A stretch of DNA of 52,000 bases from Acidobacteriota bacterium (GTDB lineage: Bacteria; Acidobacteriota; Vicinamibacteria; Vicinamibacterales; 2-12-FULL-66-21): positions 82,414-134,413 of the forward strand of contig QHWR01000074.1 in the NCBI GenBank assembly GCA_003223835.1, written 5' to 3'. The translations under genes and the position numbers were made by a program. Below are positions 1 to 52,000 of the stretch, piece after piece. The notes under the pieces are model-generated. The model saw only the letters and a list, made by a program, of their open reading frames with translations, ran no database searches and was not told where the DNA came from. Every line of letters begins with the position of its first letter. Positions within the stretch are counted from its first letter, which is position 1.

Positions 1-1106
1 CGGATCGTGACGACTTCCGTGCCCGCGGCACGGAACGTGTCGAGCGCCGCAGCCCTGTCGTCCGGGGACGCGTGCGCGAGCGACAACGCGGCGTCGCGCC
101 GGCGTTCGAACGCGCGCGCGAAGTCCGCCTCGATGGCGCGATATTCCGCGGCGCGGGCGCTCCGCTCGATGCTGCCGTCGTACTTCGCCTTGAACAGCAG
201 CGGCGGCGGATTGAAGACGTAGAACAGGAACACGAGGACGCCGACCAGCAGTACGAGCACCTGCAGCGGGATTTTCAGGAACGCGCTCATCAGCAGCGAA
301 TGCCGCGCCTGGGTCAGCGACTTCGCGGTCAGGTATCGCTGCACCTGGCTCTGGTCGCAGCCGAAGTACGAGAGGTGCAGGAAGAAGCCGCCGAGCAGCC
401 CCGACCAGAACGTGTACGTCTGACGGAGATCGAAATGGAAATCGACGGTGTTCAGCCGGCCCGCGGCCCCCGCGACGTGAAGCGCCTGTCCGAGACCGAC
501 GTCGTGCGGCAGCCCGAGAACGAGCGCGATCACCACGCAGAAGAGTCCCGAGACGACGAGCGCCATCTGCTTGACGTCCGTCCACGTGACCGCCTGGACG
601 CCCCCCATCATCGTGTAGAGCACCGTCGGGCCGCCGATCGCGAGAATCGTCAGGGTCAGGTTCCACTTGAAGATGATCGAGAGGATGACCGCGGGCGCCG
701 AAATGATCGCCCCCGTGGACATGCTGCGGCCGAAGAGGAACAGGAGGCTCGCGACCGTCCGCGTCTTCCCGTCGAAGCGGCGCTCCAGGTATTCATACGC
801 CGTGTAGACGCCCGACCGATAGAAGAACGGCACGAGCGTGATCGACAGGACCACCATCGCGATCGGCAGCCCGAAGTAGAACTGCACGAAGCGCATCCCG
901 TCCGCGTACGCCTGCCCCGTAGTCCCCACGAGCGTAATCGCGCTGAGCTGCGTCGCCATGACGGACAGGCCTACGGCCCACCAGGGCAGACTGCGATTCG
1001 CGAGGAAGTAGCCTTCGATTTTGTCCGCGGCCTTGGTGCGGCGGAGGCCGTCGTACACAATCCAGATGAGGTAGGACGCGATGACGACCCAGTCGAGCGC
1101 GCGCAA
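1..1106 (-). CDS. Sodium:solute symporter (SSS) family protein, 3' end outside the window
   Basis: Reverse-strand translation from a TTG start gives [86 protein letters not shown]..., typical of the SSS fold. Not listed as a main ORF in the track. Confidence 0.88.
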
Positions 1107-1109
1107 GAG

Positions 1110-1187
1110 TCAGGCGAACACGCGCTGGAACAACCACAGCGCGGAGATGACGACGGCTTCGGTGACGATGACGAGCGCGTAGGTCAG
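1110..1187 (-). CDS. Candidate single-TM micropeptide directly upstream of the SSS symporter
   Basis: In-frame reverse translation LTYALVIVTEAVVISALWLFQRVFA* (CTG or other non-ATG start). Its stop lies 3 nt before the symporter TTG. Confidence 0.4.
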   Translation of the reverse strand: MTYALVIVTEAVVISALWLFQRVFA

Positions 1188-1210
1188 GGCTAACGGGCTG
1201 TCGCCCGGAG

Positions 1211-1327
1211 TAATTGGTGAATTGGTGAGTTGGTGAATTGGTGAATTGGGCAAGCTGGTGAATTGTACTCGATGACAATTCACCCCTTACCAATTCACGA
1301 ATTCACCAATTCACCAGCTCACCAATT
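1211..1327. repeat. STRR-like repeat (TTGGTGAA units) with inverted arms
   Basis: taattggtgaattggtgagttggtgaattggtgaattgggcaagctggtgaattg, then caattcaccccttaccaattcacgaattcaccaattcaccagctcaccaatt. Confidence 0.9.
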
Positions 1328-1810
1328 TCAGGCGACAGGAGACCCGAGCCCGTTATCGAGGCGGTAAGCGGGGCCGCGCGGGCGCGCGACGCGCGCCGCG
1401 CCGACGACGAACTCGATGTGAGAATCGATGTCGCCGCGGGTGAGATCGACGACGTCGGGGCGCTTCGTCAGCGTCTCGCCGTCGTGCAGCGCAAGCTCGA
1501 GCCGGTATTTTCCAGGCGGCAGCTTGAGCGTGAACCCGCCGGTCGTGCCCGTGACGACGCTGGCGCGCTCGCCGGTGTTGAGGTTCACCGCCTCGACGGT
1601 CCGGCCGCTCATCGGTGACGTCCCTTCCGGTCCTCTCACCATCCCGGTAATCGTCCCGTTCGCGACGCGCGGTTTCGGCGCGGTATCGACGATCGGCACG
1701 CCGCGACGGCAGGCGCCGATGAACAAGAGCGCCGCGATGGCGATGGCGAACCACGTGCATGAGAGCCAACGTGGACAGTATTGCCACGCTGGAGATCGGC
1801 CGCTATGCAC
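1328..1810 (-). CDS. Carboxypeptidase-regulatory-like domain lipoprotein/secreted protein
   Basis: ...AIAIAALLFIGACRRGVPIVD...GTITGMVRGPEGTSPMSGRTVEAVNLNTGERASVVTGTTGGFTLKLPPGKYRLEL: lipobox plus Cna-B/CarboxypepD_reg-like beta fold. Start uncertain. Confidence 0.65.
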   Translation of the reverse strand: MHSGRSPAWQYCPRWLSCTWFAIAIAALLFIGACRRGVPIVDTAPKPRVANGTITGMVRGPEGTSPMSGRTVEAVNLNTGERASVVTGTTGGFTLKLPPGKYRLELALHDGETLTKRPDVVDLTRGDIDSHIEFVVGAARVARPRGPAYRLDNGLGSPVA

Positions 1811-1930
1811 GGGAAATGCGGGTGCAATCGTGAGGCCACGGAACACGGTATTCCGGTTGCAGGCAGAGCTCCGGAACGCATGAGGCGTCCTGCGGGAGAG
1901 GAGAAACGCGGCAACAAAAGGAAACCGAGG

Positions 1931-3007
1931 ATGCGCCTGGATGTGCTCGTCCCCACACTCAATCGAGCGCCGCTCGTCGAGCGCGCCGTCCGCTCGGTGC
2001 TGCGCGCGCAACAACCGTATGGCCTCGTGGTGCACGTCACCGTCATCTGCAATCGCTGCACGGACGACACGGTCGACCGGCTCGCCGTCCTGCAACAGGA
2101 AACGCCCGGGCGCATCGCCGTCATCCACGAACGCCGGCGCGGCAAGTCGCGCGCGCTGAACGCCGGCTTCGCCGCCACCACCGGCGACCTCGTCGGGATG
2201 ATCGACGACGACGAGGAAGTCGACTCCCAATGGCTCATCCGGATTGCCGCGGCGTTCACCGATCGGTCGCTGGATTTCGTGGGAGGTCCGTACGTCGCGG
2301 TGTGGAACGCGCGATCCCCGAAATGGGTACCCGAAGACTACCTTGCGGTGATCGGCGACGCCGACGGCGGACCTGAACCGCGCGAGTACGGACCGGAGTT
2401 TCACCCGATGCTGAAGGGTGGCAATGCCGTCATCCGGCGATCGACCCTGTATCGCGTCGGGCCTTACGCCGAGTATCTCGGCCCGGGCACATACTCGCGG
2501 CTCTTCTCATGTGAGGACGAGGAGATGCACTGGCGGCTCGTGAAGCACGGCGCGCGTGGACGCTATCTTCCCGATCTCGTGGTGTATCACCACGTCTCGC
2601 CGTCGAGGGTGACGCCCGAATACTTCCGGCGCTGGTGCTTCTGGCGCGGCGTCTCGCGTGGCTTGATGGACCGCCGGCATCCGCTGCCGGTGCGCTACCT
2701 GGCCGGCGTGCCGCGGTTTTTGTGCGGACGCGCGCTGACCAGCCTCGTGCGCCTGGCGTCAACGCCGGCGTCACGGCGCGATCCGGCGTCGCGTATGGCG
2801 GATGAGCTGCGTCTGTGGGATCTGGCGGGCTATTGGTACGGACGTCATGTCTACACGCTCGCGCGGTTCTCGCCGGTGCAGAGCCGCCGAAAGGCGCCGA
2901 CGCCGTGGCCCGCGCCGCCTCCCGCCGAGGTTGTGACCACGGCCGGGCTGGAGGGCGTCATCGGCCCTGACGACGATTTCCTCATTCCGGGGAAGCCGGC
3001 GGCCTGA
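1931..3007 (+). CDS. Glycosyltransferase family 2
   Basis: MRLDVLVPTLNRAPLVERAVRSVL...GDLVGMIDDDEEVDSQWL...; GT-A motifs. Confidence 0.88.
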   Translation: MRLDVLVPTLNRAPLVERAVRSVLRAQQPYGLVVHVTVICNRCTDDTVDRLAVLQQETPGRIAVIHERRRGKSRALNAGFAATTGDLVGMIDDDEEVDSQWLIRIAAAFTDRSLDFVGGPYVAVWNARSPKWVPEDYLAVIGDADGGPEPREYGPEFHPMLKGGNAVIRRSTLYRVGPYAEYLGPGTYSRLFSCEDEEMHWRLVKHGARGRYLPDLVVYHHVSPSRVTPEYFRRWCFWRGVSRGLMDRRHPLPVRYLAGVPRFLCGRALTSLVRLASTPASRRDPASRMADELRLWDLAGYWYGRHVYTLARFSPVQSRRKAPTPWPAPPPAEVVTTAGLEGVIGPDDDFLIPGKPAA

Positions 3008-3059
3008 CCGCTTCCTGTTGCCCGCTCAGCGGCAGCCTGTTTGCTTCGACCGCGGCGGT

Positions 3060-3896
3060 ATGCACGCCGTGCGCACGGTCGTCATCCGTCCCGCGTCATC
3101 CTCCTGGCTGCACCTCGGTGAACACCTCGGGCGCCTTCGAGAGTACGGCGACCTGCTCTACACGCTGAGCGTCCACCGCGTCAACGTGCGTTATAAGCAA
3201 ACGGCGCTCGGCGTCCTCTGGGCGGTGCTGCAGCCGCTCCTGATGATGGTGATTTTCACGGCGGTGTTCTCGGTGCTGGCGCGCATGCCGAGCGACGGCC
3301 GTCCGTAAGCGCTCTTCGCGTACGCGGCGCTGCTGCCATGGACGTTCTTTGCGACATCGCTCAGCAACGGCACGAACTCGCTCGTCGCGCACACGCAACT
3401 CATTACGAAGGTCTACTTCCCGCGAGAGATCCTTCCGCTCACATACATCGTCGCCGGTCTCTTCGATTTCGCGATCGGGTTCGTCGTCCTGCTCGGGCTG
3501 CTGGCGTGGTACCACGTCGGGCTCACCGCGCAGGCCTGGAACCTCATTCCGATCGTCGCGCTCCTCGCGGCGTGGACGCTCGCCGTCGCCTTGTTCCTCG
3601 CGGCGCTCCAGGTGCGTTTCCGCGACGTCGGCGTCGCGCTGCCCGCGCTCGTCCAGCTGTGGATGTTCGCGTCTCCCGTGATCTATCCGCTCGGCGTCGT
3701 TCCGGCAGGCTGGCGAACGTGGTACCTGCTCAACCCGATGGCGGGCATCGTCGCGTCGTGCCGCAGCGTGCTGCTTCAGGGCCAGGCGCCGGAGGCATTG
3801 CCGCTGCGGATGGCGGTCATCGTGACGGTCGTTGCGTTGCCGCTCTCGTATCTGTTTTTCAAGCGCGCGGAAGCCACCATGGCGGACGTGATCTAG
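3060..3896 (+). pseudogene. ABC-2 type polysaccharide export permease, interrupted by in-frame TAA at 3306-3308
   Basis: [85 protein letters not shown]...MADVI: one continuous frame on both sides of the TAA. Confidence 0.85.
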
Positions 3897-3906
3897 GCCC
3901 GGCCGC

Positions 3907-5115
3907 ATGCGACCCCTGATCGACATTCGATTCGACGCCGTCTCGAAGCGATACCGGGTCCGCCAGCCGATCGGGCGCGACGGCGGAGGCCGTTACCGCG
4001 ATTTCTGGGCGGTGCGGGACGTCAGCTTCGACGTCGCCCGCGGCGAAACGCTCGGCATCATCGGCCACAACGGCGCCGGCAAGAGCACACTGCTGAAGCT
4101 GCTCTCCCGGATCACTGCGCCGACGTCGGGGACGATCACGCTGAGCGGGCGCCTGGCCGCGTTGATCGAGGTCGGATCCGGCTTCCACCCGGAGCTGACC
4201 GGCCGCGAGAACATCTTCCTCAGCGGATCCCTCCTCGGCATGAAGCGGCGCGAGATCGCGTCGAAGCTCGACCGCATCGTCGCGTTCGCGGGCGTCGGCC
4301 CGTTCATCGACATGCCGGTCAAGTGGTACTCATCCGGCATGTACATCCGGCTGGGCTTCGCGGTGGCGGCGCATCTCGAGGCGGACATCCTGCTCGTCGA
4401 CGAAGTGCTGGCGGTGGGCGACGCGGCGTTCCAGCTGCAGTGCCACGAGCGCATCGCCGAGCTTCGGCGCGACGGCACGACGATGCTGTTCATCTCGCAC
4501 GACCTGACGTCGATCGCGCGGCTGTGCGACCGGTCCATGCTGATGGACCGCGGGCGGATTGCCTTGACCGGCGTGTCCCGCGACGTGATCGCGGAGTACA
4601 ACCGCATCGTCGCCGACTCGCAGGCGCGCGAGGTCGCCGACGCGGTCGCTGTTGACGCGAGGTCGCTGGCGCGCGTCGTCGACGTGCGGTTCCTCGATGA
4701 CGACGGACGCGAGTCGGTCGTGGTCCGCACGGGCGAGCCGCTGCGCGCCCTGGTTGATGTCGACGTGACGCTGCCGGTACGCGACGCGGTGATCGAGGTC
4801 TTCTATTACTCGCGCGATGGGCGCACGCTGCACTGCCAGCACAGCACCGCGCTCAGCGGACCGCGGCTCGATTTGATGGCCGGCCGCCGCCGGATCGAGT
4901 TCCTCTGCGACGAGATCGGCCTGCAGCCGGGGATCTACGCGATCGGCGCGTCGGTGCGCGAGCGAACGGGATCCACCGCGCTCGACTGGTGGTACGGCGT
5001 GCGGCTCCTCAACGTGGAACAGGGAAAACCGGTGCGCGGGTACTTCTACGCGCCGCACGAGTGGAGGTGCGCTGATGCCGGCGCCGCGGCTCAGTGTCGT
5101 GCTGCCGACGCATAA
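3907..5115 (+). CDS. Polysaccharide ABC transporter ATP-binding protein with Wzt-like C-terminal domain
   Basis: GIIGHNGAGKSTLLKLLSRITAPTSG...YSSGMYIRLGFAVAAHLEADILLVDEVLAVGD: Walker A/B and signature of the KpsT/TagH/Wzt group. Confidence 0.92.
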   Translation: MRPLIDIRFDAVSKRYRVRQPIGRDGGGRYRDFWAVRDVSFDVARGETLGIIGHNGAGKSTLLKLLSRITAPTSGTITLSGRLAALIEVGSGFHPELTGRENIFLSGSLLGMKRREIASKLDRIVAFAGVGPFIDMPVKWYSSGMYIRLGFAVAAHLEADILLVDEVLAVGDAAFQLQCHERIAELRRDGTTMLFISHDLTSIARLCDRSMLMDRGRIALTGVSRDVIAEYNRIVADSQAREVADAVAVDARSLARVVDVRFLDDDGRESVVVRTGEPLRALVDVDVTLPVRDAVIEVFYYSRDGRTLHCQHSTALSGPRLDLMAGRRRIEFLCDEIGLQPGIYAIGASVRERTGSTALDWWYGVRLLNVEQGKPVRGYFYAPHEWRCADAGAAAQCRAADA

Positions 5116-6004
5116 TCGCGCCGGCGAGCTGCGTCACGCGATCGAGGCGCTGCTGCGACAGACGCCGTCTGCCGGCGCGTACGAGGTCATCGTCGTCGCG
5201 AACAATTGCACGGACGGCACCACCGATCTGCTCGCCTCGATCGACGACGCGCGGCTGAAAGGCATCCCCGAAAACCGTCAGGGCCTTTCTTACGCGCGCA
5301 ACACGGGGATCGCGGCGAGCGCGGGCGATTACGTGGCCTTCACGGACGACGACGTCGAGGTGGCGCCTGACTGGGTCGCGACGCTGCTGCACGCGTTCGA
5401 GGCGCACCCTGACGTCGACGGCGTCGGCGGCCGCGTGCTGCCGTCCTGGCGCGACGCCTGCCCGGGATGGCTGACGCGCGCACATTGGGCGCCGCTCGCG
5501 CTGCAGGACCACGGCGACACGCGTCGCGTCTTTGACGCCGCGACCCCGATCGGGCTCATCGGCGCGAACGTCGCGTTCCGCCGCGGCGTCTTCGCGCGGG
5601 TGGGCACATTCGCGGCGGCCGTGCAGCGCGTCCGCGATGGGATCGGGTCGACTGAAGACCACGAGTTCCTGCTGCGGCTGTACGCCGCGGGCGGCCGCAT
5701 GCTGTACCTGCCGAAGCTGGTCGCGCGCGCCCGCGTACAGCCGGATCGCTGCGTCCGCACGTACCACCGGCGATGGCATTTCGGTCACGGACGGTTCCAC
5801 GCGCTCATGCGGGACCCGCGAATCGAGCGCTCGCGCACGTACATCTTCGGGGTGCCGGGCCATCTGCTGCACGCGGCCGCGCGCGACGCGGCGCATTGGT
5901 TCGTGTCGCTCCTCCGCCGCGACGACGCGGAAGTGTTTGCGACCGAGCTGCGCCTGCGTTTCGTCGCCGGCTTCGTGCGTCAGCGTTTGAGAGGCGCCCG
6001 GTGA
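5075..6004 (+). CDS. Glycosyltransferase family 2
   Basis: MPAPRLSVVLPTHNRAGELRHAIEALLRQ...GDYVAFTDDDVEVAPDWV; overlaps the upstream ATPase by 41 nt. Confidence 0.88.
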   Translation: MPAPRLSVVLPTHNRAGELRHAIEALLRQTPSAGAYEVIVVANNCTDGTTDLLASIDDARLKGIPENRQGLSYARNTGIAASAGDYVAFTDDDVEVAPDWVATLLHAFEAHPDVDGVGGRVLPSWRDACPGWLTRAHWAPLALQDHGDTRRVFDAATPIGLIGANVAFRRGVFARVGTFAAAVQRVRDGIGSTEDHEFLLRLYAAGGRMLYLPKLVARARVQPDRCVRTYHRRWHFGHGRFHALMRDPRIERSRTYIFGVPGHLLHAAARDAAHWFVSLLRRDDAEVFATELRLRFVAGFVRQRLRGAR

Positions 6005-6909
6005 CGGTCTCCGTCGTCATTCCGTGCTTCAACCAGGCGCATTATCTGGGCGAGGCGCTCGCGAGCGTCGACGCGCAGCGCGAGCGCGCCGACGTCATCG
6101 TCGTCGACGACGGATCGACGGACGATACGGCCGGCGTCGCATCGAGGTCCGGTGGCGTTCGGTGTTTGCGCCAACGCAATCAGGGACCGGCCGTCGCGAG
6201 AAATGCCGGCCTCGCCGCGGCGCGAGGCGAGTACGTGGTCTTCCTCGACGCCGACGACCGTCTCCTGCCGGATGCGGTTGACGTTGGAGTGGACGCGTTC
6301 GACCGCCATCCGGAGTGCGGGCTCGTCTTCGGCCGCGCGGTGATGATGGGGCCGGACGGCGCGCTGTGGCCCACGCCCGACCAGCCACGCGTCGAGCGCG
6401 ATCACCACCTCGCGTTGCTCCGCCGCAATCTGATCTGGGCCCCCGCCATGGCGATGTTCCGGCGCAGCGCCGTCGTCGCCGCCGGCGGGTTCGCGACGGG
6501 TGTCGACGCCGCAGCGGATTATGACCTTTACCTCCGCGTCTCGCGCGGGACGCCGGTGTTCGATCACGGCCGGCTCGTCGCGTGTTATCGGCGCCATTCG
6601 CACAACATGAGCGCGAACGCGGTCCGCATGCTGCGCGAGACGCTCACCGTCATGCAGCGTCATCGCCGTTTCGCCGCCGCCGATCCAGCGACGCTCGCGG
6701 CCTGGCGCGAAGGCCGGCGAACCTGGCAGGAATTCTACGGAACGGCTCTCGTCGAGGAGATTCGCGGTCACGTCCGACGCGGTGAATGGAACCGAGCGCT
6801 CGTGAAAGCGTTCGTCCTCGCGCGCCATCACCCCCGACGCATCCCGCGCGAACTCACACGCCGCATCGGCAACATGCGGCGCTACGGCGTGGTTCGCCGA
6901 TCTTCGTAG
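6001..6909 (+). CDS. Glycosyltransferase family 2
   Basis: GTG start: VTVSVVIPCFNQAHYLGEALASVDAQRERADVIVVDDGSTDDT...; 4-nt overlap with the upstream gene. Confidence 0.88.
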   Translation: MTVSVVIPCFNQAHYLGEALASVDAQRERADVIVVDDGSTDDTAGVASRSGGVRCLRQRNQGPAVARNAGLAAARGEYVVFLDADDRLLPDAVDVGVDAFDRHPECGLVFGRAVMMGPDGALWPTPDQPRVERDHHLALLRRNLIWAPAMAMFRRSAVVAAGGFATGVDAAADYDLYLRVSRGTPVFDHGRLVACYRRHSHNMSANAVRMLRETLTVMQRHRRFAAADPATLAAWREGRRTWQEFYGTALVEEIRGHVRRGEWNRALVKAFVLARHHPRRIPRELTRRIGNMRRYGVVRRSS

Positions 6910-6910
6910 C

Positions 6911-6928
6911 GCAGGGCTTCAGCCCTGC
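6911..6928. terminator. GC-rich hairpin (gcagggc-ttca-gccctgc) between convergent genes
   Basis: Perfect 7-bp stem, TTCA loop, between convergent stops at 6909 and 6953; resembles the dispersed hairpins listed below. Confidence 0.55.
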
Positions 6929-6952
6929 TCGTGGGGCGCTCTGGCGGGTCGG

Positions 6953-7765
6953 TTACGCCGGTCTGGCAATTCCGGCCGCCGAAATCTCTTCCGCGAGTTG
7001 GCGTGCTTCGAGTTCGTCGGGCAGCCGATGGTGCAGCGCGGGGGCGACGGTGGCGCAGACGACCGTCTCCGCGAACGCTTCCGTCGCGCGGAAGTCCACG
7101 CGGAATCCAGCGGTCTTCAGGAGCGACGTCAGGCAGCTCGGCGTCAGTCCCCAGAACCAGTTTCCATATCCATCCGCCGGCTCGAACTCGCTGCTGATCC
7201 CCGCCTGGTGCAACAGCCCCAGGCTCCGCAGATTCCACAGGCGGCGCGCGCGCTCGTCGAGCATCGGAAAGTACACCGCCGCATTGGGCAGACCGTCGAT
7301 CTCCGGAATCGTGGAGGTGCGGAGAATCAACGTCTCGCGACAGATCCGGCGCAGCGCGACGAGCAGATCGAACGGGCTCGGATGGTGATACAGCACACCC
7401 GCGCAAAAGACGACGTCACTCTGTCCAATCTGCGCGAGCGTGTCCGCGCGCGTGATGTCGCCGAGCACGAACCGGACGCTCGAGCCTCTCGATCGGCGCT
7501 TGTCCTCGAACTCCGGCGTCGGCCCGAAGACGTCGACGCCCGTCACCGACGTCGCGCCCGCGGCCTCGGCGATGAACGAGTACTCCCCGTTGATCCCCCA
7601 CATGCAGCCGATGTCGGCGAATGAATGACCCGGCGCGTGGGCCCGGATGTATTCCGGCAGCCGCTCGTAACTGCCGACGACGTCACCGCGACGGCCGCGC
7701 CAGCGGCGCCAGAGGCCGTTCAGGAGCGGGCGCTTAAGCGAGAGGACTTTGTATCGATACAGCAT
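6953..7765 (-). CDS. Class I SAM-dependent methyltransferase
   Basis: MLYRYKVLSLKRPLL...FADIGCMWGINGEYSFIAEAAGATSVTGVDVFGPTPEFED...DVVFCAGVLYHHPSP. Confidence 0.8.
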   Translation of the reverse strand: MLYRYKVLSLKRPLLNGLWRRWRGRRGDVVGSYERLPEYIRAHAPGHSFADIGCMWGINGEYSFIAEAAGATSVTGVDVFGPTPEFEDKRRSRGSSVRFVLGDITRADTLAQIGQSDVVFCAGVLYHHPSPFDLLVALRRICRETLILRTSTIPEIDGLPNAAVYFPMLDERARRLWNLRSLGLLHQAGISSEFEPADGYGNWFWGLTPSCLTSLLKTAGFRVDFRATEAFAETVVCATVAPALHHRLPDELEARQLAEEISAAGIARPA

Positions 7766-9059
7766 GATTGGTTGCGGGCGCCGGCCGAGCGGCGGCCGAC
7801 ACGTCGCGCAGGACACGCTCCGATGGCAGGACGTACGCCGCGCTCGGCCCGAAGCGTCGCACGCGTCGCCGCGCCTGCCACAGCGCCCATGGGCCGGCGA
7901 GGTTGCCGGCGATCTCGGTCACAATCAGATCCAACGGGTAATCGCTGCGGCGACGCAGGCGCTCGACCGCGCGACGCAGGTACACCTTCGGCAGCGACCA
8001 TCCGAGCCGGACCAGCGCGCGCGGATCGCGATCGCGCATCAACGTGGTGAGGTGGTACGCCACGTGCCCCTTGCTGTATGCGTAAATCTGATTGCGGAGC
8101 GACGACGAGTCGTTCCGATGGCGGTGCCACACCCATGCGGTCGGCTCGTACACGATCGTGTGGCCCGCTTTCAGGATCCGGTAAAAGAGATACGTATCCT
8201 CGCTGCAGCCCGTCGGCATGCCGGCGCCGAGGGCTTCGTCGAGCAGCCCGATCGCCGGGTCGCGGAAGCACGCCGCGCGGAATGCCGCGTTCGCCGTCGC
8301 GCCGAGGTGCCACGTCGGCACCGCGGTCCTGCGGCTGCGGAACCACGACCCGTCGACCTCGAACCGCGCGAATCCTTTCCCGAGGCCGCCGTACGCTTCG
8401 AAGCGGCACTGCGATTCCGTTTCGAGCTCCACCGGCAGCACGTGTCCCGTGACCGCCATCACGTCGGCGCGGCCGAACGGCGCGACGAGCCGCTCCAGCC
8501 ATCCCGCCGGCACCGTCACGTCGTCGTCGATCGCGATGAGGATGTCGCCGGTCGCCTCGACGAAGCCGGCATTGCGCGCGTAGGAGAGCCCCGGCCGGTG
8601 TTCCTCGATCAAGCGCGCTTCCGGAAAGTCGCGGACGACGTTCGGCGTAATCGCGGTTCCAGGCCGGTTGTCCACCACGACGATCTCGACCGCGCGTGCC
8701 GAGCGCTGCGCGCGGAGCGCCATCAGGCAGCGCCGAAGATCGTCCGGCCGGTTGCACGTGGGGACGACGATCGAGACCGTGACGGCCGGCGAGAGCGGCG
8801 GTTCCGCCGTGACCCCGATCTGCCGCTGCAGCGCACGCTTCATCAGCCGCCAGGCCTGCCAGTCGCCAATGGCCTGACGCAGCCGCGGGGCCGAAATCGG
8901 GCGGCGGCAGTTGTGGATGTCCACGCTGCCGATCAGCACGCCTGCATCGAGCACGAATACGCGCGTGCGCGGATACTCCGTGAGGTCGTCGATGCCGCGG
9001 AGGGCATCCTGCACCTCGATCATGCGGACGGCGATGGGCCAGTCGCGAGACGGCTTCAT
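7734..9059 (-). CDS. Glycosyltransferase family 2 with ~100-aa N-terminal extension
   Basis: ...VTVSIVVPTCNRPDDLRRCLMALRAQ...GDILIAIDDDVTVPAGWLERL...; N-terminal extension RVFVLDAGVLIGSVDIHN. Confidence 0.87.
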   Translation of the reverse strand: MKPSRDWPIAVRMIEVQDALRGIDDLTEYPRTRVFVLDAGVLIGSVDIHNCRRPISAPRLRQAIGDWQAWRLMKRALQRQIGVTAEPPLSPAVTVSIVVPTCNRPDDLRRCLMALRAQRSARAVEIVVVDNRPGTAITPNVVRDFPEARLIEEHRPGLSYARNAGFVEATGDILIAIDDDVTVPAGWLERLVAPFGRADVMAVTGHVLPVELETESQCRFEAYGGLGKGFARFEVDGSWFRSRRTAVPTWHLGATANAAFRAACFRDPAIGLLDEALGAGMPTGCSEDTYLFYRILKAGHTIVYEPTAWVWHRHRNDSSSLRNQIYAYSKGHVAYHLTTLMRDRDPRALVRLGWSLPKVYLRRAVERLRRRSDYPLDLIVTEIAGNLAGPWALWQARRRVRRFGPSAAYVLPSERVLRDVSAAARPAPATNHAVSIQSPLA

Positions 9060-10312
9060 GACTGCGCTCCGTACGCGGCAAGAATTCTCGCGGCGTGCCG
9101 CCGTGCGGCCGCGTAGCGGCGCAGCCCCGCGATCGAGCCGCGCAGTTCTGCCAGGATCAAATCCCGTGGAAACGCCGCCGGCCGCACGAGCGCGCGCAGG
9201 AGCCGCCGCACGTTCCACCACCACATCCACCACACGCCAAGCCGGAGGATCGCGCCGCGTTCGTCGGGATACGCCTGCGCGGCGCGGACCAGGTACGCGT
9301 AGAACCCAATCCCGTTGTTCCGAATCTTCGTTTTCAGCGCGTCGTAATCGTGACCGTGGCGGTGACGCACGACCGCGCACGGCTCGTAGACGAGCGTGCC
9401 GCCTTCCTTGAGCACGCGGAAGAACATCTCCAGGTCGCCGCCGCCGTTGGCGGGCGTGCCGACGTCGAGCGCCGGATCGAAGAGGCCGATGCGCGAGAAC
9501 GTCTCGCGCCGGAACGCCATGTTCGCGCCCGTGCCGAACTTGCCGGTGCCGCCGTGGTGCGGCGCCGTCCGCTCCCCCGCTTCGACGTCAACCCGGTAAA
9601 CCGCCCGCCTGAACCCTCGCCCGAACCCGCCGTACTGCTCGAAGAGCACCTGAGCGCGCGAGTCCAACGCGTCCGGCACGACGAGGCCGGTGACGCAGAG
9701 CGCGTCGCGCTCCTCCTCGAACGTTCGTGCGAGCGCGCGCACCCACTGGTCATCGACGATGACGTCGTCGTCGGTGAACGCGACGATGTCGTGGCGCGCT
9801 TCGCGGATGGCGCGGTTGCGCGCCCAGTCGAGACCCGGACGCGGCTCGCGGATGTACCTGACGCCCGGGTATCGCGCGACGACGTTCGCCGTGGATTCAT
9901 CGCTGGGCGCGTTGTCGATGACGAGGCGTTCGACGAGCGGCGCCGGATAGTCGAGCGCCATCAACGCGTCGAGACAGTCCGCGAGGCCGGCCGCACGATT
10001 CCTGGTGCAGACGGCAACCGTCACCGTCGCGCGCGGAGCAGCCCCGCGCGGACAGGCGCGCGACAGGCGCATGAATTCGTCGACGTTGGTGGCGCCCCCG
10101 AGGCCGTCGACGGCGAGATGATGCGCGATCGGCCACGCACACTCGTCGGCGATCCGCCGGCCGAGCTCGGACGCGGTCAAGCCGGGTGTGCGGCCGAGCT
10201 TCAGCATGCCGATCGGACAACGATGCAGACGCACGAGGACCCACTGCTCGCCAAGCGTGGCCGGCGGGATCGATGGCAGCGGCGACTCGAGATCGATGCA
10301 GATGAGCTTCAT
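9056..10312 (-). CDS. Glycosyltransferase family 2 with N-terminal extension (paralogue of the previous gene)
   Basis: ...ATVTVAVCTRNRAAGLADCLDALMALDYPAPLVERLVIDNAPSDEST...HDIVAFTDDDVIVDDQW; 4-nt overlap with the next gene. Confidence 0.87.
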   Translation of the reverse strand: MKLICIDLESPLPSIPPATLGEQWVLVRLHRCPIGMLKLGRTPGLTASELGRRIADECAWPIAHHLAVDGLGGATNVDEFMRLSRACPRGAAPRATVTVAVCTRNRAAGLADCLDALMALDYPAPLVERLVIDNAPSDESTANVVARYPGVRYIREPRPGLDWARNRAIREARHDIVAFTDDDVIVDDQWVRALARTFEEERDALCVTGLVVPDALDSRAQVLFEQYGGFGRGFRRAVYRVDVEAGERTAPHHGGTGKFGTGANMAFRRETFSRIGLFDPALDVGTPANGGGDLEMFFRVLKEGGTLVYEPCAVVRHRHGHDYDALKTKIRNNGIGFYAYLVRAAQAYPDERGAILRLGVWWMWWWNVRRLLRALVRPAAFPRDLILAELRGSIAGLRRYAAARRHAARILAAYGAQS

Positions 10313-10342
10313 CGCGAACGCTCGCAGCGCGCTCGCTGACGA

Positions 10343-10525
10343 TCAGATGATCGCGTCGGCGTCCGCGGCGGTTGGCGTGTTGTCGAAGATGACCGAGCCG
10401 CGATCGCGTGGCGGCAGGGAGCGAAGACGCCTCGATCGGCCGCGCTGGCTTGTCCACCACCATGCGCCGAGAGCCGATCCAACGATCGTCGCGACGAGGC
10501 CCAGAGTCCGAATGCTCACGCGCAC
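10343..10525 (-). CDS. Small (60 aa) membrane/secreted protein with VIFDNTP C-terminal motif
   Basis: MRVSIRTLGLVATIVGSALGAWWWTSQRGRSRRLRSLPPRDRGSVIFDNTPTAADADAII; GGAGG upstream of the GTG starts; 30 nt upstream of the GT2. Confidence 0.6.
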   Translation of the reverse strand: MRVSIRTLGLVATIVGSALGAWWWTSQRGRSRRLRSLPPRDRGSVIFDNTPTAADADAII

Positions 10526-10570
10526 CTCCGGAAACGGACGAGCAACATGGGTGCCAGCGGTCCTCGTGCC

Positions 10571-12187
10571 TTACCGCATTCGGAACAACACGGCTTCGCC
10601 GCCTCGGTCTGAAAAACGGCCGAGCTGGATGAACGCCGCCGTGTTCTCGACGTCGCGCGCGAGATCGGCGAAGCGGGCGTCCGGCGCGCCCGCACTGTGG
10701 ACTATCACGTAGCGAACGTCGTCACGACGCAATTGCGCGAGTGCCCGGGCATCGGGAAACGCGGCGAGACGATCGAGGCGGTCGACGTACGACTGCGGAT
10801 AGAAACCGCTGTACCCGTTCACGAGCGGAAACCAGTGAAACGTGGAGTCGTAGGCGTAGGCGGGATCCGGCCCCGGAAGCGCGCTCGCCTGCGGGACGGG
10901 GAATTCGGCGACGACACCCGCCGGCTGCCGCGCAAGAAAGTCATACACCGGCGGCGCCGTGTTCGGATACGGCACCAGCTCCATCGGCCGCACCGAGTAC
11001 TCGACGACCAAACCCAGCAACCACACGCCGAACGCAACGTGTCGCACTGCGCGCGAGCGCCGGTCGGCAATGGCAGCGTAGCCGTACGCCGCGAGAACCG
11101 CGAGAAACATCAACACGAACATGCCGGCGCGCGCGAGCGCGCGCAGCGACCGAAAGGCGCCGACGTGTTCGTACAGAAAGCTGAAGCTGAAGCCGCCAAG
11201 CCCGAGCGACAGCTCGAATGCGATCACCAGAACGAGGAGGTACACGATCTGCCGGCTCGAAGGCTTGCGCGCGAACAGCCCGATCAGCGCGAGCAGCACC
11301 GGCAGCGCGCCCGGAAAGAGACGACGCTCGGGCGGACTGCGGCGGGCGACGCGTTCGCCGTACAGGCGGTTATTCGGCGTGGCGATCAGGTAATTCGCGG
11401 GGCGCGCGCTGTAGCGCGACAACTCGTCGATCGGCCGGTCGCCAACCTGCGCGCGCGTTCGCACGTACGGCCGCGCATACGCGCCGCATATCAACGCCGC
11501 CACCGCCAGACCCGCGGCAAGACTCCGTGCGACGCGCCACCGAGAGGCGCGCCGATCGGCGACGAACAACAGAACGGCCGCGGGCGCGAGGAGCGTCGCC
11601 AGCAAAACGCCGTAGTAAATGCTCGACAGCATCTGGAGCGCCGCCATCGCGCCGGCGGCGACGCCGAAACGCCAGGCCCCGGTGTCGAGCGTGCGATGCA
11701 CGGCCCAGAACGCCCACGGCATCCACATGGCCCACTGCAGCTCCATGTGCATGTAGTGTTCGTATCGATACGGCGCAAAGCAGAAGATCACGCCCGCGAG
11801 CAGCGCGGCGGCGGTGCTGCCGGTGAGATACCGCGCGAGCGTGAACATCCCGAGACCCGACACGACGATCGCGCCCAACAGCAGCAGGTTGTGCACGAGC
11901 ACGGGAGGACACCGCGCCCGAATCAGCGGCGTCGCCACGAGTCCCTCGACGATCATCGCGTCGGAATACGTGAGCGTGCGCGGCTCGGGATAGAAGATGT
12001 TCGCGTCGAAGAGATGACGCGGGTTCGTCGTGACGGCGTGCGCCACCCATGCGAGCCGCCACATGTTGAAGTAGATGTCCTGGTGCGCGACCGACGCGTC
12101 GCCAATCCGGCGTGCCTGCGGCCACGTCATGAAGACGGTGAGCGCGGTGAAGAACAGCGCCGCCCCTACCCAGCGGCGCAGCGTCAT
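10571..12187 (-). CDS. Polytopic membrane protein, GT-C-like glycosyltransferase
   Basis: MTLRRWVGAALFFTALTVFMTWPQARRIGDASVAHQDIYFNMWRLAWVAH...: many TM helices, luminal DxxxN-type motif near the N-terminus. Confidence 0.7.
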   Translation of the reverse strand: MTLRRWVGAALFFTALTVFMTWPQARRIGDASVAHQDIYFNMWRLAWVAHAVTTNPRHLFDANIFYPEPRTLTYSDAMIVEGLVATPLIRARCPPVLVHNLLLLGAIVVSGLGMFTLARYLTGSTAAALLAGVIFCFAPYRYEHYMHMELQWAMWMPWAFWAVHRTLDTGAWRFGVAAGAMAALQMLSSIYYGVLLATLLAPAAVLLFVADRRASRWRVARSLAAGLAVAALICGAYARPYVRTRAQVGDRPIDELSRYSARPANYLIATPNNRLYGERVARRSPPERRLFPGALPVLLALIGLFARKPSSRQIVYLLVLVIAFELSLGLGGFSFSFLYEHVGAFRSLRALARAGMFVLMFLAVLAAYGYAAIADRRSRAVRHVAFGVWLLGLVVEYSVRPMELVPYPNTAPPVYDFLARQPAGVVAEFPVPQASALPGPDPAYAYDSTFHWFPLVNGYSGFYPQSYVDRLDRLAAFPDARALAQLRRDDVRYVIVHSAGAPDARFADLARDVENTAAFIQLGRFSDRGGEAVLFRMR

Positions 12188-14001
12188 TCGGCGTCGATCC
12201 CGATCAGCCGCATCAGCCGCAGCGCGTTGCGCGACGTGGCCAGCCCGTCGCGCAGCCGGTAGTCGAACGTCATCGTCCCGTCGGGCAGCACCTGTTCCGT
12301 GAAGTGCACGAGCCGCGCGGCCGACGCCAGCGGCTCTTCACCGGCCAGCGCGAGATCGTGCGTCGTCAGGATGCCGATCGCATTGGCGTGGAGCAGGTGG
12401 CGGACGACGGCGCGGACGGCGATGCTGCGCTCGACGCTGTTGGTCCCCTGAAGGATCTCGTCGAGCAAGTACAGCAAGGGCCTCGTCTCGTCGCGCCGCT
12501 CGGCGGCATCGACGATCGCTTTGAGGCGTGCGAGCGCCGCCATGAAATACGAGAGTCCCAGCTCCAGCGAGTCCTCGATCCGGATGCTCGCCTGCAGCTC
12601 GCACGAGGGCATCGACAGCGCGGCCGCGCAGACGGGCGCGCCCGCCTGCGCGAACACCGCGTTGAGGCCGACCGCGCGCAGGAGCGTGCTCTTGCCGGAC
12701 ATGTTCGATCCCGTGACGAGCAGGAGCGTGCCCGGCGGCCCTACCTCGACGTCGTTGGCGACGCGGCGATCGTCGGGGATCAGCGGATGCGCCAGTGCCC
12801 GCGCGTCGAATCGCTTCAGCGAGGGATCGATCGTGGCGAACGCCCAACCGGGATAATCATGATGGACGATCGCGAACGTCGAGAGGGCGTCCACCTCGCC
12901 AAGCGCGGCGATCCAGTCGCGCGCCGATCGGCCGGCGTCCCGGCGCCATCGATCGAGGGCGAACGCGACATGGAAATCCCAGAGCGTCAGCGCCTGGATC
13001 GGCAGGTGCAGGAGCGCCGCGCCGCGGCGCAGCTCGGAGAAGCCCACGAGGCGTGACAGGGACCGAAACCGCTCGGGGGCCGACCGGCCGCTCGTCTCCA
13101 TCCGGCGCCGCATCGCCAGGAGCGACGGCGTCTGCCACGCGCGGCCGCATACGAGGTCGAACATCGCGACGTACCGCTCGATGGCGTGCTCGCCGACGCT
13201 GACATCGTCGAAGTCGTGGTGCAGGCGGCGCGCGACCCGGAACCACAGAATCAGCCCGAGGATCAGCGGGAGCGACCACCACGGCGTCGCGATCAGGTTG
13301 GTGAAATCCGCGGCGGCGAGCACCCAGATCGCGATCGTCAAGGTCCAGGTGACGGCCTGCCACAGCGCGGGATTTCCGAACGACGGCTGACGCGACTCCG
13401 CCCACGCCAGGAACCGCCGCAGCTCTTCGCCGCGCAGCATCGCGAGCGAGCCTTCGGCCGCGAGCGTTTCGCGCCACCCGGCCAGCGGGCCAAGCTCGCG
13501 AATCGCGGCCTGCCGCGCCGCCACGACGTCCGGTGGCGCGGACGCAAGGAGCCATTCCTGCAGCGTCGCGGCGCCGGCCGCCGTGGCCGTCGGCCCGAGC
13601 CACTGCGCGACCGACGCGTGCCCGAACAAGTCGAGATCGCGCGCGTAGGGGTGCCGATCGAGGTGCGCGTCCTGCGTCGGCGCGACGTCCGGCAGCGCCG
13701 CCCACTCGCGCGCGAGACGCGCGAGCGCGCGCACGTTGATGACGCGCGCCGCTTCGTGCCGGGCACGCTCGTCCTCGACGCGCGCGTGACGCACGACCAG
13801 CGCGGCAAACGTCAGGAGCAATGCGCCGGCGCCGGCCGCGCCGGGAAGGCTGCCGGCGCGCGCGGCCCAGATCAGGAGCGCAACGCCGCTGAGAAACGTC
13901 GCGAGGCGGAAGCGAGAGAACCGCGCGGACCGTCCCGCCGCCGCGTCGCGGCGGCCGGCGCATTCGCGCACCCGGCGCTCGTACCACTCGCGTGCCGTCA
14001 T
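12184..14001 (-). CDS. MutS-family (domain V ATPase) protein with N-terminal TM helices
   Basis: LLLVTGSNMSGKSTLLRAVGLNAVFAQAGAPVCA...LYLLDEILQGTNSVERSIAVRAVVRHLL...ILTTHDLAL, plus RLATFLSGVALLIWAARAGSLPGAAGAGALLLTFAALVV near the N-terminus. Confidence 0.88.
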   Translation of the reverse strand: MTAREWYERRVRECAGRRDAAAGRSARFSRFRLATFLSGVALLIWAARAGSLPGAAGAGALLLTFAALVVRHARVEDERARHEAARVINVRALARLAREWAALPDVAPTQDAHLDRHPYARDLDLFGHASVAQWLGPTATAAGAATLQEWLLASAPPDVVAARQAAIRELGPLAGWRETLAAEGSLAMLRGEELRRFLAWAESRQPSFGNPALWQAVTWTLTIAIWVLAAADFTNLIATPWWSLPLILGLILWFRVARRLHHDFDDVSVGEHAIERYVAMFDLVCGRAWQTPSLLAMRRRMETSGRSAPERFRSLSRLVGFSELRRGAALLHLPIQALTLWDFHVAFALDRWRRDAGRSARDWIAALGEVDALSTFAIVHHDYPGWAFATIDPSLKRFDARALAHPLIPDDRRVANDVEVGPPGTLLLVTGSNMSGKSTLLRAVGLNAVFAQAGAPVCAAALSMPSCELQASIRIEDSLELGLSYFMAALARLKAIVDAAERRDETRPLLYLLDEILQGTNSVERSIAVRAVVRHLLHANAIGILTTHDLALAGEEPLASAARLVHFTEQVLPDGTMTFDYRLRDGLATSRNALRLMRLIGIDAE

Positions 14002-14777
14002 TCCGCCGCGCGCGCCGAGATGTTCAGACGCCAGTAGTCGAGCGTGAACGGAGGATTGTCGGCGGCCGCCGCGTCGGCGAGGCTTTCGACGAACGGACGC
14101 CGCAGCGGCACAGGCAGCGTGTCCACGTGGTGCCGTACGCACACGCACGCAATGAAGTCCACGAACGTCGCGCGATCCTTCATCGTCGTCGGCGCCGGCT
14201 CGAGATCGGCGTGGACGTCGCGGAATCCCGCCGCGTCGAGACGCGCGATCGTCTCGTTCACATCCGCAAACATCCACGGATCCGTCCATCGCCCGAAGTG
14301 CGCCGCGTAGCGGGGATCCCGCATGAGATCGTGGGTGTGCGCCAGCAGACGCGCGAGGTTCGGTCCGCCGCCGCACTGCGCCTCGAACCGGCCGCCCGGC
14401 CGGAGCGCGGCGCGGATCTCGCGGAAGAGCCGATCGTGATCCGGGATCCAGTGAAACGTCGCCGCGCTGAAGACGACGTCGAACGCGGCGCGAAAGGGCA
14501 GGCCGGCGCCGCTCGCGCGGACGAGTTGGACGTTGGGCGCGCGCTCGCGCAGCCATGCCGCCGCCGTCTCGATCATCGAGGCGGACACGTCGAGCGCCAC
14601 CACACGTCCGCCGGGGAGCCGCTCGGCGAGCGCAGCGCTCAGGTGCCCCGTGCCGCAGCCGAGGTCCAGCACGCGCTCGTCCCCGTCGAGCGGCAGACGC
14701 GCGAGGACGCGCTGCCCCCACGCCTGCTGCGGCGCGGAGAGCTGGTGATACACGCCGGCGTTCCAGTCGGCCGTCAT
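13998..14777 (-). CDS. SAM-dependent methyltransferase (trans-aconitate methyltransferase-like)
   Basis: MTADWNAGVYHQLSAPQQAWGQRVLARLPLDGDERVLDLGCGTGHLSAALAERLPGGRVVALDVSASMIETA. Confidence 0.82.
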   Translation of the reverse strand: MTADWNAGVYHQLSAPQQAWGQRVLARLPLDGDERVLDLGCGTGHLSAALAERLPGGRVVALDVSASMIETAAAWLRERAPNVQLVRASGAGLPFRAAFDVVFSAATFHWIPDHDRLFREIRAALRPGGRFEAQCGGGPNLARLLAHTHDLMRDPRYAAHFGRWTDPWMFADVNETIARLDAAGFRDVHADLEPAPTTMKDRATFVDFIACVCVRHHVDTLPVPLRRPFVESLADAAAADNPPFTLDYWRLNISARAAE

Positions 14778-14836
14778 CGTCTCCGGATGCGCTGATCAGT
14801 GTACAGTCCACCGCAGCGGATCGATCGTCTGAACGG

Positions 14837-14866
14837 GAGATCTTCCGCCTGAAGGCGGAAGCCACC
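14837..14866. repeat. Dispersed hairpin element (agatcttccgcctgaaggcggaagccac)
   Basis: Stem ttccgcc/ggcggaa with TGAA loop; same flanks as the 19477 and 19535 copies. Confidence 0.75.
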
Positions 14867-14921
14867 GTTTCTCAAAAGGGATCGCTGCGCGGCCCGCAGC
14901 CCGCGATTTCCGGAGAATCAC

Positions 14922-16280
14922 ATGAACCGCTTCGCGATCGCCGGCGCCGTCGCCGTCAGTCTCGCCGCCGCAGCCGGCCGGCCAGGGCCGCCGCCGCCGC
15001 GCGGTGTCCGGCTCATCGATCTCTCATGGGTCCAGGCGGAGCCGCTGCTCGACGTTTCGGCGATTGTCGTCTTTCCACTCGGGGCCGGCGCGATCGAACA
15101 TGGCCAGCACCTGAAACTGAACGCGGATCAGCGGCTTGCGAACTACCTCACCTCCCGCGTCCTCCTGGCCGCGCAGGTCGTCGTCGCGCCGGCGCTGACC
15201 TATCATTTCTATCCCGCGTTCGTCGAGTATCCCGGCTCCACGTCGCTGTCGCTCGCGACGGCGCGGAGCCTGACGGTGGAAGCCGTCCGCTCCATCGCGC
15301 GCTCGGGGCCGCGCCGGTTCTACGTCCTCAACACGAGCCTCTCGACGGTGCAGCCGCTTCAGCAGGCGGCCGACGCGCTCGTGGCGGATGGCGTCCTGCT
15401 GCAGTTCACGGACATCGACGCGAAGCTCGCGGCCGCCGCGCGGCGCCTCCAACAGCAGCCCGGCGGCACCCACGCGGATGAAATCGAAACGTCGATGATG
15501 CTGTACATCGACGCGGCGTCGGTGGACATGACGAAAGCCGTCAGGGACTACAACCCGCCGCCGTCGACGACGGGGCCATTTACGAGGCGGCGCGGCGCGC
15601 CGGGAACGTACTCGCCGACCGGCGCGTTCGGCGATCCGACGCTCGCGACGCCGGAGAAGGGACGCGAACTGGTCGAAACGCTCGTCGCGGGAATCCTGGA
15701 CGACCTTCAACGTCTGCGAACGGCGCCGCTGCCGGCCGCCATGCCCGCTCTCGCGCCGCGCCCGCAAAGCGGCGCACGCTCCTCCGCGGCGGAATCGGAA
15801 TCGGGCGGGCCCGACTGCTCCCCGGGCGACGAGCGCGCGATCCGGAACATCGGCGTCGCGTTCACGACCCATTGGGCGAACAATGACGCTGAGGGAATCG
15901 CTCGACTCTGGATGAAGGACGGCGACATCCGCCATCCCGACGGCACGATCGAGCGCGGCGTGCAGATCATCCGCGAGAACCGCGCGCAGCTCTTCATGCA
16001 GCGCGCCTATCAGGGGACGAAACATCCCGTCACGCTCTACGATGTGCGCTGCGTGGGACGCGACGTGGCCATCGCCGACGGCAAATGGGAGCTGCGCGGG
16101 CTCGCCGACGCCAGGGGCGCACAGACGACCTACGCGGGCCTCGTCACGATTGTCGCGCGCCGATCGGGACCGGAGAGCCGGTGGTCCATCGAGGCGTGGC
16201 GCTACACGATCAATCCACCGCCGAGCGCCCCGCCGCCGCCGACGGTCCTCAAGAAGCCGGGGTGGCCGGGCTACGATTAG
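14922..16280 (+). CDS. Creatininase-family protein fused to SnoaL/NTF2-like domain
   Basis: N-terminal IVVFPLGAGAIEHGQHLKLNADQRLANYL (creatininase-like); C-terminal RNIGVAFTTHWANNDAEGIARLWMKDGDIRHPDGTIERG (DUF4440/SnoaL-like). Confidence 0.78.
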   Translation: MNRFAIAGAVAVSLAAAAGRPGPPPPRGVRLIDLSWVQAEPLLDVSAIVVFPLGAGAIEHGQHLKLNADQRLANYLTSRVLLAAQVVVAPALTYHFYPAFVEYPGSTSLSLATARSLTVEAVRSIARSGPRRFYVLNTSLSTVQPLQQAADALVADGVLLQFTDIDAKLAAAARRLQQQPGGTHADEIETSMMLYIDAASVDMTKAVRDYNPPPSTTGPFTRRRGAPGTYSPTGAFGDPTLATPEKGRELVETLVAGILDDLQRLRTAPLPAAMPALAPRPQSGARSSAAESESGGPDCSPGDERAIRNIGVAFTTHWANNDAEGIARLWMKDGDIRHPDGTIERGVQIIRENRAQLFMQRAYQGTKHPVTLYDVRCVGRDVAIADGKWELRGLADARGAQTTYAGLVTIVARRSGPESRWSIEAWRYTINPPPSAPPPPTVLKKPGWPGYD

Positions 16281-16335
16281 CCACCATTCGTGCGCGATGA
16301 TTCCGGTGTGGTTCGTCCCGACGCTGGAAGGATGA

Positions 16336-16773
16336 CTATTTTCCTCTGTCGACCGGATTCCCCTCGCTCAGCCACTTGTTGAATCCGCCGAGCAGCGCGT
16401 GCGCGTCGACGCCGGCCTTCTGGAGCGTGAGCGCCGCCCGGGCGCTCGTATGCTCCTGCGGTCAACTGCAGTAGGTGACGATCCGCTTCTTCAACCGCTT
16501 CAGCTCGTCGAGATGATCCGCGACGGCGGACGCGGGGATGACGCGCGCGCCGGGAATGTGTCCAGCCTCGAACGATGCCGCGTCGCGCGTGTCGATGACG
16601 ACCACTCCGTGCGTGTCGTACAGCTTCTTGAACTCGTCGTAGTCGATCCGCAGCGCCGGCGAGTTCATGTCGTCCTGGACGACCGGGTCCGGCGTCGGCA
16701 GGGGGGGCACCTGTGGCGGCGCCTGCAGAGCCACGGCATGCACGAGCGCGATGAGCATCAGCATGCCCGCCAT
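16336..16773 (-). CDS. Exported rhodanese-like protein with candidate selenocysteine (UGA codon 104, 16462-16464)
   Basis: MAGMLMLIALVHAVALQ...VVVIDTRDAASFEAGHIPGARVIPASAVADHLDELKRLKKRIVTYCS[UGA]PQEHTSARAALTLQKAGVDAHALLGGFNKWLSEGNPVDRGK*. The rhodanese fold continues in frame past the UGA to a TAG at 16336-16338. Confidence 0.8.
16422..16456 (-). promoter_or_regulatory. Candidate bacterial SECIS (bSECIS) hairpin
   Basis: RNA 5'-GGAGC-AUAC-GAGCGCC-CGGGC-GGCGCUC-AC-GCUCC-3': 12 bp with an internal loop and 5-nt apical loop. It starts 5 nt after the UGA, and the apical loop is 22-26 nt downstream. Confidence 0.6.
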
Positions 16774-16797
16774 TGTACCGCGGAGTAGACTCTCGCC

Positions 16798-18315
16798 GTG
16801 CCGCTCGACCGCTATCTCTCGGATGCCGCGCACTTTCCGGGCGGTCACACCGCCGGCGTCATCGTCCCCCGCTCCGTGGACGAGATTCCAGCCATCGTCC
16901 GATCCGCCCCCGCGCTGCTGATCGTCGGCGCGCAGTCGTCGCTCACCGGCGGCGCCACGCCGATGGGAGAACTCGTGCTCTCCACCGAAAAGCTGACGCG
17001 CATCGTGGACATCTCGCCGACGCTCGTCCGCGTCGAGGCCGGCGTGACGGTCGCGGCGCTGCAGGAGCATCTTGCCTCGCGCGGCGCGTGGTTTCCACCC
17101 ACGCCGACGTTCACCGGCGCCTTCGCCGGGGGAATCGTGGCGACGAACGCGGCGGGCGCGGCGACGTTCAAGTACGGCGCGGTCCGCTCGTGGGTCGAGG
17201 CTTTGACCGTGGTTCTCGCCGACGGCTCGTCGCTCGCGATTCAGCGTGGCGAGCAGCGTGCGAGTGGCCGCCGTCTGCGCCTCGGCGCCGTCGACGTGCC
17301 GGTCCCCATGTATCGGATGCCGGATGTCGTGAAACGGTCGGCCGGCTACCACGCCGAGCCCGAGATGGATCCGATCGATCTGTTCATCGGCTCCGAAGGG
17401 ACGCTCGGCGCGATCACGACGGTGACGTTCCGCGTCCTGACGCCGGCGCCGACGACGGCGCTGGCGCTCGTGCCGTGCACGTCGGAGCCGCGCGCGCTCG
17501 CGCTTGTCGCGGCGCTGCGCGACGCGTCGATCGCCACGTGGCGGACGAGCGATCCCGACGGCGTGAACGTCGCCGCGATCGAGCACATGGATCGGCGGTG
17601 CCTCGAGATCCTGAAAGAGGACGGCGTCGATCGGAAGTACGACGTGACGCTGCCGTCCGGCGACGGTCTGGCGCTGCTGGTGCAGCTCGAGCTGACACCG
17701 GGCACCACGGAGGCGCAGGCGTTCGATCAGATCGCGTCGGCACAGGCGCGCGACGCGCGGGGCGGACTCGCGGCGTTCTGCCGCGTGCTCGAGCAGCACG
17801 GCGGGTTCGACGAGACCGAAATCGCGCTGCCGGGGAATGTCCGTCGCGCGGAACAGTTCGTCGCCGTCCGCGAAGCGGTCCCCGCCGGTGTGAATCGACG
17901 AGTGGGCGACGCCCAGCGCGACGTGGATGCCCGCATCGCGAAGACCGCGGCCGACATGATCGTCCCGTTCGATCGGTTTGCCGAGATGATGGAGATCTAT
18001 CGCGCCGGCTTCGTCGCGCGCGGACTCGACTTCGCCGTCTGGGGACACGTCTCCGACGGCAACGTGCACCCGAACGTGCTGCCGCGGTCGTACGCGGACG
18101 TCGAGCGTGGGAAGGAAGCGATCCTGGCGTTCGGCCGCGAGGTGACGCGGCTGGGCGGCTGTCCGCTCGCCGAGCACGGCGTGGGACGCCATCCCGTCAA
18201 GCAGGCGTTACTGCGCGGGCTTTACGGCGACGCCGGGATCGATCAGATGCGCGCCGTCAAGCGCGCGCTCGATCCGGCGTGGAAACTCGCACCAGGCGTC
18301 ATTTTCCCGGCGTGA
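16798..18315 (+). CDS. FAD-binding oxidoreductase (GlcD/lactate dehydrogenase-like, FAD_binding_4)
   Basis: FPGGHTAGVIVPRSVDEIPAIVRSAPALLIVGAQSSLTGGATPMGELVLSTEKL...GSEGTLGAITTVTFRVL...AEHGVGRHPVKQALLRGLYG. Confidence 0.88.
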   Translation: MPLDRYLSDAAHFPGGHTAGVIVPRSVDEIPAIVRSAPALLIVGAQSSLTGGATPMGELVLSTEKLTRIVDISPTLVRVEAGVTVAALQEHLASRGAWFPPTPTFTGAFAGGIVATNAAGAATFKYGAVRSWVEALTVVLADGSSLAIQRGEQRASGRRLRLGAVDVPVPMYRMPDVVKRSAGYHAEPEMDPIDLFIGSEGTLGAITTVTFRVLTPAPTTALALVPCTSEPRALALVAALRDASIATWRTSDPDGVNVAAIEHMDRRCLEILKEDGVDRKYDVTLPSGDGLALLVQLELTPGTTEAQAFDQIASAQARDARGGLAAFCRVLEQHGGFDETEIALPGNVRRAEQFVAVREAVPAGVNRRVGDAQRDVDARIAKTAADMIVPFDRFAEMMEIYRAGFVARGLDFAVWGHVSDGNVHPNVLPRSYADVERGKEAILAFGREVTRLGGCPLAEHGVGRHPVKQALLRGLYGDAGIDQMRAVKRALDPAWKLAPGVIFPA

Positions 18316-18451
18316 CGTATTTTGCGGGATTCTGATCGAATTTCGTCTTACACACCGGCGCGCAGAAATAGTACGTCTCCCCTCTGAAGTCACTCTTGCC
18401 TGCCGCGGTCTTCTCGTCGATCGTCATTCCGCAGACGGGATCTTTTACCAT
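18299..18451 (-). CDS. YHS domain protein
   Basis: MVKDPVCGMTIDEKTAAGKSDFRGETYYFCAPVCKTKFDQNPAKYVTPGK. Confidence 0.85.
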   Translation of the reverse strand: MVKDPVCGMTIDEKTAAGKSDFRGETYYFCAPVCKTKFDQNPAKYVTPGK

Positions 18452-19041
18452 CAGGACCTTCCGTGTTTGTGCGCGGGGCCGGCCGGACGTTTCGGCTCCG
18501 CGTGACCCGGTTGCTCCGCCATCTCGTCGGGCGCTTTCGGATTGAGCTTCTTCATCGCCGTCAACTCCGCCGGCGTGATCTTCGGCAGATGCCGAACGAA
18601 GAGGACGAGCCGCCACGAATCCTGCTCGCCGTGCCCCTCCTTGTCCGCCGGCTTCTCATCTTTCTCTTCATCGTCGCCGGCGAACGCAGGCATGCCGGTG
18701 AAGCGGACGCCGTTCTGAATGATGTGAAACAGCTCGCCGTCGGTCAGCGACTGCGTCCGCTCTTGTTTGAGGTCGGGCGGTTTCGGATAGAGACCGCCGC
18801 CGATCTCCGTGCTTCCGCTGCCGTCGTTCGCGTGACACACCGCGCAGTGGTCGGCGAAGTGTTCCATTCCCGCGCTCGGAATCGTGAAGCTGCGCAGCCG
18901 CAGGGCGACGGCCGTCTCGATCGGTCCCGGCTTCGCGCGCGCGCTGAACCCGTTCCGCTGGATGTACCAGATCGTCACGGCGCCGGCGACGACCAGCGCG
19001 AGAACCAGTAGCACGAGCGCTCGCAGCAATCGCATCAGCAT
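18451..19041 (-). CDS. Membrane-anchored c-type cytochrome
   Basis: MLMRLLRALVLLVLALVVAGAVTIWYIQRNG...HFADHCAVCHANDGSGSTEIGGGLYPKPPDL: one CxxCH; ATGA overlap with the YHS gene. Confidence 0.85.
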   Translation of the reverse strand: MLMRLLRALVLLVLALVVAGAVTIWYIQRNGFSARAKPGPIETAVALRLRSFTIPSAGMEHFADHCAVCHANDGSGSTEIGGGLYPKPPDLKQERTQSLTDGELFHIIQNGVRFTGMPAFAGDDEEKDEKPADKEGHGEQDSWRLVLFVRHLPKITPAELTAMKKLNPKAPDEMAEQPGHAEPKRPAGPAHKHGRS

Positions 19042-19073
19042 TGTGAGTTCCGCGTCTGTCGATCGGCCTGTCT

Positions 19074-19129
19074 TTGTTTTCCGTTCTTCTGTTTTCCGTT
19101 TTCCGTTTTCCGTTTTCCGTCTTTCTTCT
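19074..19129. repeat. Heptanucleotide repeat TTTTCCG
   Basis: gttttccgttcttctgttttccgttttccgttttccgttttccgtctttcttct. Confidence 0.9.
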
Positions 19130-19476
19130 GCGGCTATCATACGTCTCATGAGGATCGCGTGCTGGGGGGACCTACTGACGAGTTGGCCTCTCATTCGGCA
19201 GATCCGGCCAGTTGATCTTTCATCGCGGCGGGCGCGTCGTATCCGTCGATCTCCGAAGGGCATCTGTGTCCGAAATGGGCCGCGACGTTCGGACTGCTGA
19301 CACACGCCGGACGTCAGACGCGCGTCAAGTATCGCGCGCCGTACGCGATGTCGTGGACGGATCTCGATCTCGAGACGGGATATGGTCGCCGAGCGCGTCT
19401 GGTCGTCGCGCGATCGTCATTTCAAGGAAAAGGGGTTGATGCAGCGCCGGTGTCGAGAACAGCCGGGGTCACTGGA

Positions 19477-19564
19477 GAGATCTTCCGGCTGAAGCCGGAA
19501 GCCACGAATTCATTGAGGGAGCCCGTGGGCGAACTCGTGGCTTCCGCCGCGAAGCGGAAGATCG
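19477..19564. repeat. Two dispersed hairpin elements in inverted orientation
   Basis: agatcttccggctgaagccggaagccacga ... tcgtggcttccgccgcgaagcggaagatc. Confidence 0.85.
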
Positions 19565-19625
19565 CCCGTTGGCACCGTGTTTGGAACCGTGAGCTCCCGG
19601 ACCTGCATTCCAGGGAGTCTCACTC

Positions 19626-20675
19626 TTGCATATTGCCCTCGTCGCGCCCCCGTTCATCCCTGTTCCGCCCGTCGCTTACGGCGGCACCGAACTCTTCGTC
19701 GCGCACCTCGCCGAAGGTCTCTCCGCGCGCGGGCATGACGTGATCGTGTACGCCAACGGCGAGTCGCGTGTATCGTGCGAAACGCGCTGGCGCTACGCCG
19801 AGACGGACTGGCCGCCACGGCCGGGCTCGGAGACGACGCTGAAGTCCATCGACCACGCCGCCTGGTCGGTCGCCGACATCGCGCGCGAACGATTCGACGT
19901 CGTGCATCTCAACGAGGCGGTCGCGGTTCCGCTGTCGCGATTCATGTCGATGCCGGTCGTCTATACACTGCACCACCCGTTCGAACCGGATCTCTCCGCG
20001 CTGTATGCGAAGTACCCGGACGTGAACTACGTCGCGATCAGCGATGCGCAGCGCGCGCGCGAAACGGCGGCGAAGCTCCGCACGATCCACCACGGGCTCC
20101 GCGTCGAGGACTACGTGTTCGAGGATCGCAAGCAGGACTACGTCTGTTTCCTCGGCCGGATCGCGCCGGTGAAGGGGCCGCATCTGGCGATCGCGGCCGC
20201 GCGGCAGGCGGGCGTGCGCCTCAAGCTGGCGGGAGAAATCCAGCCGACCTTCAAGGATTACTGGGATCGACAGGTCGCGCCGGACATCGACGGCGCGCAG
20301 ATCGAATACGTCGGCGAAGCGGACCATCAACTGAAGAACGAACTGCTGGCGAACGCCCGCGCGCTCCTCTTTCCAATCCAGTGGGACGAACCGTTCGGCC
20401 TCGTCATGATCGAGGCGATGGCCTGCGGCACGCCGGTGCTCGCGCTCCCGGGCGGCTCCGTCGCGGAGGTCATCGCCGACGGCGAAAGCGGGCGCATCTG
20501 CGCGGACGTGGACGAGTTGGCCGAATGGGCCGTCAACCCCGGCATCGACCCGCACGACTGCCGGCGCTACGCCGAGAAGCGCTTTTCGGTGGACCGCATG
20601 GTGGACGAGTACGAGGCGCTGTACCGCGAGCTGATCGTCGGCGCGCACGTGCCCGCTGAGAAACAGAGACTGTAG
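19626..20675 (+). CDS. Glycosyltransferase family 4
   Basis: LHIALVAPPFIPVPPVAYGGTELFVAHLAEGLSARGHDV...FLGRIAPVKGPHLAIAAAR...DEPFGLVMIEAMACGTPVLALPGGSVAEV. Confidence 0.92.
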   Translation: MHIALVAPPFIPVPPVAYGGTELFVAHLAEGLSARGHDVIVYANGESRVSCETRWRYAETDWPPRPGSETTLKSIDHAAWSVADIARERFDVVHLNEAVAVPLSRFMSMPVVYTLHHPFEPDLSALYAKYPDVNYVAISDAQRARETAAKLRTIHHGLRVEDYVFEDRKQDYVCFLGRIAPVKGPHLAIAAARQAGVRLKLAGEIQPTFKDYWDRQVAPDIDGAQIEYVGEADHQLKNELLANARALLFPIQWDEPFGLVMIEAMACGTPVLALPGGSVAEVIADGESGRICADVDELAEWAVNPGIDPHDCRRYAEKRFSVDRMVDEYEALYRELIVGAHVPAEKQRL

Positions 20676-20681
20676 AACGCG

Positions 20682-22850
20682 ATGGCCGACGTCATCAAGG
20701 TCGAAGATCAGTACTACATCCTGGCGACCGCGGCGCGCGCGCGCGGCTCGTCGGCCGTGCTGAAACACGCGGACACGTTCGCGGTCTTCGACTCGCTCGG
20801 CGACATCGTCGGCGCCGGCCTCGGCGAGCAGGGACTCTACCACCAGGGCACGCGATTCCTGTCGCTCCTGCGGCTGCGTCTCGGTCACGACCGGCCGCTG
20901 CTGCTCAGCTCCCGCACGCACACCGACAACGCGGTGTTCGGCGCGGATCTCACGAACGCGGACGTCATCTCCGGCGGCGCCGTGAAGCTGCCGCGCGACG
21001 TCGTCCACATCTATCGGTCGCGGTTTCTCTGGAACGGCGTGCTGTACGAGCGGCTGCGGCTCGTCAACTACGCCGCGGACACGGTGCGGCTGACGATCGT
21101 GTACGAATTCGCCGCCGACTACGCCGATATCTTCGAGGTGCGCGGCACCCGTCGCGAGCGGCGCGGCGCGCAGCTCGGCACGCGCCGGGACGACGACTGG
21201 ATGGAAACCGGGTATCGCGGCCTCGACGGCGTCGTGCGTTGCACGCGCATCGAGTGGGATCAGCGTCCGGTTGACGTTCGCGACGAACAGGCATCGTGGG
21301 ACGTCTCGCTCGCGCCGCACGAGACGCTCACGCTCTCGATGCAGGTGAGCTGCGTCGTGGAGTCCAGTTCCGCGCCTTCAGCGCCGTCACTCGACGACGC
21401 GTATCGGATGTTGTGCGATCGACAGCGCGAGGCGGCCGCGGCGTATGCGAGGGTCGATACATCCAACAGACAATTCGACGCCTGGATCCAGCGATCGTTC
21501 GCCGACGTGCAGATGATGGCGACCGACACGGCGTACGGGCCGTATCCCTATGCGGGCGTGCCGTGGTTCAACACGGCGTTCGGGCGCGACGGCATCATCA
21601 CGGCGCTCGAGCTGCTCACGGTCAATCCGTCGCTGGCGCGCGGTGTCCTCCGGTACCTCGCAGCGACGCAGGCGGACGCGGTGGTCCCGGATCGCGACGC
21701 CGAGCCGGGCAAGATTCTCCACGAGACGCGCGGCGGCGAGATGGCGGCGCTGGGCGAGGTGCCGTTCGGGTTGTATTACGGCAGCGTCGACGCGACGCCG
21801 CTTTTCGTGGTGCTCGCCGGCGCGTATTACCGGCGGACGGCGGACCGCGCGCTGCTCGAACACCTGTGGCCGCACGTGGAGCGCGCGCTCGAATGGATCG
21901 ATCGCTACGGCGACCGCGACGGCGACGGCTTCGTCGAGTACGAGCGCCGCACGCCAACGGGGCTGGCGCACCAGGGCTGGAAGGACTCGCAGGACTCGGT
22001 GTTCCACGCGGACGGCGTGCTCGCGGACGCGCCGATCGCGCTCTGCGAAGTCCAGTCGTACGTGTTCGGCGCGCGCAAGGCCGCCGCGATGCTCGCGCGG
22101 GCGCTCGGCTCCTCGTCACGCGCCGAAGAACTGGAGCACGCGGCGGAGGATCTGCGCGGCCGATTCGAGCGCGACTTCTGGTCGGAGGAGTTGGGAATGT
22201 ACGCGCTCGCGCTGGACGGCGCGAAACGCAAATGCGTCGTACGGACGTCGAACGCGGGGCAATGTCTGCTGACGGGCATCGCGCGGCGCGACCGCGCGCG
22301 CCGCATCGCCGAATCGATGGTCTCCGGAGATCTGTTTTCGGGCTGGGGCGTGCGGACGGTGGCGGCAACCGAAGCGCGCTACAACCCGATGTCGTACCAC
22401 AACGGATCCATCTGGCCGCACGACAACGCGCTCGTGGCCGCAGGCTTTGCGCAGTACGGATTCAGCGACCTGGTGCAGCCGATCCTGGCGGCCCTCTTCG
22501 ATGCGAGCCTCCATGTCGAGCGCCACCGGCTGCCCGAGTTGTTCTGCGGCTTCCGCCGCCGCAGCGACGAAGCGCCGACGCTCTATCCGGTCGCGTGCTC
22601 GCCGCAAGCCTGGTCGGCGGGGAGCGTGTTCCTGCTGCTGCAGGCCTCGCTCGGACTGACGATCGACGCGACGCAGCGCCGCGTGGCCGTCGCGCACGCG
22701 GAGCTGCCGCCGTTTCTGGAGCGGGTCACCATCCGCGACCTTCGGATCGCCGACGCGTCCGTCGACCTGCTGTTCGAGCGCCGCGCGCGCGACGTCGGCG
22801 TCACCGTCCTCGAACGGCGGGGCGACGTCGAAGTCGCCATCACGAAATAG
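20682..22850 (+). CDS. Amylo-alpha-1,6-glucosidase / glycogen debranching enzyme-like
   Basis: N-terminal GDE domain (LKHADTFAVFDSLGDI...GLYHQGTRFLSLL) and (alpha/alpha)6 C-terminal domain (PWFNTAFGRDGIITALELL...GWKDSQDSVFHADG...YHNGSIWPHDNALVAAG). Confidence 0.92.
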   Translation: MADVIKVEDQYYILATAARARGSSAVLKHADTFAVFDSLGDIVGAGLGEQGLYHQGTRFLSLLRLRLGHDRPLLLSSRTHTDNAVFGADLTNADVISGGAVKLPRDVVHIYRSRFLWNGVLYERLRLVNYAADTVRLTIVYEFAADYADIFEVRGTRRERRGAQLGTRRDDDWMETGYRGLDGVVRCTRIEWDQRPVDVRDEQASWDVSLAPHETLTLSMQVSCVVESSSAPSAPSLDDAYRMLCDRQREAAAAYARVDTSNRQFDAWIQRSFADVQMMATDTAYGPYPYAGVPWFNTAFGRDGIITALELLTVNPSLARGVLRYLAATQADAVVPDRDAEPGKILHETRGGEMAALGEVPFGLYYGSVDATPLFVVLAGAYYRRTADRALLEHLWPHVERALEWIDRYGDRDGDGFVEYERRTPTGLAHQGWKDSQDSVFHADGVLADAPIALCEVQSYVFGARKAAAMLARALGSSSRAEELEHAAEDLRGRFERDFWSEELGMYALALDGAKRKCVVRTSNAGQCLLTGIARRDRARRIAESMVSGDLFSGWGVRTVAATEARYNPMSYHNGSIWPHDNALVAAGFAQYGFSDLVQPILAALFDASLHVERHRLPELFCGFRRRSDEAPTLYPVACSPQAWSAGSVFLLLQASLGLTIDATQRRVAVAHAELPPFLERVTIRDLRIADASVDLLFERRARDVGVTVLERRGDVEVAITK

Positions 22851-22868
22851 CTTCCAGCTTCCAGCTGC
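22851..22868. repeat. Short CTTCCAG repeat remnant
   Basis: gcttccagcttccagctg immediately after the debranching-enzyme stop; same unit as the element at 31966. Confidence 0.6.
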
Positions 22869-23110
22869 CACCCGAACCGAGAAGCCCCGCGGCAGCGGCC
22901 GATGCGATCGATCGCTGGTCGAGCGAACGCATTCCCGTCAGGCTGATCGGGAATGCCGCCGAGGCGCTGTGGGCTGGCGACCGGTCTCGTGCTCTCCACC
23001 GACACGGGCGCGCTGGGGGCTGGTGCAGGGACAGGGTGCTGAGGAAAAGCGGGCCGAGTGCTAGGATTGGGGCTTCCCCCAGGTGTTTCTTGTCTGCCAG
23101 GAGGTCCGCT

Positions 23111-23626
23111 ATGAACGAACTCGACATGTTTCTGGGCGCGTGGGAGCGCGAGTCGGAGAGCACGCTGAAGCTGCTGCGTGCGCTGCCGGCGGCGCAGTAC
23201 GATTTTCGGCCTGATGCCGGCGGCCGATCGCTCGGCGAGCTGGCGTGGCATCTCGCCGAGGGTGACGCCTACATGAGCTACGGGATCGAGAATGGCACGT
23301 TCGCGATGGACGCGAAGCCGCCGAACATCGAGCGTCCGCGTCAGGTCGAGGCGCTCGCGCCCGGCTACGAGCGGATCCACCGCGAGGCGGTTGCGCGGAT
23401 CCGGAAGCTGAAGCCGGAGGATCTGGATCGCACCGTGTCTTTCTTCGACGGCAGGGGGGTCCCGATCCGCGACATTCTGTGGGGATTCATCATTTCCCAC
23501 GGCATCCATCACCGCGGTCAGCTCAGCCTGATGTGTCGGCTCGCCGGCGGTTGTGCGCCCGGGCTGTACGGGCCGAACCGCGAGGAGACCGCCGCGATGC
23601 GCGCCGCCGCCGCCGCGCGCGCATAG
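23111..23626 (+). CDS. DinB family protein
   Basis: MNELDMFLGAWERESESTLKLLRALPAAQYDFRPDAGGRSLGELAWHLAEGD...SHGIHHRGQLSLMCRLAG. Confidence 0.88.
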   Translation: MNELDMFLGAWERESESTLKLLRALPAAQYDFRPDAGGRSLGELAWHLAEGDAYMSYGIENGTFAMDAKPPNIERPRQVEALAPGYERIHREAVARIRKLKPEDLDRTVSFFDGRGVPIRDILWGFIISHGIHHRGQLSLMCRLAGGCAPGLYGPNREETAAMRAAAAARA

Positions 23627-23642
23627 CGTCAGCCGTTCCTCG

Positions 23643-23668
23643 AGCCCGCCTCGTCCTCGAGGCGGGCT
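23643..23668 (+). terminator. Rho-independent-like terminator
   Basis: agcccgcctcg-tcct-cgaggcgggct followed by tctctcattt, 17 nt after the DinB stop. Confidence 0.75.
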
Positions 23669-23822
23669 TCTCTCATTTCGCGCATCGGTGACGAGGAGCG
23701 ACGTCGGCGACGCAACATTGCCGTGACTGTCCGTCGCCGTGCACCCGACCGTGGTCGTGCCGACCGCTCTCGCCTGGCATCTAGTGTTAGACTGTGTACA
23801 TCATCACACAATCGATCACAAA

Positions 23823-24008
23823 TGCTCGAAATCGTTTCTCGCCGCGGAAGCGATCGCCGCGTTCGTCGACGCGGAGAGTTGGCAACTCGATGAGATTCAG
23901 ATGGGGCTTCACGAGCTCGACGGGGACGTGACCGTCGACCACAAGCAGGTCTCGACGTGGCTTCGTTCGTGGGGAGGCAAGCGTGAGCGAAAGGCTCCTC
24001 GCGTGTGA
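23823..24008 (+). pseudogene. N-terminally truncated ParD/RHH-type antitoxin remnant
   Basis: CSKSFLAAEAIAAFVDAESWQLDEIQMGLHELDGDVTVDHKQVSTWLRSWGGKRERKAPRV; the RHH beta-strand segment expected before RSKSFLAAEAI is absent. Confidence 0.65.
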
Positions 24009-24289
24009 ACATCGTCTGGTCGCGGCAGGCCATCGGTCATCTCGCGCAGTTACGGACGTACATCGCCCGTGACAGTCCAGGCGCGGCAGCCCGAGTCGCT
24101 GCTACCTTGCTGGATGCCGTCGAACGTCTCGAGGAGTTTCCCAACATCGGTCGTCCGGGTCGAGTGGCTGGCACACGCGAGTTAGTCGTTCCGGGTACTC
24201 CCTATGTGATCCCATACAGGCTGCGGGGCGACCGCCTTGAAATCATCGCCGTCTTCCACGGGCGTCAGAAATGGCCGAAGCGGCTTTGA
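24005..24289 (+). CDS. ParE/RelE-superfamily toxin
   Basis: MNIVWSRQAIGHLAQLRTYIARDSPGAAARVAATLLDAVERLEEFPNIGRPGRVAGTRELVVPGTPYVIPYRLRGDRLEIIAVFHGRQKWP. Confidence 0.9.
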   Translation: MNIVWSRQAIGHLAQLRTYIARDSPGAAARVAATLLDAVERLEEFPNIGRPGRVAGTRELVVPGTPYVIPYRLRGDRLEIIAVFHGRQKWPKRL

Positions 24290-24309
24290 AGCGGGTGCAA
24301 CACTGCGCA

Positions 24310-25764
24310 TCAGGCGGTCAGGGCCGGCGACGATCGCATGTGCTCGATTGCGCCGGCCAGCTTCCGGACGCCGGCGTCCAGCGCCGAGGGCAGCACGCTC
24401 GTGAAGCACAAGCGCAGCTGCGAATCGCCGGCGGGATCCGGATAGAACGCCGGGCCCGCGACGAACGCGACGCCGGCGGCCAGCGCGCGCTCGAGCAGCG
24501 CGGTCGCGCTCATCCCCGGCTCCAGCCGGCACCAGACGTACAGCCCGCCCTGCGGGCGCGCGAACCGCAGCGCGCCGGCGGGCACGTGACGCTGGAGCGC
24601 CGCAAGCATCAGCCCCGAGCGGCGCGCGTGCTCCGCGCGGATCCGTTTCAGGTGCGCGTCGAACGCGCCCTGCCTGATCAGCCGCGCCATCGCGAATTGG
24701 ACGAGGTTCTGCGTGTGCGGGTCGAGACGCTGCTTCATGATCGCGATCTGCTCGACGATCGACGGCGCCGCGGCGATCCAGCCAAGCCGCAGCCCGGGCG
24801 CCAGCACCTTCGAGAACGAGTTGAGATGGATCACGAGGTTGTGCCCGTCCAGCTCCCGCAGCGTCGGCGGCGCCGGTTCGTTGAAGTACAGATCGTGATA
24901 CGTCGCATCCTCGACGATCGGCACGCGATACCGCTGCGCGAGCGTCAGCAGCTCGCGCCGGATCCGGATCGGCATCGTGATGCCCGTGGGATTCTGGAAG
25001 GTCGGGTTCGTGTAGACCAGCTTCGGCCGGTAGCGCACGAGCAGATCCTCCAGCTCGTCGACGTCGCCCGCGGCGACGTCCCAGCCAATCAGCTTCGCGC
25101 CCGCCGCGCGGAACGACTGAATCGCGCCAAGGTAGCCGGGGCGATCGACGATCACCGCGTCACCGGGATCGATCAGACACCGGGCGAGCAGATCGAGCCC
25201 CTGTTGCGCGCCGCCCAGAATCAGCACGCGCTCGCGCGGAACGCCGTAGCGATCCGAGATCGCATGACGGAATTCCGGCTGACCCTCCGTCGGCCCGTGC
25301 CGCCACGCCGACGCGGGATCGTTGCGGAGCACGTGCGCGACCGCTTCCTGGAACGCGTCGTTCGGAAAGAAGTCGATCGCCGGCTCGCCGGCCGCGAGCG
25401 AGAGCATCCGCGGATCGGACGCGTGACGGACGACATCACGAAGCGTGGAGTCGCTCGTGCGCAGCGCGGCGGCGGCAATCTTGCCGCGCCACGCGAACGG
25501 CGTCCCCTCGGGCTCCGGCGGCGCGCACACGAACGTGCCGCGCCCGACATACCCGCGCAGCAAGCCGCGCGACTCCAGCTCCCGATACGCGCTGACGACG
25601 GTCGTCCGGCTGATCTTGAGCCGCCCGGCGAGCGTGCGTTCCGGCGGCACGCGCGCGCCCGACGGCAGATCGCCCCGCGCGATCGCCGATTCGAGCAGCG
25701 TGACCAGATGGCTATAAAGGGGGCGCGAGGTGCGGACGAAGTCGGTCTCGAGCGACGCCAGCAT
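24310..25764 (-). CDS. MocR-type PLP-dependent aminotransferase / GntR-family transcriptional regulator
   Basis: SRPLYSHLVTLLESAIARGDLPSGARVPPERTLAGRLKISRTTVVSAYRELESRGLL (wHTH) plus a fold type I aminotransferase domain; GGAGGG upstream of the ATG. Confidence 0.92.
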   Translation of the reverse strand: MLASLETDFVRTSRPLYSHLVTLLESAIARGDLPSGARVPPERTLAGRLKISRTTVVSAYRELESRGLLRGYVGRGTFVCAPPEPEGTPFAWRGKIAAAALRTSDSTLRDVVRHASDPRMLSLAAGEPAIDFFPNDAFQEAVAHVLRNDPASAWRHGPTEGQPEFRHAISDRYGVPRERVLILGGAQQGLDLLARCLIDPGDAVIVDRPGYLGAIQSFRAAGAKLIGWDVAAGDVDELEDLLVRYRPKLVYTNPTFQNPTGITMPIRIRRELLTLAQRYRVPIVEDATYHDLYFNEPAPPTLRELDGHNLVIHLNSFSKVLAPGLRLGWIAAAPSIVEQIAIMKQRLDPHTQNLVQFAMARLIRQGAFDAHLKRIRAEHARRSGLMLAALQRHVPAGALRFARPQGGLYVWCRLEPGMSATALLERALAAGVAFVAGPAFYPDPAGDSQLRLCFTSVLPSALDAGVRKLAGAIEHMRSSPALTA

Positions 25765-25918
25765 GGGACCCTCCCAAAAGGAGAACTGTGGATCAGGTGG
25801 GTCGGCGAAGTCGAGGTCCAATTGAGGCGTGGCAGGCCAGGAAGTCAAGGCCAATGGGCCTGATGGCGGGTTTCTCGAGGCTTCGGAGAAGTCCAATTCC
25901 GCGGCGGCCCTCGCCGCG

Positions 25919-26824
25919 TTACTTCAGATCTTCCCTCAACAAATCCGTGTTGATCGCGAACGCCGCTTCCGCTCCTTCGGCGGCCGCGACGACCACCCAC
26001 TGCACGGCGCGCGACGCGTCGCCGGCGACGTAGAGACCGGGCAGGTGCGTCGCTTCGTACTTGCCGGTGCGCACCGTCCCCTTCTCGTTGAATTCGCAGC
26101 CGAGGCGGAGCGCAAGACGCGACTGCTGCGTCTGGCCCGTCGTGAAGAAGAGCGCGCGCCGCGGGAGCGCGTCGCCGCGGGCGAAGACGATGCGCTCGAG
26201 ACGCCCGTCGCGTCCCTCGAGACGATCGACGCGATCCTCCCGCACGGCGATGCCGTTGCGCGCCAGCCGCTCGCGTCCGTCGGCGTCGATCTCCGGCGGC
26301 CCGTCGGTGCAGAGGACGATGTCGCGGCTCCAGCCGATCAACTCGAGGGAGAGGCCGAGTCCGCGCGCGCCGCGGCCGTAGACGGCGAGCGGCTCATCGC
26401 GCAGTTCCCAGCCGTCGCAGTACGGGCAGTGGAAGATGCTCCGTCCGAAGAGCTCGCGGAAGCCGTCGATCTCGGGGAGGTTGTCCACCACGCCGGTCGC
26501 GATGAGGAGTTTGCGCGACGCGAACTCGCGGCCGTCCGTGAGCGCGACGCGGAAGCGGCGGTCGGGCCGGCACTCCGCCTCCACCACTTCGGCGTCCTGC
26601 CAGTCGATCGTGTCGTACTGCCGGAGCTGGTCGCGTCCGATGCGAAGGAGCTCGGCGGGCGCGATGCCGTCTCGCGTCAGATAGCCGTGCAGCGCCTGCG
26701 ACGCGGCGTTGCGCGGCCGCCCGCTGTCGCAGACGAGGACGCGCCGCCGGCACCGCCCGAGCACGAGCGCCGCGCTCAAGCCAGCCGGGCCGGCGCCGAC
26801 GATGATGACGTCATACATAGACAT
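25919..26824 (-). CDS. Thioredoxin reductase-like NAD(P)/FAD-dependent oxidoreductase
   Basis: MSMYDVIIVGAGPAGLSAALVLGRCRRRVLVCDSGRPRNAASQALHGYLTRDG...FHCPYCDGWE. Confidence 0.92.
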   Translation of the reverse strand: MSMYDVIIVGAGPAGLSAALVLGRCRRRVLVCDSGRPRNAASQALHGYLTRDGIAPAELLRIGRDQLRQYDTIDWQDAEVVEAECRPDRRFRVALTDGREFASRKLLIATGVVDNLPEIDGFRELFGRSIFHCPYCDGWELRDEPLAVYGRGARGLGLSLELIGWSRDIVLCTDGPPEIDADGRERLARNGIAVREDRVDRLEGRDGRLERIVFARGDALPRRALFFTTGQTQQSRLALRLGCEFNEKGTVRTGKYEATHLPGLYVAGDASRAVQWVVVAAAEGAEAAFAINTDLLREDLK

Positions 26825-26869
26825 AGGGCGTTGGGCTTCAGGCTTGATGCCTGAAGCCCGTCTATGTCT
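26819..26869. repeat. Dispersed-type hairpin between two minus-strand genes
   Basis: Inner stem gggcttcaggc-ttgat-gcctgaagccc (11 bp); outer agacatag/ctatgtct. Confidence 0.75.
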
Positions 26870-29240
26870 GCGCGATCGCAGCGAAGCGCGGGTCGTCCCG
26901 CAGCGACTCCAGGTCCGGATCGCGGACGATGCGGGCGGCGGTGAGCCTGGGGAGCGCCTTGGCGACGCGTTCGAGCGCGGCGAGCGCGCGGTCGCGGTCG
27001 CCGCGGAGCGCGTGCAGGCAGGCGATGTAATAGCGCGTAAACGGATCGTCGGCGCCGTTTGCGACGCGGGCGTCGAAGGCCTTGAGCGCGACGTCGAAGC
27101 ACGCCGCCGCCTCCGCCGTCCGCCCCTCGCGCAGGTGCGCGGCGCCGAGCTTCACGTGCAGCTCGATCGACTGGCGATCGCGCAGCGCGTGATCGCTCGT
27201 CGAGACGAACGCCAGCTCCTTGTCGTACTCGGCGATCGCCTGCGCGTAGCGTCCCTGGAGATAGTGGACGTAGCCGTAGCGCGCGTGCGCGCCGACGATC
27301 TCGAGGCCGGCGCTGCCGGAGATGTACTGCTCCTGCAGATCGACGGCGCGGCGGCTGGCCGTCTCGGCCTCGGCGAACCGGCGCTCCCACGCGTAGAGCA
27401 GCGCCAGCTGCAGCCACGCGTAGCCCGCTTCCGGGTTCAACGCGATCGCGCGCTCGAACTCCGCGATCGATCCCTCGAAGGCCCCCTGGCCGACCCATAA
27501 CGTGCGCGCCAGGCTCGCGTGCGCCTGCGCGTTGCCGGGATCGAGGCGCACCGCCTCGCGCATCGACACGATCGCCTCGTCGATGTGGCCGAGCGTGAGG
27601 TGCGCGGAGCCGAGCCACATCTGCGCGTCGGTCAGCTGCGGATCGAGCCGCAGCGCGCGCTGCTCGAGATCGATCGCGCGGTTGGCGAGATCCGGCAGCC
27701 CCATCAGCGACGCCTTCAGGCCGTAGGCCCCGCCGAGCGCGGCCCACGCCTCCGCGTACTCCGGGTCGCGGCCGACGGCGTGCTCGAACGCGTCGATCGC
27801 CCGCTCGAGCGAATCGCGCGTGGCGTTGCGCAGGTTCAGCATGCCGCGCGCGTAGCTCTCGTACGCCTCGACCGACCGCGTTTCCTGCTTCTCGATCCCC
27901 GCGATTTCCGAGCCGCGCAGCTCCACGTTCAGCTTCTGCGTCAGCTCGTAGACGATGCGGTCCTGCAGGTCGAAGATGTCGGCGAGCGGGCCATCGACCT
28001 TGACGGTGCCCCGTTGTTCGCCGCTGTCGACCGCCACGAAGCTCGCGGTGATGCGCACGCGATCGCCGATGCGCTGGTAGCCGCCGACGACGACCCACGT
28101 CGCGCCGAGCCGGCGGCCGATGTCGATCGCGAGCCGATCGTCGAGCGTCCCCTCGGTCGCGCTCAGGTGGCGCAGCGCGTCGAACACGCGCGCGCGGCCG
28201 ATGATGATGAGGCCGTGCACGTTCTTGAGGTCCGCGCTGACGGTCTCGGCGATGCCGCTGCCGATCCAGTCGTCCGAGGGCTCGCGCGTGATGTTGGCGA
28301 ACGTCATGACCGCCACCGCGCTCGCGGGCGTCGCCACGACGAGTCCGCTGCGGATGCTCGCCGTCAGCGGCCGGTCGAAGCCGCGCGACAGATCGCGAAG
28401 ATCCGTTTTCAGATCGCCGGCCGATTGATACCGCGCCGACAGGGTCTTCTCCATCGCGCGCCGCACGATCGCGTCGAACGCGGTCGGCACCGCGGCGTTC
28501 AACTGGGACGGCGGCGGCGGCGACGCGTGCAGGACCTGATCGATGATCTCCGTCGGCGTGCTTCCCTCGAACGGCAGCCGCGCCGTCACGGCTTCGTACA
28601 GGACGACGCCGAGCGAGAAGATGTCGGACCGCCCGTCCACGGGCCGTCCGAGCGCCTGTTCCGGAGACATGTACGAAACCGTCCCGAGAATCACGCCGGC
28701 GATGGTCATCTGCGCCTGCGTCGCGGTCGGATCGGGCTGCCGGTCCGCGAATTTCGCGAGGCCGAAATCCAGGACCTTCACGACGCCGCGGCCGGTCAGC
28801 ATCAGGTTCGCGCTCTTGATGTCGCGGTGCACGATCCCGTGCCCGTGCGCTTCCTCGAGCGCGTCGGCGACCTGCACACCGATCTCAGCCGCCTCGCGGA
28901 CGCCGAGCGGTCCGCGCGTGAGCCTCTCGGACAGCACTTCGCCCTCGACGTACTCCATCGCGATGAACGCCGACCCGCCGTACTCGCCGATGTCGTAGGT
29001 GACCGCGATGTTCGGCGAGCGCAGCAGCGAGGCGGCGCGCGCTTCGTTCATCAACCGCGCGCGGCTGTCCGGATCCGCCCGGAACGCGGCGGGCAGGAAC
29101 TTCAGCGCGACGGGACGACCCAGCCGGACGTCCTCGGCGCGGTAGACCTCTCCCATGCCGCCGGCGCCGAGCCGCTCGGTGATTCGGTAATGCTGGATCG
29201 TTGTCCCGATCAATTCTTCGTTTGCCTTGATCCCAGCCAC
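26862..29240 (-). CDS. Serine/threonine protein kinase with adenylate-cyclase-associated-like and TPR domains
   Basis: YRITERLGAGGMGEVYRAEDVRLGRPVALKFLP...GIVHRDIKSANLMLTGRGVVKVLDFGLAKF...; C-terminal TPRs. Start uncertain (GTG 29240). Confidence 0.9.
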   Translation of the reverse strand: MAGIKANEELIGTTIQHYRITERLGAGGMGEVYRAEDVRLGRPVALKFLPAAFRADPDSRARLMNEARAASLLRSPNIAVTYDIGEYGGSAFIAMEYVEGEVLSERLTRGPLGVREAAEIGVQVADALEEAHGHGIVHRDIKSANLMLTGRGVVKVLDFGLAKFADRQPDPTATQAQMTIAGVILGTVSYMSPEQALGRPVDGRSDIFSLGVVLYEAVTARLPFEGSTPTEIIDQVLHASPPPPSQLNAAVPTAFDAIVRRAMEKTLSARYQSAGDLKTDLRDLSRGFDRPLTASIRSGLVVATPASAVAVMTFANITREPSDDWIGSGIAETVSADLKNVHGLIIIGRARVFDALRHLSATEGTLDDRLAIDIGRRLGATWVVVGGYQRIGDRVRITASFVAVDSGEQRGTVKVDGPLADIFDLQDRIVYELTQKLNVELRGSEIAGIEKQETRSVEAYESYARGMLNLRNATRDSLERAIDAFEHAVGRDPEYAEAWAALGGAYGLKASLMGLPDLANRAIDLEQRALRLDPQLTDAQMWLGSAHLTLGHIDEAIVSMREAVRLDPGNAQAHASLARTLWVGQGAFEGSIAEFERAIALNPEAGYAWLQLALLYAWERRFAEAETASRRAVDLQEQYISGSAGLEIVGAHARYGYVHYLQGRYAQAIAEYDKELAFVSTSDHALRDRQSIELHVKLGAAHLREGRTAEAAACFDVALKAFDARVANGADDPFTRYYIACLHALRGDRDRALAALERVAKALPRLTAARIVRDPDLESLRDDPRFAAIAQT

Positions 29241-31063
29241 GCGTCCCTGAACGCTTTCTCCTCCGGCCTCAGTCTGCCGCCCGGCGTCGCCTCGACGAGC
29301 GTCGCCGTCAACGCCGGATCCTCCTGGAGCGTGACGGCGGCGGTCGCGGGACCGCTCCGGCGGTTGAAGGCAAGGGCGATCGTATCTCCAGGCTTGTGCG
29401 CCGCGAGCGCTTCCTGAATCTGCTGCGCGTTCGCGACGCTCTTCCCGTCCACCGCCGTCACCACATCGTCCTGCTCGAGGCCCGCGACGAACGCGGGGCT
29501 GCCCCACGGGACGAGCGTCGAGATCCGCGTACCGTCGAATCCGACGTCGCCCAGCCACGCCCGACCCGGATTGCGCCTGACCAGCGCGACGCCCGCGCGC
29601 GCGAGCAGCGTCGCGTAATCGACGACCTCGCGGCCGCGAATGTACCGCGCGACGAAATCGTCGGCGAACGCGCGGTCGCCCGATACGTCGGCCAGCCGAT
29701 CGCGGACGTCGTTGACGGAGTAGGGACGCCCGACGAGTCCGGGGGCCGGGCCGCCGGGCTTGCCGTGCACGCGCCACATCGCGCGCATGAAGTCGTCGAG
29801 CGTGATCTTTCCGGCGCTGCGCTCGCGCAGCGTCAGGTCGAGCGCCAGCGCGATGGCGCCGCCATAGCTGTAATACGAGATGAAGGTGTTCGACAGATTC
29901 GTCCGATCGATCGAACGCGCGCCGTCGGCGAAGGGCGCGGCGTGGCTCATGCCGACGGCCGAGCGGAACTGACGTCCGGGCGCGTTGATGACGTCGTTCG
30001 CGAGCCCCCCGAACGAGCCGATCGCCTGCGCCGGATCGATGAGGCCCGCGCGCGTCCGGATCAGCGGACCGTAGTACTGCGTGAAGCCCTCGCCGAGCCA
30101 GAGTGAATCCGTCAGGTTGGCGTCCTCGAAGTTGAACGGCTCGAGCCCCTCGGGCCTGATGCGCTCGACGTTCCAGCAGTGAAAGAACTCGTGGGCGGCG
30201 GTGCCGAGCGCGCCGCGCAGCGCGCGTCCCGTGACGACGGTGCTGTTACGGTGCTCCATGCCGTCGCCGCCGGCCCACGGCAGGTAGTCGGCGAGAAACG
30301 TATACGTGCCGGGCTCGTAGTCCGGAAACTCGCCGAACACCGCCTCCGCCTCCCGGACGATCTTCTCGAGGCCCGCGGCGTACTGATCGATGTCCTGATC
30401 GGACGCGTCGGAATGAACCGCCGCCCGGATCGTGTACGTCTTGCCGCCCGGGTTCGTCACGGAAAACTGCCGCAGCTTGTACGCGCTCAGCTCCGTCGGG
30501 CTGTCGAACAGGTACTGCAGGTTGGGCGCGGTGAACGTGAACGGATCGCTCGTCGGATAGAGCTGCGTCGCCGCCTTCCAGCCGGAGCCCGGCGGCGGCG
30601 TGAACGTGACGCGGACCGGGCGATCGTCGAAGCCGCGCGCCCAGATCAGGAGCGCCGGCAGATTCATGTGCGCGTGCGTCGTGTCGATCGCGAGGTATGT
30701 GCCGTCGATCGTGTCGCCGTACACCTTGTACTGGATCCGGACGGTGCCGTCGTGGCCGGCGACGTTCCACTGATGCGGGTTCACGCGCACCGCCGTCAAC
30801 TCCTTGCCGCTGCCGTCGAACGCGCGCAGGTCGAAGACGTTCTTCGCGAACTCGTGGACCGCGTAGCGGCCCGGCGAGGATCGACTCATGCGCGCCTCGA
30901 GCGCGCCCTGCACGCGCGTAAACGTCGCCTCCACCTGCGCCCATCGATGCTCCGGCGCGGGAAACGTCACCGTGTACTCGGTCCGACCGACGCCCGCCTG
31001 CGCGGCGAGCAACACGGGCAAGACCGCGATCGCGAAGAGAATCGCCCGGATCCTGAGACGCAT
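29210..31063 (-). CDS. M61 family metallopeptidase with C-terminal PDZ domain
   Basis: GTAAHEFFHCWNVERIRPEGLEPFNFEDANLTDSLWLGEGFTQYYG; PDZ: DDVVTAVDGKSVANAQQIQEALAAHKPGD. Confidence 0.92.
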   Translation of the reverse strand: MRLRIRAILFAIAVLPVLLAAQAGVGRTEYTVTFPAPEHRWAQVEATFTRVQGALEARMSRSSPGRYAVHEFAKNVFDLRAFDGSGKELTAVRVNPHQWNVAGHDGTVRIQYKVYGDTIDGTYLAIDTTHAHMNLPALLIWARGFDDRPVRVTFTPPPGSGWKAATQLYPTSDPFTFTAPNLQYLFDSPTELSAYKLRQFSVTNPGGKTYTIRAAVHSDASDQDIDQYAAGLEKIVREAEAVFGEFPDYEPGTYTFLADYLPWAGGDGMEHRNSTVVTGRALRGALGTAAHEFFHCWNVERIRPEGLEPFNFEDANLTDSLWLGEGFTQYYGPLIRTRAGLIDPAQAIGSFGGLANDVINAPGRQFRSAVGMSHAAPFADGARSIDRTNLSNTFISYYSYGGAIALALDLTLRERSAGKITLDDFMRAMWRVHGKPGGPAPGLVGRPYSVNDVRDRLADVSGDRAFADDFVARYIRGREVVDYATLLARAGVALVRRNPGRAWLGDVGFDGTRISTLVPWGSPAFVAGLEQDDVVTAVDGKSVANAQQIQEALAAHKPGDTIALAFNRRSGPATAAVTLQEDPALTATLVEATPGGRLRPEEKAFRDAWLGSRQTKN

Positions 31064-31094
31064 CGGAAATAACTCCGGGGTCCATCTTATACGG

Positions 31095-31132
31095 ATGATG
31101 GAGGACGGATGAGAGATGGGAGATGGGGGATG
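31095..31132. repeat. Degenerate heptanucleotide repeat GATGGGA-type
   Basis: gatgatggaggacggatgagagatgggagatgggggatg. Confidence 0.75.
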
Positions 31133-31156
31133 AAAAGTCATCCCGTTTGACATCCT

Positions 31157-31172
31157 TGTGAAAAGTTTCACA
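31157..31172. promoter_or_regulatory. Perfect CRP-type palindrome TGTGA-AAAGTT-TCACA
   Basis: Immediately 3' of a TTGACA (31147-31152), upstream of actA. Confidence 0.6.
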
Positions 31173-31305
31173 TTATTGGATCCGGTGGCTCCCGCCGGGC
31201 GTGGAAGTGGCGCGCCGCTTCGCGGCCGCACGCTGTTCCATCTTCGCAAAGCCTCCTCGTTCGGAGTAGGCTGGGGGGCGCGCGTGCGTCGCGGACGTTC
31301 AGACA

Positions 31306-31965
31306 ATGAGTCAGATCTTCCTCCGCCCCTTCAACATCTACTCGAAGCTGAGCATTGTCGTGACGGCGGTTCTCGTCGGTGGCCTCTCCATCATCGTCTT
31401 CGGCATGAGCTGGACGGGCTACGTCACCGGCCAGGGCGTCACGCGCGATCAACCGATTCAGTTCAGTCACGCACATCACGTCGGCTCGATGGGCATCGAC
31501 TGCCGCTACTGTCATTCGACGGTCGAGGAGTCCGCCTTCGCGAACATTCCGCCGACGAAGACGTGCATGAACTGCCACGCGCAAATCTGGACCAACGCGC
31601 CGATCCTCGAGCCGGTGCGCGCGAGCTTTCGCGACAATCGCCCGCTTCAGTGGTGGCGCATCCACGATTTGCCCGATTTCGTGTACTTCAACCACAGCAT
31701 CCATGTGAACAAGGGCGTGGGATGCGCCACGTGCCACGGCCAAGTCGACCGAATGCCCCTCCTCTATCAGGAAGCCTCCCTGCAGATGAGGTGGTGCCTC
31801 GATTGTCACCGCAACCCGGCCAAGTACGTGCGCCCCCGCGACCAGGTGTTCAACATGAACTGGGAGCCGCCGGCAGACGACCCCGGCCTCGGCGAACGAC
31901 TCGTCAAGGAATACAAGATCATGGACGTCCGGCAGCTCACGAGCTGCTCGACATGCCACAGGTAA
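31306..31965 (+). CDS. actA: Alternative complex III subunit ActA, pentaheme cytochrome c
   Basis: Five CxxCH motifs (CRYCH, CMNCH, CATCH, CLDCH, CSTCH) after an N-terminal TM anchor; first gene of an actABCDEF order. Confidence 0.92.
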   Translation: MSQIFLRPFNIYSKLSIVVTAVLVGGLSIIVFGMSWTGYVTGQGVTRDQPIQFSHAHHVGSMGIDCRYCHSTVEESAFANIPPTKTCMNCHAQIWTNAPILEPVRASFRDNRPLQWWRIHDLPDFVYFNHSIHVNKGVGCATCHGQVDRMPLLYQEASLQMRWCLDCHRNPAKYVRPRDQVFNMNWEPPADDPGLGERLVKEYKIMDVRQLTSCSTCHR

Positions 31966-32060
31966 AGCTTCCAGCTTCCAGCCGCCAGCTTCCAGCTCTC
32001 ATGCTGGACCGAGTGCGGCACCGTTCTTAGCCGGAAGCTGGTCGCTGGAAACTGGAAGCT
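31966..32060. repeat. STRR-like element, CTTCCAG units with inverted termini
   Basis: agcttccagcttccag...ctggaaactggaagct; begins the nucleotide after the actA stop codon. Confidence 0.85.
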
Positions 32061-32067
32061 CGAAAGA

Positions 32068-35000
32068 ATGGACTTTTCTGCAATCCGCTGTACTGGCGCA
32101 GCCTGGGCGAGCTGGCCGACACGCCGGCGTTCCGCGAGTATCTGCACCGCGAGTTTCCCGAGCAGGCGTCGCAGTGGAACGATCCCAAGGGACGCCGGCA
32201 GTTCCTGAAGCTGATGAGCGCGTCGCTCGCGTTGGCGGGCGTGGGCGCGTGCACGAAGCAGCCCCCCGAGAAAATCATCCCGTACGTGCGGCAGCCGGAA
32301 GATCTCGTGCCCGGCAAGCCGCTCTTCTTCGCGACGGCGCTTCCCTTCGCGGGGGTCGCGGCGCCGGTGCTCGTCGAAAGACACGAGGGACGGCCGACCA
32401 AGGTCGAAGGCAACCCGCAACATCCCGCGAGTCTCGGCGCGACCGACGCGTTCGCTCAGGCGGACGTCCTCACGCTCTACGACCCCGATCGCGCGCAGAC
32501 GGTGATGTACCGCGGCGAAGTCCGCGGGTGGGGCGATTTCCTCACCGCGAGCAGGTCGGTCCTTGCGATCCAGAAAACGAAACAGGGATCCGGCCTTCGG
32601 TTCCTCACCGAAACGATTACGTCGCCGACCGTCGGCGAACAGTTGCAGCTTCTCCAGAAGGACTTTCCCCGGGCGAAGTGGCACCAGTGGGATCCGATCA
32701 CGCGTGACGCGGCGCGCGCCGCGGCGCGGCAGAGCGCCGGCCACGCCGCCGACGCGGTCTACCACTTCGACCAGGCCGACGTCGTCGTTTCGCTCGACGC
32801 GGACTTCTTGACGGTGGGTCCGGGCCACGTTCGGTACACGAAGGATTTCTCGGCCCGCCGCCGCGTCACCGACGACAAGAAGGACATGAACCGCCTCTAC
32901 GTCGTCGAGAGCACGCCGACGCTGACGGGCGCCAAGGCGGATCACCGCCTCGCGTTGAAGGGCGCGGACGTCGAGGGCTTCGCGCGCGCGCTGGCGTCAG
33001 CGCTAGGCGCGGGCGGGGGCGCGGCGGCGACGACCGCGTCCGCAGAGTCCGCGAAGTGGGCGCCCGCGATCGCGAAGGAGCTGCAGGCGAGCCGCGGCAA
33101 GAGCCTCGTCGTCGCCGGCGACTATCAGCCGGCGTCGGTGCATGCGCTCGCGCACGCGATGAACCAGACGCTCGGCAACGTCGGGACGACGGTCACGTAC
33201 GCGCCGACGATCGAAGTGAACCCGACCGATCAGGTGTCGTCGCTGCGCGATCTCGTGCAGGCGATGGACGCCGGGCAGGTCGAGGTGCTCGTCATCGTCG
33301 GCGGGAACCCGCTCTTCACGGCGCCCGCGGATTTCCGGTTCCAGGATCGGCTCGCGAAGGTGCCGCTCGCGGTCCATCACAGCCTCTACTACGACGAGAC
33401 GTCGGCGTATTGCCACTGGAACCTGCCGATGGCGCATGCGCTCGAGAGCTGGGGCGACGCCCGCGCGTACGACGGCACCGTCACGATCGTGCAGCCGCTC
33501 ATCGCGCCGCTCTACGAGGGGCGGACGATGCACGAGCTGTTCGCGGCGTTCATCGACGCGCAGAACGGCAAGTCCGGGCACGACCTCGTGAAGGATTACT
33601 GGACGCGCGCGCACGGCGGCAAGGTTGCCGGCTGGACGATCCACGACACGGCCGGCGCGCCGTTCAAGAGCGCCGACAGCTTCTGGAAGCACGTGCTGCA
33701 CGATGGGTGGATTCCGGGAACTGCCGCAGCCGATGGTGGAGGACGGATGACGGATGGTGGAAAGGCCGGCGATGCCTCCGCGAACCGTCAACCGGCGTCC
33801 ACCATCCAACAACCGTCGTCCGCCATCCATCAACTGTCATCCGTCATCCCCGCCGCGAGCGGAGCGAGCGGCGGCCTCGAGATCATCTTCCGCCCCGACC
33901 CGCACATCTGGGACGGGCGTTTCGCGAACAACGGATGGCTGCAGGAGCTGCCGAAGCCGATCACGAAGGTCACGTGGGATCCGACGGCGTGGGTGAGCCC
34001 GCGGCTCGCGGAGCAGCGAGGGCTCAACGAAGGGGACCTGATCGAGCTGCGCTATCGCGGCAACGCCGCGCAGCTGCCGGTCGTGATCGTGCCCGGGCAA
34101 CCCGATGGATCGGTGACGGTGTTTCTCGGCTACGGGCGGCGGCGCACGGGACGGGTCGGGAGCGCCGTGACGGGCGAGTCGCAGGCGTTCGACGTCTACA
34201 AGCTGCGCTCGTCGGACGCGCTGTGGTTCGGCGACGGCCTGGAGATCGCGAAGGCGGGCGGCAAGTACGTCCTCGCGCGGACGCAGGAACATCACCTGAT
34301 GGAAGCGCCGCGGTCGCTGTCGATCGTTCCCGAGTGGGAATACAACGGCTACAAGTGGGGGATGGCGATCGATCTGTCGTCGTGCACCGGCTGCGCGACG
34401 TGCACGATCGCGTGCGTCGCGGAGAACAACATTCCGGTGGTCGGCAAGGACGAAGTGCACAAGGGACGCGACATGCACTGGATCCGCGTGGACCATTACT
34501 TCGCCGGCGATCTCGAGAACCCGGAGATGTACCACCAGCCCGTGCCGTGCATGCAGTGCGAGAACGCGCCGTGCGAGCTGGTGTGTCCGGTCGGCGCGAC
34601 CGTGCACAGCTCGGAAGGGCTGAACGACATGGTCTACAACCGGTGCGTCGGCACGCGCTACTGCTCGAACAACTGCCCGTACAAGGTCCGCCGCTTCAAC
34701 TTCCTGCTCTACTCCGACTGGGACACGAAGAGCCTCTATCCGCTGCGCAACCCGGACGTGACGATCCGGAGCCGCGGCGTCATGGAGAAGTGCACGTATT
34801 GCGTGCAGCGGATCAACGCGGCGCGGATCGAATCGGAGAAGCAGGACCGACGGATTCAGGACGGCGAGGTCGTCCCGGCGTGCGCGGCCGCCTGTCCGGC
34901 CGACGCGATCGTGTTCGGCGACCTCAACGATCCGAAGAGCCGCGTCAACACGCTGAAGGCGCAGCAGCGCGAGTACGGGCTGCTCGAGGAACTCAACACA

Positions 35001-35086
35001 CGTCCGCGCACCAGTTATCTGGCCGCGCTCCGGAACCCGAATCCGGAGCTGGAGTCCTCGCGCGGCGCTTCGACGACTGAGCACTG

Positions 35087-35087
<1 letters not shown>
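32068..35087 (+). CDS. actB: Alternative complex III subunit ActB (molybdopterin-like plus 4Fe-4S ferredoxin fusion); N-terminus/start problematic
   Basis: NPLYWRSLGELADTPAFREYLHREFPEQASQWNDPKGRRQFLKLMSASLALAGVGACTKQPPEKIIPYVR...; C-terminal CTGCATCTIACVAENN...CMQCENAPCELVCPVGA. Conserved frame starts ~32082; the ATG at 32068 is out of frame. Confidence 0.9.
33731..33850. repeat. STRR-like inverted-arm repeat inside actB
   Basis: gatggtggaggacggatgacggatggtgga...tccaccatccaacaaccgtcgtccgccatccatcaactgtcatccgtcatcc, translated in frame. Confidence 0.8.
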
Positions 35088-36465
<1,378 letters not shown>

Positions 36466-36466
<1 letters not shown>

Positions 36467-37002
36467 TGGCCGACCCGGCGCTCCACGGCGTCCTCGCGGA
36501 GTTCGACAACCCGACGAGCCTGCTCAACGCCGCGCACAAGGCGCGCGAGGCGGGCTACCGCGACCTCGACGCGTTCACGCCGTACCCGATCGAGGAGATC
36601 TCGGACGCGATCGGGTTCCACGATCGGCGGCTGTCGAAGATCGTGCTGGGGGGCGGGCTCGCGGGCATGCTCGCGGGCTACGGGCTGCAGTACTGGGTGC
36701 ACGCGGTTACGTATCCGATCAACGTCGCGGGAAAGCCGCCGAACAGCTGGCCGCAGTTCGTGCCGGTGACCTTCGAGCTGACGATCCTCTTCTCGGCGCT
36801 CGCCGCCGTCATCGGGATGATCGTCCTCAACGGGCTGCCGATGCCGTACCACCCGGTGTTCAACGTGCCGCGCTTCTCGAACGCCAGCCGCGACCGCTTC
36901 TTCCTGCTCGTCGAGGCGACCGACCCGAAGTTCGATCGCAAGCAGACGATGGACTTCCTGAAAACGCTGCAGGCGCGCGAAGTCAGCGAGGTGGAACCGT
37001 GA
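36466..37002 (+). CDS. actD: Alternative complex III subunit ActD (DUF3341)
   Basis: MADPALHGVLAEFDNPTSLLNAAHKAREAGYRDLDAFTPYPIEEISDAIGF... Confidence 0.92.
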
Positions 37003-37038
37003 CGCGCTTCCAACGCTGCTGTCTGCTTTTCTCGGTGC

Positions 37039-37081
37039 TCGCGGGGCAGGCTCGTGACGACGATGACGAAGCGCTCGAGCC
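37039..37081. repeat. 43-nt inverted duplicate of actC 36240-36282 (1 mismatch)
   Basis: Reverse complement GGCTCGAGCGCTTCGTCATCGTCGTCACGAGCCTGCcCCGCGA versus actC GGCTCGAGCGCTTCGTCATCGTCGTCACGAGCCTGCaCCGCGA. Confidence 0.92.
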
Positions 37082-37692
37082 GCAGGCGCTTCTCCTGTCT
37101 CCTGTCTTCTGTCTCCTGCTCCTGTCTTCTGTTCATGGCCTGCCGTCAGGACATGCACAACCAGCCGAAGTACATCCCGCTGCGCGAGAGCGAGTTCTTC
37201 GCGGACGGTTCGAGCGCGCGGCCGCTCGTCGAGGATACCGTTGCGCGCGGCACCCTCCAGGACGACTCGGCGTTCTACACGGGCAAGAGCGGCACGCAGG
37301 AGCTGGACACGCTGCCGTTGCCGCTGACGAAGGAACTGCTCGACCGCGGCGAGGCGCGCTACAACATCTTCTGCGCCCCGTGCCACGACCGGCGCGGCAA
37401 CGGCGTCGGCATGATCGTCCACCGCGGCTACCGCCAGCCGCCGTCGTACCACATCGACCGGCTGCGGCAGGTCCCGATCGGGCATTTCTTCGACGTCATC
37501 ACCAACGGGTTCGGCGCGATGCCCGACTATCGCGCGCAGATCCCGCCGCGCGATCGCTGGGCGATCGCGGCCTACATCCGCGCGCTGCAGCTCAGCCAGC
37601 ACGCGTCGGCCGCCGATATTCCCGCGCCGGAGCGCGACAAGCTCTCGCAAACGTCGGCGCCGCCGCAGGGAACGGAGAAGCGCGAACACTGA
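37054..37692 (+). CDS. actE: Alternative complex III subunit ActE, monoheme cytochrome c (lipoprotein)
   Basis: ...CLLFMACRQDMHNQPKYIPLRESEFFADGSSARPLVEDTVARGTL...YNIFCAPCHDRRGNGVGMIVHRGYRQPPSYH. Start uncertain. Confidence 0.88.
   Translation: MTTMTKRSSRRRFSCLLSSVSCSCLLFMACRQDMHNQPKYIPLRESEFFADGSSARPLVEDTVARGTLQDDSAFYTGKSGTQELDTLPLPLTKELLDRGEARYNIFCAPCHDRRGNGVGMIVHRGYRQPPSYHIDRLRQVPIGHFFDVITNGFGAMPDYRAQIPPRDRWAIAAYIRALQLSQHASAADIPAPERDKLSQTSAPPQGTEKREH
37090..37133. repeat. Heptanucleotide repeat (TCTCCTG/TCTTCTG) coding the ActE signal peptide
   Basis: ttctcctgtctcctgtcttctgtctcctgctcctgtcttctgtt. Confidence 0.85.
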
Positions 37693-38822
37693 TGGCCACA
37701 CAGGGTTTGACGACTGACCTTCCGGTCCTCGGACGGCTGCGGCGGCAGGGGCTCATGGTCGGGGCCGCGGGACTCATCCTCGGGGCGATCGGCGCCTTCG
37801 CGCAGCCGGATCAATTCATGCCGGCGTGGCTGATCGGCTTCACGTTCTGCCTGGGCCTGTCGCTCGGCTGCCTCGCGATGCTGATGATTCAGCACATGTC
37901 CGGCGGCAGGTGGGGGCTCGTCGCGCGCCGCGTATTCGAGGCCGGCAGCCGTCTGCTGCCGTATTGCCTGCTGCTCTACATCCCGATCGGGGTGATGTTG
38001 CCGAAGCTCTACATCTGGGCGCGCCCGGCCGCGGTGCAGGCGGACCACATCCTTGTCTTGAAGCAGCCCTATCTGAACGTCCCGTTCGCGCTGGTCCGCG
38101 CCGCGATCTATTTCGGGGTCTGGATCTTCTGCATGTGGCACCTGAACCGCTGGTCCGTCCGCCAGGATCGCGGCGAGGTCGCCGTCACGCCCGCCGACAT
38201 GCGCCGGTTCCGCGTCATCAGCGCACCGGGGCTGCTCGCCTACGTGATCCTGATGACGTTCGCCTCCGTCGACTGGCTGATGTCGCTCGACCCGCGTTGG
38301 TACTCGACGATTTTCGGCTTCATCGTGGTCGTCGGGCAGGGCCTGGCGGCGCTCTCGCTCGCCGCCGTGTCTCTGGCGCTGCTGGCGCCGTACGACCCGC
38401 TGGCTCGCTATCTGAAGCCGGTGCACGTGCACGACATCGGCAAGCTCACGCTCGCGTTCGTGATGTTGTGGGCCTACATGTCGTTCTCGCAGTTCCTGAT
38501 CATCTGGGCGGGCAACCTGCCCGAGGAAATCCCGTTCTACCTGGTCCGCATGCGAAGCGGCTGGCAATACGTGAGCCTGCTCCTGGCGCTCGGCCATTTC
38601 GCCTTGCCGTTCTGTCTGCTCCTCTCGCGCGATCTGAAGCGGCATCCGCGGCTGCTCGCGCGCGTCGCGCTGTTCATCCTCGCGATGCGTCTGCTCGATT
38701 TGATCTGGATCGTGGCGCCCAATTTCAATCAGAACGGCTTCCCGATCCACTGGATGGACGTGTCGATCCCCGTCGGCCTCGCCGGCGTCTGGGTGTTCCT
38801 GTTCGCCGCCGCCGGGCACTGA
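37692..38822 (+). CDS. actF: Alternative complex III subunit ActF (NrfD-like)
   Basis: Polytopic protein ...SVDWLMSLDPRWYSTIFGFIVVVGQGLAALSLA...FNQNGFPIHWMDVSIPVGLAGVW. Confidence 0.9.
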   Translation: MATQGLTTDLPVLGRLRRQGLMVGAAGLILGAIGAFAQPDQFMPAWLIGFTFCLGLSLGCLAMLMIQHMSGGRWGLVARRVFEAGSRLLPYCLLLYIPIGVMLPKLYIWARPAAVQADHILVLKQPYLNVPFALVRAAIYFGVWIFCMWHLNRWSVRQDRGEVAVTPADMRRFRVISAPGLLAYVILMTFASVDWLMSLDPRWYSTIFGFIVVVGQGLAALSLAAVSLALLAPYDPLARYLKPVHVHDIGKLTLAFVMLWAYMSFSQFLIIWAGNLPEEIPFYLVRMRSGWQYVSLLLALGHFALPFCLLLSRDLKRHPRLLARVALFILAMRLLDLIWIVAPNFNQNGFPIHWMDVSIPVGLAGVWVFLFAAAGH

Positions 38823-38898
38823 AGGGGCGACGCACCCGCACGGCAGCCTCCACAACCCCGACGTCGCGCACGAGTCGAGCGACATCAACGTTCGCGGC

Positions 38899-39372
38899 GT
38901 GATCTGGTTTCTGGTCACGCTCGTCGTCGTCGCCGCCCTCGTGTACGTCTCGATGTGGGCGATGATGCGCGTGCTCGACAAGATCGAGGCGCGCAACGAC
39001 CCGCAGGTGTCGCCGCTCGCGGCCCCCGCCGGCGAGCTGCCGCCAGAGCCGCGCCTGCAGACGACGCCATGGGCGGATCTGCGCGTCTTCCGCGCCGCCG
39101 AGGACAAGGCGCTCTCGAGCTACGGGTGGATCGATCAGAAGAACGGGGTCGCCTACATGCCGATCGAGAAGGCGAAGGAGCTGCTCCTGCAGCGCGGCCT
39201 GCCGGCGCGCGCGAGCGCGGACGTCATGGAAGGGACGTACGTCGCGTCGAGCGGCGAGTCGGACGGCGGCCGCAGCATTCCAGCCGGACAACCGGATCAG
39301 TCGTCGGCCGTCGCCGCGAAGCCGGCGCCGCCATCGACACCGCCGGCGGCGGCGAAGAAAGGAGGGCTTTAG
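38899..39372 (+). CDS. Single-TM accessory protein of the ACIII/cox operon; N-terminus may extend upstream
   Basis: VIWFLVTLVVVAALVYVSMWAMMRVLDKIEARNDPQVSPLAAPAGELPPEPRLQTTPWADLRVFRAAEDKALSSYGWIDQKNGVAYMPIEKAKELLLQRGLPAR. Upstream in-frame sequence THPHGSLHNPDVAHESSDINVRG has no obvious start. Confidence 0.75.
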   Translation: MIWFLVTLVVVAALVYVSMWAMMRVLDKIEARNDPQVSPLAAPAGELPPEPRLQTTPWADLRVFRAAEDKALSSYGWIDQKNGVAYMPIEKAKELLLQRGLPARASADVMEGTYVASSGESDGGRSIPAGQPDQSSAVAAKPAPPSTPPAAAKKGGL

Positions 39373-39416
39373 GCTTTGGGCTCGAAGCCCAAAGCCCCAA
39401 AGCCTGAAGCCAGAAC
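39366..39416. repeat. STRR-like hairpin (ggctttgggc-tcgaa-gcccaaagcc) with further AAAGCC(C) units
   Basis: ctttaggctttgggctcgaagcccaaagccccaaagcctgaagccagaac. Confidence 0.8.
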
Positions 39417-39418
39417 AC

Positions 39419-40282
39419 ATGCAGATGTCCAGCAAGACCGCGGCAGCCGCAACGCTGCTGGCCGTGTTGATGACGCCCACGCTGGCGCGCGCCCAGGCGA
39501 TGGGCGCCGAGCCGCCGGAGCTGAATCCGTCGACCAAGAAGCCGCGGATTCTCGAGCAAGTCGGCGTCGATCAGCGGATCGGCCATCAGGTGCCGCCGGA
39601 CCTGAGGTTCCGCGACGAGACGGGGCGGGACGTCAGGATCGGCGACTACTTCGGCCGGCGGCCGGTCGTCCTCGCGCTCGCGTACTACAACTGCCCGATG
39701 CTGTGCACCCAGGTCCTCAACGGAATCGTGGGGACGCTGAAAACACTGGCGTTCCAGCCGGGGCGCGACTACGAGGTCGTCGTCGTCAGCATCGACCCGC
39801 GGGAGGGACCGAGGCTGGCGGCCGAAAAGAAAGCGACGTACGTGAAACATTTCGACCGCCGCGAGACGGCGCCCGCGTGGCACTTCCTCACCGGGAAGGA
39901 CGAGCACATCCACGCGCTGGCCGCGGCCGTCGGGTTCCGTTACCAGTACGACCAGAACATCGATCAGTTCGCGCACGCCGCGGTCTTCGAGATTCTGACG
40001 CCGGCCGGCGTCGTGTCGCACTACTTCTACGGGATCGAATTCGCGCCGCGCGACGTGAAGTTCGCGTTGATCCAGTCGTCGGGCAACACGCTCGGCAGCG
40101 CCGTGGACCAGGTGCTGCTGCTCTGCTACCACTACGATCCGGCGAGCGGCAAGTACGGCGCGAGCATCATCAACGCGGTGCGCGCGGGCGGGATCCTGCT
40201 CATCGCGGCGTTCGGCACGTTCCTGTTCGTGAACCTGCGGCGCGAGCGCGCGCAGGCGCGCCACATCGAGGGCCGTCTCTAG
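39419..40282 (+). CDS. SCO1/SenC family copper chaperone
   Basis: RPVVLALAYYNCPMLCTQVLNGIVGTLKTLAFQPGRDYEVVVVSIDPRE (CPMLC). Confidence 0.9.
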   Translation: MQMSSKTAAAATLLAVLMTPTLARAQAMGAEPPELNPSTKKPRILEQVGVDQRIGHQVPPDLRFRDETGRDVRIGDYFGRRPVVLALAYYNCPMLCTQVLNGIVGTLKTLAFQPGRDYEVVVVSIDPREGPRLAAEKKATYVKHFDRRETAPAWHFLTGKDEHIHALAAAVGFRYQYDQNIDQFAHAAVFEILTPAGVVSHYFYGIEFAPRDVKFALIQSSGNTLGSAVDQVLLLCYHYDPASGKYGASIINAVRAGGILLIAAFGTFLFVNLRRERAQARHIEGRL

Positions 40283-40285
40283 ACG

Positions 40286-41313
40286 ATGTTCGAGAATCTT
40301 CCGCTCTTTCCGGAGCAGGCGTCGGAGCAGGCCGCGCAGGTCGACGCGCTGTTTTTCTTCCTCGTCGCCGTCTCCGCCTTTTTCGCGATTCTGATCGCGA
40401 TGATGGTCGCGGTGTTCGCGGTGAAGTTCCACCGGCGGCGGCAGGACGAGGTCGGCGACGCGATCCACGGGTCGATTCCGCTCGAGCTGTTCTGGACCTT
40501 CATCCCGCTCGGCATCACGATGGTGATGTTCGTGTGGGGCGCGTGGCTCTTCTTCCATCTGACCCGAGCGCCCAAAGGGGCGATGGAGGTCTACGTCGTC
40601 GGGAAGCAGTGGATGTGGAAGGTCGAGCACATGGACGGGCAGCGCGAGATCAACGAGCTGCACGTGCCCGTCGGCCGGCCGGTGAAGTTGATCATGGGGT
40701 CCGAGGACGTGATCCACAGCTTCTTCATTCCTGCGTTCCGGGTGAAAGCGGACGTCATCCCCGGGCGCTACAACACGATGTGGTTCACGGCGAACGCCCC
40801 GGGGCGGTATCACATCTTCTGCACGCAGTACTGCGGCACGAAGCACGCCGCGATGATCGGGTGGGTGACGGCCATGGAGCCCGCCGGCTACCAGGCGTGG
40901 CGGAGCGGCGGCGGCGCGACGGGCGGTCCCGTCGAAAACGGTGCAAAGCTCTTTCAGGACCTGGCGTGCAACACGTGCCACAAGGAGGACGGGTCGGGGC
41001 GCGGTCCCGTGCTGAAAGGACTCTTCGGAAAAGAGGTGCAGCTCTCGAGCGGGCAGACCATCACCGTCGACGAAGCCTACGTGCGCGAGTCGATCCTGAA
41101 TCCACAGGCGAAGGTGGCCGCGGGGTTCCAGCCGATCATGCCGACGTTCCAGGGGCTCGTCAGTGAAGAGCAGGTCCTGCAGCTGATCGCGTACGTGAAG
41201 TCGCTCAGCGGTGAAGGAAGCGCGGCGCCCGGCACGTCGGCGACGCAGGCCCCGTCGCCGGCCGGCGGCGCGCAGCCGCCCGCGCCTCCGGCGAAGAAAT
41301 CCGGGATGAACTG

Positions 41314-41314
<1 letters not shown>
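40286..41314 (+). CDS. coxB: Cytochrome c oxidase subunit II with C-terminal cytochrome c domain
   Basis: [58 protein letters not shown] (CuA); [11 protein letters not shown] heme site. Confidence 0.94.
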
Positions 41315-42925
<1,611 letters not shown>

Positions 42926-42933
<8 letters not shown>

Positions 42934-43633
42934 CGGACACGCGCACGCGGCGCCGCTCGACGCGCACGGCCACCCGCACGAGCCCGCGCACCCGAAGCTG
43001 CAGCATCACTTCGACGACATGGGCCAGCGGGCCGAGGCGTCGACGCTCGGCATGTGGGTGTTCCTCGTCACCGAGATCCTGTTCTTCGGCGGGCTGTTCA
43101 TGTGCTACCTGGTGTACCGGTGGAAATCGCCGTCCGGATTCCAGGAGGCGAGCTTCGAGCTCAACCGCGTGTGGGGCGCGACGAACACCGCCGTCCTCAT
43201 CATCAGCTCGCTGACGATGGCGCTCGCGGTGCGCGCGGCGCAGACGAGCGCGAAGCGCGGGACGCAGGTCTTCTTCCTCGGGCTGACGATGTTCTTCGGG
43301 CTCGTGTTCCTCGGAATCAAGGCGATCGAATACACGGACAAGTTCGTGCACCATCACGTGCCGGGCCCGCATTTCCACTGGGACGGCCAGTACCCGAAGC
43401 CGGCGGAGCAGTTCTACTCGCTCTATTTCGCGATGACCGGTCTTCACGCGGTCCACATGATCGTGGGCGTCGGAATCATGGCGGTCATCACCTGGATGGC
43501 GTGGCGCGAAACGTTCGACGAGGACTACTACACCCCGGTCGAAGTCGCAGGGCTGTACTGGCACTTCGTGGACATCGTGTGGATTTTCCTGTTCCCGCTG
43601 CTGTATCTCATCGGAGGCCATTTCAAGGGGTAG
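42926..43633 (+). CDS. coxC: Cytochrome c oxidase subunit III
   Basis: ...[26 protein letters not shown]...[21 protein letters not shown]...[24 protein letters not shown]. Confidence 0.93.
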
Positions 43634-43659
43634 CGCTGGGAACCTGGGGTTTTTGGATC

Positions 43660-43962
43660 ATGACGGAGCATCACATCGCGCCGCGGGGCATGTATTACGT
43701 CGTCTTTCTCGCCCTCATCATCGGTACGGGACTCACCGTCGCCGCCGCCGAGGTGGACCTCGGCGCCCTCAACAACGTTCTCATGCTGGCGATTGCGTGC
43801 GCGAAGGCGCTGCTCGTCATCCTCTTCTTCATGCACCTGCGATGGGGCACCCGCCTGACGTGGGTCGTGGTCGGCTCGGGGTTCTTCTGGCTGTTGATCA
43901 TGTTCAGCCTGACGATGAGCGACTACATGAGCCGCGGCTGGGTGGAAGGGACACTGCGCTGA
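43660..43962 (+). CDS. Cytochrome c oxidase subunit IV-like (prokaryotic COX4 / CyoD type)
   Basis: MTEHHIAPRGMYYVVFLALIIGTGLTVAAAEVDLGALNNVLMLAIACAKALLVILFFMHLRWGTRLTWVVVGSGFFWLLIMFSLTMSDY. Confidence 0.88.
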   Translation: MTEHHIAPRGMYYVVFLALIIGTGLTVAAAEVDLGALNNVLMLAIACAKALLVILFFMHLRWGTRLTWVVVGSGFFWLLIMFSLTMSDYMSRGWVEGTLR

Positions 43963-44039
43963 CCGCCGCTCGCCGGTTCGACGCCACCATTCGCCGGGCC
44001 CGCCGGGGACAGGACGCGCGTCTCTCGTATTGTCTATAC

Positions 44040-44115
44040 TGAGTGCTGCGGAAGGTTCCGGGTATCCCCTATCCCTTCCGTCTTCATTCAGCCATCAGCG
44101 CTCAGCACTCAGCCA
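44040..44115. repeat. Heptanucleotide repeat TCAGCAC/TCAGCCA with inverted arm
   Basis: ctgagtgctg at 44040 is inverted relative to cagcactcag at 44104; tcagcca-tcagcgc-tcagcac-tcagcca at 44088-44115. Confidence 0.85.
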
Positions 44116-44120
44116 TTGGT

Positions 44121-45350
44121 ATGTCGGATCTCAAAACAGATCTCGCGGCGTTGCGCATCGATCAGACCGCCCGGGCCGGGGGCGGCTCGCGGAAGGGCCT
44201 CTGGATCACGCTGGTCCTGATCGTCCTCGCGGTCGCCGGCGCGGGACTCTACTGGACGATGGGGGCGCAGGCGGCGCCGGTGAAGACGGCCATGGTGACC
44301 ACCGTCACGGGCGGCGCGGTCGCGCCGGGCGCCGTGCTCAACGCGTCCGGGTACGTGACGGCGCGGCGCCGCGCGACGGTGTCGTCCAAGGTGACCGGCA
44401 AGGTCCTCGAGGTGTCGGTCGAGGAAGGACACCCGGTGAAACAGGGACAGGTGCTCGCGCGGCTCGACGACGCGCAGGCGCGCGCGGCGCTCGCGTTCGC
44501 GGAGGCGCAGCTCGGCGCGTCGCAGAAAGTCGCCGCCGAGGATCAGGCCAAGCTGCGCGAAGCGCAGCTGCATCTGGGCCGGCTGCAACAGCTCGTCAAG
44601 GACAACGTCGTGGGCAAGGCCGAGCTCGATACAGCGGAAGCGAATGTCGAGGCGCTGAAGGCGCGGATTGCGCTCGAGCAGCAGCAGGTCCAGGTCTCCG
44701 AGCGCCAGGTCGATCTGCGCCGCACCGATCTGACCGACACGATCGTGCGAGCGCCGTTCAGCGGGATCGCGATCTCGAAGGACGCGCAACCGGGCGAGAT
44801 GATTTCTCCGGTGTCGGCCGGCGGCGGCTTCACGCGGACCGGCATCTGCACGATCGTCGACATGGCGTCGCTCGAGATCGAAGTGGACGTGAACGAGAGC
44901 TACATCAACCGCGTGCGGCCCGCGCAGAAAGTCGAAGCGGTGCTCGACGCCTATCCGGACTGGCGGATCCCGGCGCACGTGATCGCGGTCGTGCCGTCGG
45001 CCGACCGCCAGAAGGCGACCGTCAAGGTCCGGATCGGGTTCGATGGGCTCGACGATCGCATCCTCCCCGACATGGGGGTCAAGGTGTCGTTCCTCGGCGA
45101 CGAGCGCCCGCGCGACGCGTCCGTGCCGGGACGGCGCGTGCTGATGCCGAAGGCCGCCGTCCGCCACGTCGACGGCAAGTCGATCGTCTTCGTCGTGCAC
45201 GAGGACCGGGTCGAGCGGCGCGCGGTGCGCGTCGGCGTCGAGGACGGCGACAAGGTCGAAGTGCTGTCGGGACTCTCGGCGGGCGACCGCGTCGTGACGG
45301 ACGGCCCCGCGTCGCTCAAGGACGGCGACAGGGTCAAGGTGCAGGCGTAA
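44121..45350 (+). CDS. Efflux RND/ABC periplasmic adaptor subunit (HlyD/MacA-like)
   Basis: MSDLKTDLAALRIDQT...VSSKVTGKVLEVSVEEGHPVKQGQVLARLDDAQARAALAFAEAQLG... Confidence 0.9.
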   Translation: MSDLKTDLAALRIDQTARAGGGSRKGLWITLVLIVLAVAGAGLYWTMGAQAAPVKTAMVTTVTGGAVAPGAVLNASGYVTARRRATVSSKVTGKVLEVSVEEGHPVKQGQVLARLDDAQARAALAFAEAQLGASQKVAAEDQAKLREAQLHLGRLQQLVKDNVVGKAELDTAEANVEALKARIALEQQQVQVSERQVDLRRTDLTDTIVRAPFSGIAISKDAQPGEMISPVSAGGGFTRTGICTIVDMASLEIEVDVNESYINRVRPAQKVEAVLDAYPDWRIPAHVIAVVPSADRQKATVKVRIGFDGLDDRILPDMGVKVSFLGDERPRDASVPGRRVLMPKAAVRHVDGKSIVFVVHEDRVERRAVRVGVEDGDKVEVLSGLSAGDRVVTDGPASLKDGDRVKVQA

Positions 45351-45373
45351 CTGGCTCAAGTCGGAGAGACAAC

Positions 45374-46069
45374 ATGGCGAATGCGTTGGTGACGGTCCGG
45401 AATCTTCACAAGGTATTCTTCCGCGGCGGCGAACGGATCGACGTGCTGCAGGGGGCCAACCTCGACATCCCGCAGGGGGACTTCCTCGCGCTGATGGGAC
45501 CGTCGGGCTCGGGCAAGACCACCCTGCTGAACCTGATCGGCGGCCTCGATACGCCGACGGAGGGCACCGTGGACGTCGGCGGGGACCGCATCGACAAGAT
45601 GGCGGGCAGCCGTCTCTCGGCGTGGCGCGCGCGTCACATCGGCTTCGTGTTCCAGCTGTACAACCTGCTGCCCGTGCTGACGGCGGCGCGCAACGTCGAG
45701 CTGCCGCTGCTGCTCACCAAGCTGTCGAAGGCGGAGCGGCGGAAGCGCGTGGACGTCGCGTTGTCGGTGGTCGGCCTCGCCGAGCGGGCGCATCACTATC
45801 CGCGTCAGCTCTCCGGCGGTCAGGAGCAGCGCGTCGGCATCGCGCGCGCGATCGTGACGGATCCGACGCTGCTGCTCTGCGACGAGCCGACGGGCGACCT
45901 CGATCGCAAGGCGGGCGACGAGATCCTCGACCTGCTGCAGGCGCTCAACCGCGACCAGGGCAAAACGATCGTGATGGTGACGCACGATCCGCACGCGGCG
46001 GCGCGCGCGAAGCGGACGCTGCATCTCGACAAAGGCGTCCTCGTGACGCAGGCGGAGGCGGTCGCATGA
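45374..46069 (+). CDS. ABC transporter ATP-binding protein (LolD/MacB-like)
   Basis: ALMGPSGSGKTTLLNLIGGLDTPTEGTVDVGG...YPRQLSGGQEQRVGIARAIVTDPTLLLCDEPTGDLDRK. Confidence 0.94.
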   Translation: MANALVTVRNLHKVFFRGGERIDVLQGANLDIPQGDFLALMGPSGSGKTTLLNLIGGLDTPTEGTVDVGGDRIDKMAGSRLSAWRARHIGFVFQLYNLLPVLTAARNVELPLLLTKLSKAERRKRVDVALSVVGLAERAHHYPRQLSGGQEQRVGIARAIVTDPTLLLCDEPTGDLDRKAGDEILDLLQALNRDQGKTIVMVTHDPHAAARAKRTLHLDKGVLVTQAEAVA

Positions 46070-47232
46070 AATTCTTTCCGATCGTGTGGCGCAACCTGCT
46101 CCGGCGGAAATTCCGCACCATTTTCACCATCGGCGCCATCTTCTTCGCGTTCCTGCTGTTCGGCGTGCTGATGGCGATCCGCGCCGCCTTCAGCATGGGC
46201 GTCGACATGGCGGGACAGGGACGGCTGATGGTGATCGACAAGGTGTCGATCATCAACCCGCTGCCCGCCGCCTACGAGGGCAAGATCAGGCAGGTCGAGG
46301 GCGTGACCGACACCACGCACGCGAACTGGTTCGGCGGGTACTACCAGGACGTCAGGAACCAGTTCGCCACCTTCGCGGTCGAGCCGGCGAGCTGGCTCCG
46401 CATCTACGCGAGGGAGTTCGAGCTGCCCGAGGATCAACGGAAGGCCTGGATCGCCGACCGGACCGGCGCCATCGTCGGGGCCGACACGGCCAGGCGATAC
46501 GGGTTCAAGGTCGGACAGCGTGTCCCGATCCAGGGGACGATCTACCGCCGCCCCGACGGCGGGCCGTGGGAATTCACGATCGACGGCATCTACGACTCGA
46601 AGATCAAAGGGGCGGACAAGACGAACCTCGTGTTCAACTACCAGTTTCTGAGGGAAACCATCCCCGAGCGAAGCGGGTTCAGGGACCGCTACAACTGGTA
46701 CGTCTTCACGATCGACAACCCGGACAAGGCCCCGGAGATCGCGGCGAAGATTGACGCGCTCTTCGCCAACTCGCCGTCGGAGACGAAGACGAACACCGAG
46801 AAGGCGTTCGTCGCGGATTGGGCGAAGCAGGTCGGCGACATCGGCAAGATCATGATGTGGATCGTCGCGATGGCGATGTTCACGATCCTGCTGGTCTCCG
46901 GCAACACGATGGCGCAGGCCATCCGCGAACGGACGAACGAGCTCGCCGTCCTGAAGACGCTCGGGTTCGGCGAAGGACGCATCCTCGGCATGGTGCTGCT
47001 CGAATCGTTGGTGATCGCGATCGTCGGCGGCGGGCTCGGTCTCGCGCTGTCGTACACGATCATCACGCTGGTCGGCGACCCGACGCACGGGCTGCTGCCG
47101 GCGTTCTACTTCCCGACGCCGTCGCTTCTGGTTGGCATGGTCCTGGTCGCGGCGCTCGGGATGGCGTCCGGCCTCCTGCCGGCCTGGCAGGCGAGCCGGC
47201 TGAGGATCGTCGATGCGTTACGGAGAAACTGA
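46066..47232 (+). CDS. ABC transporter permease (FtsX/MacB-type)
   Basis: MKFFPIVWRNLLRRKFRTIFTIGAIFFAFLLFGVLMAIRAAFSMGVDMAGQGRLMV...AIRERTNELAVLKTLGFGEGRILGMVLLESLVIAIVGGGLG. Confidence 0.92.
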   Translation: MKFFPIVWRNLLRRKFRTIFTIGAIFFAFLLFGVLMAIRAAFSMGVDMAGQGRLMVIDKVSIINPLPAAYEGKIRQVEGVTDTTHANWFGGYYQDVRNQFATFAVEPASWLRIYAREFELPEDQRKAWIADRTGAIVGADTARRYGFKVGQRVPIQGTIYRRPDGGPWEFTIDGIYDSKIKGADKTNLVFNYQFLRETIPERSGFRDRYNWYVFTIDNPDKAPEIAAKIDALFANSPSETKTNTEKAFVADWAKQVGDIGKIMMWIVAMAMFTILLVSGNTMAQAIRERTNELAVLKTLGFGEGRILGMVLLESLVIAIVGGGLGLALSYTIITLVGDPTHGLLPAFYFPTPSLLVGMVLVAALGMASGLLPAWQASRLRIVDALRRN

Positions 47233-47390
47233 AAGTCCCTCGTCCCTAGTCCCTCGTCGCGGGTCCCTGGTCCCGGGTCCCTGGTCCCGGGTCCCTGGTC
47301 CGGGTTCCGCGCCACGGGGAACCTTTGGACAAGGGACAAGTGACCCGGGACAAGGGACGCGGGACCAGGGACTAGGGACGAGGGACTGAC
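47233..47390. repeat. GTCCCTG/GTCCCGG heptanucleotide element with 21-nt perfect terminal inverted repeats
   Basis: agtccctcgtccctagtccct (47234-47254) versus agggactagggacgagggact (47367-47387). Confidence 0.93.
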
Positions 47391-48575
47391 ATGTTTTCGC
47401 AAATCATCGCCGTAACCGGAGTCAACATCCGTTCGATTCGCGCGCGCCTCGGCTCGTCCAGCGTCGCCGTCGTCGGCATCGCGGGGGTCGTCCTCGTGTT
47501 CGTCGCCGTGCTCTCGATCGCGGAAGGCGTGAATGCGACGATGAAGGCGTCGGGCGATCCCAACGTGGTGCTGATTCTGCGGGCCGGCAGCGACACCGAG
47601 ATGACGAGCGGACTGGGCGGCGACGCCGTCCGTGTGATTCAGGACGCGCCCGGCATCGCGCGCGACCAGGGCGGCGGCCCGCTCACGTCGCCGGAATTGT
47701 TCGTGGTCGTCGATCACCCGCTGAAACGGTCGGGCAGCCCCGCCAACGTGCCGCTTCGCGGCGTGACGCCCGAGGCGTTCAAGGTCCACGATCGCCTCAA
47801 GATCGTTCAGGGACGCAACATCGAGTTCGGCAGGAACGAAATCATCGCGGGGCGCGCCGCGGCGCGGCAGTTCGTCGGCCTCAACGTCGGCACGACGTTG
47901 AAATGGGGCGAGAGCACGTGGACGCTCGTCGGCATCTTCGACGACGGCGGGTCGGTGTCGGAGTCGGAGCTGTGGTGCGACGTCAAGGTGCTCCAGCCCG
48001 CGTATCGCCGCGGCAACAGCTACCAGTCGGTGTACGCGCGGCTGGCATCGCCTGATTCGTTCTCGCAGCTGAAGGACGCCCTGACGTCGAACCCGCAGCT
48101 CACCGTGGCCGCGATGCGGGCTCCCGAGTACTACGGCAGCCAGACCGAGACGCTGCAGAAAATCATCCGGACGATCGGCGGGATCATCGCGATCCTGATG
48201 GGCGTCGGGGCGGTGTTCGGCGCGGTCATCACGATGTACACGGCCGTGGCGAGCCGGACCCGCGAAATCGCGACGCTGCGCGCCCTCGGGTTCGGCAGCG
48301 TGCCCGTCGTGTTCTCGGTCTTGTCGGAGGCCACGCTCCTGAGCATCGTCGGCGGCCTCGTCGGTGGAGCGATCGCCTGGGCGGCATTCGACGGCTACGA
48401 AACGGCGACCATGAACTTCCAGTCGTTCAGCCAGATGGCGTTCGCGTTCGCCGTGACCCCGCGGCTCCTCGCGCAGGCGCTCGTGTATGCGGTCCTCATG
48501 GGCCTGCTCGGCGGCCTTTTGCCCGCGATTCGCGCGGCACGGCTGCCGGTGGTGACGGCGCTGAGAGAATTGTAG
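47391..48575 (+). CDS. ABC transporter permease (FtsX/MacB-type)
   Basis: MFSQIIAVTGVNIRSIRARLGSSSVAVVGIAGVVLVFVAVLSIAEGVNATMKASGDPNVVLILRAG...SRTREIATLRALGFGSVPVVFSVLSEATLLSIVGGLVGG. Confidence 0.92.
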   Translation: MFSQIIAVTGVNIRSIRARLGSSSVAVVGIAGVVLVFVAVLSIAEGVNATMKASGDPNVVLILRAGSDTEMTSGLGGDAVRVIQDAPGIARDQGGGPLTSPELFVVVDHPLKRSGSPANVPLRGVTPEAFKVHDRLKIVQGRNIEFGRNEIIAGRAAARQFVGLNVGTTLKWGESTWTLVGIFDDGGSVSESELWCDVKVLQPAYRRGNSYQSVYARLASPDSFSQLKDALTSNPQLTVAAMRAPEYYGSQTETLQKIIRTIGGIIAILMGVGAVFGAVITMYTAVASRTREIATLRALGFGSVPVVFSVLSEATLLSIVGGLVGGAIAWAAFDGYETATMNFQSFSQMAFAFAVTPRLLAQALVYAVLMGLLGGLLPAIRAARLPVVTALREL

Positions 48576-48819
48576 CCATAGGTTCGGGCGTAGCATTTCC
48601 AGACACGCCCCGAGCACTAGCCGTACAGGATCCTGCGCCCCAGCTCGGCGGCCGCGCCGGCCAATAAGGCAGAGCTGGCGTTGTTAAACCACGCGTATTG
48701 TGTCACTTACAGCCAGCCTGCCCCTTCCAATATCGTCACCAGGATCACCCGGCACATACGTTGCTCTATTGACCGCACTGCAACAGAGGGGAATCGTGGC
48801 ACACGTGCGGAGGACCCTT

Positions 48820-49068
48820 ATGCGTATGGACGACGTGCTACAGCGGATTCAGGGCGAGTTCGTCGAGATGCCCGGTCTTCGCCTTACAGCCGCCCAGGCG
48901 CAACGGCTTTGGGGTCTGGACCGGGACATGTGCGATTCGCTGCTCGGCACGCTCGTAGATGCCAACTTTCTCGCGCAGACCCGCGACGGCGCGTTCGTGC
49001 GTCGCGAAGGTGCGCGGCCAACGCGTGTAACAACGGTGCGCCACGCACCGAAAACGGCCGTGGCTTGA
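48820..49068 (+). CDS. Small conserved-looking hypothetical protein (winged-helix-like)
   Basis: MRMDDVLQRIQGEFVEMPGLRLTAAQAQRLWGLDRDMCDSLLGTLVDANFLAQTRDGAFVRREGARP; cggagga upstream. Confidence 0.65.
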   Translation: MRMDDVLQRIQGEFVEMPGLRLTAAQAQRLWGLDRDMCDSLLGTLVDANFLAQTRDGAFVRREGARPTRVTTVRHAPKTAVA

Positions 49069-49204
49069 ACGCAGACCCCGGGCTTGGGCCCGGGACTTTT
49101 GACCCACCGGTGCCGGTCGGCTGACAACCTGCCTCGTCAGCCACAAGCGGCCGGCTCGCCACCCTCGTTCCCGGGCGACAGCGCCCGCGGCCAGGTTTCG
49201 TCGG

Positions 49205-49231
49205 AGGTTGAAGGCCACAAGCCTTCAACCT
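49205..49231. terminator. Bidirectional hairpin terminator, dispersed-element type
   Basis: aggttgaaggc-cacaa-gccttcaacct, 11-bp stem between convergent genes. Confidence 0.65.
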
Positions 49232-49245
49232 TCGATGCACGCCTT

Positions 49246-49737
49246 TTACCGTTCCAGCACGCGCACCGGCGCGACGCGGGCGATCAGCCAGTCGCGCTCG
49301 GGCTTGACGACCTGCAGGGTGAATTCGGTCGCGTCGATCGCGCGGCCATCTCCGGCGGGATCGATGTAGGTCGCCGTCAGCTCGACGTGCGCGTGCGTCT
49401 CGTCGTCCTTCGTCACCGAGACGTCGCGGATCTCGACGTTCAGGCCCTCGGTTCGAGGCTGGAGCCGTGTGGCGATCGCCATCAGCGTGTCCTTGCCGCG
49501 GATCGTCATTCCCTCCCGCGTCTGCACCTCGACGTCGGTCGTGAACGCACGGCCGATCTGCGCGGCGCGCGTCATCGCGTCGAGCCCTTCGGCGGGGTGG
49601 TTCAGCGCCGCGACCAGCTCTTCGAGACGCTGGCGAATGCGCTGCTCGTCGGACGGAAACAAGACGCGGTAGCCGACGCCGAGAAGCACCGCTGCGACGA
49701 CGGCGGCGGCCGCCATCGGGATGTTCGCGCGGCGCAT
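49246..49737 (-). CDS. Membrane-anchored NTF2-like hypothetical protein
   Basis: MRRANIPMAAAAVVAAVLLGVGYRVLFPSDEQRIRQRLEELVAALNHPAEGLDAMTRAAQIGRAFTTDVEVQTREG... Confidence 0.7.
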   Translation of the reverse strand: MRRANIPMAAAAVVAAVLLGVGYRVLFPSDEQRIRQRLEELVAALNHPAEGLDAMTRAAQIGRAFTTDVEVQTREGMTIRGKDTLMAIATRLQPRTEGLNVEIRDVSVTKDDETHAHVELTATYIDPAGDGRAIDATEFTLQVVKPERDWLIARVAPVRVLER

Positions 49738-50231
49738 CAGAAGAGGACCTTGCCGATGATGCGGGCCCTCGGCGCGCGGCCGAAATCGTGTTCCCCTTCC
49801 GACATGCCGCGGTTGTCGCCGACCAGGAAATACTCGTCGCTCGCGAGGTGCATCTCCGAGAGGTTCCACGGCGCGCGGTTCCGCACGTACGGCTCGTCGA
49901 GAGGACGTCCGTTCACGACCACGACACCTTTCAGGATCGCCACGCGCTCGTCGGGCATCCCCACGATGCGCTTGATGTAGACGACGTGCGGACCTGCGAG
50001 CTGCACGGCGACGACGTCGCCGCGCGACGGCGCGTTGATCGTGTACGCGAGCCGGTTGACGAGATTGAAGCTGCCGGATTCATACGTCGGCAGCATGCTG
50101 ACGCCCTGCGCGCGAACCGGAATCAGAATCCAGGTGAACGTGATGAAGCTGACGACGGCGAGCACCACGAGGCGGACGACCGTCCGCCGCGGGTTCCGCC
50201 CGAAGAGAACCTGCCGCGCTCTGTCTGACAC
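49737..50231 (-). CDS. lepB: Signal peptidase I
   Basis: GVSMLPTYESGSFNLVNRLAYTINAPSRGDVVAVQLAGPHVVYIKRIVGMPDERVAI...DEYFLVGDNRGMSEGEHDFGRAPRARIIGKV. Confidence 0.93.
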   Translation of the reverse strand: MSDRARQVLFGRNPRRTVVRLVVLAVVSFITFTWILIPVRAQGVSMLPTYESGSFNLVNRLAYTINAPSRGDVVAVQLAGPHVVYIKRIVGMPDERVAILKGVVVVNGRPLDEPYVRNRAPWNLSEMHLASDEYFLVGDNRGMSEGEHDFGRAPRARIIGKVLF

Positions 50232-50260
50232 TCATTGAGAGTAGCAGACAGACACAAAGA

Positions 50261-50400
50261 ATGCTGAATGCCGAATGGCGAGTGCCGAATCGCCGAATGC
50301 GGAATGTCGAATGCTGAATGAATCGCCGAATGCCGAATGCCGAATCGCCGAATGCTGAATGCCGAGAGAGATTTCGCCCGCATTCAGCATTCGGCATTCC
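50261..50400. repeat. GAATGCC/GAATGCT heptanucleotide element with inverted arm
   Basis: gaatgctgaatgccgaatgg...cgaatgccgaatgccgaatcgccgaatgctgaatgcc...gcattcagcattcggcattcc. Confidence 0.92.
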
Positions 50401-50401
50401 G

Positions 50402-51232
50402 CTACGGCCGCCGCGAATATGGGGCGACGAAGCCCGGCGCGGCCGGCAGATACACGCTGCCGCGGTCGCTGCCGCGCGCGTAAACGGTGAAGCCGCGGTA
50501 ATCCCCGATGGGCGTGAAGTTCCCATCGAGTTCGACCGCCGGACCGGCGCTGAACCACCGCTGCCGCTCATAGTCGATCCACACGTTGTTGATCCCTTTC
50601 GGCCGCCGCGCGGATTCGAGCGGACGCGAGGCGGGTGCCACGATGATCCGTCCTTTCGTCCCGGTCGCCGCGGCGACGGCCGGCGCCGTGAGCGGCGGCG
50701 AGGTCATCACCGCCGCCGGTGCGGTCGTCGAAACCGCCGGCGCCGGCGGCCCGGAAAGCGGCGCGACGTCGTAGGCGCGGGCGAACGAGGGCGCACCGGC
50801 CGACTGAGGCATTCCCGGCGGGGCTCCCTGCAGCCGCAGCTCGCCGATGGTCTGCACCGGAAACGACGGCGCCATGCTTCCGGTCGTCCCCGCCCGCTCA
50901 CCGGCGCGCCGCCGTTCGTACGGCTGCATGACGCCGCCGTTCAACGGGACGTAGACGATGCTGTATGGCTCGATCGTGGCGTCCGTGTAGAGCGGAATGC
51001 CGCGGTACGAACCGGAGCGGACCATGTGGTTGCCGTTGAAGAACACCTGCGGACCGGCGGAGTAGTAGTAATCGCCGGACCACGTGATCGGTTCCCCGGC
51101 GAGGAACCACGTCTCGTTGTCGGCGGTAACGAGCGGCGGCGGCGTGGGTTGGAGCAGCACCTGGGCACCGACGCGCGCGGGCACGATTGTCAGAAGAGCG
51201 GCGAGAACATACCGATGGGCTCGGGAGCGCAT
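50402..51232 (-). CDS. Secreted hypothetical protein
   Basis: MRSRAHRYVLAALLTIVPARVGAQVLLQPTPPPLVTADNETWFLAGEPITWSGDYYYSAGPQVFFNGNHMVRSGSYRGIPLYTDATIEPYS...: signal peptide; internally similar GNWxxxGdYrGxpxY halves. Confidence 0.75.
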   Translation of the reverse strand: MRSRAHRYVLAALLTIVPARVGAQVLLQPTPPPLVTADNETWFLAGEPITWSGDYYYSAGPQVFFNGNHMVRSGSYRGIPLYTDATIEPYSIVYVPLNGGVMQPYERRRAGERAGTTGSMAPSFPVQTIGELRLQGAPPGMPQSAGAPSFARAYDVAPLSGPPAPAVSTTAPAAVMTSPPLTAPAVAAATGTKGRIIVAPASRPLESARRPKGINNVWIDYERQRWFSAGPAVELDGNFTPIGDYRGFTVYARGSDRGSVYLPAAPGFVAPYSRRP

Positions 51233-51279
51233 AGTTCCTCCGAGCGAGTTCGTATCAACGCCGATGCCACGCTCCGCCG

Positions 51280-52000
51280 CTAACGTCCGGCGACGTCGCG
51301 CTTGCGCCAGTAGCGGGCCAAGCCCTGCCATGAATAGTTGAGTCCGCCCGCCGCGACGTACAGTTGAGCTTCTTCTTCACCGAGCTTGCGTCGCAGCTCG
51401 CCGAGCGCTTCCTCGACGAACGCCCGCTCGCGCGCGGCGTCGTCCGTCGAGCCGTCGGCGAGCAGACGGCGGACGATTCGGCTCCACTCGTCGATGTGCG
51501 CGAACAACGCGTCGAACTGCTGGCGCGCCCCCTGGTACGGACCGAAGTGCGTGACGAACAACGTGTCCGGATCCCAGGCGAGAATGCGGCGGCCGCTCTC
51601 GCGCCATGCGTCGAGGTCGATGTCGGGCGGCGGCGTCGGCGGCAGGATGTAGGTGCCCGAGCCGCGGCGAATGCCCGCGACGTCGCCGACGAACGCGACG
51701 CGGGACGCGACGTCGAGGAACGACACGTGATGCGACGCATGGCCCGGCGTGTACTCGACGCGGATGTCGCGTCCGGCGACCGTCAACGTTTCACCGCCGG
51801 CGAGCGTCCGCACGCGGTCCGCGCGCACCGGCCTCACGTCGCCCCACAAACGATCCATGTCCTGTCCGTACAGACGGCCGGCGCTCGAGAGCAGCTTCGC
51901 CGGATCGATCAGGTGCGGTGCGCCGCGCTCGTGCACGAACACGCGGATGTGCGGGTGGCGCTCGACGAGCGCGCCCGTCACGCCGGCGTGGTCCAGGTGA
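51280..52000 (-). CDS. MBL-fold metallo-hydrolase, 5' end outside the window
   Basis: HLDHAGVTGALVERHPHIRVFVHERGAPHLIDP...TLTVAGRDIRVEYTPGHASHHVSFLDVASRVAFVGDVAGIR. Confidence 0.88.
   Translation of the reverse strand, partial: HLDHAGVTGALVERHPHIRVFVHERGAPHLIDPAKLLSSAGRLYGQDMDRLWGDVRPVRADRVRTLAGGETLTVAGRDIRVEYTPGHASHHVSFLDVASRVAFVGDVAGIRRGSGTYILPPTPPPDIDLDAWRESGRRILAWDPDTLFVTHFGPYQGARQQFDALFAHIDEWSRIVRRLLADGSTDDAARERAFVEEALGELRRKLGEEEAQLYVAAGGLNYSWQGLARYWRKRDVAGR

Follow-up and report, generated by a model that had tools for sequence, protein, structure and literature searches.

The stretch of DNA analysed here (the window: 52,000 nucleotides of a contig from an Acidobacteriota bacterium) carries on its minus strand a rhodanese gene which, as judged from sequence comparison, almost certainly encodes a bacterial selenoprotein whose in-frame UGA at codon 104 is read as selenocysteine (Sec). 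We take UGA104 for a Sec codon and not for a stop because dozens of relatives keep either UGA or a Cys codon at this position, because a matching hairpin follows it, and because the genome holds the full Sec machinery.

The gene and its predicted product

Read from the ATG at 16773 on the minus strand, the frame runs MAGMLMLIALVHAVALQ...VTYCS-UGA-PQEHTSARAALTLQ...GGFNKWLSEGNPVDRGK-TAG. The UGA is the only one in the frame between 16773 and 16336, and the 41 sense codons 3' of it complete the rhodanese domain. Start codon, UGA at codon 104, the 41 downstream codons and the TAG all match exactly what the initial annotation had given. The features referred to below are as follows.

16336..16773, minus strand: gene of the predicted selenoprotein, a putatively exported rhodanese of 145 aa with Sec at residue 104; ATG at 16773, TAG at 16338-16336
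16464-16462, minus strand: UGA, predicted Sec codon (codon and residue 104); aligned with UGA or a Cys codon in homologues
16468..16470, minus strand: Cys102, the rhodanese catalytic Cys position; invariant in the family and placed by alignment with BH2092/3nhv
16429..16447, minus strand: SECIS-like apical stem-loop GAGCGCC(CGGGC)GGCGCUC, with its loop at nt 22-26 after the UGA; conserved and covarying
16422..16456, minus strand: full hairpin including the 5-bp lower stem GGAGC/GCUCC; minimum free energy (MFE) structure
16723..16773, minus strand: hydrophobic N terminus, putative signal peptide MAGMLMLIALVHAVALQ; read from the sequence and from the signal or lipoprotein peptides of homologues

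The Pfam rhodanese domain (PF00581) covers residues 46-136 of the read-through protein and thus spans the UGA, with 64.1 bits against a cut-off of 22.2. An AlphaFold model of the same protein, with Cys in place of Sec, has a mean pLDDT of 91.7, and its structure matches are solved rhodaneses in the PDB (best 3nhv, E 2.6e-9). UGA is the leakiest stop codon, and one might therefore suppose that codon 104 is a regulated stop which yields a truncated product, or that a near-cognate Trp or Cys tRNA reads it without selenium. We consider either very improbable; in the case of a regulated stop, the AlphaFold model argues against it, as an end at residue 104 would cost the fold its last helices and strand. 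Clear signal or lipoprotein peptides stand at the N terminus of several homologues, whereas that of the window protein lacks a basic n-region, so that export is less clear for this copy than for its relatives.

The neighbours of the gene in the window are a creatininase-family gene and, on the other strand, a gene for an FAD-linked oxidase (16798-18315, plus strand); neither points to an enzymatic role or a substrate for the rhodanese. The oxidase gene starts divergently from the rhodanese start, with 24 nt between the two (16773-16798). Either a promoter overlaps coding sequence here or one of the two starts, that of the rhodanese or that of the oxidase, must be misplaced. TGA is the normal stop of several neighbouring genes, which eliminates a reassigned genetic code.

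Conservation of the UGA codon among relatives

In a sample of 396 genomes of the same phylum, 83 contain matches to the rhodanese, many of them with exactly one TGA. When 71 distinct copies were realigned, the codon aligned to residue 104 was TGA in 54, TGC in 10, TGT in six and GGC (Gly) in one; the alignment of UGA with Cys that the initial annotation had proposed to look for is thus present, and Cys stands in 16 of the 17 homologues without UGA. This preference for Cys is not what a regulated stop or selenium-free readthrough would lead one to expect.

The UGA copies come from many genera, and a UGA-containing paralogue is found in the window's own genome as well. Downstream of the UGA there is none of the random decay that would mark a remnant: amino acid identity after and before the UGA is 0.57 and 0.53, respectively, with the closest relative and 0.54 and 0.41 with the own-genome paralogue, and conservation was higher after the UGA than before it in all four comparisons made. 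The coding sequence 3' of UGA104 is constrained at least as well as that 5' of it. In a pseudogene the UGA would be a true stop that arose by mutation or sequencing error and the remainder a remnant, and if a single draft assembly had a lone stop of this sort, it would look no different from what is seen here. Yet the 54 aligned UGA copies from many genera, the own-genome UGA paralogue, the constraint on the downstream codons and the way in which the UGA tracks selB (see below) leave this explanation with next to no probability, and we regard it as refuted by the conservation of the UGA in relatives.

In two cases, L023/L057 (genome G075) and L062 (genome G157), a genome has two UGA rhodanese genes in tandem.

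A conserved hairpin follows the UGA

In a bacterial SECIS element a stem-loop lies right after the UGA; its apical loop stands some 16-37 nt from this codon, and one of the first bases of the loop is a G. The window hairpin, with its loop CGGGC at nt 22-26 past the UGA, fits this geometry. When the 45 nt past the UGA are folded, the MFE structure is the one described in the initial annotation; its energy is -21.9 kcal/mol, with a z of -3.0 relative to dinucleotide shuffles. Among 3000 recodings of the same 15 codons, which kept the peptide and followed the codon usage of the window, 1.3% fold as stably and 2.0% hold all seven stem pairs. By the dinucleotide and the synonymous nulls together, neither GC content nor the conserved peptide accounts for the hairpin. 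A scan of the region against Rfam returned no matching family.

The 45 nt that follow the UGA were aligned for 50 distinct UGA copies, and no gap was needed in any of them. Columns 16-21 and 27-32 are paired in 87% of the cells, as compared to 22-53% when the partner is slid. The pair 18-30 is C-G in 34 and U-A in nine of the 50 sequences; both columns are third codon positions, and this double-sided change is synonymous and goes beyond any coding demand. The UGA copies hold 5.17 of the six core pairs against 3.66 +/- 0.13 in the synonymous null, and the Cys copies 4.13 against 3.32 +/- 0.23. By the folding energy of the whole 45 nt, Sec and Cys copies can be told apart only poorly (mean z -0.86 and 0.07, respectively), some UGA copies having weak overall folds, and the position-specific stem is the better test. 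A conserved and covarying stem, the further evidence which the initial annotation had proposed to seek in homologues, is therefore in place. Of the two-part stem that it described, however, the 7-bp apical part is a feature of the family, whereas the 5-bp lower part (GGAGC/GCUCC) is particular to the window copy and not conserved in relatives.

Selenocysteine machinery and co-occurrence with selB

All four components whose absence would have spoken against Sec insertion are present in the window's own assembly (93% complete): selA (542 bits), selB (332 bits, over the curated cut-off), selD (363 bits) and tRNA-Sec (61 bits, anticodon UCA). The SelD of this genome itself carries an in-frame UGA, in CAG-U-ASKL. 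The Sec site of SelD is listed as UxxK (PMC13188914), and the match gives an internal control, since by it this genome encodes at least one canonical selenoprotein.

Across the sample, selB is present in each of the 51 genomes with a UGA-bearing match but in 258 of the 396 genomes overall (Fisher p 5e-11, with kinship ignored). Conversely, two Cys copies (L075 in genome G227 and L082 in G388) are nested within Sec clades of the tree; neither has a qualifying hairpin, and a search for selB and tRNA-Sec in the two genomes found neither gene. Both the exclusive co-occurrence of UGA copies with selB and the loss of the hairpin where selB and tRNA-Sec are lost argue against a regulated stop or readthrough without selenium. 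Matches to tRNA-Sec of 49-51 bits in three genomes (G241, G281 and G321) were left out of the tRNA-Sec count, as they are at the level of the own-genome tRNA-Ser (51 bits). Genome G317 has a good tRNA-Sec and no selB was found in it, perhaps because the assembly is incomplete. Taken together, the UGA conserved in 54 copies, the machinery and the conserved hairpin uphold the original preference for Sec insertion over a pseudogene.

In genome G383 (L101:about 4800-7391) selB is followed, some 0.2 kb further downstream and on its own strand, by the UGA rhodanese gene, and in a same-genus genome (G025, contig C23) the two are about 3 kb apart.

Relation to known rhodanese selenoproteins

Sec-containing rhodanese-related sulfurtransferases have been reported from 2005 on (PMC1088965), and a 2026 review lists a rhodanese-like domain-containing protein form 3 with a CxU motif (NF041203, TKB26178.1; PMC13188914). 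The description of the window gene as a new selenoprotein was thus too strong, since the catalogue of selenoproteins already includes CxU rhodaneses. NF041203 (rhodanese_LYCAU, 'rhodanese-related (seleno)protein') is also the best NCBIfam match of the window protein, with which it shares the rhodanese domain, the CxU motif and the alignment column of Sec; L071, which alone among the sampled copies passes the cut-off of this model, has FCTUPNE aligned at residue 104. The window protein, however, reaches 66.1 bits against a cut-off of 115, and over-cut-off matches to this model occur in only one of the 396 genomes. In the tree, which was built on few columns and whose inner forks are often unresolved, a branch with 99/92 support has on one side most stand-alone copies, together with the window gene and its paralogue from the same genome, and on the other L071 and the DedA fusions described below; several members of the window gene's clade carry signal or lipoprotein peptides. 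By these comparisons the window protein is a divergent relative that falls outside NF041203 in its present definition, and belongs to a separate clade whose members are predicted to be largely exported.

The other listed rhodanese selenoproteins, forms 1, 2 and 4 (UxxS, UxxG) and TsoB (NF045694, UxxxxU) (PMC13188914), likewise combine a rhodanese domain with Sec but differ from the window protein in their Sec motifs. TsoB is a two-Sec rhodanese/DsbD fusion, and the window protein matches its model weakly (24 bits against a cut-off of 805). The Cys rhodaneses PspE, GlpE and BH2092 (3nhv) have the fold and the catalytic Cys position in common with the window protein but lack Sec. Finally, the loop of the other own-genome rhodaneses follows CxxGxRS (YCRIGERS and YCAGGYRS), whereas that of the window protein is longer and reads CxUPxExTSA. 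The gene is accordingly filed as a bacterial selenoprotein and a rhodanese, of a kind already known but of a branch that current annotation models miss.

A proposed Cys/Sec pair in the rhodanese loop

But where does the Sec residue stand with respect to the active site? Cys102 aligns without gaps with the catalytic Cys position of YCWGPAC in BH2092/3nhv, so that Sec104 is an added residue at +2, forming a C-x-U pair. In an alignment of 44 sequences residue 102 is invariantly Cys and residue 104 invariantly Cys or Sec. The earlier proposal that the UGA replaces a Cys in a redox loop therefore holds in so far as 16 homologues have Cys at codon 104; the sulfur-carrying rhodanese Cys, however, is not replaced but kept as Cys102, and Sec is a second residue.

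This arrangement suggests that Cys and Sec of C102-S-U104 work as a pair in redox or sulfane-sulfur chemistry. The hairpin, which starts just after the UGA, would recruit SelB with Sec-tRNA-Sec, and UGA104 would then be decoded as Sec. In the folded loop Y-C102-S-U104-P-x-E, Cys102 would accept sulfur as the rhodanese cysteine, and Sec104 would be the partner that resolves it or takes part in its redox change. We envisage a cycle between the reduced thiol/selenol and a selenenylsulfide (or a Cys persulfide), by which the pair would reduce or transfer sulfane sulfur, or an oxidised substrate similar to it, outside the cytoplasm. Given that the protein is a selenoprotein, we lean towards such chemistry outside the cytoplasm, with some reserve. 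The rhodanese fold and the retained canonical Cys would also suit an ordinary sulfurtransferase whose Sec104 has a structural or protective role, for instance against overoxidation, and forms no redox pair with Cys102. This bears on the mechanism only and not on the selenoprotein assignment, and we think it rather unlikely, as residue 104 is invariantly Cys or Sec and as CxU/CxC spacing is typical of redox pairs.

Fusion proteins and the own-genome paralogue

The paralogue in the window's own genome (contig C144, L104:4583-5728, minus strand) joins a methyltransferase to a rhodanese domain and has its UGA in the same loop, YCS-U-PAE. Next to it on the same contig, in the same orientation (L104:about 3720-4558, minus strand), lies a gene for an ArsM-like methyltransferase with an in-frame UGA of its own (WTG-U-IAGA), which scores 220 bits against a cut-off of 263 in the arsenite methyltransferase model and is likely a second selenoprotein of this genome. 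That the two genes adjoin suggests an arsenic or metalloid context for the paralogue.

In many genera of the phylum the rhodanese domain is fused to a DedA/VTT-type membrane protein, with UGA in [YF]CT-U-PxE (L107-L118, L123, L125 and L126; PF09335 + PF00581, assigned by domain search for L107 and by eye for the others). Two further loci (L120 and L121) encode a cation/proton antiporter with a C-terminal rhodanese domain and UGA in YC[ST]-U-xxE (Na/H exchanger, PF00999, by domain search for L120 and by eye for L121). A literature search, which covered few subscription papers, found none on DedA-rhodanese proteins with selenocysteine and none relevant by title on the DedA family together with selenoproteins. 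We tentatively propose, as a possibility that falls somewhat short of an even chance, that the exported branch including the window gene and the DedA/VTT, cation/proton antiporter and methyltransferase fusions make up a large superfamily of CxU Sec-rhodaneses, mostly below current model cut-offs, and with it an undescribed selenium-dependent envelope system of redox or sulfane-sulfur chemistry in this phylum.

Implications

Standard gene calling ends such genes at the UGA, so that throughout the phylum members of the exported branch probably stand in annotations as broken rhodaneses. To recognise the branch is to add to the selenoproteome of a bacterial group that is widespread. The Sec and Cys copies, found with and without selB, are clean natural experiments, and they make it testable why a rhodanese keeps its catalytic Cys and yet adds a Sec two residues on.
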